From Bdellovibrionales bacterium (GTDB lineage Bacteria > Bdellovibrionota > Bdellovibrionia > Bdellovibrionales > Bdellovibrionaceae): a DNA stretch of 64,000 nucleotides. The translations under genes were made by a program, and so were the position numbers. Positions 1 to 64,000 of the stretch are shown here, piece after piece. The DNA is taken from contig SXSU01000063.1 in the NCBI GenBank assembly GCA_005793345.1, forward strand, positions 1 through 64,000, in the 5' to 3' direction. The notes beneath the pieces were generated by a model. It worked only from the letters and a program-made list of their open reading frames with translations, was not told the DNA's origin and searched no databases. How positions within the stretch are numbered: the first letter of the stretch is position 1; each line of letters starts with the position of its first letter.

Positions 1-196
1 ACGAGCAGTTATTTTCTTTTTTGTTGGGTTGATTTTCAATCACCCCTTATTTGCTCATGATTAAGTCTGATTGCTGCGCAATTATATCAGACATAATCAC
101 GAGCAGTTATTTTCTTTTTTATTGGGTTGATTTTCAATCACCCCTTATTTGCTCATGATTAAGTCTGATTGCTGCGCAATTATATCAGACATAATC
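1..196. repeat. Two tandem 98-bp copies of the composite palindromic repeat
   Basis: Copies at 1-98 and 99-196 differ by one or two bases. Each holds two inverted repeats: one around GATTTTCAATC ending in CACCCC, and one of the form GATTAAGTCTGAT...ATATCAGACATAATC with a small GCGC-containing loop. The same modules recur near 2950, 4571, 8171, 28367, 38284 and 63040. This is a dispersed repeat family, not a CRISPR, because the units are contiguous and nearly identical with no variable spacers. Confidence 0.9.
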
Positions 197-327
197 TTGC
201 GCTGTTTTTTTTCCTGTTTGTTTATATAAAAAGTAAATTTTTTGCTCCTAGATACTCTGGCCCCCTCTTTGCTATTGTGGTACAGCAGGTTAGAATGGTG
301 CCATACTGACGCCATAGAGGGGGGTTT
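197..327 (+). promoter_or_regulatory. Upstream region with a candidate sigma70 promoter
   Basis: A TTGCTA box at 269-274 and TAGAAT at 291-296 are separated by 16 bp, placing a start about 20 bp before the strong purine-rich ribosome site (GAGGGGGG) of the coding region at 328. The rest of the stretch is AT-rich without another obvious signal. The assignment rests on consensus likeness only. Confidence 0.4.
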
Positions 328-2904
328 ATGAATGTCAAAATTTTATTGGGGGCAATAATAATAGTTATACCCTTGTTGGGTAATTCTTACATTGGACGAC
401 AAAGTTTTAGTTTAGATGATGATCCTGATTATCGTTCCTATGTTCAATCTATTAATGATGCCGATCGACGACTTCGCCAAACTGATCAAGAATTAAATCA
501 AGCGGATGGAGAATTTAGACAAGCAAATGAACAAGAGCAAAGACTCAAACACATTTTAAATAATGGACCAGCTGAAATTCAGCGTCTCGAGCAATCCATC
601 TCTCAATTATCTTCTTCCATTTCTAATAATCAGTCAGAACTTGGGCTCATGCAGCAGGCAGTTGGAGCAGCGGAAGCTCAAGTGCAAGATACTCAATCTC
701 AAATTGAAAATAATAAAAAATCATTAGGAGCAGCAAATTCAGAATTGGCGCAAACTAAAAGTGAATGTCCAGCACCTTTAACTCCTGAATGTGATTTGAA
801 GATTCAAGAAAAAACTGATGTGGTCGAAAATATTAAGGGTGAGTTAGTTGGTTTAGAAAGTCAAAAAGGATTGCAACAAAAGCAAGTGCAAGAATTGCGT
901 GGGAAAATCCAAAGAACACAACAAAAAATAAAATCAGACAATGAACTATTATCTAAAAATCAAAATCGTATAGCTCAAGTTCAAAAAGAGCTCCAAGTTG
1001 CAACTGCACAATTGACACAAGCTGAACATAGAACAAGGGAATGGGGTCAAAGGGTCCATCAATTAAGAGGTCAATTAAGACAAGAACAAGACTATCATCA
1101 AAGATTATCATCTGATTTCGCACGTTACAGAGATGATTTAATATACAATATCAATGTTTATAATAGTAATGGCGCAGTTGAGGGCGAAAAAGATGGAAGT
1201 CAAGATGGGAGCGAGCAAGCAATATCAATTGGAGAATCCCATGGTCGATCTGATGGTACAGACGACGGTTTTGATGATGGTACTCAAGCAGGTAAAAATC
1301 GAGATTTTGCAAGAGGCCGCCAAGTTGGTCGCAATGAAGGTACCGATCAAGGAACTCAAAATGGTACAGCTGACGGTAAATTTCAAGGGGCAAAACAAGC
1401 GCATATTGATCTAGGACAAAAAGAAGGAATTGCAAATGGTATTGCAAGAGCTATTAAATCAGATGCAAAAGTAGTAGGTACACAACAAGGTATTGATAAT
1501 GGTAACCAACGAGCGATTAATGATGGACGTATTCAAGGTCGAAAAATTGGTCAAGAAGAAGCTGTTAAACAACTAGAATCAGGTGACTTGAAAAAAGTTT
1601 CAGTAGATGGTTCTTATGCAAAATCTTTTCAAGGAACTTTCTCTAGAACTATTCCATCATTACCATCAGGTTACAGAGGTCATTCATTTAGTCCCTCTAC
1701 ATTTAATGGTAAAGATGTATATCGAAGAGCGTTTACTGATGGATATATTTACTCTTATGATTATCAAGTTGTAGTCGAATACAATAATCAAGTCCCAAAT
1801 ATTTATAATAATACTTATGATTCATACTACAGAGATAATTATGATTCAGCCTACGCAAAAGATTATCCTGAATCATACAAAGGTGGATATAATACTGGAT
1901 TTCAAGAGGTTTATAATACGGTTTATGAAAATTATCGTTCCCAATATTATAAATTAACTTATGATGAAACTTATAAAAATCCTAATCGCAATAGTATTGA
2001 TTATATCGACTCATTTAAACAAAATGATGCTCAAGCTTATGCAAAAAAGTATGAAGAAATAAGAAAAGATGCTTTTATTATTGCTGATGCAGATACTTAT
2101 AATAAAATGATAAATCAAAGAATCGCTGAGTTTAAAGCTCAAAGAATTGCTGAAGTTAATAATATTTATGCAAATCATCCAGTTTTAAAATATGAGAGCT
2201 CAAAAATAAATGATGTTGGAGTACGTAAAATTACTCCCCATGATGGTTATTATCAACCAGGTGAAACAGTATTGCATTCAATAGTTATTAAAAATTTTGG
2301 ATCCAAAGCAATGGTTAATGCAAAAATTAAATCAAGAAATGGTGAAGAGGTGGCTTTACCAGAAATTCCGGCGCGAAGTATTGTGGAAGTAAATAGTGCA
2401 GTAATTTCTACATTGGCTGATTCATTACCTATTAATAAAAACTATAGTGTAGGGATTTATGTATTAGCACCATTGAGTTCTGAAGATCGTGTTCAAGGGC
2501 TTCACTATTCTAATATCGAAAAGGCTTTACTTGTTGAGAATGACGCTAAGGATGTGCGAGTTGCGTATCCAGTATATGTATCAGGTGTTGTCAATGATTT
2601 CGCTTTTAGTGGGTTAAAATTTGGACAAGTCCAACAACTGAAACTTGAAATGTTAAACATGTCAGAAGTCATTTACTATGATCTAAGAGTTGAATTAATA
2701 TCAAATGCAAATAATGATATATTTGTGAAAAAGTTTTCACCAATAAAAGAAATAAATAGTGGCTTAGATTTAGATGAAGCTAAAATTATAATTTCTGATA
2801 TTAAAGATCGTACTGCAAATATTGAAATTAAGGCAGTTTTAAAACATAAAGACGTAATTTTAGGTGTAATTGAAAATCCAGTTCAATTTAAAGTATTACC
2901 GTAA
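328..2904 (+). CDS. Secreted coiled-coil protein with GX3 and YX3 tetrad repeats
   Basis: Not recognised as a named family. An N-terminal hydrophobic segment (residues 4-20) looks like a signal peptide. Residues about 45-270 are Gln/Glu-rich heptad sequence expected to form a long coiled coil. Residues about 286-415 carry glycine at nearly every fourth position (runs such as GRSDGTDDGFDDG), a GX3 pattern similar to that of Yae1-type helices. Residues about 490-550 carry tyrosine at every fourth position (YDSYYRDNYDSAY). The C-terminal 250 residues look like beta-sandwich, CARDB-like, sequence. It starts with ATG behind a G-rich Shine-Dalgarno. An extracellular or periplasmic structural or adhesive role is inferred. 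It appears to be transcribed alone and is followed by palindromic repeats. Confidence 0.85.
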   Translation: MNVKILLGAIIIVIPLLGNSYIGRQSFSLDDDPDYRSYVQSINDADRRLRQTDQELNQADGEFRQANEQEQRLKHILNNGPAEIQRLEQSISQLSSSISNNQSELGLMQQAVGAAEAQVQDTQSQIENNKKSLGAANSELAQTKSECPAPLTPECDLKIQEKTDVVENIKGELVGLESQKGLQQKQVQELRGKIQRTQQKIKSDNELLSKNQNRIAQVQKELQVATAQLTQAEHRTREWGQRVHQLRGQLRQEQDYHQRLSSDFARYRDDLIYNINVYNSNGAVEGEKDGSQDGSEQAISIGESHGRSDGTDDGFDDGTQAGKNRDFARGRQVGRNEGTDQGTQNGTADGKFQGAKQAHIDLGQKEGIANGIARAIKSDAKVVGTQQGIDNGNQRAINDGRIQGRKIGQEEAVKQLESGDLKKVSVDGSYAKSFQGTFSRTIPSLPSGYRGHSFSPSTFNGKDVYRRAFTDGYIYSYDYQVVVEYNNQVPNIYNNTYDSYYRDNYDSAYAKDYPESYKGGYNTGFQEVYNTVYENYRSQYYKLTYDETYKNPNRNSIDYIDSFKQNDAQAYAKKYEEIRKDAFIIADADTYNKMINQRIAEFKAQRIAEVNNIYANHPVLKYESSKINDVGVRKITPHDGYYQPGETVLHSIVIKNFGSKAMVNAKIKSRNGEEVALPEIPARSIVEVNSAVISTLADSLPINKNYSVGIYVLAPLSSEDRVQGLHYSNIEKALLVENDAKDVRVAYPVYVSGVVNDFAFSGLKFGQVQQLKLEMLNMSEVIYYDLRVELISNANNDIFVKKFSPIKEINSGLDLDEAKIIISDIKDRTANIEIKAVLKHKDVILGVIENPVQFKVLP

Positions 2905-2949
2905 TAAGTTAAGATATTATTTTTTTAATTGTGTATTGATTATTAATAC

Positions 2950-3190
2950 GGGGTGATTGAAAAATCACCCCCAACAACAAGAAAATAACTGCTTGTGATT
3001 ATGTCTGATACAATCGCGAAGCGATCAGACTTAATCATGAGCAGTTATTATGAAAATACAAACTTTAGTTTGGATTTTCATAATACGGGGTGATTGAAAA
3101 ATCACCCCCAACAACAAGAAAATAACTGCTTGTGATTATGTCTGATACAATCGCGAAGCGATCAGACTTAATCATGAGCAGTTATTATGA
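2950..3190. repeat. Composite palindromic repeat, 137-bp period, about 1.8 copies
   Basis: Unit order: GGGGTGATT/AATCACCCC hairpin, then a spacer ending AACTGCTTGTGATT, then GTCTGAT...CGCGAAGCG...ATCAGAC, then TGAGCAGTTATTATG, then a TGAAAAT...AAACTTTAGTTT...ATTTTCA palindrome. The second unit starts at 3087 and is cut off at the TGAGCAGTTATTATGA segment. It fills the 302-bp gap between two rightward genes and could act as a terminator or RNA-stabilising structure. The first 45 bp of the gap are plain AT-rich sequence. Confidence 0.9.
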
Positions 3191-3206
3191 ATAGTGGAGT
3201 ACTGAT

Positions 3207-4022
3207 TTGAATTTTCGTGGGATATTTTTTATTTTTATTTTAATTTTTTCTAATCTAAAAAGCAATTTTGTTTTTGCTCAAATTACAATCGATAGAAAAG
3301 TTATTGATATCGCTATTATTGATACTGATTTTTGTATTGAAAAAATAAATTTTAATAATAATAATAATAAATTAAATTTGGAAAATAATTTAAATATTTT
3401 GCCTCCAATAAGTCTTGAGAGTGATTACAAATCTAAATCCTGTGATGCAATCAATACTGATCTGCAAAATCTAGATAAATCAATTCATGGTTATTTTGTT
3501 TTAAACTATTTTATTCAAGAAGTTTTTAAAAATAGCGAAACAATATTTAAAAATTATAAATTAAGGATTCAACCTTTTATTATTTTTGACACTCATGGAG
3601 TGCAAAAAGAAGAAAGTTGGATCAAATTAAATGATCTTCTCAATTTTAAAACATATTCATATGCTATATTGTCAGTGGGATTCCCATCCTTGTCTAGCAA
3701 TTCGAAATTAATAAATGTTAAGCTAAACTCTAACATAAAATATTTTGTCGCTGCAGGAGAGTTATTAGGTTTTTTTAAAAAGGTTAAGTATTTATTTCCT
3801 CAAGATTATCAAACAAATTATAATAAAATTAAGTTTAACTTCAACTTGGTTGGAGTAGAAATTTTTAATGGGAATCGTTGGGTCCTAGATCCAAACACAA
3901 GAAATTCTAAAAAAGTATCTATTAAAGTAAAATCTGATGAATTAATTTCTGCACCTCAAGTGAGTTCATCATTTGCAACACCTTATGCATTAGTCCAACA
4001 TCTTATAAAAAAATTGAATTAA
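3207..4022 (+). CDS. Small divergent subtilisin-like (S8 fold) secreted protein
   Basis: Residues 1-25 are a signal peptide ending in FAQ. The following sequence retains the landmarks of a subtilase in order: IAIIDTD around Asp39 (for D-S/T-G), a His-Gly pair at His94, a VAAG segment where the usual oxyanion Asn is replaced by Glu, and SSSFATP around Ser255 in place of GTSxAxP. At 271 residues it is short for a subtilase. The triad residues look present, but the degenerate motifs and lost oxyanion Asn leave activity uncertain; it may be a pseudo-protease. The start is TTG with GGAG seven bases upstream. The gene stands alone between repeats and a lipoprotein gene. Confidence 0.6.
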   Translation: MNFRGIFFIFILIFSNLKSNFVFAQITIDRKVIDIAIIDTDFCIEKINFNNNNNKLNLENNLNILPPISLESDYKSKSCDAINTDLQNLDKSIHGYFVLNYFIQEVFKNSETIFKNYKLRIQPFIIFDTHGVQKEESWIKLNDLLNFKTYSYAILSVGFPSLSSNSKLINVKLNSNIKYFVAAGELLGFFKKVKYLFPQDYQTNYNKIKFNFNLVGVEIFNGNRWVLDPNTRNSKKVSIKVKSDELISAPQVSSSFATPYALVQHLIKKLN

Positions 4023-4055
4023 TCTTAAATATAATTAATTATAAACTTGAGTTCT

Positions 4056-4086
4056 GATTTTCATAATTTAGAAAATTTGCTATAAT
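4056..4086 (+). promoter_or_regulatory. Extended -10 promoter for the lipoprotein gene
   Basis: TGCTATAAT at 4078-4086 is an exact TATAAT preceded by the TGn extension. The -35 position is weak (TTTTCA). The start of the lipoprotein gene follows 27 bp downstream. Confidence 0.45.
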
Positions 4087-4113
4087 TTAAAAAACAAGTA
4101 TATATAGGAAAAT

Positions 4114-4596
4114 ATGAAATATAATAATTTAGTTAAAATAAAAATTCTGCTACTTTCATTATTAGTTATTTGTTCGGGTTGCGCTAGTTTTACTGGTGAG
4201 TTTATTAAAGATCCAACTGTGGAAATTAAATCTTTAAAAGTATTAAACTTGAGTAATGAAGATTTAACTTTAGATTTAATTTTAAGTGTTAATAACCCAA
4301 ACCCAATTCCCTTGAGTTTAAGTAAAGTTGATTATTCTTTAAATTTTGCAAGCGAAAAGGTAACTTCAGGAGTGTTTGAAAAAGGAATAGAGCTTTCTGC
4401 AAATAATGTAAGTGAAGTTACTATACCACTAAAGTTTACTTATTCTTCAATTGGTAATATTTTGATGGGAATTTTAAATAAAAATCTGAATAGAGACTAT
4501 GAAATTACTGGTTCAGCCAATGTTGGTATTTTTAATATTCCCTTTTCAAAAAAGGGACAATTAAAATTACGGGGTGATTCAAAAATCACCCCATAA
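4114..4596 (+). CDS. LEA-14/WHy-type lipoprotein
   Basis: A 160-residue protein with a positively charged N-terminus, a hydrophobic stretch and a Cys at residue 23 in a lipobox-like CSGC. The remainder fits the LEA type 2 (WHy) beta-sandwich: the central VNNPNPIPLSLSKVDYSL segment is typical, with an alternating hydrophobic pattern after it. Bacterial members are periplasmic or outer-membrane lipoproteins of poorly known role. SD AGGA lies just upstream. The last codons (RGDSKITP) are encoded by a copy of the GGGGTGATT hairpin, so the C-terminus appears to have been supplied by the repeat. Confidence 0.8.
   Translation: MKYNNLVKIKILLLSLLVICSGCASFTGEFIKDPTVEIKSLKVLNLSNEDLTLDLILSVNNPNPIPLSLSKVDYSLNFASEKVTSGVFEKGIELSANNVSEVTIPLKFTYSSIGNILMGILNKNLNRDYEITGSANVGIFNIPFSKKGQLKLRGDSKITP
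4571..4592. terminator. GGGGTGATT hairpin across the end of the lipoprotein gene
   Basis: GGGGTGATT at 4571-4579 pairs with AATCACCCC at 4584-4592 (9-bp stem, 4-nt loop). The stop codon follows immediately. The next gene on the opposite strand ends at 4618, so the hairpin sits between convergent genes and could stop transcription from either side. It lacks a clear T-run. Confidence 0.5.
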
Positions 4597-4617
4597 TCTA
4601 GAAAATCATCAATTATT

Positions 4618-5226
4618 TTAATTTTCGGTATCAATTTGAAAAGTTTCACAATACCCTTTGGATTTAAATTTCTTAAAATAATAATTTATTGTGTTAGGAG
4701 AAACTCCAATTTTACCAAGTTCATCAGCAGGAGCTTCTTCAGATTTCGTATTACTTAAAGGATCATAAATATAGTACCCATAATATGTTTGTGGTTCATC
4801 AAACCAATTGATGAATTTATGAGGAACAAAAACACAAACTTTTTCAGTAGAACTATTATATTCATTTCTAGGATCTTGTTTCAACTCTTCGACTTCATTT
4901 AAATTGTTGTATCCACGCACCAGGATTGTACCATAAACACTTCCATCTGACTTTTCTTTAGTTTCAAAAGTGTCTATTAACGCTGAACAATAGTTGTATA
5001 TCAGGTAACACTTTGATTTGCCATTACTAATTGCTTCCTTTTCAAGGTCACTATCATAATTCGAACCTACAATAATTATTGCTATGGCGCCTGCTTTTGG
5101 TATGGGATTGCTAATACCTACAAATATATTATTATTTGGTGATCGAGAATTTTTTATTTCTTTTTGTTCTGAAGCTGTACTGAACTGACTAATTAAAACT
5201 ACAATTGTAAAAACTAGTTTAAACAT
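4618..5226 (-). CDS. Secreted protein of unknown function
   Basis: The 202-residue product has an N-terminal signal peptide (residues 1-18, ending STA-S). The mature part holds four cysteines, two in a C-(x)5-C arrangement near residues 73-80. No family was recognised. A segment of the form D-x3-E-x-A...C...Y-x-x-C resembles a stretch of the next leftward gene upstream (5273-5602), so the two may be distant paralogues; that is a weak, by-eye match. SD AGGAG is seven bases from ATG. Likely periplasmic. Confidence 0.65.
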   Translation of the reverse strand: MFKLVFTIVVLISQFSTASEQKEIKNSRSPNNNIFVGISNPIPKAGAIAIIIVGSNYDSDLEKEAISNGKSKCYLIYNYCSALIDTFETKEKSDGSVYGTILVRGYNNLNEVEELKQDPRNEYNSSTEKVCVFVPHKFINWFDEPQTYYGYYIYDPLSNTKSEEAPADELGKIGVSPNTINYYFKKFKSKGYCETFQIDTEN

Positions 5227-5272
5227 ATGTACTCCTATATTTTTTTTGAGTTTAAATAATATTAAAATAATA

Positions 5273-5602
5273 TTATTTCGGATTCGGATTCGGATTTTTA
5301 CCTAGAATTATGACTGAAGCATAACATCCCATAATAGATTCAGTAATTTGATTAAAGTATTTATAGCTTTTCAAAACTTTTTCAAACTTACAATCACTAT
5401 ATTCATTGTTTTTCCAGCAAGTAGTTAATGCATTTTTAGTTGCATCTTCTATTGCGCTGTCGCAATCACCCCAATAATCACTACTATAGCCTTCATCGAT
5501 ATATGGATATTTAAATCCTAATTCATTTGCATTCAAATTAGAAAAAGAACATAGAACAAGAAAAGTTATTGTATAGCTTAGTTTAATTATTTTTTTTTGC
5601 AT
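5273..5602 (-). CDS. Small secreted cysteine-containing protein
   Basis: A 109-residue product with a signal peptide ending NANA and four cysteines in the mature part (GDC, TTC, YSDC, MGC), ending in the short repeat NPNPNPK. It has a good SD (AGGAG) and lies 46 bp upstream of the similar-sized secreted protein gene on the same strand, so the two are probably co-transcribed. Function unknown; no domain recognised. Disulfide bonding in the periplasm is likely. Confidence 0.6.
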   Translation of the reverse strand: MQKKIIKLSYTITFLVLCSFSNLNANELGFKYPYIDEGYSSDYWGDCDSAIEDATKNALTTCWKNNEYSDCKFEKVLKSYKYFNQITESIMGCYASVIILGKNPNPNPK

Positions 5603-5895
5603 GGTATCTCCTAATGTTTACGAAATTAAAATTGTTCTCGTTATTTGTTTATAATTCATTTAATAGAATAAGACTATGGATTAATTCTTCCCTGGTTAAG
5701 AGTCAAAAATTGTCAATTTTTAAATCCTTAAATACAAAATAATGTTAGATTTTTAATAACCACTTTTCAATAATAAGTTATATGTCTAAACGAAATTATT
5801 TAATATAATCCTATAGTTAATTTATTAATTTATTTGGATTAATTTTTCAAATTTAAAAAAATTAATTAGTATCAGTTTTGCATACAAAAGACAAC

Positions 5896-7005
5896 ATGCT
5901 AAATTTTCAATTTTTTAAAAAATTATTAATATGTATTTCAATTATCATCATATATCTATTTGCAAATGGAGCTAAGTTTTCTGTAGAAGGAGAAGGAGAA
6001 AATTATAATCAATTAGTTCCAGAAATTGATTTAACAGATATTTCTGAATGTACTGATATTGATATGAGTGTTTCAGGAAACACTTTTAGATTCCAATATT
6101 ATAGTGGTCCAAACGCAAAAAATTGTAATATCACTAAACAAAATATTTCAAATCAAGAATTAAAATGCCCTAGCATTGAAGAATTGGGATTGGATGAATT
6201 AAAAACCATTAAGTTGAATAGGGGCAATACTCTTTTGGGATATGCTACTGAACTTGAACAGCAATCAAATCTATACTTTGTTTCAAGGCATGTTTTAAAC
6301 AAATTATCATCTAATGAGGTGATAAAAAAATTTATAAAAGAAAATGAGAGTTTATTTTTTTATGAGTTTTCAAATAATTCAAATCCAACTTTAAAAAATG
6401 ATATCGTTTTAGTTCAAATTACAAGAAATAATATATCCAAAAAAAATGCACAAGAGTCTGTGTCGCAAAAAATTTCAGAACTTAATGCAAAACTAAATAA
6501 GGAAAATATAAATCTTTATCCAAACTGGTATGCACATGAAGGTGGTCAATATAAGGAAGGGAGTTTTCTTTTTCATTCTTGCGGTAAAGTGAGTCAGAGG
6601 ACTCTTGGTAATGAAAACAATTATCCAAAATTAAGTAGTGTTGATAGCCAAACATTATATTTTGATTTTATTTTAGATCCCAGCCAATTTAATTTTACGG
6701 CACCTGGTAGTTCTGGTGCGATTATTTATCAATATGATCCTGATGATAAGTCAAAAAAAATTGCACCCATTGCAATGGTCAATTGTCAACAAACTCAGAC
6801 TCAAATTGCGGCTAATACTTACTCACAAAGTAATGGTTTGAGCACAACTAAGGTTTTTACTCGCGCGATCAACTTAAAAAGAATCTTGGAGTTTAGTATT
6901 TTAATGCAGGTCAGTCTAGATGAAATTTTAGATCCAAAAGTTGAAATAGAAAAGTTTGAAGGCTGTACTCCAATTGATGGGAGAGGAGTTGGTGGAGTTC
7001 AATGA
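5896..7005 (+). CDS. Secreted trypsin-like (S1 fold) serine protease
   Basis: The start is taken at ATG 5896, giving a signal peptide at residues 1-26; an in-frame TTG at 5878 has no better ribosome site. Trypsin landmarks appear in order: His132 in YFVSRHVL (the TAAHC position), Asp169 in KNDIVLVQI, and Ser273 in APGSSGAII (the GDSGGP position). The long insertion between Asp and Ser and the GSS in place of GDS are unusual. Cysteines at 52, 77 and 91 suggest a disulfide-bearing N-terminal segment. The gene overlaps by four bases (ATGA) with the regulator gene that follows, which points to translational coupling. Confidence 0.7.
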   Translation: MLNFQFFKKLLICISIIIIYLFANGAKFSVEGEGENYNQLVPEIDLTDISECTDIDMSVSGNTFRFQYYSGPNAKNCNITKQNISNQELKCPSIEELGLDELKTIKLNRGNTLLGYATELEQQSNLYFVSRHVLNKLSSNEVIKKFIKENESLFFYEFSNNSNPTLKNDIVLVQITRNNISKKNAQESVSQKISELNAKLNKENINLYPNWYAHEGGQYKEGSFLFHSCGKVSQRTLGNENNYPKLSSVDSQTLYFDFILDPSQFNFTAPGSSGAIIYQYDPDDKSKKIAPIAMVNCQQTQTQIAANTYSQSNGLSTTKVFTRAINLKRILEFSILMQVSLDEILDPKVEIEKFEGCTPIDGRGVGGVQ

Positions 7006-8165
7006 AAGAAATTTGGAATCTAGAACAACTTTACGATCAAAATAATAGAACAGAGTTAGAATCACTTTTACTAGCTAAAAGTGATTTTATTCAGATTGCT
7101 TCTCAAATTTTAATTGATCTATTGGATAATAATTTAAAAAGTGCTCTTGAAATAATAAAACTAAGTTGGAATCCAAAGTTATTTAGTTTAAATGAGTCAG
7201 TTTTTTTATTACAATTTGCCATTGCAATAAATGAAACATTTTATGATTTATCAGAGAGAAAAAAATGGTTTCTGAAATGGGGAGAGTTGGGTGATTTTCG
7301 GAAATCAAAGTATGCTGAACATTTATATAATTTCCAAAAGGGTATTGAATTATTTTATCAAAGAGCTTACGCACTTTCAAATCGTCATTGGGAAATTTCT
7401 TACCAATTGGCTACCGAAATAAACTATGTTCGTGGTCAATATAGACTTTTATTTCATTTTTTTATGTATTTAAAAGAAACTGGTTCTTTCGATTATGCAA
7501 ATGATAAATTATTAGAGTGTGAAAAAATAAGTTTAGAATTTGGAGCTATCCGATTTCAGGAAAGAATAAGAGAACAAAAAATTTTATTAGTCAATTCTAA
7601 TAAATTTGTAAATACAATGCAAACAGAAGTCACAAACTTACTAATGGTTAATAAAAAAAGAGCCGCTAGAAAGTTATGTCTATATTATTGTAAAGTTCGA
7701 AGAGTTGAAAATAGATCATGGCAGGCAAGTTCAGAGTATTCACTCATTGCTATGATTGCACTGTCTTTTGGAAAAGATCGATTATTTTCGAAAATAATTG
7801 AAAGAATTGATGATCAAATTGTTAAATACTCAATATTAAAATTTGGATATGAATATAAAAAAAGTCGTAATGAGATTTTTAACCAATTTGAACAACTAGA
7901 GATGATCAATCATTTTGAAAAAATAAATGAGCCTCTGAAAACTCCGAATTTACTTGAAGTAAAAAAATTTATAAATTTATTGAAAGCTGAATCTGATGGC
8001 ATTTCTAAAAGTAAAATTTGTAAATTCCTTTGGAATTATGATTATGATCCGGTGGTTCATGATAACAGGATTTATAAATTAATTACCAAAGCTAGAAAGT
8101 ACTTGGGCTCTAAAACAAGTATCATTAATTGTTACGGTGAACTTTATAAATTAAATTCAATTTAA
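7002..8165 (+). CDS. TPR-type protein with C-terminal winged-helix DNA-binding domain
   Basis: 387 residues, cytoplasmic (no signal). Residues about 1-300 are all-helical with paired-helix spacing suggestive of degenerate TPRs. The last 70 residues (ISKSKICKFLWNYDYDP...DNRIYKLITKARKYLG...YGELYKL) match the OmpR/PhoB-type winged helix, including the recognition helix and the C-terminal hairpin. A transcription factor is the likely role. Translational overlap with the secreted protease gene suggests that it regulates or is regulated with that protease. The gene at 25966-27435 has the same general design. Its target is not visible in the sequence. Confidence 0.65.
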   Translation: MKEIWNLEQLYDQNNRTELESLLLAKSDFIQIASQILIDLLDNNLKSALEIIKLSWNPKLFSLNESVFLLQFAIAINETFYDLSERKKWFLKWGELGDFRKSKYAEHLYNFQKGIELFYQRAYALSNRHWEISYQLATEINYVRGQYRLLFHFFMYLKETGSFDYANDKLLECEKISLEFGAIRFQERIREQKILLVNSNKFVNTMQTEVTNLLMVNKKRAARKLCLYYCKVRRVENRSWQASSEYSLIAMIALSFGKDRLFSKIIERIDDQIVKYSILKFGYEYKKSRNEIFNQFEQLEMINHFEKINEPLKTPNLLEVKKFINLLKAESDGISKSKICKFLWNYDYDPVVHDNRIYKLITKARKYLGSKTSIINCYGELYKLNSI

Positions 8166-8170
8166 ATTAT

Positions 8171-8465
8171 TATGAAAATACAAACTTTAGTTTGGATTTT
8201 CATAATTCGGGGTGATTGAAAATCGCCCCCAACAAACAAGAAAATAACTGCTTATGATTATGTCTGATATAATCAGCGCAAGCTGATCAGACTTAATCAT
8301 GAGCAGTTATTATAAAAACACAAACGTAAGTTTTGGTTTTCATAATACGGGGTCATAATACGGGGTGGTTTAAAATCGCCCCAAGCAAACAAGAAAATAA
8401 CGGCGAATGATTTTGTCTCGCATACAATTGCGGAGCAATCAAACTTAATCATGAGCAGTAATTTT
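8171..8465. repeat. Composite palindromic repeat, two diverged units
   Basis: It starts with the TATGAAAATACAAACTTTAG palindrome directly after the regulator stop codon, then a GGGGTGATT hairpin (right arm AATCGCCCC), the GTCTGAT/ATCAGAC stem with loop AATCAGCGCAAGCTG, then a second, more diverged set. A short ATAATACGGGGT duplication near 8340-8360 shows internal rearrangement. Same family as 1-196 and 2950-3190. Confidence 0.88.
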
Positions 8466-8859
8466 AAAATTAGAAATTTAATAATTCTATTAAAATAGTA
8501 TTGAGACTATTACGGATAAATATCAAAATTGCATTGCTAAAAAATGATTTAATTTATAAATAATTATTAATTTTTTTATTTTTTGCTCAATCTACTAATT
8601 CTTAAAAATTGTTACAATATGCTAATGAAATGAGTGTTGGTCATATATTAAAAAAATAATTTAACAAAATTAACTTAAGTACGAATCTTCTTCTCAAAAA
8701 CAATATGTTACAGGGACTGCCAGTCTCAAAAAGTAATCATTTTGATTTGTGACTCGAAAAGTCGATTTTATTTTTTTGTATGTCTTAAAATCTGGTGCTA
8801 GTTATTAATCGAAAGCCACGAGAAGGTACTCGCTGGCACAAAAACAAGGAGGACCGTTT
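8466..8859 (+). promoter_or_regulatory. 394-bp leader with promoter and 5' UTR hairpin
   Basis: The first 300 bp are AT-rich without a reading frame of note. TTGTAT (8776-8781), 17 bp, then TAGTTA (8799-8804), preceded by TGC, make a plausible extended -10 promoter. A hairpin at 8815-8837 (GCCACGAG with CTCG-C-TGGC, 6-nt loop) would lie at the very 5' end of the message, and a strong AAGGAGGA follows. This arrangement suggests a stabilised, highly translated mRNA. No known riboswitch was recognised. Confidence 0.5.
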
Positions 8860-9258
8860 ATGAAATTTTTTAACCTTTTAGCCAAAAGTACAGTCGTAGC
8901 TCTTAGCCTAGTCGCTTTCAGTAATGCAAATGCAGCAACTGAAAGAGAGATGCAAATTGGGTTCAGCGATGCGTATATTCCAAGTGGTTTTGATAGTAAT
9001 AGCGATACTTTTGTTGTTGCCAGTGGTTTGTTCCCAAATGGTTGCTACAGATGGAAAGAAGCAAAAGTTAATCACACAGGTGTTACAACTCATGAAATTA
9101 ACGCAAGCGCTGCGGTAAGCCAAGGAATGTGTATTATGGTGTTGGTTCCTTTTACAAAAGAAATCCATTTAGGTAAGCTTGAAAAAGGTACTCATCAAGT
9201 AAGATTGATGAATGGCGACGGAACATACATCGAAAAAACTTTAACTATCGAAGAGTAG
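8860..9258 (+). CDS. Small secreted beta-rich protein
   Basis: 132 residues with a clear signal peptide (cleavage after SNANA). The mature 107 residues have two cysteines (NGCYRW and QGMCIM) and alternate hydrophobic residues, consistent with an Ig-like or other beta fold; no family is named with confidence. Very strong SD (AAGGAGGA) and a dedicated promoter with a leader hairpin suggest high expression. It is followed after 175 bp by a lipoprotein metalloprotease on the same strand, perhaps as substrate, partner or protector; this is speculation. Confidence 0.7.
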   Translation: MKFFNLLAKSTVVALSLVAFSNANAATEREMQIGFSDAYIPSGFDSNSDTFVVASGLFPNGCYRWKEAKVNHTGVTTHEINASAAVSQGMCIMVLVPFTKEIHLGKLEKGTHQVRLMNGDGTYIEKTLTIEE

Positions 9259-9375
9259 TATGTAATTAGATGGGGTTTGAAAATTTGATTAAATCTGTTT
9301 TGAATTCACATCAAGACTTATGAAAGTAATAGAATATTCCGATTGCCCCTTCGAAGGTGAAGCAACTCGAACAAG

Positions 9376-9406
9376 ATCAGCAGGCTTTATGTAAAAGTCT
9401 GCTGAT
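9376..9406 (+). promoter_or_regulatory. Intergenic stem-loop
   Basis: ATCAGCAGGCTTT and AAAGTCTGCTGAT pair over 13 positions (one G-T pair) around a 5-nt loop. It lies between the secreted protein gene and the protease gene, 27 bp before the latter's start. No T-run follows, so it may be a processing or stability element rather than a terminator. Confidence 0.45.
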
Positions 9407-9433
9407 TGAGTATGATTCCCATAGGGAGAGGTT

Positions 9434-10882
9434 ATGAAAATTACATTAAAGAGTTCAACAGAAATGTATCGATATATTTGTTTTATTAAATTTTCGCTTT
9501 TGTTAAGCGCATCCTCTCTAATCTCATGTCAAAGAAGTACAGGATTAGATCAAACAACTTATAGATGGTCAGCTCAATCACGTGATAATGGTCAAGTGAT
9601 TCCGAATGTGGTAAATCAAGTTTTCACTTCTAGTGCAAGTGCTGTTCGTCTTTATGGCGAAACGATTGAACGTTCTCAACAAAAAATTGAAGGTGTTGTT
9701 GTTGAGGGGTCACAGCTTCAAAAAATTTCAAGTGTCGATGGTAAACCTCAATTTTTAATTGCTCAGTACAATGATTTAATTAATGCAGATTCAAGTTTAG
9801 CTTCTGAGTTGAAATTGAAGGCGCGTAAAATGGATGTTGAGAAATATAAAGCTCTTGAAATTATCAAAAGAAAATATTTACCTTTAAAAAATGCCACTCA
9901 TGTTTATCCGCCTGAGGCGAGAGTATTAATTGAAAATGAAAAACCACAATTTTATTGGATCATTGAATATATTGATCATAGTAATTCGGGTGTTTATTCT
10001 TTAAAAATTTCTGATAAATACGCAATTGAAAATATTCATCGAATAGAATCTTGCTTTCAAGAACGGATGTCTTTAGTGTTTCCGGTTGGCCCAAAGTTAA
10101 GTGATCTTCAGGAGCAATTACTTCGTGGATTAACAGAAGATGGGATCTTATCAAGTCCAAAAGTTAATTTAACAAGTTTAGATGGTGTAGTTGTAAAAGA
10201 AGAAAATGGTAGCTACTTATTTGGCCCCGAAGATGACCGTTTTGATCAAGTTCAAAGTTTCTTTTTTATACAAAAGACTTTAAATTTTGCAGAAACATAT
10301 TGGCAACTAACTTTACCTTTTCAATTAAAAGTTCAATTAAAGGCTGGTTATCCTAAGAAAATGAATACAGCTTTTTATTATAAAGGCCAGATTAAAGTTG
10401 GGGATGGGGATGGTGAATCTTATCAATCCATTCCTCGAGATCCTTCAATTATGAGTCATGAAGTTATGCATGCATTCATAGAATCAATAAGTGGTCTAGG
10501 TACTGAACAAGAGGCTGGTTCATTTAATGAAGGATTTGCAGATTATTTAACTGCTACAATGTGGGATAACCCTACAATGGGGCATACTTCTTATAAAAAG
10601 GGTCCTTTTAAAAGAACAGTTTCAAATACAATCAAAGTATCAGAAAAAAATGGTGGTTTATACCATGATAGTGGCATAGTGAGTGGTACCTTTTGGGATA
10701 TTCGTTATGTTTTAGGTTCTGAAAAAACTCAAAAGTTGGCTCTTAAAACCATTGCTCGCCTTGGAGCGCAGCCTAATTTTAATGACTTGAAACCCGCAGT
10801 TTTGGATGCTATGAAATCAATGGAATGGCAGCTTGTGGATACACTACGTGTAGAGGAGATCTTACAAAATAGAGGGTGGTAA
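9434..10882 (+). CDS. Lipoprotein zinc metalloprotease (HExxH, gluzincin type)
   Basis: 482 residues. The N-terminus is a lipoprotein signal with Cys32 (SLISC). The catalytic motif HEVMH occurs at about 342-346, and NEGFADYLTA near residue 366 supplies the third zinc ligand Glu, as in thermolysin-like M4/M36 enzymes. The N-terminal half resembles a fungalysin/thermolysin propeptide-like region. Expected location is the periplasmic face of a membrane or the outer-membrane surface. SD AGGGAGAGG. It runs six bases ahead of the next small exported protein gene, so they share a message. Confidence 0.82.
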   Translation: MKITLKSSTEMYRYICFIKFSLLLSASSLISCQRSTGLDQTTYRWSAQSRDNGQVIPNVVNQVFTSSASAVRLYGETIERSQQKIEGVVVEGSQLQKISSVDGKPQFLIAQYNDLINADSSLASELKLKARKMDVEKYKALEIIKRKYLPLKNATHVYPPEARVLIENEKPQFYWIIEYIDHSNSGVYSLKISDKYAIENIHRIESCFQERMSLVFPVGPKLSDLQEQLLRGLTEDGILSSPKVNLTSLDGVVVKEENGSYLFGPEDDRFDQVQSFFFIQKTLNFAETYWQLTLPFQLKVQLKAGYPKKMNTAFYYKGQIKVGDGDGESYQSIPRDPSIMSHEVMHAFIESISGLGTEQEAGSFNEGFADYLTATMWDNPTMGHTSYKKGPFKRTVSNTIKVSEKNGGLYHDSGIVSGTFWDIRYVLGSEKTQKLALKTIARLGAQPNFNDLKPAVLDAMKSMEWQLVDTLRVEEILQNRGW

Positions 10883-10888
10883 TCATCA

Positions 10889-11440
10889 ATGAAGGCTGCA
10901 AAAAGTTTTTTAAACTTTATTCGCTTTATTTTATTCGGTAATATTTTTTTATTTAATCTTTGGGCTGTTGGTTTACAGTCCTTATCCTATACTTCGAGTT
11001 CTCCGGTTGATGGAACGGTTATTAATGAACAACAAAATCTAAAACAAAATGATGAAGTGCAAAATCCAATTGATAATCCGATTGCAGGAGCTTGGCGTTT
11101 TGTCGGTCATATTTATAACGATACGATTATTCCACCAATGAACGACAAATTAGTTATCACCTTTGAGTTTTTGCCAGATAACACTGATATATTAAAGTGG
11201 TATAGAATTGGTGAAACAGGTTTTTGTGAACGAAAAGCAAAGTATAATTACATAGAACAAACTCTATCAGAAGAGATTTTTTGGGTAAATCCAGAAAATT
11301 CATTTGAGTGCTCTAAAGATCCTGATATGCACCTTGGAAGAAAGACATCATCAGTTTTAAAAAAAATAAATGGACAACTGCATCTTGAATTACCTCTTGG
11401 GGATCAAAAATTAGTTTACCTTTGGGATCCAATCCGATAA
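10889..11440 (+). CDS. Exported protein of unknown function downstream of the protease
   Basis: 183 residues with an N-terminal signal or anchor (residues 10-30), a polar linker, then a compact domain from about residue 65 (GAWRF...ITFEFLPDNTDILKWYR...) reminiscent of a small beta-barrel of lipocalin or META-like topology. Two cysteines (GFCERK, FECSKD) may pair. Six bases separate it from the protease gene. It could be a protease partner or inhibitor, but nothing in the sequence proves this. Confidence 0.6.
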   Translation: MKAAKSFLNFIRFILFGNIFLFNLWAVGLQSLSYTSSSPVDGTVINEQQNLKQNDEVQNPIDNPIAGAWRFVGHIYNDTIIPPMNDKLVITFEFLPDNTDILKWYRIGETGFCERKAKYNYIEQTLSEEIFWVNPENSFECSKDPDMHLGRKTSSVLKKINGQLHLELPLGDQKLVYLWDPIR

Positions 11441-11443
11441 TCT

Positions 11444-11465
11444 ACTCACTTCTATAAAAGTGAGT
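11444..11465 (+). promoter_or_regulatory. Stem-loop immediately before metF
   Basis: ACTCACTT (11444-11451) pairs with AAGTGAGT (11458-11465) around a 6-nt loop. The 3' side runs into the G-rich ribosome site (GTGGGG) of metF, so folding could either end the upstream message or limit metF translation. No cobalamin or SAM riboswitch was recognised here. Confidence 0.4.
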
Positions 11466-11472
11466 GGGGTCT

Positions 11473-12420
11473 ATGAAAGTAATTGAAAAATTAAATAACG
11501 CAAAAAATCCTTTAATAAGTATTGAAATTGTTCCACCTCCTCGAGGGCGAACTGTAAAAGATCTCACTGATATAGTTGAAAAGCTTTTACCACTTAATCC
11601 TGCTTGGATCGATGTTACGGCTCATGCTTCCCATGCAGACCTCATTGAACAAGAAGATGGGTCATTTCAGAGGAGAATTTCTCGTAAACGACCAGGTACA
11701 ATTGGTATTTGCGGAGTTATTCAAAACAGATTTAAAATAGATACTGTTGCACATATTTTATGTTTAGGTTTTACAAAAGAAGAAACCGAAGATGCATTGA
11801 TAGAGTTAAATTACTTAGGGGTTGAAAATATTTTAGCCCTTAGAGGAGATTATCCAAACTTTGAAAAAAGGGTTTCAAAAGATCGCTCAGTTAACCATCA
11901 AGCCTATGAACTTGTGCAACAAGTAAAAGATCTTAAAACAGGAAAGTTTTTACAAGAACTTGAGGGTAGTCTTCCTCTTGATTTTTGTGTTGGAGTAGCT
12001 GGTTATCCTGAAAAACACCAAGAGTCCCCTAATTTAATGACCGATATAAATTATATGAAACATAAAGTTGAAAGTGGTGCAGATTATATTGTGACACAAA
12101 TGTTTTTTGATAATAAACATTTTTATAATTATAAAGCTGAGTGTTTAAAAAATAATATTACTGCCCCAATTGTTCCCGGATTAAAAATAATAAGAAATTT
12201 ATCACAAATCTCTAGAGTGCCAAAAACTTTTCATGTGGATTTACCAGAATCTTTATCTGAAGAAATCTTAAAAAACCCGAAACATGTTCAAGAAATCGGG
12301 ATACAGCATTGTATTAATCAGTGTCGCGACCTTCTAGAAAATAAAGCACCAGTATTGCATTTTTATGTAATGAATGATGCCTCTCAAGTTGTTAAAGTTA
12401 TTAAGGCTCTTGGCCTATAA
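11473..12420 (+). CDS. metF: Methylenetetrahydrofolate reductase
   Basis: Reduces 5,10-methylene-THF to 5-methyl-THF with FAD, feeding the methionine synthase encoded next. About 315 residues, typical for bacterial MetF. Visible landmarks are the catalytic Glu in ISIEIVPPP near the N-terminus, ALRGDYP after the central strand, and VTQMFFD of the folate/flavin site. ATG 11473 is chosen over an upstream in-frame GTG (11464), since the G-rich ribosome site lies between them. The gene is 30 bp upstream of metH in the same orientation. Cytoplasmic. Confidence 0.93.
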   Translation: MKVIEKLNNAKNPLISIEIVPPPRGRTVKDLTDIVEKLLPLNPAWIDVTAHASHADLIEQEDGSFQRRISRKRPGTIGICGVIQNRFKIDTVAHILCLGFTKEETEDALIELNYLGVENILALRGDYPNFEKRVSKDRSVNHQAYELVQQVKDLKTGKFLQELEGSLPLDFCVGVAGYPEKHQESPNLMTDINYMKHKVESGADYIVTQMFFDNKHFYNYKAECLKNNITAPIVPGLKIIRNLSQISRVPKTFHVDLPESLSEEILKNPKHVQEIGIQHCINQCRDLLENKAPVLHFYVMNDASQVVKVIKALGL

Positions 12421-12450
12421 AAACTATTTGCGAATAGGAAGTTAAAAATA

Positions 12451-15400
12451 ATGAATCAAGAATCTTTAAGTCAGCTCCTCCATAAAAGAATTGTTTTTAT
12501 TGATGGAGCTTTTGGAACAATGGTACAGGGCTATCGCTTAAAAGAAGAAGAGTTTAGGGGCGAACGGTTCAAAAATTTTAATAAAGATTTAAAGGGAAAT
12601 AATGATTTACTCTGTATCACTCAACCTGAAATTGTCAGAGAAATACATTTAAAATATCTTGAAGCCGGTGCTGATATTATTGAGACCAATACTTTTAATT
12701 CTACATCAATTTCTCAGGCGGATTATGGTTTAGAAGGAATAGTTTACGAACTTAATGTAGCAGCGGCTCAAAGAGCCAAAGAAGCGGTCGTAGAATATCA
12801 AAAAAAAGTAAAACGCCCATGTTTTGTTGCTGGTGCGATAGGGCCAACAAATAAAACATTATCATTATCTCCTAAAGTTACAGATCCTGGATACAGAGAA
12901 GTTAGTTTCGATCAGATGGTTGAAGCATACTATGAGCAAATTCGAGGATTGGTCGATGGTGGAGTTGATTTACTCTTACCAGAAACAACTTTTGATACTT
13001 TAAATTTAAAAGCTTGTATTTACGCAATTGAAAAATTTAAAGAAAATACAAAAATATATAAAGATGTTATTTTATCTGTAACGATCACCGATCAATCGGG
13101 GCGTACTTTATCTGGTCAAACCGTTGAAGCTTTTTGGAATAGTGTAAGACATTGTAACCCCCTTGCCGTTGGACTTAATTGTGCACTTGGGGCTAAGGAG
13201 ATGCGACCATTTTTAGAAGAAATAACAAAGGTTGCGGATTGTTTTGTAAGTTGCTATCCAAATGCAGGGTTACCAAACCCATTAAGCCCAACAGGTTATG
13301 ATGAAACACCCGAAATGTTGGCTCAAACTTTAAAGGATTTTGCGACTCAAGGATTATTAAATTTAGTTGGTGGATGTTGTGGAACAACTCCAGCACATAT
13401 TCAAAAAGTTGTTGAAGTATTAACTCCTATAGCACCTCGTAAAATTATTACTCTTGAAAATAAAACCCGCCTTTCTGGTTTAGAAGCTCTCAATATCGGT
13501 CATGAAAAAACTCGGCCCTTTATAATGGTGGGAGAGCGAACAAATGTTACTGGTTCACCTGCATTTGCAAAATTAATTCGCGATGGAAAATTTGATCAAG
13601 CACTACAAATTGCTCGTCAGCAAGTAGAAAATGGCGCCAACGTTATTGATGTGAACTTTGATGAAGGCTTGCTAGACGGGGAAGCTTGTATGATTAAATT
13701 TTTAAATTTAATCGCCAGTGAACCAGAAATTTGTAAAGTACCCATTATGATTGACAGTTCAAAATGGAATGTCTTACTTGCGGGATTAAAATGTATTCAA
13801 GGCAAATGTATTGTAAACTCGATCAGTTTAAAAGAGGGTGAAGAAAATTTTTTAAAGCAGGCGCGAGAAGTTCAAAAATTAGGTGCTGCAGTTATCGTAA
13901 TGGCATTTGATGAAAAGGGACAAGCAGCCACTTATGAAGAAAAAGTTTCAATTTCAAAAAGAGCATATCAGTTATTAACATCAAAATTAAATTTTAATCC
14001 AAATGATATAATTTTTGATTGTAATGTGTTGACGGTAGCAACTGGTATGGACGAACACAATGCTTACGCTATTAATTTTATTCGAGCCGTTAAATCAATT
14101 AAAGAAGAATGTCCCTATGCTCGCACAAGTGGTGGAATTTCAAATGTGTCATTTTCTTTTCGAGGTAATAATAAAGTTCGAGAAGCGATACATGCGGTCT
14201 TTTTATATCATTCTATTCAAAATGGTTTAGATATGGGAATTGTAAACGCGGGAATGCTGGAAATTTATGACGAAATCGAACCCGATTTAAGAGAAAAGGT
14301 TGAAGCTGTAATTTGGAACAAATCAAATCATGCAACTGAAGATTTAATTAATCTTGCAAATGAAATTAAAGAACAGCAGTTAAAAGCAAAAGAGAACGGC
14401 ACAGCTGGAGGCAGCAGTACCCCTTCACCACAGGATTTATGGCGAAGTTGGGATTTAGAAAAGCGAATTGAACATTCCCTTGTTAAGGGAATTGAACAAT
14501 TTATTGATCATGATACAGCCGAAGCTCTTACAAAATATCATACACCATTGGCAGTAATTGAGTCTCCATTGATGAATGGAATGAAAGTTGTTGGGCAACT
14601 TTTTGGCGAAGGTAAAATGTTTTTACCTCAAGTTGTGAAAAGTGCCAGAGTAATGAAAAAGGCCGTGGCTTTTTTAGAGCCATACATGGAGGCCGAAAAA
14701 ATTAAAAATAGTAAAATCAATGGTGGTAACGGTGTTGTAGCTGAGCAAAATCATCAGGGTGTTTTTTTAATTGCAACTGTTAAGGGAGATGTTCATGATA
14801 TTGGAAAAAATATTGTGGGAGTTGTTCTTGCTTGTAATGGTTATAAAGTAATTGATTTGGGTGTGATGGTCCATATGGATACAATCATAAAAGCAGCCAA
14901 AGAACATAAAGTGGATTTTATTGGTTTAAGTGGTTTAATTACCCCTTCTCTTGAGGAAATGATTTATAATGTTCAAGTTCTTGAAAAAGAAAAATTAAAT
15001 ATTCCGGTATTAGTGGGTGGTGCTACGACAAGTAAAGTACATACTGCTGTTAAAATTGCTCCTCACTACTCAGGTGTAGTAAATCATATTATTGATGCTT
15101 CATTAGTGGTTGAAGCTTGTAATCAACTTAAAAATCAAAATAAAGAATTACAAATTAATTACATTCAAAAATTAAAAGAAGATCAAAAAATTATTCGCGA
15201 GTCCTTCGAAAAATCAAAACAAAATGCGATTCCTTTATTGAGTTTAAACGAGGCTCGTTCAAAAAAATGGGCGACGACGGCAGATTGGAATGCTTATCAA
15301 CCACCGACTCCCGCGTTTACGGGGTTAAAATTTATTGATCATTTACGTGTTAAAGATTTATTGGACTATATTGATTGGTCACCTTTCTTTTGGGCATGGG

Positions 15401-16218
15401 AAATGAAAGGCTTATATCCACAAATTTTAAAACATCCCGAGAGAGGTGTTGAAGCTCAAAAATTATTTGATGATGCACAAGCATTATTAAATAAAATTAG
15501 TAATAACGATTTATATCAACCTAAAGCAATTTATGGATTTTGGCCAGCATGTTCTGAACATGAAACTGTGTTTGTTGATGTGAAGACAAAGCCCAATTTT
15601 ACAGCCGACTCTGAAACTTTAAAATTTCATTTTTTAAGGCAGCAAAAAGCTAAGCATGAAAACGAGACTTATTATTCACTTGCCGATTTTATTGCGCCTA
15701 AAGAGTTAAATAAAAAAGATTTTATTGGAACTTTTGTAGCGACTATTGGTGGAGTTGAAGAATTAGCAAAGTCTTTTGAAGCTCAACACGATGATTACCA
15801 TGCAATATTAGCAAAAGCTATTGGTGATCGTTTAGCAGAAGCTTTAACAGAATTTGTTCATAAACTTGCAAGAGATGATTGGGGTTATGGTAAGAGTGAG
15901 AACTTTAGCTTAGATGATTTACTTAAAGAAAAATATCAAGGGATACGTCCTGCTCCTGGGTATCCAGCTTGTCCAGATCATAGAAGTAAAAGATTAATAT
16001 GGAAGATGTTAAATGTAGAAGCGTTAACAGGTGCAACTTTAACAGAGTCTTGCGCAATTCAACCACCCAGTAGTGTAAGTGGATTTTATTTTTCACATCC
16101 GGAATCAAAATATTTTATGGTGGGGAGCATTGGAGAGGACCAATTACAAGAGTGTGGGCGAGTGATGGGCGAGAGTGAAGCGCAAAATAAAAAATGGTTG
16201 GCTCCATTACTTTTGTAG
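12451..16218 (+). CDS. metH: Cobalamin-dependent methionine synthase
   Basis: 1255 residues, full length compared with about 1230 in E. coli. Domains in order: homocysteine-binding S-methyltransferase barrel (1-330) with the zinc Cys pair GGCCGT at about 309-310 and a third Cys in GLNCALG; pterin-binding barrel (350-620; [13 protein letters not shown]); cobalamin cap and binding domains (660-910) with DVHDIGKN, whose His at about 782 ligates cobalt; and the AdoMet reactivation domain (915-1255) with [13 protein letters not shown] Gly/Ser/Pro-rich linker ([12 protein letters not shown]) precedes the cap domain. SD AGGAAG. It forms an operon with metF and probably the ASCH fusion gene that follows. 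Confidence 0.97.
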
Positions 16219-16236
16219 CTGGGAGAGTGAAGTCTC

Positions 16237-17211
16237 ATGAAAATTAAAGCTCTCTCTATTGTAGCACCTAACGGAAGTAGAATTGCTTCAGGTCACAAGA
16301 CAATAGAAGTTCGTACTTGGCTTCCTTCAATTGATGAAAATGAAGACATTCTACTTGTTGAAAATAAAAAGTTTCTTTTCGCAGATAACGATTTTGATTT
16401 AAATGGTGTACCTATTGCGATTATTAAAATTGAGAGAGTCAGCTCATTTGAACCGGAAGATATTACAGAAGCATGTGCTACAGTTTGGAGTAAGGGGTAC
16501 TACTCTTGGCATCTTAAAGATATTAGACCAATATCTTACACTTATTTTGTTGAAGCAAAAAAAGGAATATATGAATTAAACCTTGTTGAAAGTGAGCTGC
16601 AGTATAAAGCTAAAAGTGAACCTATTTTTGATGAGTTTTTTTTTCTTCAAAGGTTTCATGAACTCTTAAAGAGAAATGAATTATTGCAAATAATTTTGAA
16701 TCGATCTGAATTACTCGGTATTTCTTGTTGGGCTGTTGGCGCAGGATTTATTCAACAATCTATATTTAATCTATTGCATGGAAAACCAGTTTTGTCGGAT
16801 ATAAGAGATATTGATTGGGTATATTTCGATATAAATGATTTGTCTGAAGAGGGTGAGCAATTAGTTGCAAGCAAAGTAAAGAAACTTATGGACGATATTT
16901 CAATTCCATTTGATGTTAAAAACCAAGCAAGAGTTCATTTGTGGTATAGAAAAAAGTTTGGTTATGATATTAAGGCTTATCAAAGTTTAGAAGAGGCGGT
17001 CTCAACTTGGCCAACAACATCGTCTGCTATAGCAATTTTTAAAAAAAATGGTGAATTAAAAGTTATTGCACCTTTCGGTGTTTCAGATCTTATAAACATG
17101 ATTGTCAGAGCCAATATGAAACAAATCACAGAGGAAATTTATAATAAAAAAGCAAATCGTCTTAAAAGTAATTGGCCAAGGCTCAAAGTCTACTCCTGGA
17201 TTGATTCCTGA
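16237..17211 (+). CDS. ASCH domain fused to an NTP_transf_6-type nucleotidyltransferase
   Basis: 324 residues. Residues 1-125 resemble an ASCH domain (IKALSIVAPNGSRIASGHKTIEVRTW), a PUA-like RNA-binding fold. Residues about 135-324 match the COG3575/NTP_transf_6 family: WAVGAGFIQQSIFNLLHGKP followed by DIRDIDWVYFD with the paired acidic residues of the nucleotidyltransferase fold. The start is 18 bp after metH with SD GGGAGAG, suggesting read-through from the met operon. The biochemical role of both families is not established; an RNA-linked nucleotidyl transfer is a guess. No signal peptide. Confidence 0.75.
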   Translation: MKIKALSIVAPNGSRIASGHKTIEVRTWLPSIDENEDILLVENKKFLFADNDFDLNGVPIAIIKIERVSSFEPEDITEACATVWSKGYYSWHLKDIRPISYTYFVEAKKGIYELNLVESELQYKAKSEPIFDEFFFLQRFHELLKRNELLQIILNRSELLGISCWAVGAGFIQQSIFNLLHGKPVLSDIRDIDWVYFDINDLSEEGEQLVASKVKKLMDDISIPFDVKNQARVHLWYRKKFGYDIKAYQSLEEAVSTWPTTSSAIAIFKKNGELKVIAPFGVSDLINMIVRANMKQITEEIYNKKANRLKSNWPRLKVYSWIDS

Positions 17212-17246
17212 TTAAAAACAAATTGGTTATTTAAGTAGATAATGTT

Positions 17247-18497
17247 TTACGGATTTATATCGATCGACGGGGCGACAACATCATCTATGAGTTCTGAGGC
17301 AAATACTGAAGCGGCACCTCTACCTGAATACAATTTTGATTCAGCGTTAAATTGTGGATTTGTGTCAGTATTCATTTCTACAATTAGCCAAATACTTTTT
17401 CCTTCTCTTATTGGAATTTTAGCTTTGTAGCGTGCTGGAAAATAACGTTTTTCTGGGTCATAACTAAGTCGAGGAGTCAAATTTAATTCTAAATCTAAAT
17501 CTAACTTAAAAATATGACCATTCAATTTAAGAAAAATATGGTTTGAGAGTCTTTTACCTATTTCAAGAGTTTGCTCAATAGTTATTGATGTTAGATTTGG
17601 TACTTTTTCTATTTGATCCCTATATTGTCGTAAATTTTGATCGAAAATTACCGTTAAGTGATTTTCTTCTTTAGAGTCCATTATGGCTACATGGTGTGGG
17701 ATCATTTGTATTGACTCAAAATTCAAGTTTAATTTATAGATATTTTCAAAAAGTTTTATAATATCCTCACTTAATGATTCGCTATCTCTTTGCTGTAATT
17801 TTAAATTACGTTCCTCCAAAATATTAGTTTTTCCATCACTTATTTTCTGTCCAATTTGATTTTGGGAGAACTTTCCAAAACCACCTTTTATTTGTGAAAT
17901 AGGTATATATTTTTCCGTATATTTTAAAATGCCTGCCTTTCCATCGTAATCATAGGCCACATTGGCATACATGCCATCCAATGAAAGAATTCGAGCATTA
18001 ACAGCTCCATTTACAACATCAGTATCAATATTTACTTTATCTCCAGTCTCAATATTTGGAGTTCCTAGTTTTAACACTCCTGATATTATATCATTTAGGC
18101 TTACTTTCTCCAGATTTCTATTTTGGTCATTACGGCATAAAAATGTACCATCTTCAAATTCAGCAATTGTTTTATAAATTTGTTCTTTGTAATTAAAAGG
18201 AATATTTTTTTGAATTTCATTAGCAGACTTGGCTTGCTCTTTAAGTTCCAATGCTATTTCTCCATAAGGTACATTCTCAATTCTATGCCCATCCAACCTG
18301 TTTTGATCGAAAACTACTTTCCCATTTTGAAGCACAAGGTAACCTTCTCCATATGAAATATGAAAAGCGCCAACTAGACCTCGATTCTTTAAAATTGCAG
18401 ATTTTATGAAATCAGTATTATTAAATAGATTTGAACAAAGGTTAGCATTTGCAAAAGCACTTTTCAAAATCAATAAAGTTAATAAAGTTTTTAACAT
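17247..18497 (-). CDS. Secreted protein of unknown function
   Basis: 416 residues with a short signal peptide (cleavage after SAFANA). The first 30 mature residues contain one Cys, with another at about 120. The rest is a mix of beta-rich segments (residues 40-260) and a polar helical segment; no family was recognised. The C-terminal 100 residues (ARYKAKIPIREGKSIWLIVEMN) look like an edge-strand-rich domain. The gene converges with the ASCH fusion gene, 35 bp apart, and lies downstream of the small cysteine protein on the same strand. Expected in the periplasm or secreted. Confidence 0.6.
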   Translation of the reverse strand: MLKTLLTLLILKSAFANANLCSNLFNNTDFIKSAILKNRGLVGAFHISYGEGYLVLQNGKVVFDQNRLDGHRIENVPYGEIALELKEQAKSANEIQKNIPFNYKEQIYKTIAEFEDGTFLCRNDQNRNLEKVSLNDIISGVLKLGTPNIETGDKVNIDTDVVNGAVNARILSLDGMYANVAYDYDGKAGILKYTEKYIPISQIKGGFGKFSQNQIGQKISDGKTNILEERNLKLQQRDSESLSEDIIKLFENIYKLNLNFESIQMIPHHVAIMDSKEENHLTVIFDQNLRQYRDQIEKVPNLTSITIEQTLEIGKRLSNHIFLKLNGHIFKLDLDLELNLTPRLSYDPEKRYFPARYKAKIPIREGKSIWLIVEMNTDTNPQFNAESKLYSGRGAASVFASELIDDVVAPSIDINP

Positions 18498-18548
18498 TTA
18501 ATATTTCCTTCAAAATTTATATTTCTAAGATGAAAAATTATTGGCGAT

Positions 18549-18866
18549 TTAATCGAGACAGCTTAATCCGCCAGCACCAGCCCATGTATATGCATAGCAA
18601 AGCTGACCAGCTACAACTAAGCGCTCAACTCTTCCTCGTTTCAACTTAAAAATTTGGTTTGAAATTTTCGAAATATCAATACTAGCTGATTTGGTACAGG
18701 ATATTCCACCAGCATCGGACCATGAAAAAGCGCGGCAAGTGATAACTCCGTCATGAAAAATCTCAATTGTCCCACGATCAATTGATACTTCTTCAGTTGC
18801 GAAACTAACTTTAACCGATAACAATATAATTAACAAAGTGAAAATATTTGTAATTTTCAGATTCAT
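18549..18866 (-). CDS. Small secreted protein with duplicated C-x-A-aromatic motif
   Basis: 105 residues with a signal peptide (ending SFA-T). The mature part has two copies of a 14-residue motif, CRAFSWSDAGGISC and CYAYTWAGAGGLSC, one at about 50-63 and the other at the C-terminus. The motif fits C-x-A-[FY]-[ST]-W-x2-A-G-G-x-S-C, so two disulfide loops or a paired site are likely. No named family. SD AAGGAG. A 17-bp tandem repeat lies just upstream. It is 51 bp upstream of the secreted unknown at 17247-18497, with which it may be co-transcribed. Confidence 0.6.
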   Translation of the reverse strand: MNLKITNIFTLLIILLSVKVSFATEEVSIDRGTIEIFHDGVITCRAFSWSDAGGISCTKSASIDISKISNQIFKLKRGRVERLVVAGQLCYAYTWAGAGGLSCLD

Positions 18867-18880
18867 ATAAGCTCCTTTGA

Positions 18881-18919
18881 TTTGATACCGTTCGAAATTT
18901 GATACCGTTCCAAATTTGG
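18881..18919. repeat. 17-bp tandem repeat upstream of the small cysteine protein
   Basis: TTTGATACCGTTCGAAA and TTTGATACCGTTCCAAA are adjacent (18881-18897 and 18898-18914), followed by a partial third TTTGG. It begins 14 bp upstream of the start codon of the leftward gene and ahead of its SD. The spacing of nearly two helical turns suggests a protein-binding site, but no partner is visible. Confidence 0.7.
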
Positions 18920-19323
18920 AGGGATTAATTTCCCATTTTGTCCACTGGATAGTATCTGAGTGAGTAAATATATAGTAAGTTGAGCAGTTTTAAAACTGTA
19001 GAGTTTTGTACATTCAAGCAATAAAGGTCACTTGATTAAATTTTTTTTTAATTCAATCAGTTATGTTAACTCTCATTAGAATTTTTATAGGTTTTGGTCT
19101 TCTTGTTTTTGTATTTATGCAAAAGAGAATAAATGGCAAGGGAGCTTTTTTTTATGTCTAAAGTATCACCCAAATTATCTCTTCAAATTTTCTCTAAAAT
19201 TTCTTTACATAATCTTCCTTTTCACAATTAATAATTGCAGTAAAGTAAATGTAAATACTCCCCCCTGTTGGTAGAGATTGTATGTAATCCTAAAGTTTAG
19301 TCGAGCCTTATTTGTTTTCATTA
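18920..19323. other. Intergenic stretch with possible gene debris
   Basis: AT-rich sequence between the leftward small secreted gene and the rightward ATPase gene. It contains one short hydrophobic frame (19063-19161, MLTLIRIFIGFGLLVFVF..., 32 residues) without a ribosome site, then other short frames after a T-run; this may be remains of a membrane-protein gene. Nothing else was recognised. Confidence 0.4.
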
Positions 19324-19377
19324 ATTATCCGTCGTAAGGATTATCCTTGACACGGATTATCCTTGTGACGGATAATT
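19324..19377. repeat. Four-unit 16-bp iterated palindrome array before the ATPase gene
   Basis: ATTATCC or ATAATT begins at 19324, 19340, 19356 and 19372, an exact 16-bp period. Between them GGATTATCC (a 9-bp palindrome) alternates with 7-nt spacers GTCGTAA, TTGACAC and TTGTGAC, and the outer arms AATTATCCGTC and GACGGATAATT are inverted copies. The array ends 18 bp upstream of the ATPase start. It looks like an operator or binding array for a dimeric protein. Confidence 0.85.
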
Positions 19378-19395
19378 ATTAAGTAGGAGGGAGTT

Positions 19396-20685
19396 ATGAA
19401 GTTTGTTAATAGAATATGGGAATTTAAAGAACTTGATAAATATGTAAAGTCAGGAAATCTAGTTGTACTTTATGGTCGACGTAGAGTTGGTAAATCAAAA
19501 TTAATAAATCGCTGGATGATGCAAAAAAAAAATGGATTTTATTCTCAAGCAATAGAAGGATCACCCCTTCTGCAAATTAGTCAAATTTGTGAAGACTTAG
19601 CCTCACTTTTAAAAACTCAAATTAAAATTCAAAACTGGATTCAATTTTTTGAGTTGATTGAGAAAAGTATAAATGAGAGTTGTATTATTTGTTTTGATGA
19701 GTTTCCGTATCTTGTTGAGGCGGATCCAACTCTGCCTTCTATTTTTCAAAAGTGGTTAGACCATAGAAAAAATAAAAAAATTTCTTTTATAATCTGCGGA
19801 TCTAGTCAAAAGATGATGAGTTCAATTTTTTTAAAGCAAAACTCTGCACTATACGGTAGAGCAGAGAGAATTTTAAAAATTGAACAAATGGGATATCTTG
19901 ATTTTTGTGAAGCAACAAATTTAAATTATACAAAAAAAGAAAGTTTTCTAATGTATTCTATGATTGGTGGAATTCCTAAATATTGGGGATACATTCAATC
20001 AATTAAAAATCCAATTGAATTAGCTAATATATTATATTTTGAAAGAGGTGCAATTTTAGAAAATGAACCCCATAGAATACTTTCCGATGAAAAAATTGAA
20101 GGGGTAACCCCTGTAAGTATTTTAGAATCAATTGGGCGAGGTTCCCATAAGCCAAGTGAAATAGCCTCTCGAATTGGGCTGCAATTAAATTCACTTTCAA
20201 AAGTATTTGCAATTCTTGTAGAATCTTCTTTAGTGATACGCGAGATTCCTTTTGGAAAAACAATAAATGACTCTAAGAAATCTTTATATAAAATAAATGA
20301 TCCAATGTTATTGTTTTGGTACGGCATTTATTCACGGCTAAGAAGTCAGTGGCATGGAATAGTTGAAAAAGAAAAACTTCAGATAATATATAATTTTGCT
20401 AGCATAGTTTTCGAAAATGAATTTCGAAAAATAAATAATGGTCAAAGATATTGGGATGATAAAATTGAATTAGATTGTGTTCGAAGGAATACTGATAAAA
20501 ATTTAATAATAGATGAGTTTAAATTCTCAAACTTAAATTTGAAAGAACGACAAGTGATATTAAAAAATTTAGAATTTAAAATTTCAAACCATGATTTTTC
20601 AGAAAAATATATAATCGAAAAAATTGAAGTTAGTGATTGGGCTGACTACTGCAAAAATTTAAAAAAGTTAGATAAAAATGAGTAG
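19396..20685 (+). CDS. MNS-type AAA/STAND-related ATPase with C-terminal DUF234-like domain (COG1672)
   Basis: 429 residues. The Walker A is GRRRVGKS at about residues 27-34, Walker B IICFDEFPYL, and a sensor-1-like FIICGSS. A winged-helix-like region and a C-terminal segment with a conserved acidic Tyr/Trp patch (FENEFRKI...YWDDKIELDCV...IDEFK) fit the DUF234/restriction-like tail of this family. These ATPases are common in archaea and scattered in bacteria; function is not established. SD AGGAGGGA. It is preceded by the 16-bp array and followed by an IS200-like element. Two more genes of the wider group lie at 52412-53857 and 61662-62846. Confidence 0.85.
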   Translation: MKFVNRIWEFKELDKYVKSGNLVVLYGRRRVGKSKLINRWMMQKKNGFYSQAIEGSPLLQISQICEDLASLLKTQIKIQNWIQFFELIEKSINESCIICFDEFPYLVEADPTLPSIFQKWLDHRKNKKISFIICGSSQKMMSSIFLKQNSALYGRAERILKIEQMGYLDFCEATNLNYTKKESFLMYSMIGGIPKYWGYIQSIKNPIELANILYFERGAILENEPHRILSDEKIEGVTPVSILESIGRGSHKPSEIASRIGLQLNSLSKVFAILVESSLVIREIPFGKTINDSKKSLYKINDPMLLFWYGIYSRLRSQWHGIVEKEKLQIIYNFASIVFENEFRKINNGQRYWDDKIELDCVRRNTDKNLIIDEFKFSNLNLKERQVILKNLEFKISNHDFSEKYIIEKIEVSDWADYCKNLKKLDKNE

Positions 20686-20759
20686 TGATATATATAATAA
20701 CAGAAAAAACAGGTAAGAATTCGGATAATGTTTTATAAGCTAAGATTGTGTTAGCTATT

Positions 20760-21345
20760 TGCTCAAACTGGGTAAAGTTCCTTTATGCAGTTGGGTGGGA
20801 TGGGAAAACACCCTCGCCTTTAGGCGAACACTTTAGTATAACGATCCTATGGAATACAGAAAAGGTTCACATAGTATATATGATTTAAAGTACCACGTGG
20901 TGTTTTGTACAAAATACAGATACAGAATTTTGACCGGAGAAGTAGCTCTGAGGACTAGAGAAGTAATCAGAGAAATTTGCGCAGCAAATTTTGTCGATAT
21001 AATCAGTGGAAGCATGAGTCCCGATCATGTCCATCTGTTGTTGTCAGTGCCTCCAAACATTTCGCTGTCAAAGATAATTCAATATATAAAAGGGAAAAGC
21101 AGCAGGAAGCTGCTGCAAGAATATGAGTCACTGAGAAAGAAGTATTGGGGTCAGCATTTTTGGGCTAGAGGATATTTTGCAGTTACAGTGGGAAATGTTA
21201 ATGCTGAAGAAATTCAAAAATATATTGAGGAACAAGAGCTACATCACAAGCAGAACGATTTTAAAATTTCAGAGTTTTAACTTTTAAGGTTTTAATCTGC
21301 TTTGCAAGCGTTACCCACGCTGCTGACCTTGAGTCAGCAGTAATT
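20760..21345 (+). mobile_element. IS200-like insertion element (approximate limits)
   Basis: The element carries one tyrosine transposase gene and short hairpins typical of IS200/IS605 ends: TCGCCT-TT-AGGCGA at 20814-20827 ahead of the gene, and TGCTGAC-CTTGA-GTCAGCA at 21321-21339 after it. Exact ends are not marked by repeats because this family inserts without target duplications, so limits are estimates. The right end runs into the 3' part of a broken XRE gene. The accessory tnpB gene is absent. Confidence 0.75.
20849..21280 (+). CDS. tnpA: IS200-type Y1 transposase (TnpA)
   Basis: 143 residues, the normal length for IS200 TnpA. The HUH motif is HVHLLLS after SMSPD, and the catalytic Tyr is in IQKYIEEQ near residue 128. 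Conserved starting residues (YDLKYHVVFCTKYR) and WARGYFAVTVG are intact, so the protein is probably functional. Single-strand transposition through hairpin ends is the known mechanism of the family. ATG lies after the left-end hairpin with a weak ribosome site, as usual for this family. Confidence 0.95.
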   Translation: MEYRKGSHSIYDLKYHVVFCTKYRYRILTGEVALRTREVIREICAANFVDIISGSMSPDHVHLLLSVPPNISLSKIIQYIKGKSSRKLLQEYESLRKKYWGQHFWARGYFAVTVGNVNAEEIQKYIEEQELHHKQNDFKISEF

Positions 21346-22055
21346 GACAGAAATAGCTTGAGTTGAGAATAGGAAACCAATTTCAGAGAGTTCATTCTTG
21401 TTTAGTATTTTAGACTCTCGGTCATTTCGTTCTACGAATTCTTCTACTAATTTTTTAAGCGCTATGCGAAATTCTATGTATGATTTTTGAGTTAATGCTA
21501 ATAGCCCGATGGACCAATATTCTTTTTTATCTTTAGTTTTTTTTACTTGCTGAAGTTTATTTATATAAATTTTTTCAAAATCTGATAAAATGGAATTCGA
21601 TAACTCTTTATTTGGGATAAAACCAATTTTATAGAGATCTTCAATCCTATCATCGATTATTTTAATAAGTCCTATTTTTTCTAGTTCACTTAAAAAATTT
21701 TAACTTTTGACGAGGAAAGGTTATTAATTCTTTGTAATTTAATTATATCCATATCAAGTTTTGTTAATTGAGAATAAAAGTTATAATATTTTTTATTTTC
21801 TAAAAGAAATTTGTTTTGAGTCGACGAAAGTTTTTGAAATCCATCATTGTTAAAGGTTAAATCAAGCAAAGTTTTCATATCTATTTGGATTATTTTTAAA
21901 ATTTGATCTAGTTTATTAATTGATAAATCTTTTCCGGTTAACATTTTTTTTACACCAGACTCAGACATATTTAATTGATTTGCTAAATTCTTGTAACTTA
22001 TTCGGCGTTCCTTTAAAATTTGACGAAGTTTTGGTGAAATTAATGAGTAGTTCAA
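21334..22055 (-). pseudogene. XRE-family regulator gene, frameshifted and abutting an IS200-like end
   Basis: The 5' part encodes 121 residues: an XRE helix-turn-helix (residues 12-65; YKNLANQLNMSESGVKKMLTGK) and a helical segment. At a run of six A/T pairs (21692-21697) the frame stops; shifting by one base lets it continue as SELEKIGLIKIIDDRIEDLY... to a stop at 21334, which falls inside the right-end hairpin of the neighbouring IS. Both parts read as one helical effector-type regulator of about 240 residues. The last residues (VNYC) appear to come from the IS, so the gene was probably also truncated by insertion. Sequencing error or slippage cannot be excluded. Confidence 0.65.
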
Positions 22056-22280
22056 AATAATTCTCCTTGTCTTAAAATTAATTAATAATCTAGATATACT
22101 AATTATACTTTATATTCAATTTTTAATAAGTACCGGAATATGGCGCTTTTGTATTTAGGATAATCTTTTGAAAAAGAGAAGGAAGAGAAAAACCATTTAA
22201 AAGTGTAGCAAAACTTCAATTTTAAGGCATTGAATATGTTGTGTTTCGAATTCAGATGAAAATGAAAATTCTTGGGTAAT
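22056..22280. other. Intergenic region upstream of the XRE gene
   Basis: AT-rich DNA holding the presumed promoter of the leftward XRE gene (SD AAGGAG just upstream of 22055). No gene or repeat was seen in this part; the palindrome array follows at 22281. Confidence 0.4.
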
Positions 22281-22329
22281 TTATCTCATAAACGTTTAAA
22301 ACGTTGATGAGATAAACGTTATGAACGTT
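22281..22329. repeat. Orphan palindrome array with four AACGTT sites
   Basis: AACGTT occurs at 22291, 22300, 22315 and 22324, with start-to-start spacings 9, 15 and 9. The first pair is framed by TTATCTCAT (22281-22289) and ATGAGATAA (22307-22315), a perfect inverted repeat. The design resembles the arrays before the ATPase genes, but the flanking genes are an XRE regulator and ddl, with no ATPase next to it. Confidence 0.75.
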
Positions 22330-22390
22330 GCCGAGAAAAAAATTTAAATATAAATAATATTAAGTCATAAGACAGATCGACTGGAGTGGG

Positions 22391-23410
22391 TTAATATCTT
22401 GCTTGGGCGAGTTTTAATTGTTCTTGTAGAAAATCTTTTAATAAAATATTTTCTACTGCTAATTGTTGGGGGACAAAAGAGGCTTTTGTCATTCCTGGCA
22501 AAGTATTTGTTTCTAAAAAATAAAGTTCGGATTCAGTTAAGATTACGTCTGTGCGTGAATATCCATAACAACCAAGCTCTTGATGGGCTTTTAAGGCTAA
22601 AAGTTGTGCTTTCTGTTTTTGTTCATTTGTAATTTGTGCCGGTGTAATTTCTGTAGTGTTTTTTCCTAAATACTTTCCATCGTAATCAAAAGCTGAACCT
22701 TCAGTTGTAAGAACTTCGGAGGGGGGGAGTGCGATGTCTTTGGAACGATGATTAATAATAGTGATTGTTAATTCTCGGCCTTTGATAAACTTCTCTAATA
22801 AAAAATGAGATTGATTAGATTTATTTAAGTTTATTATAGATTGCTCTAATGCTTTTTTATCTGCCACGATTTCTAAACCTATACTGGAACCATTTGCTAC
22901 GGGCTTTATCACTATTTTATTATTTTGCTCTAGGAAGCTAAAAATTTTACTTTCAAAATCTAAATCATTTTTTATATCTATTATAATTTGAGGAGCACCT
23001 TTTATATTTACTTTTTGTAAAATTTCTTTTGCTAAATGTTTTTGAAAACAAATTTGGCTGGATTTGGAACCAGAACCTGTAAAAGCAATTTTTTCGGTTT
23101 CAAAAAGTTTTTGAATTGTTCCATCTTCACCTTCCGTACCATGTAGCCCTATAAATACAGTCTTATCTTTTAAGTAGGGAATTGCATTTTGAATGGAATC
23201 TGTGAAATGGGGATTTTGAGGCAAAAATTTACTTTTAAATGGATTTTGATGGGATTTAAGTGTGTTGAGATCCACTTTACAAATTTGATTGGTTTCGAAA
23301 ATATACCATAACTCATCAAAGCTATATTGAGTAGCTAAGTTCTGTGCGGATGCTACAGATACAAATCGTTCATCAGATTTTCCACCAAAAAGTAAAATTG
23401 CTTTATTCAT
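22391..23410 (-). CDS. ddl: D-alanine--D-alanine ligase
   Basis: Joins two D-Ala with ATP for peptidoglycan precursor synthesis, in the cytoplasm. 339 residues with the ATP-grasp plan: LLFGGKSDERFVSVASA at the N-terminus, HGTEGEDGTIQ, VIKPVANGSSIG (ATP grip), EKFIKGRELT, and the metal-binding LETNTLPGMTKASFVPQ near the C-terminus. Here E-V-S of the usual GG-x-S-x-E-H-E-V-S reads F-V-S. It is the last gene of a leftward block and lies 29 bp downstream of the methyltransferase gene. Confidence 0.93.
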   Translation of the reverse strand: MNKAILLFGGKSDERFVSVASAQNLATQYSFDELWYIFETNQICKVDLNTLKSHQNPFKSKFLPQNPHFTDSIQNAIPYLKDKTVFIGLHGTEGEDGTIQKLFETEKIAFTGSGSKSSQICFQKHLAKEILQKVNIKGAPQIIIDIKNDLDFESKIFSFLEQNNKIVIKPVANGSSIGLEIVADKKALEQSIINLNKSNQSHFLLEKFIKGRELTITIINHRSKDIALPPSEVLTTEGSAFDYDGKYLGKNTTEITPAQITNEQKQKAQLLALKAHQELGCYGYSRTDVILTESELYFLETNTLPGMTKASFVPQQLAVENILLKDFLQEQLKLAQARY

Positions 23411-23439
23411 ATTTTTAATTATGACAATAAAAGAATTAT

Positions 23440-24324
23440 TTATGCAATTAAATCTTCAGGCTTCCAAATAACAGCCGGTTCCAAAGCTGATGGCATAAAA
23501 TATCCTAAAAAAGCATAAATAAAAAGTTTCGGCTTTTTAAAAACTATAGATGAAGATTTTGGATCAAGTGCTTTTTCAAGTATATGACCTAGCGCTTTAT
23601 TATATTCATCTAAAAAGCGATAATTTCCGAATGGTATTAAGGTATCCATATATGAACGTTGAAAGGATGCAATTGTTTTTAATTTTAGTCTTTCACCGAT
23701 TGAAAGTAGTGTTTTTTGGTTTATGATTTTGCGGTGAAAAGGGAGGTGAAGTCTCATAATTTCTGATTCCAAATTAGCCATATTCTTAACTCCAGATGAA
23801 TCAGCTGTCCCAACATATAATATACCATTATCATTTAAGAGTGATTTCGCAGTTTCAATTAAATCAATGGGGTCCTCAACATGTTCAAGTACATCATTTA
23901 GAATAACAAAATCAAATTTTTCATTAGGAAAAGTATTAAAATTTTTTACATAGGGGTCATAACCTATTATGTTTGTAAATCCCTTTGTTCGTAAATAATT
24001 TAAAAATGTTCCACTACCGCACCCATAATCTAAAACTTTTTTACTTGAGTTAAAACCATAAGGTATTAATCGAGAAATCAAATTAGAAAAAGTTTTTTTT
24101 GCATATCCGTCTAAGGGGCGTTCTAGGTTTAGGCAATAATCACTATAAAGTTCTTCCATATTAACTGGGTCTAAACAATGTATTGTTTCACATTTTGGAC
24201 ATTTCCAAATATTAAATTCTTGCTTATGGTATTTTAAAGTGTTTCCGCGACAACGTCCCATATCAATTGAATTTGGTGAAGTTGAGTTAAAATTACATAT
24301 ATTACATTCTACACTTTTCATCAT
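23440..24324 (-). CDS. Class I SAM methyltransferase with N-terminal zinc-ribbon-like segment
   Basis: 294 residues. The N-terminus has CNICNF and CPKCETIHCL, likely zinc-binding cysteines. Residues about 85-185 give a Methyltransf_23-type Rossmann fold: VLDYGCGSGTFLNYL (motif I), IIGYDPY, FDFVILNDVLEHVEDP and LYVGTADSSG. Proteins with this plan often act on sugars or cell-surface glycans; the substrate here is unknown. The start overlaps the stop of the upstream GMC oxidoreductase by four bases, so the two enzymes are translationally coupled and may act on the same molecule. Confidence 0.8.
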   Translation of the reverse strand: MMKSVECNICNFNSTSPNSIDMGRCRGNTLKYHKQEFNIWKCPKCETIHCLDPVNMEELYSDYCLNLERPLDGYAKKTFSNLISRLIPYGFNSSKKVLDYGCGSGTFLNYLRTKGFTNIIGYDPYVKNFNTFPNEKFDFVILNDVLEHVEDPIDLIETAKSLLNDNGILYVGTADSSGVKNMANLESEIMRLHLPFHRKIINQKTLLSIGERLKLKTIASFQRSYMDTLIPFGNYRFLDEYNKALGHILEKALDPKSSSIVFKKPKLFIYAFLGYFMPSALEPAVIWKPEDLIA

Positions 24325-25829
24325 ATAATCTCCAAAATTTTATCTGCTACTCGAAGAGAGTTTGCGGCAATTGTTAAGCTAGGATTTATTCCCCCACTTG
24401 TTGGAAAAAAAGAAGAATCAACTACATATAAATTTTCTATATCGTGGCTTCGATTATTTTTATTAAGTACAGATTTATTCGGATTATTTCCAAATCTTAA
24501 AGTTCCACAAACATGTGCCAGTCTTTTGTTGTCAAATGCTGACTCAATTAATTTTACTTTCAATGGAGCAAAGGCCTTAATGACCATTTGTCTAAAATTT
24601 TTTACTTTTTCTGTATCTTTTTCTGATGGTTTGTAATTCATAATGATTTTCTTACTTTTTTGATCTACGGAGATATTATTTTCAATTGAAGGTTCATCTT
24701 CCATGATACTTGCAAAAATGAGTTTATCTTTGAACTCACGTTTAAAAATAGATCCCAAGAATGGATTTAAAAATGGTGCTATTTTTTCTGTTGGTTTATG
24801 TAAAAAGTTAGGTAATTTGTGAATGAGTTCATTCAGAATTACTTCTGAAGGAGGGAGACTTCCAAAGGATTGTACATTGCCAAACTTCTCTCCATTAATA
24901 TTATAAAAATCATTAAAACCAATTTGCTTCTGAGTATTTATTGAAACGTTACTCCCTTTAATGAATACCGAATAGAGGTCAACCATATGCCTCATTAAGT
25001 ATTTTCCAACAAGACCCGATGAATTTGCTAAGTTTTTTGATTTTAATAGTAATGCAGGCGAAAAAATTGCTCCTGCAGCTAAAATAAAATTATCTGCAAA
25101 ATAATTTGTAACTTGGTTTTTAACAATACATTTAACAGAAATTATTTTATTATTTTTCCAATTTAGTTCTAAGACTTCGCACTCATCTATTAGATCGGCT
25201 TGATGATTTACTATTGCAGGAGCAAGAGCAATTTTTTCTGCATCATTTTTTTGATAATGATTACACAATACACTTTGACAATTATCCTTACATTGGTGAT
25301 TTAAATGTGAGTTTGCTCTACTTAAAGCCATAGGGAGTTCATAGGGATGAATGCCATTATTACTTAAGACGTCCCATGCTTTTATGTTTTCTGGACTCAA
25401 AGATAAATTATTTCTTGATACTTCGAACATTGATTCTGCTTGTTGATAATACGGTTCTAAATCTGAATAACTAATAGGCCATAATTCATTATTAAAATCT
25501 TCAGGTTTAAATTGTTCGAGAACAGCTCCATATAATGAACTGCTACCGCCTCCACCTTTTCCGATAAAAGGAATAAAGTTTTTCTTATCAGAATTCGAAT
25601 AAATAAGATCAGTACAGCGACCTGTATTATGAAGGCTAGAATAATCATTCATAGATTTTTTTTGAAACATTAATGTTTCTGCAAACTCACCACGAATTTG
25701 TTTTTGAGATTTAATATGTGAAATACCTTTTTCAAGAAATAAAACTTTGACACCTGCTTTTGCAAGTTTATATCCAAGAGTTGCCCCACCCATTCCTGTT
25801 CCTATAATTATAAAATCATATTTTTTCAT
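24321..25829 (-). CDS. GMC-family FAD-dependent oxidoreductase
   Basis: 502 residues. The N-terminal FAD motif is FIIIGTGMGGATLGYKLAKAG with the following LFLEKG; GKGGGGSSSLYGAV and the C-terminal HVCGTLRFGNNPNKSVLN...LYVVDSSFFPTSGGINPSLTIAANSLR are typical of glucose-methanol-choline oxidoreductases and of ferredoxin-like cysteine-bearing members (HQCKDNCQSVLCN). Substrate unknown, probably an alcohol. No signal peptide, although some relatives are exported. First gene of the GMC-methyltransferase pair; the SD AAGGAG is good. Confidence 0.88.
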   Translation of the reverse strand: MKKYDFIIIGTGMGGATLGYKLAKAGVKVLFLEKGISHIKSQKQIRGEFAETLMFQKKSMNDYSSLHNTGRCTDLIYSNSDKKNFIPFIGKGGGGSSSLYGAVLEQFKPEDFNNELWPISYSDLEPYYQQAESMFEVSRNNLSLSPENIKAWDVLSNNGIHPYELPMALSRANSHLNHQCKDNCQSVLCNHYQKNDAEKIALAPAIVNHQADLIDECEVLELNWKNNKIISVKCIVKNQVTNYFADNFILAAGAIFSPALLLKSKNLANSSGLVGKYLMRHMVDLYSVFIKGSNVSINTQKQIGFNDFYNINGEKFGNVQSFGSLPPSEVILNELIHKLPNFLHKPTEKIAPFLNPFLGSIFKREFKDKLIFASIMEDEPSIENNISVDQKSKKIIMNYKPSEKDTEKVKNFRQMVIKAFAPLKVKLIESAFDNKRLAHVCGTLRFGNNPNKSVLNKNNRSHDIENLYVVDSSFFPTSGGINPSLTIAANSLRVADKILEII

Positions 25830-25965
25830 GCAATCTCCTTTGAGATATATATAAGTTTATAGCGGAGTAATTTAAAAAAATATTCTAACAAAAAGTTTGG
25901 AATATAATTTTTTTATAATGATTTCAGATTGATACTTAATTCGAATTAAAATGAGAAATTTGCAA

Positions 25966-27435
25966 TTAAAAATGATATCTTCGTGCACGGCCTTGACCTC
26001 GTACTTTTATTTGCTTTTTATTGATACTTAAAGTCAGTAATTTAATAGCTTTGGTTTTTGATATTTGGAGTAATGAAACAACTTGAAGAGATGAAAAAGA
26101 TTTTCCTTTAAACTTCAATTTTAATTTATTTACAAAAACTTCAATATCATCAGATTTAAAATTTAAAGGCACTATAATTTTAAAATTATCTTTTGGGATC
26201 CAGAAAAAGTCATTTCCTACATGTGATAATTCAATAGGAATTTGAAAAATTTTAATTTGTTTTTTTAAAAACAAAAAATGATTAAGAACTCTCTTAGTAG
26301 AGTGAATGGGATCAAAAAACTGATCGCCGTAGAGGTGAGAGAAAATTTCACCTAAACTTTTTGGTTTGTAAAAATCTGTAAACAAGAAAAATAAAAACTT
26401 TTTTGCAAATCTATTTTTTTCAATTCTTCTAAGAAAATCATGTGCACTTAAAAGTTCAAAGACTTGAATTGATAAAATTGATTTTTCGTTAAAAATCTCA
26501 ATTGAATTCTTATTATCAATTTTCTTTTTCCATAATGTGATTATTTTATTTTTAAATGTCAGTAGAGGCGTGCCAAAATAAACTTTTTCTATTAAATATT
26601 TATTAGAACATGATATAGCTAAATACAGATCACAATCTCTAATGGTTTCCCAATGTCTCATTTCTTTTGCTTTTAATTTTATTTTTTGAACATTTTCAAC
26701 AGATATTAAATTTTGTGGGTTTAACATAAGTTGAGCTAAGGCTTCCCATTTTTCAGCAAATAATAAATATAATGAACCCTTGTCTGGAAATAAAGATTTT
26801 GCTATTTGTGAATTTTTCAATGCATTTGTAAAGTCATTATTTCTAAAGTTTAGTTGAGCTTTTAATTCAAACGCATTGCCGCGAAGCAAATTGTAAGAGT
26901 TATCAGAAGTGAGATTGAATACATTGTTTAAAATATTCTCGGCTTTTACTAATTGATTATCTGAAATATAACAGGCCGCTAAATTTACCAATCCTACAAT
27001 ATGTGAATATGAATTTTTGGGTTGCATAGTAATAAATTTTTTAATTAATGGTCCTGCAGATTTATGATCCCAGAGGTTTAAATATACGAATGCTAATTGT
27101 AAGTTTCGTTCTGGTAAGTTTATATTTTTAACTTTAAGTATTACTCCTTTAGCTTCTTTAACTAAACCTAAAAATGAAAGACCAGAGGCATAGGAGAGCA
27201 ATTCATTATCTGTTGCTGGCATATCTAGTACTTTTTCAGATCTAACTATAGGGTTTAAAATTTTTAAGTTAATTATCATTAAATTATTTCGTCGAGCTAT
27301 GGTCGCAAGAGGTTCTCTATATTTTCTTGGAATTTTAGAAAATTTAATTTTATTAAAAAAATCCTTGATCTCAGATGTTTTCCCAAGTTGAGTTAACTTT
27401 TCTAAGTGATCTATTTGGTCAATATTAATTAACAT
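25966..27435 (-). CDS. TPR protein with C-terminal winged-helix segments
   Basis: 489 residues without signal. Residues about 80-260 contain TPR-like helical pairs (LAFVYLNLWDHKSAGPLIKKF, VGLVNLAACYISDNQLVKAENIL). From about 350, KPKSLGEIFSHLYGDQFFDPIHSTKRVLNHFLFLKKQI resembles a transcriptional-activator winged helix, and the last 45 residues (SLQVVSLLQISKTKAIKLLTLSINKKQIKVRGQG) read as a second winged helix with a basic tail RGQGRARRYHF. A transcription factor is likely. It shares its layout with 7002-8165. The start overlaps the end of the GDPD gene by 11 bp. Confidence 0.6.
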   Translation of the reverse strand: MLINIDQIDHLEKLTQLGKTSEIKDFFNKIKFSKIPRKYREPLATIARRNNLMIINLKILNPIVRSEKVLDMPATDNELLSYASGLSFLGLVKEAKGVILKVKNINLPERNLQLAFVYLNLWDHKSAGPLIKKFITMQPKNSYSHIVGLVNLAACYISDNQLVKAENILNNVFNLTSDNSYNLLRGNAFELKAQLNFRNNDFTNALKNSQIAKSLFPDKGSLYLLFAEKWEALAQLMLNPQNLISVENVQKIKLKAKEMRHWETIRDCDLYLAISCSNKYLIEKVYFGTPLLTFKNKIITLWKKKIDNKNSIEIFNEKSILSIQVFELLSAHDFLRRIEKNRFAKKFLFFLFTDFYKPKSLGEIFSHLYGDQFFDPIHSTKRVLNHFLFLKKQIKIFQIPIELSHVGNDFFWIPKDNFKIIVPLNFKSDDIEVFVNKLKLKFKGKSFSSLQVVSLLQISKTKAIKLLTLSINKKQIKVRGQGRARRYHF

Positions 27436-28243
27436 TTACAGGCTCTAAGTTTTTAATAAGTGGATATGTATCTGTAATGATACTTACGACGCCTTTATTT
27501 TGTAATAATAAGGCTTGAGTTTCATCATTAACTGTCCAAACGGCGATTGGTATTTTTCTTTCATTTAATCTTCGGATTAAAAACGGTGTTAGCATTTTAT
27601 AATTAAGATTAACCATGTGTGGTTTGGCTAAAAAGCCCAACCACATTTGCCGCAAATAGATCTTATTTTTAGGATCCTTTTTTTCATTACTGACAAGCAA
27701 AGCTCTAGGAACATCTGGTAATATTTTTGAAAGTCTCATTAGGCAAATTGGATTAAAACTTGAAAATAATACTCGATGTTGTGATTGGGTATTAATAACA
27801 ATTTCACATACTGCTTTTTCTAATCCAATGTTTTTAATGCCAGAAGCTTTTAATTCGATATTGATTTTACTTGGGCATAAATTATCACGAAGAACTTGTT
27901 CAAGACTAGGGATATTTGCCTTTGATAAGAGTTCGTTTGCAGTGAGGCTATTAATTTTAAGTTTTATATTAGATTGATCTACTAAAAAAGATCCATCGTG
28001 ATGAACTACTGGTTGCTCATCTTGTGAAAGATGTACATCTAGCTCGATCATTTTCGCACCCCTAATTTTAGCTTCTCGAAAAGCTGAAATTGAGTTTTCT
28101 TTATGCCCCTCAATCCAATAGCCACGATGAACTTGATAAGGTTCAAGAATAATACTTTTTTCTGGCCAAGATTCTGTCCGCCAATTCCAGCATAACCGAA
28201 TAAAAGCATAACTTAAAATTACGATCAAATAACTAATTAACAT
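27425..28243 (-). CDS. Glycerophosphodiester phosphodiesterase family protein
   Basis: Hydrolyses glycerophosphodiesters to glycerol-3-phosphate and an alcohol. Landmarks are VHRGYWIEGHKENSISAF with the catalytic His, AKMIELDVHLSQDEQPVVHHD with metal-binding Glu and Asp and second His, and a C-terminal IPIAVWTVND, all typical of GDPD. The start is placed at ATG 28243, which has a good SD (GAGGGA) nine bases upstream; a longer frame from 28303 has none. The first 20 residues are a signal or membrane anchor. It overlaps the TPR-winged-helix gene downstream by 11 bp. Confidence 0.88.
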   Translation of the reverse strand: MLISYLIVILSYAFIRLCWNWRTESWPEKSIILEPYQVHRGYWIEGHKENSISAFREAKIRGAKMIELDVHLSQDEQPVVHHDGSFLVDQSNIKLKINSLTANELLSKANIPSLEQVLRDNLCPSKINIELKASGIKNIGLEKAVCEIVINTQSQHRVLFSSFNPICLMRLSKILPDVPRALLVSNEKKDPKNKIYLRQMWLGFLAKPHMVNLNYKMLTPFLIRRLNERKIPIAVWTVNDETQALLLQNKGVVSIITDTYPLIKNLEPVNVN

Positions 28244-28366
28244 TTTAAATATCCCTCTACAAACGTATAATAATGATACTACTGGAGCTAAAATAAAAGT
28301 CATCTTAATTTGATAATTTTAATTTTAAAACTTCCATCTCATTACTTAATAAAGTAAAATAAAATA

Positions 28367-28468
28367 AAATAATTAATAATGATTATTTCTGATCGCTACC
28401 GCGATTTAATCAATTATAATCATTATTAATTATTTTATTGTTTGATTGGGGCGATTTTTAATCACCCC
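28367..28468. repeat. Variant composite palindromic repeat between divergent genes
   Basis: AAATAATTAATAATGATTAT (28367-28386) is inverted exactly at 28416-28435 with a 29-nt centre that carries the GATCGCTACCGCGAT core. A second hairpin, GATTGGGGCGATT...AATCACCCC, lies at 28444-28468. It sits in the intergenic region between the leftward GDPD gene and the rightward protease gene, so it overlaps both promoters. It is the only copy with an AT-rich outer stem. Confidence 0.85.
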
Positions 28469-28496
28469 GTGTTTGTTGTAACAATATTGGGGATTC

Positions 28497-30236
28497 ATGC
28501 GGAAAATTAAAATTATATTTTTATTTATTATTTTATTGTTAATTCCCTATGTTTTTTTTGGTCAAGCTTGTTCGCAAAAGCAATTTCAAGTTGATCCGCA
28601 AAAGGTAAATGATTGCGGAGTTCAATGTAATGAAAATTTAAGTCTTAAATCTGATGATCCTTACTTAAAATACCAATGGCATTTATTTAATAATGGAGAT
28701 TTTGGCGGTGTTATAGGTGAAGATCTTCATTTACAATCAACATGGGGACAAGGTATTTTAGGAAATGAAATTACTGTTGCTGTTGTTGATGATGGAATTG
28801 ACTTGAATCATCCCGATTTATTAGAAAATAAAAGTGATTTGAGTTGGAATTTTGCAAATCCAACTCTGGGACAAGATGTATCTTTACCAACTGATCCTAA
28901 TAAAGAGGGACATGGGACCTGTGTGGCGGGGTTACTTGGAGCCCGTGGTAATAACGGCTTAGGAGTATCAGGAATTTCTCCACTTGTAAAAATAGCGGGA
29001 TATAATATTAGTGGACAAACAAGTGTATCTTATACTGCTGCTGCTACTGCTACATTTAATAATATTTCTCATATATCAAAAATTGACGTTTCAAATAATA
29101 GTTATGGACCTATTGATGGTTTAGGCGTTTATACAACTGTTGATCAATCTTGGATAGATGCGATTGAAACCGGACTCGAAGAAGGTCGTTCGGGGCTAGG
29201 AACAATTTATGTCTGGGCTGCTGGAAATGGATATTCAAATGATCGTTCCAACTATGATAGTATATCTAGTTTTTACGGAGTAATTCCAGTTTGTGCTGTT
29301 GGACATGACGGGAAAATTGCAAATTATTCTGAAGCTGGTTCAAATTTATGGGTCTGTGGATTTGGATCTAGCAACGTTCAAGTTGGGCTAACAACTACGG
29401 ATTTACTTTTATCAAAAGGATTTAATAAAGGTGGTAGTTCAGTAAATTTTAAAGATCTCAATTTTACAAATAATTTTAGTGGAACTTCGGCAGCGGCTCC
29501 AGTAGTTAGTGGTGTTGTTAGTTTAATTTTAAATTATGCAAATATTATTAAAAAAGAATTATCATGGAGAGATGTAAAACTAATATTGGCAAAAAGTGCC
29601 AGGAAAAGTAATGATACAGGTTGGTCGACGAATGGGGCTGGATATAATGTTCATGACAATTATGGTTTTGGAATAATTGATGTTGATAATTCAATTGAGA
29701 CTGTAAAAAATTGGAGCTCAATTAAAAATGAACCTTTTTTGAATAGTGAATTTCCTAAGTTTGATTATTTCTTTGTGGGTCAAAAAATACCAATTGCATT
29801 AAATTTGCAAAATGCCTTGGTTTCTGAATTTCAAATATCTAATGCAAATGAATTAAAAGTGCAAAAAATTGAATATCTTGATGTAAAAATTAAATTAGAT
29901 CATTACAATTGGGGCGATTTAAAACTCGTATTAGAACATGAAGGCATTACTAATGATGGTTCTGTATTTAACACAAAGTCCATATTAATTCAAACTCATA
30001 GTTGCAAATTTAAAGACAGTGCTAGCACAGATTTAAAAATTAAAAATTGTTCAGAACTAGATAATGGTCAAGTTGGAGATTCAAATTATGAATTTATATT
30101 TGGAACATCAAAACATTTAGGTGAGTCACCGAATGGAACTTGGAGAATTCGTGTTTATGACACAAATTCAACAAATTCTGATATTTCTAAGCAGGGCCAA
30201 TTAAATGGATGGAGATTGAAATTTTATGGTTCATAA
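28497..30236 (+). CDS. Kexin/furin-like subtilase (S8) with C-terminal P domain, no own propeptide
   Basis: 579 residues. Hydrophobic N-terminus with Cys25 (FGQAC), a possible lipobox. The protease domain starts almost at once (DPYLKYQWHLFNNG at 54-67): Asp98 (VVDDG), His139 (GHGT), Asn244 (AAGNGYSN) and Ser331 (SGTSAAAP) complete the S8 triad and oxyanion hole. Residues about 410-579 form a P (Homo B) domain ending LNGWRLKFYG. The usual I9-like prodomain before the catalytic domain is missing; the next gene, which overlaps by 11 bp, encodes a propeptide-like protein. Likely exported and anchored to a membrane. Confidence 0.9.
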   Translation: MRKIKIIFLFIILLLIPYVFFGQACSQKQFQVDPQKVNDCGVQCNENLSLKSDDPYLKYQWHLFNNGDFGGVIGEDLHLQSTWGQGILGNEITVAVVDDGIDLNHPDLLENKSDLSWNFANPTLGQDVSLPTDPNKEGHGTCVAGLLGARGNNGLGVSGISPLVKIAGYNISGQTSVSYTAAATATFNNISHISKIDVSNNSYGPIDGLGVYTTVDQSWIDAIETGLEEGRSGLGTIYVWAAGNGYSNDRSNYDSISSFYGVIPVCAVGHDGKIANYSEAGSNLWVCGFGSSNVQVGLTTTDLLLSKGFNKGGSSVNFKDLNFTNNFSGTSAAAPVVSGVVSLILNYANIIKKELSWRDVKLILAKSARKSNDTGWSTNGAGYNVHDNYGFGIIDVDNSIETVKNWSSIKNEPFLNSEFPKFDYFFVGQKIPIALNLQNALVSEFQISNANELKVQKIEYLDVKIKLDHYNWGDLKLVLEHEGITNDGSVFNTKSILIQTHSCKFKDSASTDLKIKNCSELDNGQVGDSNYEFIFGTSKHLGESPNGTWRIRVYDTNSTNSDISKQGQLNGWRLKFYGS

Positions 30237-30690
30237 ATTATTTATATACTTTTTTACAGGCTTAATACTCTTTCACAACTTGGCATGGAGTAGTGATTCG
30301 TATTATTGGTGGGATGGCAAAAAGAAACGGGAAATTCATTTAAAAGAAGAAAAAAATTCTAATCAATTGATTTTAAAAAAAATAGGAAATCGTAAAAAAA
30401 TAAATTCTGATCAAAATTTAGAATCCCCAATATTAGTGGATGGTAGTGGTGAGAAAAAACTTGCAGGTGGTATTTTATGTTATTTTAAAACAAAACATAA
30501 AATTGAAGAATTTGAATCCTGGTCCAATGAGAATTCAGTAGTGTTAAAACAGTTGGTGAGTTCCAAAACAATTTTAATAGAGGCACCAAAAAATTTAACA
30601 ACCCTTGAATTAGCAAATAAACTCTCTGAAAATAAAGATGTTAGATATTGCCAACCCAATTGGGAACACAGTTATAACTCTCGTCATTAA
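30226..30690 (+). CDS. Separate propeptide/inhibitor-like protein for the subtilase
   Basis: 154 residues with a signal peptide (ending LAWSS). The rest resembles the prodomain region of subtilases: an initial YYWWDGKKKREIHLKEE strand pair, then ILCYFKTKHKIEEFESW, ILIEAPKNLTTLELANKLSENKDVRYCQPNWEHS. The closing phrase matches the end of many subtilase propeptides (...DVxYaxPN), which normally leads straight into the mature enzyme. Here it ends with a stop codon. Overlap with the protease gene (11 bp) implies coupled synthesis. An intramolecular chaperone or inhibitor acting in trans is inferred. Confidence 0.7.
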   Translation: MVHKLFIYFFTGLILFHNLAWSSDSYYWWDGKKKREIHLKEEKNSNQLILKKIGNRKKINSDQNLESPILVDGSGEKKLAGGILCYFKTKHKIEEFESWSNENSVVLKQLVSSKTILIEAPKNLTTLELANKLSENKDVRYCQPNWEHSYNSRH

Positions 30691-30725
30691 GTTAAGGATA
30701 GAAATTATTTCTTATCAATACTCTT

Positions 30726-32540
30726 CTATTCACATGGAGGTATGGGTTTATTTTTAGATCTAAGCTGTTGTGCAACAGCTTCTAAATTTTTACGACCTTC
30801 ATGAAAACTTGGATCAAATTTTATTGATTTACAATAATTATCAAAGGCTCCTTCTAAATTTCCATTTTGAATATTTACGAAGCCATAAACCGCATTAAAA
30901 ACAGAAAGGTGAGGGCCAGAGGTTTTCATTTGCGGAATACGTGGTAGAGTTTCATTATATAACCGGGTGATTGTATTAAAATCTCCTTTGAATCCATGTA
31001 TTAGCATTTCACCAGAAATAGGTCCTAATTCATCGGGTCTAATTTCATGAGCTTTTCTAAAGTGAAAAAGTGCCTTGTCTAAATTGTTATGTTGTCGTTC
31101 GATATTTGCAAAGTTAAGGTGAGCACTATAACTTTTAGGGTTAAATTGTATCATGCTTCCAAAAAAAGACTCATTATTTTTCCAGTCTTGAGTACGAACA
31201 AAATTAAAATAACCAAAGTAGGTAATGATAATTATAAAAATAAAGACCCAATATTTTTGCGACAATTTAAATGAACTTAAGAGTAATGCAATTCCAATAA
31301 GGGGAGCATAAAAATAACGATCAGCAGTTGTTGATATATTTTGATAAGCAAAGCCAAAAATTCCAGATGTTGGAAGGTAAAATAAAATAATAACACCAAA
31401 TAGTATGAGAAGTTGATTTCTATTTGCAGTTTTATTTTTACTTCGTAAATACAAAATTAATCCAATTGTTAAGATTAAAAATGTTGATGCGATAATCAAA
31501 GGAGTATAGTAAAGCTTTTCTTCTAATACAATCTTAGGAATTCGTCCATATTCTGCTGATAAAGGGAATGGCTTTATAAATTTTAAAACATAAAATCCAA
31601 GAGCATCAAGGGCAACAATTGGACGTTCATACCATTCTACAACAGAATCTTGTCGAATAAAGGTTTCTTGAATTTTTGAACTATTATAAATTGCAATTAA
31701 ACTTGTAAAAATACAAATGAAAGGTAACGCGAGGTTCTCTCGCGAGTTCTTTTTCATTATTTTTTTATTTTGATTTTTATGACTTTTTAGTTGTTTTTTT
31801 GAAAGGGGTTTACCATTTTTAGTTTCTAAATTATCTTCCGAACCCTTGTCTTCTGTTTTAATATTTAATTTAGTATTAAAAAGTTTAAATTTATTTTCGA
31901 ACCACTCAATTAATTCATCACCATAATTTATTAAAATAAATACTACAGGTATAATACTAACTGTTGGCTTACAAAGTAATGCGATATTAAATAAAATAAA
32001 TGCTAACCAAGATTTTCCAGTAACAGCTTTGCCTGCTCTAATCCAATACAATAATGCTGTAAGAGCAAAAGCATAACCTAAGGTATCTCTAAGGCCAGAG
32101 GTCCAAACTACTGTTTCAACTTGAAGCGGGTGAATTAGAAATAAAAGTGTACCAAAGATTGCTGATTTTTTATTTTCTGGATAAAGAGCTGTTGCAACTT
32201 TGTATACTAAAATACAATTTATAAAATGAACTGCAACATTAAGTAAATGAAACCATGATGGTTGATTGGGGACTAATTTCCATAAAAATGTCCAAATTGT
32301 ATATGGAATTGGAATATAAAGCCCATAATAACTATTTTCCCAAAAGTAAGTCCAATTAAAATTTTGTAGAAAATAATTGTCAAAAATATTTTCCCGATCG
32401 TCCCACCATAAAAACTCAAAATTAAAACTTTGTAAGTAAGTTATAGCAATAAGTGCAAAAAAAAGAGTATAGGGATGAATAATTCTTGAAATATATTTTG
32501 ATTTTAAAAATTCATTCACCTTTAAAAATCTCCTGTCCAA
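30726..32540 (-). CDS. TMTC-like GT-C membrane glycosyltransferase with C-terminal TPRs
   Basis: 604 residues. About ten hydrophobic helices between residues 20 and 440; the first external loop has WWDDRENIFDN, the acidic pair typical of dolichol/polyprenol-phosphate-dependent GT-C enzymes. Residues 450-600 are TPR (SYSAHLNFANIERQHNNLDKALFHFRKAHEIRPDE). Eukaryotic TMTC proteins with this plan are O-mannosyltransferases; a protein O-glycosylation role is inferred, not shown. A Lys-rich insert (residues 225-265) lies in a loop. The start overlaps the end of the TPR-barrel gene by 19 bp. Confidence 0.78.
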   Translation of the reverse strand: MDRRFLKVNEFLKSKYISRIIHPYTLFFALIAITYLQSFNFEFLWWDDRENIFDNYFLQNFNWTYFWENSYYGLYIPIPYTIWTFLWKLVPNQPSWFHLLNVAVHFINCILVYKVATALYPENKKSAIFGTLLFLIHPLQVETVVWTSGLRDTLGYAFALTALLYWIRAGKAVTGKSWLAFILFNIALLCKPTVSIIPVVFILINYGDELIEWFENKFKLFNTKLNIKTEDKGSEDNLETKNGKPLSKKQLKSHKNQNKKIMKKNSRENLALPFICIFTSLIAIYNSSKIQETFIRQDSVVEWYERPIVALDALGFYVLKFIKPFPLSAEYGRIPKIVLEEKLYYTPLIIASTFLILTIGLILYLRSKNKTANRNQLLILFGVIILFYLPTSGIFGFAYQNISTTADRYFYAPLIGIALLLSSFKLSQKYWVFIFIIIITYFGYFNFVRTQDWKNNESFFGSMIQFNPKSYSAHLNFANIERQHNNLDKALFHFRKAHEIRPDELGPISGEMLIHGFKGDFNTITRLYNETLPRIPQMKTSGPHLSVFNAVYGFVNIQNGNLEGAFDNYCKSIKFDPSFHEGRKNLEAVAQQLRSKNKPIPPCE

Positions 32541-34675
32541 CTAATTGTTGTTGCGATCGATAGCTTATCATATTTAGAAGTTTCAACAGTAGAATTATTG
32601 CTATTATAACTAAGAGAAGCGGCACCTTTCAAATTATCTGCAAAAGGTTTAGAATAGCTTGTTGTAATAGTGTAACCAGAGTCTTTTCTGCCTGCAGCAC
32701 TTTTTGCATAATTACTGCTTGTTAATGCTAATAATGTGGTAAGGGTATTTTTTTCAAGATGAGGCATCAAATATCCCGCGCTTAGATCAACCTTAGTATA
32801 TTTCTTTTCATCACCTTTTGCATTATTACTTGCAAATCCCCAATTAAAAAGTAGAGCTCGAGTTTTTTTAGCGTCTTGGAAAAATACATTACTATTAGTG
32901 AGAGTCATTTTAGCTGCATTTGAAGCTGAGTCATCAGGAACTAATGATGTATCTTGTCTAAATTCAATTCCTACAGTTGTAATATAGTTGGCATCTATAA
33001 TAAATGTTTGATCAGTTGCAAGATAAGAGCTTGTTAATATTTTTTCTCTTGTAGATGATTCATTGATATTTAAATTTAGAGAATCATATCCTGGAGTCAG
33101 TGTAATCTGATAAGCCTTTGAAAAAAGTTTTCCCTTAAATTTAAATGGTAACTTATATTGAAGCATTAAAGGGTCTGCCTTTTGTAGATTAGCATCTCCT
33201 TTAAAACCTGTTGTTGTGGTGTACATATCTGTATATGCGATTTGAAATGAATTTTCAAATAATTCATTTATTGCAATTCTGTATTCTCCGCCAACACTGA
33301 GTAATCCACGTAGGCCAGCTTTATTTAATGCGGAAGCACTAGCTGTTGAATTTGAAATTGATAATACATTAGAATCATATGTTAGTCCTGATCCCAAATC
33401 CAATGTAAACCTTTTTTTCTTTTTTTCTTCAAACTGTAAAATATTTATAATTTGCTCAATGTAACTATCCGCTTGATCACTCATTTTAGGATCATCAGAA
33501 ATATCCAAAGTTTTTTCAAAATACTTTTTAGAATCTTCCCATTTTTGTTGTGTAAAAAGTATTATCCCAGCAAAAAAAGTTGCAGAAGGTCCAATGGTTT
33601 TATCTTCTGAATTACTTACGGTGATAAAATCCACTGCGGCATGATCATATTCTTTTAACTTCATATGACATAAGCCTTTGTAAAAAGTCTTTTCATAAAG
33701 AGCTGAAGTAGGGTGTATTTTCTCTTCATCTAAACTCATTTTAATTTGAATAATTGCTTCATTAAATTTTTCATTTTTATATAATGTTACACCATACTGA
33801 TAAAGATATGTAGTATTAGAGGGATCTAGTTCAATACTATTTTTAAATTTTTCTTCGGCTTCAATAAATTTTTGTAATTGGTAAAGCTTTAAAGCTTCTA
33901 CTGCTAGTAATTTAGCATCATCTTTTCTTTTTTGTTTTTCACTTTCAAGAAGTGCTTCTTGTTGTTTTTTCATTTCTTCTTGTCTGATCTTTTCTGCTTC
34001 TTCAAGTTGTTTACGAAGCAGTTCTTGTTCTTTTACTTTTTGTATTTCAAGTTCTCTTGCCTTTTCTAATTCTACTTTTTTTTGCGCTTCAAGAACTGAA
34101 GGGTCAACCAAAGGTTTGTTATTAGCAAGTGGATTTACATTTTGTCCGATCGAAGGAGTTGCCACAGTCGGAACGGTAATAGCAGTCATTTTTCGATATT
34201 GATCATAAGCTGCAATAGCTTGATCGGCATTATTAAAAATAGTCAGTTTTTGTTTACCATTTTCTGATCTTAAAAAATAGGGCTTTCGTGGAATTGTACC
34301 ATCTTGAATCATTTTAACAACGGAACCACCACTTGATTTAGCAGTTTTTTGAGGAGGTAAATAAATTTCAGCTTGTAGTTCGCCATTTTCGGACCACCCA
34401 ATAACAAATTGTCCTTCAAATATTGGAGAATTATTATTTTTTTCTTGAAGGGTAATTTTGGTTAGTTTACCAGAAACAGTATCTTTAAAGTAAAGAATTG
34501 CTTCTTCAGCGGCATCTGGATTTTTATTAAAAGGCGCAAAATTAAAATCAATAAATATAATTTTAGCAGGATCTATTTTTAGTGAGGTACTTTTATTTTG
34601 TTGGGCAAAAACAACTTGATTTTCAATTATTAATGCAAATATCAACAAGCCGAAAATACAATTTTTAATTGTCAC
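32522..34675 (-). CDS. Secreted TPR protein with C-terminal outer-membrane-like beta domain
   Basis: 717 residues. Signal peptide residues 1-24 (cleavage after VFA). Residues about 180-260 are a Glu/Lys-rich coiled coil; 270-430 hold TPRs (TTYLYQYGVTLYKNEKFNEAIIQIKMSL); from 440 there are repeated amphipathic strands (DLGSGLTYDSNVLSI..., GYTITTSYSKPF...) ending in SWTGDF with the terminal Phe typical of outer-membrane barrels. Starts with GTG, SD AGGAG six bases upstream. A 20-bp perfect palindrome, CTAATTAATATATTAATTAG, lies at 34685-34704 just upstream. Probably the outer-membrane part of the FecR/TPR/TMTC operon. Confidence 0.75.
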   Translation of the reverse strand: MTIKNCIFGLLIFALIIENQVVFAQQNKSTSLKIDPAKIIFIDFNFAPFNKNPDAAEEAILYFKDTVSGKLTKITLQEKNNNSPIFEGQFVIGWSENGELQAEIYLPPQKTAKSSGGSVVKMIQDGTIPRKPYFLRSENGKQKLTIFNNADQAIAAYDQYRKMTAITVPTVATPSIGQNVNPLANNKPLVDPSVLEAQKKVELEKARELEIQKVKEQELLRKQLEEAEKIRQEEMKKQQEALLESEKQKRKDDAKLLAVEALKLYQLQKFIEAEEKFKNSIELDPSNTTYLYQYGVTLYKNEKFNEAIIQIKMSLDEEKIHPTSALYEKTFYKGLCHMKLKEYDHAAVDFITVSNSEDKTIGPSATFFAGIILFTQQKWEDSKKYFEKTLDISDDPKMSDQADSYIEQIINILQFEEKKKKRFTLDLGSGLTYDSNVLSISNSTASASALNKAGLRGLLSVGGEYRIAINELFENSFQIAYTDMYTTTTGFKGDANLQKADPLMLQYKLPFKFKGKLFSKAYQITLTPGYDSLNLNINESSTREKILTSSYLATDQTFIIDANYITTVGIEFRQDTSLVPDDSASNAAKMTLTNSNVFFQDAKKTRALLFNWGFASNNAKGDEKKYTKVDLSAGYLMPHLEKNTLTTLLALTSSNYAKSAAGRKDSGYTITTSYSKPFADNLKGAASLSYNSNNSTVETSKYDKLSIATTISWTGDF

Positions 34676-34684
34676 AATTTACTC

Positions 34685-34704
34685 CTAATTAATATATTAA
34701 TTAG
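34685..34704. promoter_or_regulatory. 20-bp perfect palindrome between the FecR and TPR-barrel genes
   Basis: CTAATTAATATATTAATTAG lies directly before the ribosome site of the leftward TPR-barrel gene. All bases are A/T except the outer pair, so it may be an AT-rich operator or a weak RNA stem. The remaining 190 bp up to the end of the FecR gene hold one further hairpin. Confidence 0.5.
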
Positions 34705-34847
34705 TATGTAAATAATAATGGCTAAAGACAAGAATCATTTAGTAAAAAAAAATGATTGTGGACAAATCTAGATTTTGCTCAATATTAACAAATTCAATAA
34801 AATTAAAGTATTTTTCAAACGGGTGGCTATCTTCAATGTCCTCGATT

Positions 34848-34881
34848 TTTGGAGGTACAAACTAAAGTATGTACCTCCAAA
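34848..34881 (-). terminator. Strong hairpin after the FecR gene
   Basis: TTTGGAGGTACA and TGTACCTCCAAA form a perfect 12-bp stem with a 10-nt loop, 13 bp beyond the stop codon of the leftward FecR gene. The loop ACTAAAGT-like sequence resembles the AAACTTTAGTTT palindrome of the dispersed repeats. There is no long T-run on the leftward strand, so it may attenuate between the two operon genes rather than stop transcription fully. Confidence 0.5.
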
Positions 34882-34893
34882 TCAAACTTTTAA

Positions 34894-36312
34894 TTATTTT
34901 TGTATTGTAATATTAACAGTCGCTTTTTGTGTATTTTGAATAATAGTATTGTTGATAAATTCTGTAGGAATAGGTGGTTTAGTTATTTCTGTTTGTGTAA
35001 CAGGGGGGCGAAAATTAACAACAGGTGGTGGCATAATTTGTGTATTATTATTGATTACAGAGTTAGACATTTCAGGAGCAAGGTCTCTTTTATCAAGCAT
35101 CATTCCACCTGACCCCATCATTGGTCCACCACTTGTACTTGCTGGAGATGGTGGTGAATTAGGGTTTCCACCTTGTGGATTTTTTCCTCCACTTGCACTA
35201 TTGTCTTGTTGTTGTGAAGCAGGTTTACGATCACCATTAGTAGAGTCATTTTTTGCATCAGCAGACTTAGGTTCAGTACTACTTGTACCTCCAGACCCGT
35301 TGTTGTCATTCTTTGTTGAAGATTTATTATCACTCTCTTTTTTAGAGTCATCTTTTTTAACTTCTTTCTTATCTTCTTTTAACTCCTCTTTTTTAGTTTC
35401 TTTTTTATCTCCGTTATTATCTTCATTTTTAGATTGTTGATCCTTTTGTTCTTTACTGTCTTCTTTTTTATTTTCACCTTTAGAATCACCTTTATTTTCT
35501 TTTGAATCTTCTTTGGATTCATCTTTAGCTTCATCTTTTTTATTTTCTTTTTGGCTTTCATCTTTTTTGCCATCTTCAGATTTGGAGTCCTTATCTCCAT
35601 TTTTTTCATCAGAATCAGATTTTGACTCAGTACCACCAGAAGTAGCTTTTGTAGGTGGAGCCTCAGCATCAGAATCCTTGTTCATAGAATTTACTTCTTG
35701 TGGTGGAAGAGCAATGGGTTTTGTAGGTGGTGCACCATTTTGAGCCGAAGTAGCTTGTCCAGGATTTACTAATACTGGATTTGAAATTCCTCCACCTGAG
35801 GTTGGCAATCCTACAGCAACCTGACCTTTGAATGTTACTAGTTTCATTTCTTTTGTTGCTGGTGAATAACTAGTTAAGAAATCTGTACCTCTTACTCCCG
35901 CAACGGCAGATGGAGTTTTTACATGGAACTTATTTTTCTCGCCATCATATTTTTGTTCAACCGTGGTTCTAACTTTACCTTGAAGAACATTCAGCGTAAC
36001 TTGTTTATCGTCTTTAGCTGGATCATAAATATATTTTTCAAGTTCAACAATTGTGTCAGGTGAAATATTAATTATATTTTTATCACTCATAACAATTTTT
36101 GCACGACCTTCTGCGCCTGAACTAATGGTGTCTGATGCAATTACTTTCATACCAATTTTAGCTTTTTGAATTGCACCTATTTTGTTTTTAACTTGCACAT
36201 CTCCTTTTACGACCATAAAAGTACCGCTGGACTGTGCTTTTGCGAAGGATAAACAAAAAAACACAAAAAAGAAGCTTATAAGCAGTTTGAGTTTCGCAAT
36301 TTTTTTTATCAT
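34894..36312 (-). CDS. Secreted FecR-domain protein with Lys/Glu/Ser-rich linker
   Basis: 472 residues. Signal peptide residues 1-26 (FAKA-Q). FecR domain at 30-180: GTFMVVKGDVQVKNKIGAIQKAKIGMKVIASDTISSGAEGRAKIVMSDKNIINISPDT... and VKTPSAVAGVRGTDFL. Residues about 205-350 are highly charged low complexity (Lys, Asp, Glu, Ser), then Pro/Asn/Gly-rich to the end. FecR domains outside iron signalling often occur in periplasmic or surface scaffold proteins. It heads a leftward operon with the TPR-barrel and TMTC-like genes. The start is ATG with SD GGAG. Confidence 0.8.
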   Translation of the reverse strand: MIKKIAKLKLLISFFFVFFCLSFAKAQSSGTFMVVKGDVQVKNKIGAIQKAKIGMKVIASDTISSGAEGRAKIVMSDKNIINISPDTIVELEKYIYDPAKDDKQVTLNVLQGKVRTTVEQKYDGEKNKFHVKTPSAVAGVRGTDFLTSYSPATKEMKLVTFKGQVAVGLPTSGGGISNPVLVNPGQATSAQNGAPPTKPIALPPQEVNSMNKDSDAEAPPTKATSGGTESKSDSDEKNGDKDSKSEDGKKDESQKENKKDEAKDESKEDSKENKGDSKGENKKEDSKEQKDQQSKNEDNNGDKKETKKEELKEDKKEVKKDDSKKESDNKSSTKNDNNGSGGTSSTEPKSADAKNDSTNGDRKPASQQQDNSASGGKNPQGGNPNSPPSPASTSGGPMMGSGGMMLDKRDLAPEMSNSVINNNTQIMPPPVVNFRPPVTQTEITKPPIPTEFINNTIIQNTQKATVNITIQK

Positions 36313-36414
36313 GGATTTCTCCTTAAAGGATTTAAATTCACAAATACTAGTCGGAAGAATTAGTTACTAACTTTAGCCCTAATTTGAGACAAATTATAGG
36401 CTTTGAAACGAACA

Positions 36415-36428
36415 ACCTTACTTAAGGT
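36415..36428. terminator. Short stem-loop between esterase and FecR genes
   Basis: ACCTTA-CT-TAAGGT lies in the 157-bp gap after the start of the FecR gene. It is too short to be convincing as a terminator. No gene was seen in the gap. Confidence 0.25.
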
Positions 36429-36469
36429 GTCCCAAAATAAAACGAGAATTGAAAATGAAGTTAAGAAGG

Positions 36470-37417
36470 TTAATGTGGAGAAGGCAAATGTTTGCCATAC
36501 CAATTTAAATATTCTAGTAAATGATATTGCCAGTATCCAGTATTGTGTCCACCAATTTTGTCTTCACCTATATGAAGTTCTAAATTATTTATGTTTTGAG
36601 ATTTAATAAGATTTGCAAAATTATTTGTATTTGTAAAAGCAAAATCAGAACCACCAATATCTATCCAAAGTGGTGTTGATATTTTTTTGCCTTTATTTAA
36701 AATTAACGAAAAAGGATCTCTATCTTGAAAATCATTTCCTGTACCAAATTGGTCTGGAAAATCTCGAGTGGCTTCTTCTTGTGTTCTAAAAACAGGGCTA
36801 TGGGCGGCGATTGCTCCATATGTGCCAGGGTGATTTAGCGCATTTTGTATAGCTCCATGACCACCCATTGAAATTCCAGCTAGAACTCGGCCAAATGAAG
36901 TACGAATAACTGAATAGTTATTTTCAATTTCAGTGATAAATTCTTGTGTGACCACATCACCCCAGCGTTCATTTTTACGAGCAGCATTCATCCAATAATT
37001 ATCTCCACCATCAAGTGATGTAAGAATAAATTTATTCCCACCCCGTTTGTAATACTCATTGAGTGTGTTTTGGATACCAATGGAGTCTAGGATAAAACGA
37101 TTGCCTGTGCGACCATGAAGAAAATAGACAACACCATATTGTAGATTTGGATTGTAATCTAAAGGCAAATAAACTCGGTATCGAATTAACCATGGTCCCC
37201 AATTACCACTTGGAAGAATTTGTGAAAAAAATGATTTATCATTAATTTGAAATTTTTTAGATTGAAGATTTAAATAATTATGCGAAAAATCTAAAAGAGC
37301 GAATTGGTTATTGAACTTAAAAATAGAACCAGCATTGAGTAGATTGGGTATAGTTAAAAATAAATTAAATAATAAAAATAAAAAAATAATTATAATTTTT
37401 TTATTTATAAATTTCAT
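36470..37417 (-). CDS. Secreted alpha/beta-hydrolase, esterase D-like
   Basis: About 315 residues from ATG 37417, which has SD CAGGGA seven bases upstream; an in-frame TTG further up adds eight unlikely residues. Signal peptide residues 1-29. The nucleophile elbow is GISMGG (Ser183), YFLHGRTGNRF holds the oxyanion-hole strand, and the C-terminal GGHNTGYWQYHL supplies the catalytic His; WIDIGGSDF precedes the acidic residue. It fits the PF00756 (esterase D/mycolyltransferase) group: hydrolysis of ester bonds in the periplasm or outside. It is transcribed away from sufE; the upstream gap holds only AT-rich DNA. Confidence 0.82.
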   Translation of the reverse strand: MKFINKKIIIIFLFLLFNLFLTIPNLLNAGSIFKFNNQFALLDFSHNYLNLQSKKFQINDKSFFSQILPSGNWGPWLIRYRVYLPLDYNPNLQYGVVYFLHGRTGNRFILDSIGIQNTLNEYYKRGGNKFILTSLDGGDNYWMNAARKNERWGDVVTQEFITEIENNYSVIRTSFGRVLAGISMGGHGAIQNALNHPGTYGAIAAHSPVFRTQEEATRDFPDQFGTGNDFQDRDPFSLILNKGKKISTPLWIDIGGSDFAFTNTNNFANLIKSQNINNLELHIGEDKIGGHNTGYWQYHLLEYLNWYGKHLPSPH

Positions 37418-37679
37418 TTTAAGTCCCTGTTGATGGTGCAAATATATGATCGGTTTTATAATATTTTATTTAGTAAAATACTATGTTAAATATTATAAAA
37501 TTGTAATTAAATTATTGTGGTTAACTTTTATACATGATTGAAACACTTTTATGGGTTCTACTTCACAAAAAGTAGTTTGGGTGGCAATTATTAAAAACTT
37601 AAATCTTAATTGTGATATTAGTTTTAAGGTAGAGTTTCTATTTGAAGTTTTCTCAAAAATGTGTTTAGGTACCACAACT

Positions 37680-38108
37680 ATGACAATGCAAGAAAAACAA
37701 CGAATTTTAGAAAATGAATTTGAAGCCATCTCTTCCTGGGAAGATCGTTATAATAAAATCATTCAAATGGGTAAAGCACTTCCCCCTGTTGATGAAAAAA
37801 TAAAACATTCAGCAAATTTAGTTCAGGGCTGCCAAAGTCAAGTTTGGATTGTACTCACGACATCTCAAAACGGATCTATCCATATAGAAGCGGATAGTGA
37901 TGCACTAATTGTTAAAGGTCTTCTTTCATTAGTATTAAAAATTTATAATGATAGTACACCTCAAGAAATTCTTTCGACACCTCCCAGCTTTTTAAAAAAT
38001 TTAGGACTTGATTCACATTTATCTCCAAGTCGAGCCAATGGATTAAGGGCAATGATCCAAAAAATAATTATGTTGTCTCTACAAGAAATGAATAAACAAA
38101 AATCATAA
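37680..38108 (+). CDS. sufE: SufE-family sulfur acceptor
   Basis: About 142 residues from ATG 37680 (a second ATG two codons later is equally possible; upstream in-frame codons lack conservation). The active Cys is in VQGCQSQVW, exactly as in SufE/CsdE, with SWEDRYNKIIQMGK at the N-terminus and FLKNLGLDSHLSPSRANGL near the C-terminus. SufE accepts persulfide from a cysteine desulfurase. A desulfurase gene lies 1 kb downstream (39104), so the two may work together for Fe-S assembly or for the thiolase MnmA. Confidence 0.9.
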   Translation: MTMQEKQRILENEFEAISSWEDRYNKIIQMGKALPPVDEKIKHSANLVQGCQSQVWIVLTTSQNGSIHIEADSDALIVKGLLSLVLKIYNDSTPQEILSTPPSFLKNLGLDSHLSPSRANGLRAMIQKIIMLSLQEMNKQKS

Positions 38109-38283
38109 TTCAAATTAGAAATTACAACAAATTGATTTTTTTGTAATTAAAATTTGTAAATCACTTCGCGTGCTTCGTTTTCTAATTTTTACAATATTAG
38201 ACTTATTATTTGGAATAGACGTTTCAAAATTAAACGAAATAAAAATTAATTATTAGGTTTTTTAAAAAAGTGTTAAAATAACT

Positions 38284-38418
38284 ACTCATGATTAAGTCTG
38301 ATCGCTTCGCGATTATATCAGACATAATCATAAGCAGTTATTTTCCTGTTTGTTGGGGGTGATTTTGAATCACCCCGTATTATGAAAATCCAAACTAAAG
38401 TTTGTATTTTCATAATAA
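38284..38418. repeat. Composite palindromic repeat between sufE and the PilZ gene
   Basis: In order: GATTAAGTCTGATCGCTTCGCGATTATATCAGACATAATC stem, the GGGGGTGATTTTGAATCACCCC hairpin, then the TATGAAAATCCAAACTAAAG palindrome, reversed relative to the copy at 3051. The remaining 250 bp of the 38109-38497 gap are AT-rich; another imperfect inverted stretch at 38110-38190 (AATTTGTAAATC...) was seen but is weak. Confidence 0.85.
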
Positions 38419-38497
38419 GTATTAAAATTTGGGTATTAAGTTTTTCTTTAAATAGACCGAAGTATTATTTGTATTTTAAAAAAATTAGTGGAGTTTT

Positions 38498-39055
38498 ATG
38501 AATCAAGTATTAAATCAACATATTCAAAGGTCACCTAGATATGTTTTAGTTCCACAGGATAATTGTTTGATTCGATTAGCAGGTCCTAAACAAACTCCCT
38601 GGGAAGAAGGAACAGAAATTAGAGATGTCTCTAACACAGGTTTATCATTTACAGCACCAATGGATCTTTCGCCAAAGTTAGGCGAAGTAATTCGTGTTGA
38701 ATTTACTGTACCTGGTAGTAAACAAATGGCGGCCTATGCTAAGGTCGTTCGTCTCGAAAAAATGGATCAACTCAATCAAGTTATTGCCGTGGAATTTGAA
38801 CTACTTAACTCAGCTCAACGTTGGAATTTAAAAGAGGGAATTGGTAAAAAAATTGATACAGAAACAGAGAAAGTTATAACAATGGGAAACACTGTTTCTG
38901 AAGTCTATTCAGAAGCAATGGGACCTTTAGTGAAAATTTTATTCTTTTTTTCGGTTGGAGTAAGTCTGTTTTCTGCATCTTTTTTATTATTTGCGATTTT
39001 TAAATTTTTGAATCATCCAGATTGGTTAAATAGCTTGAAAAGTTTGTTATTTTAG
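38498..39055 (+). CDS. PilZ-domain protein with C-terminal transmembrane helix
   Basis: 185 residues. Residues 10-115 are a PilZ domain: RSPRYVL gives the basic motif (one Arg of the usual R-R-x3-R is Gln here), DVSNTGL the D/N-x-S-x-x-G motif, followed by a six-stranded barrel pattern. Residues about 145-175 form one or two membrane helices. c-di-GMP binding is likely from the second motif but the weakened first motif lowers confidence. Ribosome site is AGTGGAG. It precedes the cysteine desulfurase gene by about 50 bp. Confidence 0.82.
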   Translation: MNQVLNQHIQRSPRYVLVPQDNCLIRLAGPKQTPWEEGTEIRDVSNTGLSFTAPMDLSPKLGEVIRVEFTVPGSKQMAAYAKVVRLEKMDQLNQVIAVEFELLNSAQRWNLKEGIGKKIDTETEKVITMGNTVSEVYSEAMGPLVKILFFFSVGVSLFSASFLLFAIFKFLNHPDWLNSLKSLLF

Positions 39056-39103
39056 TTTGCTATCTTGTACCTTGGGTGTGGCTGTGATATATCCCATGCA
39101 CTT

Positions 39104-40345
39104 ATGGTTAACTCCCCAAAAATATTTAAAATTCTTAAAAGTTCGAAGACTAATCAAGTCTACTTTGATCATAATGCAACAACTCCTTTATTAGAAGATT
39201 TAGTTCATCTTATTCCTGTATGGCTCCAAGAGTGGGGAAATCCAAGTTCAATACATTGGGCCAGTCGTGGGCCCAAATCGTATATACGTGAATCGCGAGA
39301 AAAAATTGCAAACTCTATAAATTGTCATCCCCTTGAAATAATTTTCACAAGTGGTGGAAGTGAATCAAATAATTTAGCCCTTCACGGTGTCTTTGAAGCC
39401 CAATTGTTAAAAGGAATTAAACCTAATCAAATGCATTTTGTAACTTCTACAATAGAACATCCAAGTGTTATTAAAAGTTTAGATAATTTAGAAGCCTTGG
39501 GTGCAAAGGTAAGCCGAGTATCTGTAAATCGTAACGGTGTATTTGATATTGAACAATTAAATATTTTATTATCACTGACTGAATACAATAATAAAAATCA
39601 CAATCCCATTGAAATTAAATTTAAAATGGTAAGTGTTCAGTATGCAAATAATGAAACTGGTTTTATTTTACCAATTCAAAAAATTGCTGAGTTAACTAAA
39701 AATTATGGTGCTTTATTTCATTCAGACATAGTGCAAGGTTATGGTAAAATCCCTGTGGATCTCGAAAAATTAAATGTGAACCTGGCCTCAATATCTGCAC
39801 ATAAATTTTATGGTTTAAAAGGTACCGGTGCTTTATTTGTACAAAAAGGGGTTTCAATAAATCCTATAATTTTTGGTGGCGGACAAGAAAGACGTCGTCG
39901 TGGCGGTACAGAAAATGTTTTAGGCATACAAGCTTTTGGATATAATTCGCAATACTTAAATCAAGTTGAAGAACAAGGGGCTCGTGTATTGGAGCTGCGA
40001 CAAATATTAGAAAATAGAGTATTAAGCGAAATTTCACAAAGCGAACTTACAGGTGGAAAAGCACAGAGGCTTCCAAATACGTCTTCATTTGTTATAGCTG
40101 GGGTAGATGGAGAAACTCTCTTAATGCGTTTAGATCTCGATGGCTTTGCTGTTAGTACTGGGGCTGCTTGCAGTAGTGGTTCGCCAGAACCAAGCCCAGT
40201 CTTATTAGCTATTGGTCTATCACGTAAGGAAGCGCAATCTAGTTTACGAGTAAGTTTGGGGTGGGAAACGACAATAGATGAAGTTCATCGTTTTGTAGAT
40301 CAGTTAAAAATTATTGTTCAGCAACTGAGAAAGGTTCAAATTTAA
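39104..40345 (+). CDS. Cysteine desulfurase, IscS/NifS family
   Basis: Removes sulfur from L-Cys with PLP and passes persulfide to acceptors. About 413 residues. VYFDHNATTPL near the N-terminus, the PLP Lys in SAHKFYGLKG, GGGQERRRRGGTENV, and the mobile-loop catalytic Cys in STGAACSSGSPEPSPVLLAIG are diagnostic. The start is uncertain: ATG 39104 is used; other upstream codons (TTG 39065) lack a clear ribosome site. The stop is three bases from mnmA, so sulfur supply for tRNA thiolation is the likely role, with SufE nearby. Confidence 0.92.
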   Translation: MVNSPKIFKILKSSKTNQVYFDHNATTPLLEDLVHLIPVWLQEWGNPSSIHWASRGPKSYIRESREKIANSINCHPLEIIFTSGGSESNNLALHGVFEAQLLKGIKPNQMHFVTSTIEHPSVIKSLDNLEALGAKVSRVSVNRNGVFDIEQLNILLSLTEYNNKNHNPIEIKFKMVSVQYANNETGFILPIQKIAELTKNYGALFHSDIVQGYGKIPVDLEKLNVNLASISAHKFYGLKGTGALFVQKGVSINPIIFGGGQERRRRGGTENVLGIQAFGYNSQYLNQVEEQGARVLELRQILENRVLSEISQSELTGGKAQRLPNTSSFVIAGVDGETLLMRLDLDGFAVSTGAACSSGSPEPSPVLLAIGLSRKEAQSSLRVSLGWETTIDEVHRFVDQLKIIVQQLRKVQI

Positions 40346-40348
40346 ATC

Positions 40349-41557
40349 ATGACAGATTCAAAATTGAAAACAGAAATGAATACACAAATGAATACACAAA
40401 TGAATTCAAAGTCAAGTGATGCTATTACTGATAGCGAAGCTAGAAAAAGTAATTCAAAAAAAAGAGTACTTGTTGCCATGAGTGGAGGTGTTGATAGTTC
40501 CGTTGCAGCGGCACTTTTAGTGGAGCAAGGATACGAAGTTATAGGTGCAACAATGCAAGTGTGGGATTATTCTCAATGCGAGATTGAAGAGGGTTTTGGA
40601 ACTTGTTGCTCCAGTATTGATGTGGATGATGCCCGTGCTGTAGCTGACAGGTTGAATATTCCATTTTATGTCATTAATTGCGAATCAAAGTTTAAAGAAA
40701 AAGTAATCGATCCTTTTGTGCGGGCTTACCTTAATGGTGAAACACCTTTGCCCTGTGTAAATTGTAATACATTTTTAAAATTTGATTATCTAATAAAAAA
40801 AATGAAAGAATTAAATTGTGATTATTTAGCCACGGGTCACTACGCGCAAATCGAAAGAAAAGCCAGTGGTGATTACGCATTAATAACAAGTGCTGATGAC
40901 TGGAAAGATCAAACTTACTTTTTATTTACATTACCACAATCAATTTTATCTCGAATATTATTTCCAATTGGTCATATTAATAAGCCTGAAGTTCGAAAAA
41001 TTGCAGAGCAAAAGGGCTTAACTGTTGCTCGTAAAAAAGATTCTACAGGAATTTGTTTTGTTGGGCCAAAAGGTTATTCGCAATTTGTTGAAGAGCAAAT
41101 ACAGAACGATCCTGAACTTTTAAAAGAATTAAAAAAAGGTCCAATTCGCAGATTTCCAAATGGAGAAATCATGGGTTACCATGAAGGAATCCATCATTAT
41201 ACCTATGGGCAAAGTAAGGGACTTGGACTTACCTATCACGAAAAATTATTTGTATTAAAAGTTGATGCGCGAACCAAAGCGGTTTGGGTGGGAGATGAAA
41301 AATATTTATTTCATGATGAGCTTGAAATTGAAAATGCCCATTGGATCAGTGAAATCAGTGATAATGAAGAGTTAAACGTAAAAATTCGTTATCAACATAA
41401 AGGTGCTCCTGCTCGACTTTTTAAAAAAGTTGATTCTGAGACTCAAAAAGAAATATATTCGGTAAAATTTGGTGAGCCTCAACGGGCCATCACTCCAGGA
41501 CAAGCGGCTGTTATTTACAGAGGTAAAGAGCTAGTGGGGGGCGGATGGATCATTTAA
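40349..41557 (+). CDS. mnmA: tRNA-specific 2-thiouridylase MnmA
   Basis: Adds sulfur to U34 of tRNA Lys, Glu and Gln. 402 residues with the PP-loop SGGVDSS at 45-51, CNTFLKF (Cys139) and STGICFVG (Cys236) as the catalytic Cys pair, GHYAQ and DQTYFLF. The first 38 residues are an extra tail with a 12-bp in-frame repeat that gives MNTQ repeats and three internal ATGs (40376, 40388, 40400). Translation might start at any of these; the first ATG is shown. It overlaps mtaB by 13 bp and follows the desulfurase gene directly. Confidence 0.95.
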   Translation: MTDSKLKTEMNTQMNTQMNSKSSDAITDSEARKSNSKKRVLVAMSGGVDSSVAAALLVEQGYEVIGATMQVWDYSQCEIEEGFGTCCSSIDVDDARAVADRLNIPFYVINCESKFKEKVIDPFVRAYLNGETPLPCVNCNTFLKFDYLIKKMKELNCDYLATGHYAQIERKASGDYALITSADDWKDQTYFLFTLPQSILSRILFPIGHINKPEVRKIAEQKGLTVARKKDSTGICFVGPKGYSQFVEEQIQNDPELLKELKKGPIRRFPNGEIMGYHEGIHHYTYGQSKGLGLTYHEKLFVLKVDARTKAVWVGDEKYLFHDELEIENAHWISEISDNEELNVKIRYQHKGAPARLFKKVDSETQKEIYSVKFGEPQRAITPGQAAVIYRGKELVGGGWII

Positions 41558-42882
41558 AAATTCATACCTTTGGGTGTAAAGTAAATACTTATGATAGTGG
41601 TTTGATCGAAAAGAATTTAAAAACTTTTTCACACTCCGATTCACATACTCAAATTCATGTTTTAAATACTTGTGCCGTAACTCAAGAGGCAACAAAAGAA
41701 GCTGTAAAAACTGTTCGACGTTTAAAAAATAAAGATCCCAATTGCAAAGTTGTTATTACCGGATGTTCCGCTCAAGTCGACACACAATCTTTTGATCATC
41801 TTGAAGGTGTGGATTTAGTTGTGGCTAACTCTCATAAGTCTCAACTTTCAGATATTTTAAATAAATATTTTAGAGGTGAAATTACTGATAAAGTTTTTAA
41901 ATCAAATATTTTTAAAAAAGAAGATTTAGAAATGGGTGGAGGAGTTGAATCTCATCATACCCGATCATTTTTAAAAATTCAAGATGGCTGCAATAGCTTT
42001 TGTACCTACTGTGTGATTCCCTATGCTCGTGGAAAAAGTCGTAGTATTCCTATTGAGCAACTCACACAAAAAATTCGAGAGATACACATTGCCGGAACTC
42101 AAGAGGTTGTGTTAACGGGTGTACACATTGGTGATTACGAAGATTCTAATCCAACTGGTAATGGAATATTTGTTCTAGAAGATTTAATTGAAAGTGTATT
42201 AAAGACCACTTCAATTCCTCGAATCCGATTAACTTCATTTGAACCAGTAGAAATTTCTGAGCGCTTACTTGATTTATTCCAAGACGAAAGATTGTGCCCG
42301 CACTTTCATATGAGTATTCAAAGTGCACAAACCCAAGTGCTTCAGGATATGAAAAGAAAGTATACACAATTAGATGTTATTAATTCTTTAGAACGTATTG
42401 CTTTGCGAGTACCAAAAGCTTTTGTTGGTATGGATGTTATCGTTGGATTTCCAACGGAGTCCTTAGAATTTTTTAGAGAAACTTACAATGTTCTTGCAAA
42501 TACTCCCTGGGATAAGATTCATGTGTTTCCATACAGTGAAAGGGGAGGAACGCGAGCAACTTTATTAGAAGCTAATGTACCTGTTGAGGAGCGTAAGCGT
42601 CGTTCTGTTGAGTTGCGTGAGCTTTCGCAACAAAGACAAATTGCAAAAGCCAATTTACAATTGGGATCAGAAAAAAAAGTATTAATATTAAAAAATAAAG
42701 AAGGATTATCCTTTGAAAGTTTATCACGTGATTACTGGCCAGTGCATTTTGTAACAAGTGAGCAAACAGCAGATGAGCTTCAGCTATTGAGAGACAGCCG
42801 AGGTAAAGAGCTTGATTGTACTATAGATGGGATATTTCAAGACGAACACCAAGTCTCTTTGAAAGGAAAAATAAAAAAATGA
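41545..42882 (+). CDS. mtaB: tRNA N6-threonylcarbamoyladenosine methylthiotransferase
   Basis: Radical-SAM methylthiotransferase that converts t6A37 to ms2t6A. 445 residues: the three N-terminal Cys of the UPF0004 domain are in FGCKVN, NTCAVT and TGCSAQ; the radical-SAM cluster motif is CNSFCTYC; HVFPYSERGGTRA and a C-terminal TRAM-like domain follow. The length and TFGCKVN starting motif distinguish it from MiaB. It overlaps mnmA upstream and rnc downstream by four bases, so the RNA modification enzymes share one transcript. Confidence 0.9.
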   Translation: MDHLKIHTFGCKVNTYDSGLIEKNLKTFSHSDSHTQIHVLNTCAVTQEATKEAVKTVRRLKNKDPNCKVVITGCSAQVDTQSFDHLEGVDLVVANSHKSQLSDILNKYFRGEITDKVFKSNIFKKEDLEMGGGVESHHTRSFLKIQDGCNSFCTYCVIPYARGKSRSIPIEQLTQKIREIHIAGTQEVVLTGVHIGDYEDSNPTGNGIFVLEDLIESVLKTTSIPRIRLTSFEPVEISERLLDLFQDERLCPHFHMSIQSAQTQVLQDMKRKYTQLDVINSLERIALRVPKAFVGMDVIVGFPTESLEFFRETYNVLANTPWDKIHVFPYSERGGTRATLLEANVPVEERKRRSVELRELSQQRQIAKANLQLGSEKKVLILKNKEGLSFESLSRDYWPVHFVTSEQTADELQLLRDSRGKELDCTIDGIFQDEHQVSLKGKIKK

Positions 42883-43595
42883 GTTCATTCCCTCGAGATC
42901 AAGTGATCTCTGAAATTGAAAAAACATTAAATTATGTTTTTAAAAATAAAAATATGCTGATTGAAGCGATTACTCACAAAAGTTATTTCGCGGAAATGGG
43001 TAGATTTTCAAAAGGGTACAACGAAAGGTTAGAATACCTAGGTGACACTGTTGTAAATTTATTGATTAGCGATATGTTATTTCACTGTTTTCCCTACGAA
43101 GAAGAAGGTCCTCTTTCACAACGACGTGCGGCTCTTGTGAGTGAAGAATCATTATCTGCAGTAGCCATTGAACTAAAAATGGATCAATGGCTTTTACTAG
43201 GTAAGGGTGAAAAACTTTTATCCATGGGTAAAAAAAATCGAATTTTGGCCTGTCTGTTTGAAGCAATCATTGGTGCAGTTTATCTTGATGGTGGATTTGA
43301 AGCGGCGAGAGAAATCATGATTCAGCAATTTCAACTCAAAGTGTCTCATCAAGGTGATCAAAAAGTTTACCGTCGCGATTTTAAAACGGTACTACAAGAA
43401 GTGATTCAAAAAAAATCCATGTCCACCCCAATCTATCAACTTGAAAAAGAAGATGGTCCTGCTCACGATAAATTTTTTATTATGAGCGTGAGATATAACG
43501 AAATTGTATTGGGTGTAGGTGAAGGAAAAACAAAAAAACAAGCCGAGCAAGAAGCGGCTCGAAAAGCTTTGGAGGCAAAACTCTATGACATTTAG
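42879..43595 (+). CDS. rnc: Ribonuclease III
   Basis: Cuts double-stranded RNA in rRNA and mRNA processing. 238 residues from ATG 42879, which has GAAAGGA upstream and overlaps the mtaB stop by four bases. NERLEYLGDTVVNLLIS is the signature with the metal-binding acidic residues, and LFEAIIGAVYLDGG gives the second catalytic Glu. Residues 160-235 are a double-stranded-RNA-binding domain ending GKTKKQAEQEAARKAL. The era start codon is inside its last codons. Confidence 0.96.
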   Translation: MSSFPRDQVISEIEKTLNYVFKNKNMLIEAITHKSYFAEMGRFSKGYNERLEYLGDTVVNLLISDMLFHCFPYEEEGPLSQRRAALVSEESLSAVAIELKMDQWLLLGKGEKLLSMGKKNRILACLFEAIIGAVYLDGGFEAAREIMIQQFQLKVSHQGDQKVYRRDFKTVLQEVIQKKSMSTPIYQLEKEDGPAHDKFFIMSVRYNEIVLGVGEGKTKKQAEQEAARKALEAKLYDI

Positions 43596-44484
43596 ATCAG
43601 GATTCATTGGCTTGGTAGGAACTCCCAATGCCGGTAAAAGTAGTTTTTTAAATTTAGTATTAAAAGAAAAAATTTCGATTGTGACAGCTAAACCACAAAC
43701 AACGCGTCGTCGAATTAATGGAATTGTTAACGAAGATGATATGCAGGCGATATTTGTCGATGCACCAGGTTTAGTGAGAAGCTCTTCTGGCTTAAATCCA
43801 TTTTTAATTGATGAGCTAAATGATGTGATTCAATCTTCAGATGCATTATTAGCGGTTTTAAGTTTGGATGAGAAAAATCCAGAACAACTTGATGAAATAA
43901 TAAAGATGTGTGTCGACTCAAAAAAACCTTGGGCTGCTTTTATAAATAAAATTGATTTGTCAGACAAAGCTCATCGACTAGGAATTATCATTGAAAAGGT
44001 AAAGTTAACTGGACAACCTTATTTTGTTGGAACTTGTTCTCATTCTGAGGGTGTGCCGCAAAAAGAAATCATGGAATATTTTAAATCTGTTTTACCAGAG
44101 ACTGGAGCCCCTTTATATGATTCTGAAGTTTATACCACAACTTCAGTAAGAGATATTTGTTCTGAAATCGTCCGTGAAAAATGTTTTGAATTTTTACATC
44201 AAGAAATTCCGTATTCGATTGCTGTGACGGTAATGAAGTTTGATGAGACCGAAAAAATTCCTCACATTGTTTTTGAAATTATAGTCGCTAAAGAATCGCA
44301 CAAGCCATTAGTGATAGGTAAAAAGGGTGAAAAATTAAAAGAGATTGGTAGTGCTGCTCGAAAAGAAATAGAAAAATTATTAGATTCAAAAGTATTTATG
44401 GAACTGCATGTGAGTTATAAAGACAGTTGGATGAAAAACAAACGTTTAATGGGAGATTTAGGTTATGTCGTCAAAATGGAATAG
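43585..44484 (+). CDS. era: GTPase Era
   Basis: Binds 16S rRNA 3' end and helps 30S maturation. 299 residues from ATG 43585 (SD GGAGG); a longer frame starts inside rnc and is not used. G1 GTPNAGKS, G2 region with KPQTTRRR, G3 DAPG, G4 INKID and a C-terminal KH domain (VIGKKGEKLKEIGSAARKEIEKLL) are all present. It overlaps rnc by 11 bp and der by 20 bp, so rnc-era-der form one translationally coupled set. Confidence 0.96.
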   Translation: MTFRSGFIGLVGTPNAGKSSFLNLVLKEKISIVTAKPQTTRRRINGIVNEDDMQAIFVDAPGLVRSSSGLNPFLIDELNDVIQSSDALLAVLSLDEKNPEQLDEIIKMCVDSKKPWAAFINKIDLSDKAHRLGIIIEKVKLTGQPYFVGTCSHSEGVPQKEIMEYFKSVLPETGAPLYDSEVYTTTSVRDICSEIVREKCFEFLHQEIPYSIAVTVMKFDETEKIPHIVFEIIVAKESHKPLVIGKKGEKLKEIGSAARKEIEKLLDSKVFMELHVSYKDSWMKNKRLMGDLGYVVKME

Positions 44485-45832
44485 TTATCAAAGTTTACCG
44501 AAGGTGGCTATTATGGGCCGACCTAACGTTGGAAAATCCACCTTGTTTAATATCCTTACTGACTCGCGCAAAGCAGTTGTAAAGAATCAACCAGGTGTGA
44601 CCCGAGATATTATGGTTGAAGTCGTCGAAGTGTGGGGAAAAACTTTTGAATTGATCGATACGGGGGGATTAACAGAGGCAACAGATACTTTTTCTCAATT
44701 GATCAGAGAACAAGTTAAAGATTTTTTAGGTGAAGTGGATTTATTATTAGTTGTGGTGGATGGGCGTGCAGGATTAATTCCTGAAGATCGCGATGTTTTA
44801 AAAATTGCGAAATCCCTTGGTAAAGAGTTTTTAATTATTGTAAATAAAATTGATAAGGCCCACGAGGAAGATCTTCTTAAAGCAGATTTTTTTGAATTTG
44901 GCGAAGAGGTTGTTGGTGCTTCATTTGAACAACGTCGTGGTCTTGGTGATATTCTGGAGTGGCTTCATAAAAGTGTTCCACAGCGTGAAGGTGAATTGTT
45001 TGATGGTCCTGCAATAGCAATTGTAGGTAAACCCAATGCTGGTAAAAGCTCACTAGTAAATCAATTGTTGGGTGAAAAACGAATGATCGTTTCTGATATT
45101 GCAGGTACAACCATAGATGCTGTTGATAGTCCTTTTATTCACAATGATAAAAAATATTTGTTAATTGATACCGCTGGATTGCGACGATCATCAAAACGTG
45201 AAGATCATCTTGAAGTGATTTCTGCTTTTAAATCCCAAGAATCCATTCGTAAAGCTCAAATCGTATTACTTGTGATTGATGGAACGATAGGTCCCACAGA
45301 TCAGGACTCAAAAATATTACAGGCCATTTTAGAAAGCCACAAGGGTGTTATTGTTGTCGCCAATAAATCAGATCTTGGTTATGATGAAGTTGAAAATTAT
45401 CGTCAATGGTTTAAAAAGAAAATGGATGATGAGTTATACTTTTTTGCCGACATCCCAGTAGTATTTACGAGTGCTATAAATGGGATGGGTATTTGGGATT
45501 TGCTTGAAAAAATAGAATTGGTTGCAAGTAAGTTAGAATTAAAAATTTCGACTTCAGATTTAAATAATTTCTTTTTTGAAACTGTAAGAATGGCACCAGC
45601 CCCTGTTTGGGGAAACAACAACGTTAAATTTTATTACCTCACACAAACCCATCAAAAACCACCATCTTTCATTGCCTTTGCCAACCATCCAGAGGGTGTG
45701 ACTCCAGGGTATCGTAGATTTTTGGCAAAAAATCTAAAGGAAAAATGGGGGCTCGAAGGAATCCCAATACGTATTTTTATTATGAAAAGTAAAAATAAAA
45801 AATCAGAAGGGGATCACCACGATCATCGGTAA
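44465..45832 (+). CDS. der: GTPase Der (EngA)
   Basis: Ribosome-assembly GTPase with two tandem G domains. 455 residues: first P-loop GRPNVGKST at about 18, G3 DTGG, G4 NKID; second P-loop GKPNAGKSS near 190, G3 DTAG, G4 NKSD; then a KH-like domain with TPGYRRFLAKNLKEKWGLEGIPIRI typical of Der. The Lys/His-rich tail (KNKKSEGDHHDHR) is slightly extended. Last gene of the sulfur/RNA maturation cluster; the 254-bp inverted-repeat element follows 50 bp after the stop. Confidence 0.97.
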   Translation: MSSKWNSYQSLPKVAIMGRPNVGKSTLFNILTDSRKAVVKNQPGVTRDIMVEVVEVWGKTFELIDTGGLTEATDTFSQLIREQVKDFLGEVDLLLVVVDGRAGLIPEDRDVLKIAKSLGKEFLIIVNKIDKAHEEDLLKADFFEFGEEVVGASFEQRRGLGDILEWLHKSVPQREGELFDGPAIAIVGKPNAGKSSLVNQLLGEKRMIVSDIAGTTIDAVDSPFIHNDKKYLLIDTAGLRRSSKREDHLEVISAFKSQESIRKAQIVLLVIDGTIGPTDQDSKILQAILESHKGVIVVANKSDLGYDEVENYRQWFKKKMDDELYFFADIPVVFTSAINGMGIWDLLEKIELVASKLELKISTSDLNNFFFETVRMAPAPVWGNNNVKFYYLTQTHQKPPSFIAFANHPEGVTPGYRRFLAKNLKEKWGLEGIPIRIFIMKSKNKKSEGDHHDHR

Positions 45833-45882
45833 TTTTTAAATAGGTGTTTTTTACTATACAGAAGTTTAGGATTAGGCACTGT

Positions 45883-46136
45883 CTACTTTCAAGAGCGAGG
45901 ATTTCCCCTATTGAGTAAATGGGGGACGGGTATCCAATACCCTCGACAAAATTTTAAAGAATAAATAATTAAGACCATTTAGAATTGAGTGGGTATTTGT
46001 TTTTAAGTAAAAAACCATATTTGAAAGATACTTGTTCTGCAGTTTAGTGTGGTCTTAATTATTTATTCTTTAAACCGCATCCGCTATTTTGAGCCCCCAT
46101 TCACTCAATAGGGGAAATCCTCGCTCTTGAAAGTAG
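45883..46136. repeat. 254-bp element with nested inverted repeats
   Basis: The outer arms at 45883-45916 and 46103-46136 are exact 34-bp inverted copies starting CTACTTTCAAGAGCGAGG, and the match extends imperfectly inward through a G5/C5 tract. The inner arms at 45953-45977 and 46050-46074 are exact 25-bp inverted copies (TTTAAAGAATAAATAATTAA...). A small GGGTAT-CCA-ATACCC hairpin lies between the left arms. It contains no gene. It could be a MITE-like element or a structured RNA. The rest of the 552-bp gap (46137-46384) is AT-rich without other features. Confidence 0.85.
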
Positions 46137-46384
46137 AGGCTCCGAAAAAAATGTTGTTACATAGGGAAAATGTTCGGTTAATTACACAGAAATTTTGTCC
46201 ACATTCACTGTTTATCTGATCTTTAATTTTGTAAAACTTTGAGACACTTGTTTAAAAAATTGTAAATCTGAATCGATTTCCACATAATTAGCAAATTAAT
46301 ATGTTTAAAATTACATAGTTAAATTTTTAAAATTATTTATCTTGAGTATTTTTTTGGCGTATGAACTGCAATTAAAAGTGTCTT

Positions 46385-47455
46385 ATGAATAACTTAAATA
46401 AAATTATATATCGATTTAAACTTTTATTAATAATCCCTTTTTTTCTATTGCAAACATTATGCTACTCTTCGGAATCTGATCCATATACTTATTCTAGTAT
46501 TGAATTGAATGATGCATCTACTGAATTAAATAGGCAATTTAATAAGATACTTTTGGGTTTGATAACAAAAGTTAAATTGCAATCTAATGAAGCATCAAAT
46601 CCATTAAAATACGATAATTTTATGGAATACCAATTTATTGAATATTACAATTCGGATTTCAGACTAGAATTATGGAATTCAAATTTTGAGAATTGTATCA
46701 TTACAAATAACTGTCCAGACTGGAATCCAATCGAAAGAATAAATTTAAAAAATGGAGAATCAATTTTTGATCAAACTGATTATAATCCTTCAAAGAATAG
46801 AAGGTTAGCTCCAATTATTAATATGTGTGGAGTGAGAATTGGGACAGATAAACTAACACATATGTTGGAAGATGGATTTAGATTGTACAATTATTGGATG
46901 AATAAAAATGATAATCTTTCTTTATTTGATATTGTTAAAATAAGCGTTGCAGAAGAACATCATGGTATGGGGAGAAGTCTCACTGGAGTTATGAGTTGTG
47001 CAGATATTTATGCAAATTTAGCCGGTGTACAATTATTTAAAGACTTATTTTACTTTGGCAAGTATTTTATTTTTGATTCTAAAGGGATTAAGTTTATCAA
47101 TAATATAAATCTTTGTGAATATATAAATGTTAAATTTGATGAGAGAGTTTCAAAATCAGTTTATACAGATGAAAAAGCTGGAGAAATACTAGATTTAATT
47201 GAAAAAAATAAATATAGTTCTGAGCTCATTTCAAATGATAAAAAAAGTGAAATCTTATCTAGAGTAGCAAAAGGTATTGCTTCAGAAGGTCCAGAAATAG
47301 ACGATGCCAAGGGCATAGTTCTTTTTCAATCGATATTTCATCCCCTAGATGCTGGTAAACAAGCACAATATGCTCAAATTGAATTATTTAGTGTGGATGA
47401 ACGAAGAACTGTTTTTTTAGAAGATAGTAAAAAAAGTATGGACGAAAACATATAG
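46385..47455 (+). CDS. Secreted protein of unknown function
   Basis: 356 residues. Signal peptide residues 10-30 (ending CYSSE). The centre has two conserved-looking His/Asp motifs, GTDKLTHMLEDGFRLY and EEHHGMGRSLTGVMSCADIYANLAG, with a DK-x2-H pattern that recalls DUF2279/YfiM-type proteins; this is a guess. Cysteines in FENCIIT, NNCPDW and NMCGVR may form disulfides. The gene stands alone after the inverted-repeat element. Likely periplasmic. A metal or membrane role is possible from the His residues but unproven. Confidence 0.6.
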   Translation: MNNLNKIIYRFKLLLIIPFFLLQTLCYSSESDPYTYSSIELNDASTELNRQFNKILLGLITKVKLQSNEASNPLKYDNFMEYQFIEYYNSDFRLELWNSNFENCIITNNCPDWNPIERINLKNGESIFDQTDYNPSKNRRLAPIINMCGVRIGTDKLTHMLEDGFRLYNYWMNKNDNLSLFDIVKISVAEEHHGMGRSLTGVMSCADIYANLAGVQLFKDLFYFGKYFIFDSKGIKFINNINLCEYINVKFDERVSKSVYTDEKAGEILDLIEKNKYSSELISNDKKSEILSRVAKGIASEGPEIDDAKGIVLFQSIFHPLDAGKQAQYAQIELFSVDERRTVFLEDSKKSMDENI

Positions 47456-47499
47456 AATCTCTAGATATTTGTAGAATGTTAAAAGAAACAGAATAATAT

Positions 47500-47646
47500 T
47501 CTTTGGTTCAATTAGAAAAAAAACTTAAAGTAGATCCTTCTCGGATTAATGAAATAGTTAAATATAAAATTAATCATCATATAGTAGATAAACTCTTGGA
47601 GTATGATGAACGGCTGCGCCTTGAATTTGATGTCAAAGTTGCTTGA
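47500..47646 (+). pseudogene. Remnant of an HTH antitoxin-like gene
   Basis: An open frame of 48 codons without a good start reads LVQLEKKLKVDPSRINEIVKYKINHHIVDKLLEYDERLRLEFDVKVA. It aligns with the antitoxin at 48449-48865 at R-x2-EI-x2-YKIN-x3-VD-x-LL and with HigA-type HTH_37 domains in general. A stop (TAA) just upstream and lack of a ribosome site indicate that the 5' part is lost. It lies at the start of the toxin-antitoxin island. Confidence 0.6.
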
Positions 47647-47677
47647 ATTGGGGAGTTGTAAAGTTTAGTTTTCTAAA

Positions 47678-47776
47678 CTACTTCTTCAGTTGAATGAAAT
47701 TTAATTTTTTTAAATCTGAAAAAATAGATTTTTGATAAGATTTTGCAACTCGATTTTTTATAAACTCGGTAGCATA
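47678..47776 (-). pseudogene. 3' remnant of a minimal nucleotidyltransferase (mntA-like) gene
   Basis: The leftward frame NRVAKSYQKSIFSDLKKLNFI is identical to the C-terminus of the MntA protein encoded at 50092-50412, followed by QLKK and a stop. At DNA level, 47693-47751 and 50095-50153 agree at all 59 positions in the same orientation. The upstream part of the gene is missing or diverged. The left limit is the stop; the right limit is approximate. Confidence 0.75.
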
Positions 47777-48063
47777 ATTTATTCTTCTGACTTCTTCTTT
47801 TTATTTTTCCACTATTATAATTCTTATCTGTAGATTTTAAAAAAAGTCAATCAGTCGATATATGTCAAAGCGGAAGAAATTACTTGAACACCACAATTCA
47901 AATAGGAACTAAGTCTATATAAACAGCAACTATTTAATTTTAAAATGGTATCTTTAGATTTCTAAGTATGTGGATTTACGAAATTATGTAACAGAATAAT
48001 TAACTTGCAAAAAATTACAAAATTTCGTAAATTAATGTGGTATTTTTTACTATGGATGGTATA
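47777..48063. promoter_or_regulatory. Operator-like inverted repeat and promoter of the toxin-antitoxin pair
   Basis: ATTTACGAAATT (47974-47985) and AATTTCGTAAAT (48021-48032) are exact inverted copies 35 bp apart. TTGCAA (48005-48010), 17 bp, TAAATT (48028-48033) is a possible promoter overlapping the right copy, as expected for a self-repressing operon. Upstream from 47777 the DNA is AT-rich with no other feature seen. Confidence 0.5.
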
Positions 48064-48447
48064 ATGAAAAATAGTAAGACTGATTTTAATAGAGGTAGAA
48101 TTGAAAAAGTAAAATTAACAAAGTCAATTTATTTTAATGGCAACTCTATCTCTGAGGCCGTTATTGAAATTGATCATATTAACCATGGTTTGAATAAGAA
48201 GACTAGGTCATTGAATGTTAAAAAGAGGTCAAATTTTACGGTATCAGATATAGAAAAGTTTTTGATGTTGCTTGATGGCGAATATATTATTGCAAGAAAT
48301 CATAATGGGAGAAAATCACAGTTTGAGGTTCGAGTTGACTGCCCAATCAACGGTAAGTTTTATGGAAAAGAGTTTATTATGATTTTTGATACTAACTATG
48401 ATAGTCCAAAACAGATACATACGATAACACTTTATCCAGGGTGGTAG
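48064..48447 (+). CDS. Candidate toxin of a toxin-first toxin-antitoxin pair
   Basis: About 127 residues, basic, with Asn/His-rich helices (EIDHINHGLNKKTRSL) and a C-terminal beta part (EFIMIFDTNYDSPKQIHTITLYPGW). The last strand ItLYPGW is like that of BECR-fold (RelE/barnase/Colicin E5-like) ribonuclease toxins, but the family is not named. ATG 48064 is used; another ATG at 48052 is in frame. One base separates it from the HTH antitoxin gene, and the promoter has an inverted repeat, the normal HigBA-like plan. An RNase role is inferred only. Confidence 0.55.
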   Translation: MKNSKTDFNRGRIEKVKLTKSIYFNGNSISEAVIEIDHINHGLNKKTRSLNVKKRSNFTVSDIEKFLMLLDGEYIIARNHNGRKSQFEVRVDCPINGKFYGKEFIMIFDTNYDSPKQIHTITLYPGW

Positions 48448-48448
48448 A

Positions 48449-48865
48449 ATGAAATATTCAAATAAAGAAATTATTAAAAGAGTCGAGGATGCCAAACGGC
48501 ATAAGAAACAGCTGACACACCTGACTGATAAATCTAATCTTTCTACTGAAGATAAAATGAAGCTGGGTCTTTGTAAACGCTTTGTCAAGTATGTAAATTC
48601 TAAGGGACTTAAACTTAAGGATCTTGCAAATAGCACTGGTATTCCAATCCAAAGACTTTCTGAAATAACCAATTATAAAATTAATAAATATACTGTTGAT
48701 GAGCTTTTAAGAAAGCTTTCATTATTAGCAGAACTTGATGCGCCAACTAGAGAATATCTGAATTTTTTAGAAGAAGTTGCAGACTTGCCAACACTAAAAG
48801 TCGCAGAAACAAAAAGGTTATCAAAAGATATCCGAGAAGCTGCTATTCATTACTCAACTCCGTGA
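48449..48865 (+). CDS. HTH antitoxin (HigA/XRE-like)
   Basis: 138 residues. A charged helical N-terminus (1-45) is followed by an XRE-type helix-turn-helix at about 48-95: KGLKLKDLANSTGIPIQRLSEITNYKINKYTVDELLRKL, then a helical tail. It lies one base after the toxin candidate and has its own ribosome site (GGGTGG). DNA-binding to the inverted repeat upstream of the pair is the expected role. A related fragment lies at 47500-47646. Confidence 0.68.
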   Translation: MKYSNKEIIKRVEDAKRHKKQLTHLTDKSNLSTEDKMKLGLCKRFVKYVNSKGLKLKDLANSTGIPIQRLSEITNYKINKYTVDELLRKLSLLAELDAPTREYLNFLEEVADLPTLKVAETKRLSKDIREAAIHYSTP

Positions 48866-48904
48866 GTAAATCCTCCACTTTTTCTTTGATTTATCAAAAT
48901 CCAC

Positions 48905-48949
48905 CATCAGCTTTTTAGGGTGGGAAATACCCAACATTTAAAGCTGATG
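48905..48949. terminator. Bidirectional terminator-like hairpin
   Basis: CATCAGCTTT pairs with AAAGCTGATG, with an inner GGGT/ACCC helix. It lies between the rightward antitoxin gene (ends 48865) and the leftward lipoprotein protease gene (ends 48963), as expected for a shared terminator. T/A runs inside the arms are short. Confidence 0.55.
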
Positions 48950-48962
48950 CGCTCGGGAAAAA

Positions 48963-50045
48963 TTATATTTCACACCAATTTTTAACTTGAGTAAATAAGA
49001 ACCCCTTTTCTTGAAAAGCAGATTTTTTCCATTGGGGTTGTATTTGATCGAGTAGTAATGTTAAACCAAACCCTGAATTGTAATAGTATGGATTTTCAGT
49101 CGAGATATCTTGAATAGATTCATAATAATAATTTAGATTTCGATTTGCATATTTTTTAAATGATTTAAAATTGTATAATGAATAATTATTTTTTTGTTCT
49201 TCAGAAGATAAAAATCTACCTGCCGCTAAGGACATGATTTCCTCAACGTATCTTGCTGTTCCTTCTGAAATTTCATAAAATTGTTCTGAGGCCACGGAGT
49301 TTTCTGGCATTTCTTTATACCTTTTTAATTTCAATGGTATAAGTTTTTTACAAATAAGTTTCCTTTTAAAAATTGGATTTTCAGTTTTTAATGCTAGAGT
49401 AATAATTTTTAATTCAGCTTTTATTTTTTTGAGGAATTTTTCTGATTGGACAAATGTTTTTATATTTGAATAATTAGTGAAATTATCTTTTATTAGTTCA
49501 GGATTATACAAGGAATCTTGGTAATTATGAAATACTTCGTGCCAAAAAATTGCAATCCAATCATCGACATCCCAATTCATATTTTTAAAATGAAATCGCT
49601 CTATTGAATCTATAAAAAAGACAGAATATTTAAAATGTTCTTGTGTTTGTAAACTTGAAAAAGCATTTGCAAGATAAGCTTCATCAATTTCTTTTTGAGG
49701 AAAATTAGTTCCATCAGGTGCATACCAATTGGAGGTTGAATAAACTTTTTGACTCCACATAGGCCCTCTAGTGTTTATAATTTGATATTCTGCAGGCGTA
49801 GTTGTTGAAGATGTAAGTAAAAACTGTGCATCATTAGTGAAATAAACTACTGAAGTTGTAAATTCAGAAAAATCGCCCCAAACTTCTTTTCCCACAATTT
49901 TTTGTAATGTAACAGCTAGATCTAAAACAGCAATGTCATTTGTTGATAGTGATTTTTGTAAATTATTGGTATGCTTCTTTTTTAATGTAGAACAAGATAG
50001 AAAACTAAGAAATAAAAAAACATAAAAAAATAAATTAATTTGCAT
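48963..50045 (-). CDS. Lipoprotein with HExxH metalloprotease motif
   Basis: 360 residues. Lipobox LSCS with Cys18. The zinc motif HEVFH is at 169-173 and EGTARYVEEI with Glu261 is the probable third ligand, a gluzincin-like spacing of about 88 residues. The rest is mainly helical. Substrate unknown; likely anchored to a membrane on the periplasmic side or at the surface. Its sequence is unlike the other zinc protease of this window (9434-10882) beyond the motif. It is next to, but transcribed independently of, the toxin-antitoxin genes. Confidence 0.72.
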   Translation of the reverse strand: MQINLFFYVFLFLSFLSCSTLKKKHTNNLQKSLSTNDIAVLDLAVTLQKIVGKEVWGDFSEFTTSVVYFTNDAQFLLTSSTTTPAEYQIINTRGPMWSQKVYSTSNWYAPDGTNFPQKEIDEAYLANAFSSLQTQEHFKYSVFFIDSIERFHFKNMNWDVDDWIAIFWHEVFHNYQDSLYNPELIKDNFTNYSNIKTFVQSEKFLKKIKAELKIITLALKTENPIFKRKLICKKLIPLKLKRYKEMPENSVASEQFYEISEGTARYVEEIMSLAAGRFLSSEEQKNNYSLYNFKSFKKYANRNLNYYYESIQDISTENPYYYNSGFGLTLLLDQIQPQWKKSAFQEKGFLFTQVKNWCEI

Positions 50046-50091
50046 GATTTTATATACTAAAAATTTTATTTTCAGTATACAGTTTTTTTGA

Positions 50092-50412
50092 TTAAATGAA
50101 ATTTAATTTTTTTAAATCTGAAAAAATAGATTTTTGATAAGATTTTGCAACTCTATTTTTATTTACCAAGTCGACTTTAAATGGCAAATCTGAATTTTCA
50201 AGATTTTCTTTAATTTGAGATATAAAGTTGTCATCAATTGGATTTTCAGGGTTTTCAATATATAATATATCTAGATCTGAGAATGGGTGGTGTGTACCTC
50301 TAGCACGTGAGCCAAATACAAAAACCTCAGCATTCTTAGAAGAAAAAGGCTTTATAATCATTTCAGAAATTATTTTTTGTTGTTGGATATTAAGTCCAAA
50401 ATTTATTTTCAT
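50092..50412 (-). CDS. mntA: Minimal nucleotidyltransferase antitoxin MntA
   Basis: 106 residues. GSRARGTHHPFSDLDIL carries the G-S-x10-D-x-D motif of minimal nucleotidyltransferases, with a second acidic strand VDLVN. In type VII toxin-antitoxin systems MntA adenylylates the HEPN toxin HepT. It overlaps hepT by four bases and is downstream of it. The C-terminal 59 bp are duplicated exactly at 47693-47751. ATG with a poor SD, as expected for a coupled gene. Confidence 0.88.
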   Translation of the reverse strand: MKINFGLNIQQQKIISEMIIKPFSSKNAEVFVFGSRARGTHHPFSDLDILYIENPENPIDDNFISQIKENLENSDLPFKVDLVNKNRVAKSYQKSIFSDLKKLNFI

Positions 50413-50798
50413 ATAACATTTTCAAGTTGAATAATAAGTTTTATAGCTTCTGGAAAAAATAACTGTATTTTATCAAATACTTTTACAGCCACTTCCTCAT
50501 CGTAGGAATGAGAAGTTTCGTTTCGGGCTTCAATAAATGTAAACCACAATTCAGGGTTATTTATTAAGTTTGATCGTGCCATTTCACGGATAGCAGGTTT
50601 GGCTGCAACAGTTGAAGATCCTAAGGATTTCATGGAAATTTTCCAAGACATTTCAATACAATACTCAAATCTTTGAATGCATGCATCCCGAAATGCATTT
50701 TTCACAAGTAAATCGGTTGGATTTGAATTGTTATATAAGTCAATAGCAACTTTTAAAGTTTCTACTGCTTTTTTAAGTTCATCAAGGGAAATTGTCAT
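50409..50798 (-). CDS. hepT: HEPN toxin HepT (HI0074-type)
   Basis: 129 residues, all-helical. The HEPN RNase motif R-x4-H is ARNETSHSYDE in the C-terminal half. The YNNSNPTDLLVKNAFRDACIQRFEYCIEMSWK segment is typical of the HI0074 nucleotidyltransferase-partner family. Forms a type VII pair with MntA. Ribosome site is GAGGG. The next operon on this strand is vapBC, 168 bp upstream. Confidence 0.88.
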   Translation of the reverse strand: MTISLDELKKAVETLKVAIDLYNNSNPTDLLVKNAFRDACIQRFEYCIEMSWKISMKSLGSSTVAAKPAIREMARSNLINNPELWFTFIEARNETSHSYDEEVAVKVFDKIQLFFPEAIKLIIQLENVI

Positions 50799-50965
50799 TT
50801 TTTACCCTCATCGTTAATTTATTGATATAGACCTTATAATCATATTGAAGTTTCATTTATAAAAGTCAAATGTAATTTATTGGTTAATGTCTTCAGATAT
50901 AAGATCAAAATAAAATTCAAATATTTTCTTGAGACAACTTCGATTAAAGCAGTGAGTGCTTACGT

Positions 50966-51340
50966 TTAAGTCCATGAACAGTTCATTTGTCTTGCAAGTA
51001 GCAATAGATTTTTATCCATCGTCCATAATTTGACTTTATTTTTAATTGTACTGTAAAGGAGATGACTATCAATGAAACCAATTTTTTTTCCATATAATTT
51101 TTGAGAATTTATAAATTCATAAATTAATGAGTTAGTCTCAAAGTTTAAACATTCTAATTGATTTAAGAGTTCAATTACTTTTTGTCTTTCTGAAGGATTA
51201 TTATAAACACCTAAGTGCAATTCGCCTAAAATGAGAGGATGAGAAACAATTTCTTCATTGTGAAGAATTTTGATGATAGATTCCTGCTTAGTTTTAAAGT
51301 GCTGAATCCAAATATTAGTATCAATTAAAATTCTTGCCAT
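50966..51340 (-). CDS. vapC: PIN-domain toxin VapC
   Basis: 124 residues. PIN-domain acidic residues: Asp7 in LIDTN, Glu in GELHLG, Asp in GFIDSHLL, Asp in TMDKN. These bind Mg for endoribonuclease activity, usually on initiator tRNA or rRNA. Two bases after vapB, so they are co-translated. The C-terminus is complete. Typical length and order for vapBC. Confidence 0.93.
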   Translation of the reverse strand: MARILIDTNIWIQHFKTKQESIIKILHNEEIVSHPLILGELHLGVYNNPSERQKVIELLNQLECLNFETNSLIYEFINSQKLYGKKIGFIDSHLLYSTIKNKVKLWTMDKNLLLLARQMNCSWT

Positions 51341-51342
51341 TC

Positions 51343-51525
51343 TTAATCCCTTTTAATTGATTTTATTTTTTTTTGTGTTCCTGCAAAATTTGCCAATTCG
51401 GATTGAGCTGCCCGTGCAATTAAAAGCTCTAGAGCTTTATGAATCAATGAAGTTTTCTGTTTGATTTTTGTCATTGATTGTGCTTTTTTAATTAATTTTT
51501 CATCTAAGTTCAAAGTAGTTCGCAT
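51343..51525 (-). CDS. vapB: VapB-type ribbon-helix-helix antitoxin
   Basis: 60 residues. The N-terminal MRTTLNLDEKLIKKAQSM strand-helix and the second helix (TSLIHKALELLIAR) fit a ribbon-helix-helix domain; the basic tail (GTQKKIKSIKRD) probably contacts VapC. Good SD (AAGGATATG region). Direct repeats upstream are a likely operator. Confidence 0.85.
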   Translation of the reverse strand: MRTTLNLDEKLIKKAQSMTKIKQKTSLIHKALELLIARAAQSELANFAGTQKKIKSIKRD

Positions 51526-51555
51526 ATATCATATCCTTTTTTATCAAGGTCTTAA

Positions 51556-51587
51556 TATGCATCATAGGACAATTTTGTATGCATCAT
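51556..51587. promoter_or_regulatory. Direct-repeat operator for vapBC
   Basis: TATGCATCAT occurs at 51556-51565 and 51578-51587, 22 bp apart (two helical turns), 30 bp upstream of vapB. Ribbon-helix-helix antitoxins usually bind such pairs. The remaining 190 bp to the GNAT gene are AT-rich with no gene seen. Confidence 0.5.
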
Positions 51588-51777
51588 CAATATAATTATT
51601 AAATATACTATTTTAGATTTTGTTCCTCGATGCAAGTCCAGTGCTTCTGGGGTTTAATCCGAGCAATTGCAGAAATCATTATAAGATTATATTTATGATT
51701 TTTGAAAATGTAATTATAGAATTATATAAAAAGATTGTACTCATAAGTAAATAAAATTAACTTTATATATTTACATT

Positions 51778-52266
51778 ATGGAATTTGAAATTAGAAGAGC
51801 TCAGCATTTCGATGCTGCTAAAATTATAGAATCGCACCGACGTTCAATCCGAGAGGTGTGCTCAAAGGACTATAACCAACAACAAATTGCTGTATGGTCT
51901 GGTCGCAATTTTCGTGATGAAGTTTGGCAACAAACAATGGATACCGATTTTGTTTGGGTAATTTCAAATTCGCGAAATGATATTTATGGATTTGGTCATC
52001 TAAAGATAAAATTGGATAAACAAGCTGTTGTTGCAGGGCTGTATTTTATACCTGAAGTAATGGGTAAAGGTTTCGGAAAAAAACTTATTGAATTAATTAT
52101 TTTAGAATGCAGGCAGCAAGGTGTGAAAAATGTTACTTTGTCCTCTACGATAACTGCAAAGTCATTTTACGAAAAAATGGGTTTTCAATGTCTAGGGGAT
52201 TTATCGTCAGTTGAAATTGGTGGAGAAAAAATAGATTGTTACGAAATGAAAATTACGTTGAGTTAA
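51778..52266 (+). CDS. GNAT-family N-acetyltransferase
   Basis: 162 residues. Acetyl-CoA binding motif A is IPEVMGKGFGKKLIELIILEC, followed by VKNVTLSSTITAKSFYEKMGFQ. Substrate unknown. No signal. There is no good ribosome site; ATG 51778 follows an AT-rich leader. It lies between the toxin-antitoxin genes and the second ATPase gene. Confidence 0.88.
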   Translation: MEFEIRRAQHFDAAKIIESHRRSIREVCSKDYNQQQIAVWSGRNFRDEVWQQTMDTDFVWVISNSRNDIYGFGHLKIKLDKQAVVAGLYFIPEVMGKGFGKKLIELIILECRQQGVKNVTLSSTITAKSFYEKMGFQCLGDLSSVEIGGEKIDCYEMKITLS

Positions 52267-52311
52267 TGGATTTATTTTTATTACTTTTCTTATCCTGGCT
52301 TAAGGTATTAA

Positions 52312-52406
52312 AATCCTCTGCAAACTAACAAATTTCATTTTACAGAGTAAAAATACTATGCTTAAAATTACTCTGTAAAACGACAAAACTCATTTTGCAG
52401 AGGATT
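52312..52406. repeat. Nested palindrome array before the second ATPase gene
   Basis: Four CTCTG[CT]AAA-type boxes: AATCCTCTGCAAA (52312-52324), TTTTACAGAGTAA (52338-52350), TTACTCTGTAAAA (52368-52380) and TTTTGCAGAGGATT (52393-52406). Box centres are 26, 30 and 26 bp apart, fully symmetric. The last box contains the ribosome site GCAGAGGA of the gene at 52412, so RNA pairing of the outer boxes could block translation, or DNA binding could block transcription. Confidence 0.88.
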
Positions 52407-52411
52407 ATTGA

Positions 52412-53857
52412 ATGGCACAGTTTGTGGGTAGAGCTTCAGAACTTTCTCGATTTAAAGATTTATTAGATAAAAAAAATGCATCTCTTGTAACTATACAGGG
52501 ACGACGACGAATTGGTAAAAGTACACTAGTCAGACATTTTTGCAAAAAAGAAAAACTTTTATTTTTTGAGTTTCAAGGTCTTCCTCCTACTAAAAAAATT
52601 ACCAATAAAGATCAATTGGATGAATTTTCTAAATCGCTGGCAAAATATTTGTCTATTGAGAAGGTAGAGTTAAAAAACTGGACACAGGGGTTTGAGCAAC
52701 TTAATACTTTATATTTAAAAAACTCCAAAGGAGTTAAAAAAATTGTAATATTAATTGATGAGATCTCATGGATGGGTGCAAAAGATTCAAATTTTGCGGG
52801 TTACTTTAAAGATGTATGGGATCGAGTACTAAATAGCTTAGATAAACTCATAGTTATATTGTGCGGATCAGTTTCCAGTTGGATTGAAAAAAATATTCTT
52901 CAAAATACAGGTTATGTTGGGCGAGTTTCAAAAGAGTTTAAATTAAGTGAACTTTCAATTTCAGAAAGTGTGCAAATGCTACAAAGTTATAATAAAAAAT
53001 TTTCTAATAGGGAATTTGCTCAAATTTTATCGATAACAGGTGGTGTTCCAAAATATATTGAAGAATTCTCTCCCTATAAAACTATTGCACAAGGAATTAG
53101 AGAAATTTGTTTTCTGCCTAGCGGTTTTTTATTTAGTGAATTAGAAAAAATTTTTTCTGAAATTTTTGGAAAAAAAAATACCATATATCTTACGGTATTG
53201 TATGAACTTAATAATGGGCCATTGGCACCGGTTACGCTTGCTGAAAAAGTAGGTCATCCATTAAATGGAGATTGGAACGAAATTATTTTTAATTTAGAGT
53301 TAGCAGGGTTTATTAAAAGAGACTACTCTTGGAATTTGGTAAGTAACAAGACTTCAAAAATAAATCGATTACGAATAAGTGATAATTATTCAAAATTCTA
53401 TTTTAAATATATACAACCACGTAAGGAAAAGCTGATCAAGTTACCATTAAAAACCACAGGCTCTCTTGATTTTCTAAATTGGGATAGTGTATTTGGCTAT
53501 CAATTTGAAAATTTAATTCTCAATAATTTATCAAATTTAATTGTACTATTAAAAATCCAGCAAGATGAAGTTGTTCAATTAGGTCCATATTACCAATCAT
53601 CAACTAAAAGAAAAGAAGGCTTACAAATTGATTGTCTGATTCATTGTAAAAAGGGCTTATTATATATTTGTGAATTTAAAACAAGTGAACATATAGGATT
53701 AAACGTTGTTAACGAAGTTCAACGTAAAACTGAAAAACTTAATCTTCCCCGTGGTTTTTCAACTCGACATGTGCTGGTTTATCTCGGAACACTTTCTGAA
53801 GAGCTTATTCAGAATGAGTATTTTGATCATCTGATTTCATTTGAAGACTTTTGTTGA
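52412..53857 (+). CDS. MNS-type ATPase (COG1672/DUF234 group)
   Basis: 481 residues. P-loop GRRRIGKST at about 30, Walker B IVILIDEISWMG, a sensor-like VILCGSVSSW, a winged-helix region near 260-310, and a C-terminal restriction-like part (FENLIL...KEGLQIDCLI...CEFKTS) with an E-x-K pair that could form a PD-(D/E)XK-type site. Same broad family as 19396-20685 but only distantly alike. Start directly behind the symmetric array. Function unknown; these genes are often sporadic and mobile-like. Confidence 0.85.
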   Translation: MAQFVGRASELSRFKDLLDKKNASLVTIQGRRRIGKSTLVRHFCKKEKLLFFEFQGLPPTKKITNKDQLDEFSKSLAKYLSIEKVELKNWTQGFEQLNTLYLKNSKGVKKIVILIDEISWMGAKDSNFAGYFKDVWDRVLNSLDKLIVILCGSVSSWIEKNILQNTGYVGRVSKEFKLSELSISESVQMLQSYNKKFSNREFAQILSITGGVPKYIEEFSPYKTIAQGIREICFLPSGFLFSELEKIFSEIFGKKNTIYLTVLYELNNGPLAPVTLAEKVGHPLNGDWNEIIFNLELAGFIKRDYSWNLVSNKTSKINRLRISDNYSKFYFKYIQPRKEKLIKLPLKTTGSLDFLNWDSVFGYQFENLILNNLSNLIVLLKIQQDEVVQLGPYYQSSTKRKEGLQIDCLIHCKKGLLYICEFKTSEHIGLNVVNEVQRKTEKLNLPRGFSTRHVLVYLGTLSEELIQNEYFDHLISFEDFC

Positions 53858-54164
53858 TATATCATAGTCCGCCTCAAATAAGGCTTCAATAATCGTCTCT
53901 GTAAGACCAGAAATTGATACATCAGTGCCTGTTTTAAACTTTAATATCAAGAATAAAGTCAGTAAATATTTTTTTCATATTTTATTTGAAAAATAGAAAC
54001 AAGTGTATTCAAAAAGGTACACTCACTTATTTGCAAGGGAATTAAATTTAATAATTATTTTAAGGTGTTATGAAAATTTTTGTAATTCGATCTAATTGGC
54101 ATTTTTCTTGCGAATTGGTTAGAAAATGAAGTATACCAATAACCACTTTAAAAATGAGGAAATA

Positions 54165-55563
54165 ATGGAATTCGGATTTAAAAAATTAAATCTAAATTAT
54201 GGAAAGAATAGTTTAAGTGAAAAGATAAAAATAAATTTTAGTTTATCAAAATGGAATAAAAAGTTTGAAAAATCTAAATTTGTTAAATTGGTGAGTTTGA
54301 TTATAGTCATTTTAAGTTTAGATCTTAAAGCTATTGCTCAGTCGCAAGATATAAAAGATCAAGATGAAATGCAAAATGAGGTTTTAGAATCAATTCAGTG
54401 TCGAGGAAACTTAGCGACAGAGTGTGCTTATATATCTAGTTTTATAAATATTAACCCTGGTGATAAAATTACAGATGATGAAATTACAAACTCTAAGTTA
54501 AGACTTTCCTCACTTACAAATTTTGAGTCTGTTCATTTATTAATTGAAAAGGGTTCTGAGCGAGGAAAGGTAAGTCTTGTAGTAGAAGTTCAAGAGGCCA
54601 ATCCATTTTCAAAAGAATTTTTGTATGGTATATCATACAATAGATATTTTAATAATACCTTTAGTAATAATTTAGCTGCGCGAGTGAGTCATAATAATTT
54701 ATTCGGCAATGGAAAAATTCTAGATTTTGAGGCAAATTTACAAAGTTTTTCACTTAATGATTATACTGATAATTCAAACAAAAAAAATAAGTTTTATCTA
54801 TATTCAATGAGATCACAATATGTTGATCCAAATTTATTTGGTTTAAAAAATGTTTTTTTTTATTGCTGGATTAGAAGGAGAGTCATCTAAATACGGATTT
54901 AAAAACTCATATATAAATGAAAGTATATTTGCTGATATTTCTTTAGGATACAGGTTTGCTTCATTTTCATATTTGAGATTTATCTATAAAGATAATTTTT
55001 ATAAAAAAGATAATTTATTTATTGAAAATATTGAATATTCGCGCAGAGGCTTTAATAAAAATTATAAGATTGGAATAAATTATGGTTGGAACAGCGAAGA
55101 TGACAATTACTTTCCAAATCAAGGCTCCAAATTTAATTTAAATTTTGGATGGCAATATGATCGGTTTTTAGATGATACTATGACGAGTTCTTATTTTTAC
55201 TTGGATCAATTTTCATATCAAATAAATTGGAGTGGCGACAATAATTCTGTCTGGTCTTTTAAATATGGAGGAACGCCAGATTCTAGATATCGAGAATCCT
55301 TTGAAGAGGGGCAATCATTGGCACTCACATATGCAAAACCAATTTTATCAAATGAATTTAGTTTGAGTTCAATTTTTGGAAAAATAGAAAAGGGGCGTTG
55401 GTATGTTGAACCAAGTATGACGGGACCTGCCTACTCTAGTTATAATGGATTTATTATTGATCCAGGTATTAAAGTTGGAGTGCGTTTACAGTCAAAGTCA
55501 TTGGGCATAATTGATTTGTATGCGTTTTATAAAACTGATTATAGATTAGGTGGGCAAAAATAA
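54165..55563 (+). pseudogene. Omp85/BamA-TamA-like outer-membrane protein gene, frameshifted
   Basis: Two frames joined at a run of nine T (54852-54861): the first ends after GLKNVFF, the second continues IAGLEGESSKYGF... to 55563. One T fewer restores a single protein of about 465 residues: a long N-terminal extension, a membrane signal (VKLVSLIIVILSLDLKAIA), a POTRA-like part (VSLVVEVQEANPF), and a barrel with FPNQGSKFNLNFGW and a conserved Omp85-like end (LYAFYKTDYRLGGQK). ATG 54165 is chosen for its SD (GAGGAA). Either slippage, sequencing error or true inactivation. The next genes remain in frame and coupled (TAATG). Confidence 0.75.
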
Positions 55564-56279
55564 TGACCACTCCTATTTATAATAATCATAAGTTTATTCT
55601 TGCCGTATTTTTAATTTTGGAAAGCATTTTTATTCTAAACACATCATTTGCTTTTACAATCATACCAAATATTAAAAATAATCAATTTCAAATTTTAATT
55701 AAAGATTTAAAAACTCCAGAAAATTTTGAGAGAGATTTAAAAAGTGGATTAAATAATATTATTGTTTTTAGAATTTACTTTGATGGTGCTAAAGATTTAA
55801 GTTTTGAAAGAGTTTATAAAATTACAGTTAAATATGACTTATGGGATGAGGTTTATTTTTTAACTATACTGCCAGAGAATAAAGTTCAAGGGGATAAATT
55901 TATTTTTAAAAGCGAGGCAGACATAGTAACCTTTTTTAAATTAATTCAGTTAGTGATAATTGATACAATTGATTTTTCAAAGTTAAATATTGCAAAACAG
56001 ACATTAATTCAATTTCAAGGGACTGCATTTTTTAACCCTATTGCTGCTGAGAAAATTGAAAAAATAAATAAGTGGGTTTTGCAAAATAGCACCCCTCTAA
56101 CAACAGGAGGAGAAAGTTTTTTGGATGGAAACAGTAGAAAAATCAGCTCTCAACGAAGCAATACATTTTTTAATCAAATTTATACTGAGTATTCAAAAGG
56201 TGTGAAAAATATTTCAATTTTTAAAGATACAAGTGAACCCAAAAATATAATATGGAGTGAGGTTATAATTGAAAAATAG
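55563..56279 (+). CDS. DUF4390-family exported protein
   Basis: 238 residues with an N-terminal signal or anchor (14-31). The pattern of a moderately conserved beta-rich domain followed by NSTPLTTGGESFLDGNSRK is reminiscent of DUF4390 proteins, which in other proteobacteria are encoded beside an NtrY-type kinase, as here. Overlaps the Omp85-like gene by one base and the kinase gene by 11 bp. Role in envelope signalling is an inference from the neighbours. Confidence 0.6.
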   Translation: MTTPIYNNHKFILAVFLILESIFILNTSFAFTIIPNIKNNQFQILIKDLKTPENFERDLKSGLNNIIVFRIYFDGAKDLSFERVYKITVKYDLWDEVYFLTILPENKVQGDKFIFKSEADIVTFFKLIQLVIIDTIDFSKLNIAKQTLIQFQGTAFFNPIAAEKIEKINKWVLQNSTPLTTGGESFLDGNSRKISSQRSNTFFNQIYTEYSKGVKNISIFKDTSEPKNIIWSEVIIEK

Positions 56280-57384
56280 TTCTGTTGTTAAATTATTATT
56301 TTATACAATTATAATTTTGATAATTATACCTCTTATTGGTACTTTCTATTTTTTAAATCACACTATCAATACGACTTTGAATTTAACTTTTAATTCTGAG
56401 ATGAATGAAGTCATTGATCAATATTCTTATCGATTGAAGGAATTAAAATCAAAAGATCCAAGCCGGTCTGAAGAATACAAAAAAGAATTTGAGAAATTGC
56501 AAGATCTTAAAATTATTTATTCAAATTCTGAGACAACAAAGAATAACTTAAATACTTCATTAATGATTTATTTTGGCCTTGGAATATTAGGTGCCATATT
56601 ATTGGCATTAATCATTGCGTGGATATTAAGTCTTCGAATTTCGGGAATGTATAGTAAATTAATGACAGAGACTATTGAACAAAAAAATAAAATTCAATAT
56701 CTCGATGGAATAAAATCGTGGCAAGAGTTTGCTCGCATTCTTGCTCATGAAATTAAAAATCCATTGACTCCAATTGAATTATTGATCTCGAATCTAAAAA
56801 AATCATATTTACGACAAAATAAAGATGGATTTTTAAATCAGTTAACACAAACCGAATTTATGGTTTTGGATGAGCTTGGTCATTTGAAATCATTGGTTAA
56901 TAGATTTAGTGAATTCGCAAAAGTGCCTAAGATAGAACTGGTGAATACCAATATAAGTCACTATTTGAATCATCTTAAAATGAATTTAAATTTAATTTTT
57001 AATGGAGTCGAGATCTGTTGGGTAATAAATAGTATTGATCAGACTGCCGTTGTTTATTTGGATCAAACTTTGTTTAAACAAGTTTTTATAAATATAATAA
57101 AAAATGGACTCGAAGCAAATCTTGGTAAAAATATAAATTTTAAAGTTTTAATTTTAAAAAAGGAGTCGAATATTTATTTTCAAATATCCAATTCGGGGGC
57201 TCCCCTTTTTAAGGAATTGCAATCTAGAATCTTTGAACCCTATGTTTCAAGTCATGCAAGTAAAGAAAATATGGGGCTTGGCTTGAGTATTGTGAGAAAA
57301 ATAATTATAGAACATGGTGGAGATATTGAATATTTAGAAATTGAAAATGGTCCTGTATTTGAGTTTTGGATACCATTAACATAA
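56269..57384 (+). CDS. NtrY-like sensor histidine kinase
   Basis: 371 residues from a TTG start (SD GAGG). TM helices at about 10-30 and 95-118 enclose a short periplasmic segment. The phospho-acceptor His160 is in ARILAHEIKNPLTP, typical of NtrY-type kinases; the ATP-binding part has NIIKNGLEAN (N box) and GLGLSIVRKI (G2). No PAS domain. It overlaps the DUF4390 gene by 11 bp and lies 14 bp before the response regulator gene, forming a two-component pair. Confidence 0.9.
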   Translation: MKNSSVVKLLFYTIIILIIIPLIGTFYFLNHTINTTLNLTFNSEMNEVIDQYSYRLKELKSKDPSRSEEYKKEFEKLQDLKIIYSNSETTKNNLNTSLMIYFGLGILGAILLALIIAWILSLRISGMYSKLMTETIEQKNKIQYLDGIKSWQEFARILAHEIKNPLTPIELLISNLKKSYLRQNKDGFLNQLTQTEFMVLDELGHLKSLVNRFSEFAKVPKIELVNTNISHYLNHLKMNLNLIFNGVEICWVINSIDQTAVVYLDQTLFKQVFINIIKNGLEANLGKNINFKVLILKKESNIYFQISNSGAPLFKELQSRIFEPYVSSHASKENMGLGLSIVRKIIIEHGGDIEYLEIENGPVFEFWIPLT

Positions 57385-57398
57385 TTTGAAAAGGTTTT

Positions 57399-58784
57399 AT
57401 GAATGCTGATCGAAAAAATACAATTTTGATTGTTGATGATGAAAAGAATATTCGCCAATCCATTGCAATGGTTCTCGACCAAGAAAATTATCATGTGATA
57501 CAAGCTCATGATTGGATGTCGGCAATTCGATTTGTTCAAGAAAAAGTAATTGATCTTTTGATATTAGATATTAAGTTGGGCGAAGTAGATGGTTTAACTT
57601 TATTTAAAAAAATTCAACAAATGGGATATGAAATTCCGACCCTATTTATTTCTGGTCATGCTTCTTTGAGTGAGGCTGCACAGGCGGTTAAAATTGGTGG
57701 ATACGATTTTATTGAAAAACCTTTTAATTCAGATAAACTAATTATTGTTGTTCAAAGGTGCTTGGCTCATTTTAAAATGAATACTAAAATTCAAATTTTA
57801 ATGAAGAATAAAAATTGGAAAGATGAAATTATAGGTGAATCCCCTTTAATTAAACAACTTTTAATAAAAGCAGAAAAAGTTGCTCAAGGGAGCGCGTCTG
57901 TATTTGTTTCAGGTGAAACGGGTACAGGTAAAGAATTATTGTCTCAGTTTATTCATGACAAAAGTATGAGAGTTGAAGAACCCTTTGTAAAAGTAAATTG
58001 TTCTGCCATTCCAGAAAATTTAATTGAGAGTGAACTTTTTGGTTTTGAAAAAGGTTCTTTTACGGGAGCGATGGCTTCAAAGAAGGGACTTTTTGAGATA
58101 GCACATCGTGGAACTTTATTTTTAGATGAAGTCGCAGATCTTTCTTTGAATGCGCAAGCAAAAGTTCTACGTTTTTTGCAAACGGGCGAAATTCAAAAAA
58201 TAGGATCTGAAAAGTCAATCAAAGTTGATGTGCGAATTATATCTGGTACTCATAAAGATTTAAAAAAAATAATAAAGGATGGTTTGTTTCGAGAAGATTT
58301 GTATTATCGTTTAAATGTCGTACCTTTGCAATTGCCGAGTTTAAGGGAACGAAAAGAAGATATTCCATTATTGATTGAATTTTTTAATTTAAAACTGTCG
58401 AAAAAAAATAATGTAAAAGTTAAGGATATAGATATAGAAGTTGTAGAAGAATTAAAAAACTATTCTTGGCCAGGTAATATTCGAGAAATTCAAAATGTAG
58501 TCGAGAGAATGATTGTTTTGAGTGGAAATCAAATTACAATAGCTGATCTGCCAGAAGACATTCAATCTCTTGAAATGGAGTGCTTAAATACTATAGAATC
58601 ATCGATGCAACCCCTAAGACTTCGAGACTTTAGAGATAATGCTGAAAAAGAATTTATAATTAATACTCTAAAAAAATTTAATGGAAATATATCTAAAGCA
58701 GCACATGAACTTGGTGTTGTTAGAACATATTTACATAAGCGAATGAAAGTTTTAGGAATTGAAAAAGTTCTTATAATAAACTAA
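57399..58784 (+). CDS. NtrX-like sigma-54-dependent response regulator
   Basis: 461 residues. Receiver domain 1-120: DDEKNI acidic pair, phospho-acceptor Asp57 in LLILDIK, and Lys in IEKPFN. AAA+ domain about 140-380: Walker A GETGTGKE, GSFTGA sigma-54 loop, EVADLSLNAQAKVLRFLQ. C-terminal Fis-type HTH (NISKAAHELGVVRTYLHKRMKVLGI). Partner of the kinase at 56269. Likely controls envelope genes through sigma-54 promoters; no target is visible. Confidence 0.93.
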   Translation: MNADRKNTILIVDDEKNIRQSIAMVLDQENYHVIQAHDWMSAIRFVQEKVIDLLILDIKLGEVDGLTLFKKIQQMGYEIPTLFISGHASLSEAAQAVKIGGYDFIEKPFNSDKLIIVVQRCLAHFKMNTKIQILMKNKNWKDEIIGESPLIKQLLIKAEKVAQGSASVFVSGETGTGKELLSQFIHDKSMRVEEPFVKVNCSAIPENLIESELFGFEKGSFTGAMASKKGLFEIAHRGTLFLDEVADLSLNAQAKVLRFLQTGEIQKIGSEKSIKVDVRIISGTHKDLKKIIKDGLFREDLYYRLNVVPLQLPSLRERKEDIPLLIEFFNLKLSKKNNVKVKDIDIEVVEELKNYSWPGNIREIQNVVERMIVLSGNQITIADLPEDIQSLEMECLNTIESSMQPLRLRDFRDNAEKEFIINTLKKFNGNISKAAHELGVVRTYLHKRMKVLGIEKVLIIN

Positions 58785-58815
58785 AAATCTAACGAGACTG
58801 TATTCACTTATTAGT

Positions 58816-58844
58816 TTGACAGATTTTTTAGATTTCCATATCAT
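58816..58844 (+). promoter_or_regulatory. Sigma70 promoter for the NSS transporter gene
   Basis: A perfect TTGACA at 58816-58821, a 17-bp spacer and TATCAT at 58839-58844. The transporter start follows 39 bp downstream of the -10 box. Confidence 0.7.
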
Positions 58845-58882
58845 ATGTTTTTCATTAAGCATTAATATGGAGATTATAAATT

Positions 58883-60241
58883 ATGCCTAAGCGCGGATCA
58901 TGGCGGACCAGATTTGGATTTTATCTTGTAGCGATTGGTTCGGCCTGTGGTCTTGGAAATTTATGGCGCTTTCCTTATGTTGTGTCTGAAAATGGGGGAG
59001 GCGCTTTTGTTTTATTATATCTAATATTAGCACTTGCCGTTGGAATGCCGTTACTGGTGGCTGAACTCATGATTGGTAAATCAACTCGTAAAAGTATTTT
59101 AGGAATAACCAAACAAACATCAGGACAAAACCAAATTTTATTTCGGTGGATTGCGCGTGCTAGTGTTGTTTTAACTTTTGTAGTTCTATCTTATTATGCG
59201 GTCATTAGTGGATGGGTGCTGCATTTTGCAATGCAATTTTTTGCAGGTTTAGTTCGTAACACAACAATTGATCCCAATGATTTTTTACGCAATTTACTTG
59301 GAAATGGTTTGTTGCAAGTGGCACTTGCAAGTGTGCATTTAATACTTGCTTGGCTTGTTGTTATTAAAGGAGTCCACGAAGGATTAGAGAAGTGGATTGG
59401 TAATATGATGCCACTATTTGTGTTTTTGTTAATTTGGCTCGTATTTAAATCTATTAGTTTAGATACTTTTGCAAACTCCATGCGATTTTTATTTTATCCT
59501 GATTTTTCTAAACTTTCTTATTCATCTTTGATTTCTGCTCTTGGACATGTGTTTTTTACCTTATCGGTTGGGTTTGGAACCATGATTACTTTTGGAAGTT
59601 ATTTTAAAGAGACTGATCATATACCACTTGCTGGATTTCGAGTGACCATTGCTGATACGGTAATTTCCTTGATGGCTGGATTATTAGTGTTCCCAATATT
59701 ATTACATCAGTCCCAAGGACGTTTTGCAGATCCAACATTATTATTTGAAGCCCTGCCACGATTACTCACTCAATCACGAATTGGTAATTTATTTGGTTTA
59801 GCTTTTTTTATTTGTCTTTATATTGCTGCCCTTGGAGCAAGTATTGGATTATTTGAAGTGATCGTTTCAAATATTGTAGATCGTAAAAAGGATATAAAAC
59901 GAGAAAAAGCAGCTCAGTGGACAGGTGTTGGGGTATTGTTAGTTTCAACTCTGCCTGCGTTCTCAAGTAATTTTTTAAGACAATTTCAAATTAATGGTCG
60001 TGGCATTTTAGAATTGATAGATGTGTTTTTGATTTCTTGGATATTACCAATAGTGGCACTTGGAATGAGTTTGGGCTTGAGTAAAGTTTTGGATGAAAAA
60101 GTAATGGCTGCAGAATTTTTAGCACCTAATAAAGTAAATAGCGCAGCCTTATATGGGCATTGGAAAATAGCACTGAGATATGTAATTCCTGGTGTTATTA
60201 TTCTTGGGTTTCTGTTAGAGTTATTGGGTTTAATATTATGA
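58883..60241 (+). CDS. Sodium-dependent transporter of the NSS (SNF) family
   Basis: 452 residues with about 11 membrane helices, as in bacterial MhsT/LeuT-type transporters. RTRFGFYLVAIGSACGLGNLWRFPYVVSENGGGAF is the TM1 unwound sodium/substrate site; SVGFGTMITFGSY and the TM8 site follow. Likely imports amino acids with Na. It has its own promoter. The stop overlaps the start of the methyltransferase gene by four bases. Confidence 0.95.
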   Translation: MPKRGSWRTRFGFYLVAIGSACGLGNLWRFPYVVSENGGGAFVLLYLILALAVGMPLLVAELMIGKSTRKSILGITKQTSGQNQILFRWIARASVVLTFVVLSYYAVISGWVLHFAMQFFAGLVRNTTIDPNDFLRNLLGNGLLQVALASVHLILAWLVVIKGVHEGLEKWIGNMMPLFVFLLIWLVFKSISLDTFANSMRFLFYPDFSKLSYSSLISALGHVFFTLSVGFGTMITFGSYFKETDHIPLAGFRVTIADTVISLMAGLLVFPILLHQSQGRFADPTLLFEALPRLLTQSRIGNLFGLAFFICLYIAALGASIGLFEVIVSNIVDRKKDIKREKAAQWTGVGVLLVSTLPAFSSNFLRQFQINGRGILELIDVFLISWILPIVALGMSLGLSKVLDEKVMAAEFLAPNKVNSAALYGHWKIALRYVIPGVIILGFLLELLGLIL

Positions 60242-61566
60242 TCAAATCTAAAACTAAATTTAAATTTAATGAAGGGGATAAAGCTAAAGATAAACTTGGA
60301 TCTATTGCTAGATCTAAATCTAATTTTAATTCTAACTCTAAATCAATAACTAAAAATAATGTACAACAGTTAAAATTAAATGAGTTACCATTTGATAAAG
60401 TTAAATCAATTTTTATTGCGCATCCCAATTATATCGAAGATTTAAAAAATGAAATTAATCGAAGAAATGATAAAACATATTACTCTAATTTTTCTATTGA
60501 TAATTTTATTTTTACAAACACAAAATATACTAATTATTTAAATTACCAGGATGAATTAACTTGTAAGCCCATTTGGGCTCAAGCTGTTTGGACAGATGTT
60601 TCTGTTGTAGAGTTTAAATCAATAAAAGATGCAGCATCCATTTTGCGGAAATTGAAGAGAGATTGGATTTCGCATTCATTTCAATTTCATCGACGAACTC
60701 AATTAATAAAAGCTGAATTACCAAAATATAGTTTTAGTGAAAGTCCCCTTGAGTTTAGTCAAGCGATTGAAAACTTAAGATATCCAAAAATGCAAAATCC
60801 AGAAAATGGAAGAATTAATTTTGGAGTATTTTGTTTGATTGATCAGTATAAGTTGCTTGTCTGCGAAAATAATAGTTTGTTTGATCAATTTAAATTAGTT
60901 TCTGAAAGACAAAATTCTGAAATTCACATACCTCAAACTACAGTCAAAAAGACTTTAAATTTATTGCCTGAAGTAATCAGAAATCCAATTGTAATTCAAT
61001 CTTGTGGCGAAATTGATTTTAAAGAAGATAAAACAAATCCTCCATCTCGCGCCTATTTAAAACTATGGGAATTTTTTACTGTTTATAAAATTGTACCTCA
61101 AAAAAATGATATTTGTATAGAGTTAGGTGCAGCTCCTGGAGGGTGGACCTGGGTATTGGTAGAATTAGGATGCGAAGTCTATTCGTTTGATCGAGCACCA
61201 TTAGAAGCAAAATTAATCGATAATAAAAAATATAAAAATAAAATTCACCATAGTACTAAAGATGCCTTTATGGTTAAGCCAAAAGATTTACCAAATAAAG
61301 TAAAATGGCTTTTTTCTGACTTAATTTGTGATCCAAATAAACTCTACGATTACATTTTAGAAAATTGGTCTGACGAAAACTACAATATGGTTTGTACATT
61401 AAAATTCAAAGGTGAAACTGATTTTGCAATTATAGAAAAATTTAAAAATATAAAAACTAAACTGCCAGCTCATTTCAAAAACCATCAAGTTTTTTTAACA
61501 CATTTATATAATAATAAACATGAAATCACCTTTTGCTTATTTGAAGATAAGTTTAATAGAAAATAG
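60238..61566 (+). CDS. RlmM-like SAM-dependent RNA 2'-O-methyltransferase
   Basis: About 442 residues from ATG 60238, which overlaps the transporter stop. A repetitive Lys/Ser/Phe-rich N-terminus (about 45 residues) is followed by a THUMP-like region, then an FtsJ-type Rossmann domain (about 290-420): ICIELGAAPGGWTWVLVELG with VYSFDRAPL, KVKWLFSDLI and LKFKGE as the K-D-K-E set. This matches RlmM (23S rRNA Cm2498), but the family is broad. Translational coupling to the transporter may be coincidental. Confidence 0.8.
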   Translation: MIKSKTKFKFNEGDKAKDKLGSIARSKSNFNSNSKSITKNNVQQLKLNELPFDKVKSIFIAHPNYIEDLKNEINRRNDKTYYSNFSIDNFIFTNTKYTNYLNYQDELTCKPIWAQAVWTDVSVVEFKSIKDAASILRKLKRDWISHSFQFHRRTQLIKAELPKYSFSESPLEFSQAIENLRYPKMQNPENGRINFGVFCLIDQYKLLVCENNSLFDQFKLVSERQNSEIHIPQTTVKKTLNLLPEVIRNPIVIQSCGEIDFKEDKTNPPSRAYLKLWEFFTVYKIVPQKNDICIELGAAPGGWTWVLVELGCEVYSFDRAPLEAKLIDNKKYKNKIHHSTKDAFMVKPKDLPNKVKWLFSDLICDPNKLYDYILENWSDENYNMVCTLKFKGETDFAIIEKFKNIKTKLPAHFKNHQVFLTHLYNNKHEITFCLFEDKFNRK

Positions 61567-61661
61567 TTAAAACATTTTGTTTTTGGAAATTAGTCTAATT
61601 TAGAAATTATTAGAGAAATTAAATTTGAATTTTTTTGAACGATTAAATAATAAATTTGTAT

Positions 61662-62846
61662 TTAACTCCAAAAGCTCCAGGGGACTATGCCAATACCTTT
61701 ATTTTTAGGAGGGAGATGGATATAGTCAACGGGTGCTACAATTAAACCTATTGGTGAATTTAATTTTTTCATGGCGCCTAAGATTGGTCTTTCATGCCAA
61801 CCTATTTTAGTTGGTGAAACTGTTTCATTAATTATTTTTATAGGCATATTACCTAAAACTAAATCTATGATGCTTCCTCTTTGGCTTTTAAAATATAAAT
61901 GGGGGAGATTTTGACCATTATATTCGTAAAGACTAAAGATTTCATTTAATATAAAATGTCGTGCTAAACTTAAAGTAATATTGCTACCTCTAGTTTGGTT
62001 CGACAAATAGTAAGCCAATCCCGAATCTCCAAAAATCCAGTAGTCTTTACCTGTTCCATATTCATGAATAGAAATTCGACGTAGAAAAAAAATACTTTCT
62101 AAAGCTTGAATATATTTTTTAGCAATACGCTTATCTTTTTTGACATAATCAAGGGATGGGTATTCTCCATCCAACAATGCTCTAGACAACATTCTTACTA
62201 TACTCATACAAATATCTGGATTAAAATTACGACCATAGGCTTTTTGGGTGTCACGAAGTAAAGTGGTATCAACCCATGATTTCCAGTATTGGATTCGCAT
62301 TTCTTCGTCTCGAATAAATGCGGGTACGGGAAGACCTCCTAATTGCATTTGTTGTGCAATGTCCTCTGTTTTAAAACGTATAGAGTTCCATAAAATGAAA
62401 TCTCTTTTTTCTATTATTTTTAAATCATAAGATCGAAGTTCACTTAACGTCATTGGGTAAAGATGCATGATTCCAATTCTTCCAGTGAGTGATTCTCGAA
62501 TTCCAATTTTATTAGAGAATGAGACTGAGCCGCTTAAGTACCATTGCCCAGGTCTTTTTTTTTTATCAACATGAGATTTAATAGCATCAAAAAGTTTTGG
62601 AACTTTCTGAACTTCATCAATTACAGTAGGATGAAGTTCATTTCTAGCGATAAAAGTTTTGGATGAAGTTTCAGCTTCAACTCTTGTATCATCATCATCT
62701 AAGGTTAAGTAATTTTCAATGTGCAAGCGATCACGCAGTAATGTCGATTTGCCAACTTGTCTTAAACCTAATACACCTATTATAGGCCAAAATTTTGAAA
62801 GTTTTCGAATTTGCTGTTCTAAATGTCTTTTTCGTTGATGTGGCAT
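61662..62846 (-). CDS. AAA_14/DUF4143 ATPase (COG1373)
   Basis: 394 residues. Walker A GLRQVGKST at about 27-35, a LTLDDDDTRVEA segment, Walker B TVIDEVQKVP, LSGSVSFS and SLTGRIGIMHLYPMTLSEL typical of COG1373; the C-terminal half has the DUF4143 features (YFLSN..., YFKSQRGSIIDLVLG with a nuclease-like D-x-V). Function unknown, commonly sporadic in genomes. The start codon is 24 bp from a 40-bp perfect palindrome. Third ATPase of this general type in the window. Confidence 0.9.
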   Translation of the reverse strand: MPHQRKRHLEQQIRKLSKFWPIIGVLGLRQVGKSTLLRDRLHIENYLTLDDDDTRVEAETSSKTFIARNELHPTVIDEVQKVPKLFDAIKSHVDKKKRPGQWYLSGSVSFSNKIGIRESLTGRIGIMHLYPMTLSELRSYDLKIIEKRDFILWNSIRFKTEDIAQQMQLGGLPVPAFIRDEEMRIQYWKSWVDTTLLRDTQKAYGRNFNPDICMSIVRMLSRALLDGEYPSLDYVKKDKRIAKKYIQALESIFFLRRISIHEYGTGKDYWIFGDSGLAYYLSNQTRGSNITLSLARHFILNEIFSLYEYNGQNLPHLYFKSQRGSIIDLVLGNMPIKIINETVSPTKIGWHERPILGAMKKLNSPIGLIVAPVDYIHLPPKNKGIGIVPWSFWS

Positions 62847-62869
62847 CTAAATACTGTAAATAAAGTACT

Positions 62870-62909
62870 AAATAGTGTCAACTATTGATATCAATAGTTG
62901 ACACTATTT
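62870..62909. repeat. 40-bp perfect palindrome before the third ATPase gene
   Basis: The left arm AAATAGTGTCAACTATTGAT is followed directly by its exact reverse complement, so all 20 base pairs match about the GATATC centre. Shorter inverted boxes TGTCAACTA/TAGTTGACA are within it. It begins 23 bp upstream of the leftward ATPase start, the position of an operator. The rest of the 62847-63169 gap holds the dispersed repeats listed next. Confidence 0.92.
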
Positions 62910-63039
62910 TAGAAGAATTTCGACCATAAATTCAAATTCTAAATATCAAATTCAGGATTATTCATATATTTTGAAAACGTCCGACTTAAGTATAGAGGAT
63001 TGAGTTCAAAATACTTGAATGAAATAAATTTTTGTAAAT

Positions 63040-63187
63040 ATAATCGCGAAGCGATCAGACTTAATCATGAGCATTGATAAAACGGGGAGATTGAAAATCG
63101 CCCCCAAATAAACAAGAGAATAACTGCTTGTGATTATGTCTGATATAATCGCGAAGCGATCAGACTTAATCATGAGCAGTTATTTAG
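63040..63187. repeat. Composite palindromic repeat near the NUDIX gene, 1.5 units
   Basis: TAATCGCGAAGCGATCAGAC... half-unit from 63040, then GGGGAGATTGAAAATCGCCCCC hairpin, then a complete GTCTGATATAATCGCGAAGCGATCAGAC unit to TGAGCAGTTATTTA. The last part overlaps the NUDIX stop codon on the other strand: Asn-Asn-Cys-Ser-stop is read from the repeat. 62910-63039 is AT-rich without features. Confidence 0.88.
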
Positions 63188-63703
63188 AGAGTAGATAGAC
63201 CATGCACTGATACTTTTTGTGTCGGTCATATTATTAGATCTGATAAGATCATCAATTTCTTTTTTTGTTTTCCAAAAAACTTCTATATGTTCGCCTTCTT
63301 CTCGGGAAGTTGCATGAAATTCTAATTGTTCAGCGTGATAGATATGAATAACTTCATCTGCATAGCCGATACAAGGATGAATAAGACCAAGTTTGTTCCA
63401 CAGTTTGGCTCTGTATCCCGTTTCTTCGAGCAATTCACGTTGGGCAGTTAGAAGATAATCCTCATCTGGGAAATCTCTTTTACCAGCAGGGAATTCATAA
63501 AAATTAGTTTTTAAAGCATGTCGGTATTGTTTTAATAAAAGAAATTCATTTTTATTGTTTTGTGCAATAATGGCAGAGGCGCCTATGTGATGAATATATT
63601 CTCGTGTTGCGAAATTGCCATTTGGTAACTGGACTTCATCTTTAAGTACTGTAAGAAAATCACCTTTAAATGTTATTTTTTGGGAAATTGTTTTCTCGCT
63701 CAT
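63170..63703 (-). CDS. NUDIX hydrolase, ADP-ribose pyrophosphatase-like
   Basis: 177 residues. Nudix box FPAGKRDFPDEDYLLTAQRE with LLEETGY: the G-to-E spacing is one residue longer than the usual G-x5-E-x7-REL. The preceding strand QYRHALKTNFYEFPAG is typical of ADP-ribose pyrophosphatases (NudF-like). Cytoplasmic. The final residues NNCS and stop come from the dispersed repeat, so the original C-terminus may have been replaced. SD signal is not strong. Confidence 0.87.
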   Translation of the reverse strand: MSEKTISQKITFKGDFLTVLKDEVQLPNGNFATREYIHHIGASAIIAQNNKNEFLLLKQYRHALKTNFYEFPAGKRDFPDEDYLLTAQRELLEETGYRAKLWNKLGLIHPCIGYADEVIHIYHAEQLEFHATSREEGEHIEVFWKTKKEIDDLIRSNNMTDTKSISAWSIYSLNNCS

Positions 63704-63852
63704 TAAAAAATTGCCTCACATATTATATATATTAATTTTATTTCTTGATATTATTATTTTAGTTAATAAATAAACAGATTAAATAATTATTGTAATAAAT
63801 CAAAGAAAATTTTAAATATATAAAACACAAATTAAAGAGCGGAATATTTAAT

Positions 63853-64000
63853 ATGGCAATTGATGGACAGCTTTCTAGAACATTAGGGCCTTGGCAGGCA
63901 TTAAGTGTCGTCGTTGGAACAATAATTGGAACAGGTATTTTTCTAAAGACTGCGACTATGGCCCAGTTCGTTGGTGGTATAAATGCGATTGCGCTTGTTT
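63853..64000 (+). CDS. APC-family amino acid permease, partial (3' cut off by window end)
   Basis: The visible 49 residues begin MAIDGQLSRTLGPWQALSVVVGTIIGTGIF, the standard start of APC permeases, with the TM1 GTIIGTGIF substrate motif. ATG has AGAGCGGA upstream. The gene runs beyond the window, so the product length is unknown. The 149-bp gap before it is AT-rich and should hold its promoter. Confidence 0.88.
   Translation, partial: MAIDGQLSRTLGPWQALSVVVGTIIGTGIFLKTATMAQFVGGINAIALV

Follow-up and report, generated by a model that had tools for sequence, protein, structure and literature searches.

The closest described system to the locus considered here is the protease ASP of Aeromonas sobria with its external chaperone ORF2, in which the gene for a propeptide-less kexin-like enzyme (S8 plus P domain) is followed on its 3' side by the chaperone gene (PMC5638518; PDB 3wqb). 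Nascent ASP requires ORF2 for maturation, the C-terminus of ORF2 sits at the catalytic center, and ORF2 inhibits ASP with an IC50 of 84 nM; homologous operons were named only for Vibrio, Shewanella, Chromobacterium, and Pseudoalteromonas (PMC5638518). A 2022 survey of subtilases lists ASP as the sole exception to folding by an N-terminal propeptide (PMC9549277). As references for this system we used PDB entries 3hjr, 3wqb, and 2mk4 and the Pfam family PF18492 (ORF_2_N), named after the Aeromonas ORF2. Two other types of system are related in their logic. The lipase-specific foldases (Lif) of Pseudomonas and Burkholderia are steric folding chaperones encoded by their own gene just downstream of the secreted enzyme, and the I9-type subtilase inhibitors POIA1 and yeast IB2/Pbi2 are free-standing prodomain-like proteins.

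The window, that is, the whole analyzed stretch of 64,000 nucleotides from a Bdellovibrionales bacterium, contains a pair of overlapping genes that resembles the ASP/ORF2 pair. The ORF check confirmed the two reading frames, their coordinates, and the 11-bp overlap given in a preliminary description of this DNA:

28497-30236, + strand: kexin/furin-like subtilase gene, 579 aa (ORF, PF00082, PF01483, and PDB matches)
30226-30690, + strand: small-protein gene, 154 aa, proposed separately encoded prodomain (PF22148, leave-one-out profile, fold)
30226-30236, + strand: 11-bp overlap of the two ORFs, which are in different frames (ORF coordinates)
30211-30214, + strand: GGAG, candidate ribosome-binding site for the 154-aa ORF (sequence, inference)

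The GGAG lies 11 nt 5' of the ATG of the 154-aa ORF, within the end of the protease gene. The pair is isolated, the gene on its left (27425-28303) being divergent and that on its right (30726-32540) convergent.

The features of the protease are as follows:

28497-28571, + strand: signal sequence with Cys25 and the atypical lipobox GQAC (sequence)
28761-29669, + strand: peptidase S8 domain (Pfam match and alignment of relatives)
28788, 28911, 29226, and 29487, + strand: catalytic D98, H139, N244, and S331, respectively (alignment of relatives)
30051-30224, + strand: P (homo B) domain (PF01483, residues 519-576)

The protease matches the Pfam profile Peptidase_S8 (PF00082) over residues 89-391 (E 4e-38) and, at its C-terminus, that of the P domain (E 5e-7). 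In the alignment D98 is the conserved catalytic aspartate, and H139, N244, and S331 are invariant across all complete relatives. The closest solved structures found in the PDB search are furin (E 3.7e-36) and ASP (3hjr, E 1.5e-32), as well as Kex2, and a scan of genome contigs returned a distant Synechococcus protease as its sole match. Signal and linker take up the first 53 of the 88 residues that precede the S8 domain, and DPYLKYQWHL, the motif that starts mature kexins, begins at residue 54. The Pfam profile search found no prodomain match N-terminal of the S8 domain, and only about 29 residues separate Cys25 from the kexin motif. Thus, the preliminary description was right about the missing prodomain, but the catalytic domain does not start directly after the signal, a short linker intervening. 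In most of the other S8 genes of this genome, 104-243 residues precede the domain, and many show a cis prodomain. The window protease is probably a lipoprotein, judging from its N-terminus; a cysteine follows the hydrophobic stretch in 84 of 92 relatives by a lenient pattern, which misses the window protease itself.

The 154-aa ORF begins with a hydrophobic signal, followed by a SDSYYWWDGKKKREIHLKEE module and by a core with NKDVRYCQPNWEHSYNSRH at its end; the parts are as follows:

30226-30288, + strand: signal peptide of the small protein (hydrophobic N-terminus)
30289-30363, + strand: N-terminal module YYWWDGKKKREIHLKEE, a conserved element of the window-type subfamily (domain 1 of the leave-one-out profile, i-E 5e-6; alignment)
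30460-30663, + strand: predicted prodomain core, beta-alpha-beta-beta-alpha-beta (core model, Foldseek)
30664-30687, + strand: putative C-terminal tail after the ...PNW junction (position, inference)

A signal-like N-terminus is present in 13/13 members of the window-type subfamily. The final residue of the window protein is histidine; lysine or arginine is final in 22 of 36 downstream-type relatives.

The sole Pfam match of the small protein is PF22148 (Fervidolysin_NPro-like) at residues 105-145 (E 6e-4), at 20.6 bits, 0.4 bits short of the cut-off of 21; the same family is matched by four of the 13 window-type members. Inhibitor_I9 (PF05922) gives no match to the protein at E up to 10, and PF18492 matches neither the window protein nor any of the 13 members. 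A leave-one-out profile of the 12 homologous downstream ORFs retrieves the 154-aa ORF at E 3.2e-23 as the sole match among 268 sequences. This profile was built without the window, and its match shows that the ORF is not a chance one. When all 13 small proteins are combined into a profile and searched against 369 genomes of the phylum, the strong matches are those loci only, all of which adjoin the same type of protease, and the next matches, at E of about 1e-6 and weaker, are N-terminal prodomains of ordinary fused subtilases (seven were read out). In profile-profile comparisons, the window type scores 70% (E 4e-5) against cis prodomains, 68-76% against two ORF2-type sets, and only 0.5-10% against two smaller downstream sets, with decoys below 0.5%; the mutual probability among the ORF2-type sets is 97-99.9%. 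Searching the PDB by sequence gave no prodomain match, whether with the small protein, with single relatives, or with family profiles, so the relatedness is drawn from Pfam, profile-profile, and fold comparison. Assignment of the window protein to the PF18492/ORF2 type was also considered: a first profile grouped both, whereas the first-round profile without the window gave only E 0.055. Because the link is weak once the window is left out of the profile, we did not file the protein in PF18492, a family matched by 12 of 16 first-round partners.

The core-only single-sequence model (the C-terminal 85 residues, pLDDT 74) shows the beta-alpha-beta-beta-alpha-beta topology of subtilase prodomains. 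The first-ranked Foldseek match of this model is the furin-bound PC1/3 prodomain (9fid, prob 1.00; TM by target 0.74). The list also contains ORF2 of the ASP-ORF2 complex (3wqb_B, prob 0.98), fervidolysin (1r6v), the prodomain of an Aspergillus alkaline protease, and other small ferredoxin-like folds. The E-values are 0.02 or worse, as is to be expected with a short and common fold; the modeled core thus supports a prodomain fold, short of proof. The full-length single-sequence AlphaFold model without the signal is poor (pLDDT 51), and the Foldseek result obtained from it is only suggestive. Taken together, homology, the modeled fold, and the conserved pairing support the identification of the C-terminal half of the small protein as a subtilase prodomain. 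The suggestion that the small ORF carries its own signal and a prodomain-like sequence, and that the protease receives its prodomain from a separate, overlapping gene, is supported by the hydrophobic N-terminus, the PF22148 and leave-one-out matches, the modeled fold, and the phylum-wide pairing described below.

The window pair shares with ASP/ORF2 a kexin-like S8+P protease without a propeptide and a prodomain-like gene directly downstream. The chaperones also have a similar predicted plan, a prodomain-like body (in the window, the core model) with an N-terminal extension and a C-terminal tail. The differences are that the window chaperone is not recognized by PF18492, that the window protease falls outside the ASP/ORF2-type clade in a quick tree, and that in most of the taxonomic family of the window the chaperone gene comes first and encodes a membrane-anchor-like N-terminus. 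The cis prodomains of subtilases (PF22148, furin/PC1) share the predicted fold and the sequence pattern of the window protein, but are fused N-terminally to their enzymes, whereas the window prodomain has a gene of its own. Like Lif, the window chaperone gene is 3' of a secreted enzyme, but the fold and the enzyme class are unrelated. POIA1 and IB2/Pbi2 have no operon pairing with a prodomain-less enzyme, whereas proteins of the window type apparently undergo export and are nearly always encoded next to such an enzyme. The arrangement was initially described as unusual. Since the ASP/ORF2 pair has already been characterized, it has a precise precedent; at the same time, the 2022 survey still allowed for that one case only (PMC9549277).

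We consider it highly probable that the two genes belong together as a unit, one encoding a secreted kexin-like protease that is probably anchored by a lipid and the other its detached prodomain, which would serve in trans as a chaperone and transient inhibitor. By analogy with ASP/ORF2, the 154-aa protein would fold the protease, block it, and then be degraded. The protease and the small protein would be exported separately, the former becoming lipidated. In the periplasm, the small protein would bind the nascent protease and serve as a folding template, and its C-terminal tail, which is predicted to reach into the active-site cleft as that of ORF2 does, would fill the active site and inhibit the enzyme for a time. 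Finally, the protease would degrade the small protein.

The protease search covered 369 genomes of the phylum Bdellovibrionota and revealed two classes. The window-type class comprises 12 other loci in 11 genomes (E 1e-64 to 1e-108), and an ORF of 153-230 aa lies directly downstream of the protease in 12/12 of them. Proteases of the Bdellovibrio type, together with others, make up the second class. They, too, have no cis prodomain, and their partner of 130-290 aa is usually upstream; one member of this class, G006, matches ASP at E 1.4e-79. Partners were first picked by position and length. Among the first 97 proteases, 92 have an adjacent partner, 56 upstream and 36 downstream; many overlaps are 14, 11, or 4 bp, and contig ends truncate a few of the partners or proteases. 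The five proteases without a counted partner are G179a (partner frame-broken), G162 (none), and G216, G235, and G237 (cut by contig ends before a partner could be seen). Thirteen further S8+P proteases were reached via the P domain, and 12 of them have a partner, including a tail-to-tail one on the other strand (G311) and one seen as a fragment only (G182), while G328 has none. An adjacent separate prodomain gene is thus found for 104 of the 110 Bdellovibrionota S8+P proteases examined, and none of the 110 shows a fused prodomain. A search for fused-prodomain S8+P proteases among the P-domain matches of the phylum likewise gave none; the other P-domain proteins sampled there are not S8, as judged by eye. 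The detached prodomain is the rule for kexin-like S8+P proteases across the phylum, in either gene order.

Several individual loci differ from the window pair in layout. At Bdellovibrio-type loci such as L036, L034, and L030, the same protease family is preceded by the prodomain gene, mostly with a 14-bp overlap, and the partner has a membrane-anchor-like N-terminus, in contrast to the signal-peptide-like start of the window type. A third arrangement is observed at L197 (G311:C29), where the prodomain and protease genes are convergent, on opposite strands, and about 20 bp apart. At L168 (G179:C1), the upstream partner ORF appears to be frame-broken in the assembly. The kexin-like S8+P proteases at L176 (G162) and L204 (G328) show neither a cis prodomain nor an adjacent partner within the DNA fetched, so some members of the family may fold alone or use a remote partner.

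These two proteases are one of the points in favor of a different role for the small protein, namely that it is an inhibitor only, providing self-protection like POIA1 or the Pbi2-type I9 proteins, while the protease folds alone. The fold class, which is shared with standalone I9-type inhibitors, also agrees with this explanation. We nevertheless regard it as unlikely: the protease has no other prodomain, nearly all S8+P relatives keep the pair adjacent, and the homologous arrangement of ASP is required for maturation (PMC5638518). Alternatively, the small ORF might be what is left of a fused gene that broke and is now decaying, and the window copy is indeed among the shorter (154 aa) and less typical members, with KLAGG where most relatives have LPGG and a histidine at the C-terminus. 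However, the signal, the N-terminal module, and the core are conserved over 13 loci, and the gene order is opposite to that expected from simple fission of a fused gene, which makes decay very improbable.

Programmed frameshifting within the overlap, joining both ORFs into one polypeptide, can be practically dismissed. Although the overlap is short, its length across relatives varies between -28 and +10 and the two frames stand in no fixed relation, which makes a fixed frameshift fusion unlikely; moreover, each protein has its own signal sequence, the prodomain would land at the C-terminus, and the gene order is reversed in many relatives. A trans-acting chaperone and transient inhibitor encoded next to its protease is thus the explanation we prefer.

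The window pair was placed among its relatives by a quick tree with long branches, which comprises 87 proteases and has furin as its root. Within these limits, the window-type clade (12 rows; SH-aLRT 86) has as its sister group ASP and the ORF2-type rows (support 94), and the clade with ASP and all ORF2-type pairs leaves the window type out. The window subfamily appears as a second, divergent branch, outside the ASP clade on this tree and missed by PF18492. On the same quick tree, gene order has changed at least four times, with three changes forced by well supported branches. One scenario, which we put forward tentatively and with less than even confidence, is that the detached prodomain is the default state of Bdellovibrionota kexin-like proteases and arose at least twice, in the window type and in the ORF2 type, after which the order and orientation of the genes were free to swap as long as they stayed adjacent. 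In this scenario, since order and orientation swap while adjacency is kept, selection would act on co-production in trans and not on the order of translation.

Our literature search returned no paper on such pairs in Bdellovibrionota, although papers beyond the literature searched may exist. Relative to that literature, the breadth of the arrangement in this phylum, the flips of gene order, and the second chaperone subfamily are new. What had been listed as an exception holds generally for one family of proteases in the phylum to which the predator Bdellovibrio belongs. About 100 natural pairs of an enzyme and its trans prodomain, which differ in gene order and fall into two chaperone families, can be used to study how prodomains and enzymes recognize each other, whether gene order affects folding, and why these bacteria keep the parts separate. 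They also show that annotation can miss the partner gene: the window chaperone has no Pfam match above the cut-off, and PF18492 matches 0/13 of the window type.

Two minor observations concern the genome of the window. In the S8 proteases at L015 and L017 (G000:C87 and C39), the S8 domain starts after only about 65 residues, and these two may likewise have no cis prodomain. Between the divergent genes, 5' of the protease, lies an AT-rich inverted repeat of 31 nt (28363-28393 and 28409-28439; 90% complementary, 15-nt spacer), a possible operator or structured leader.
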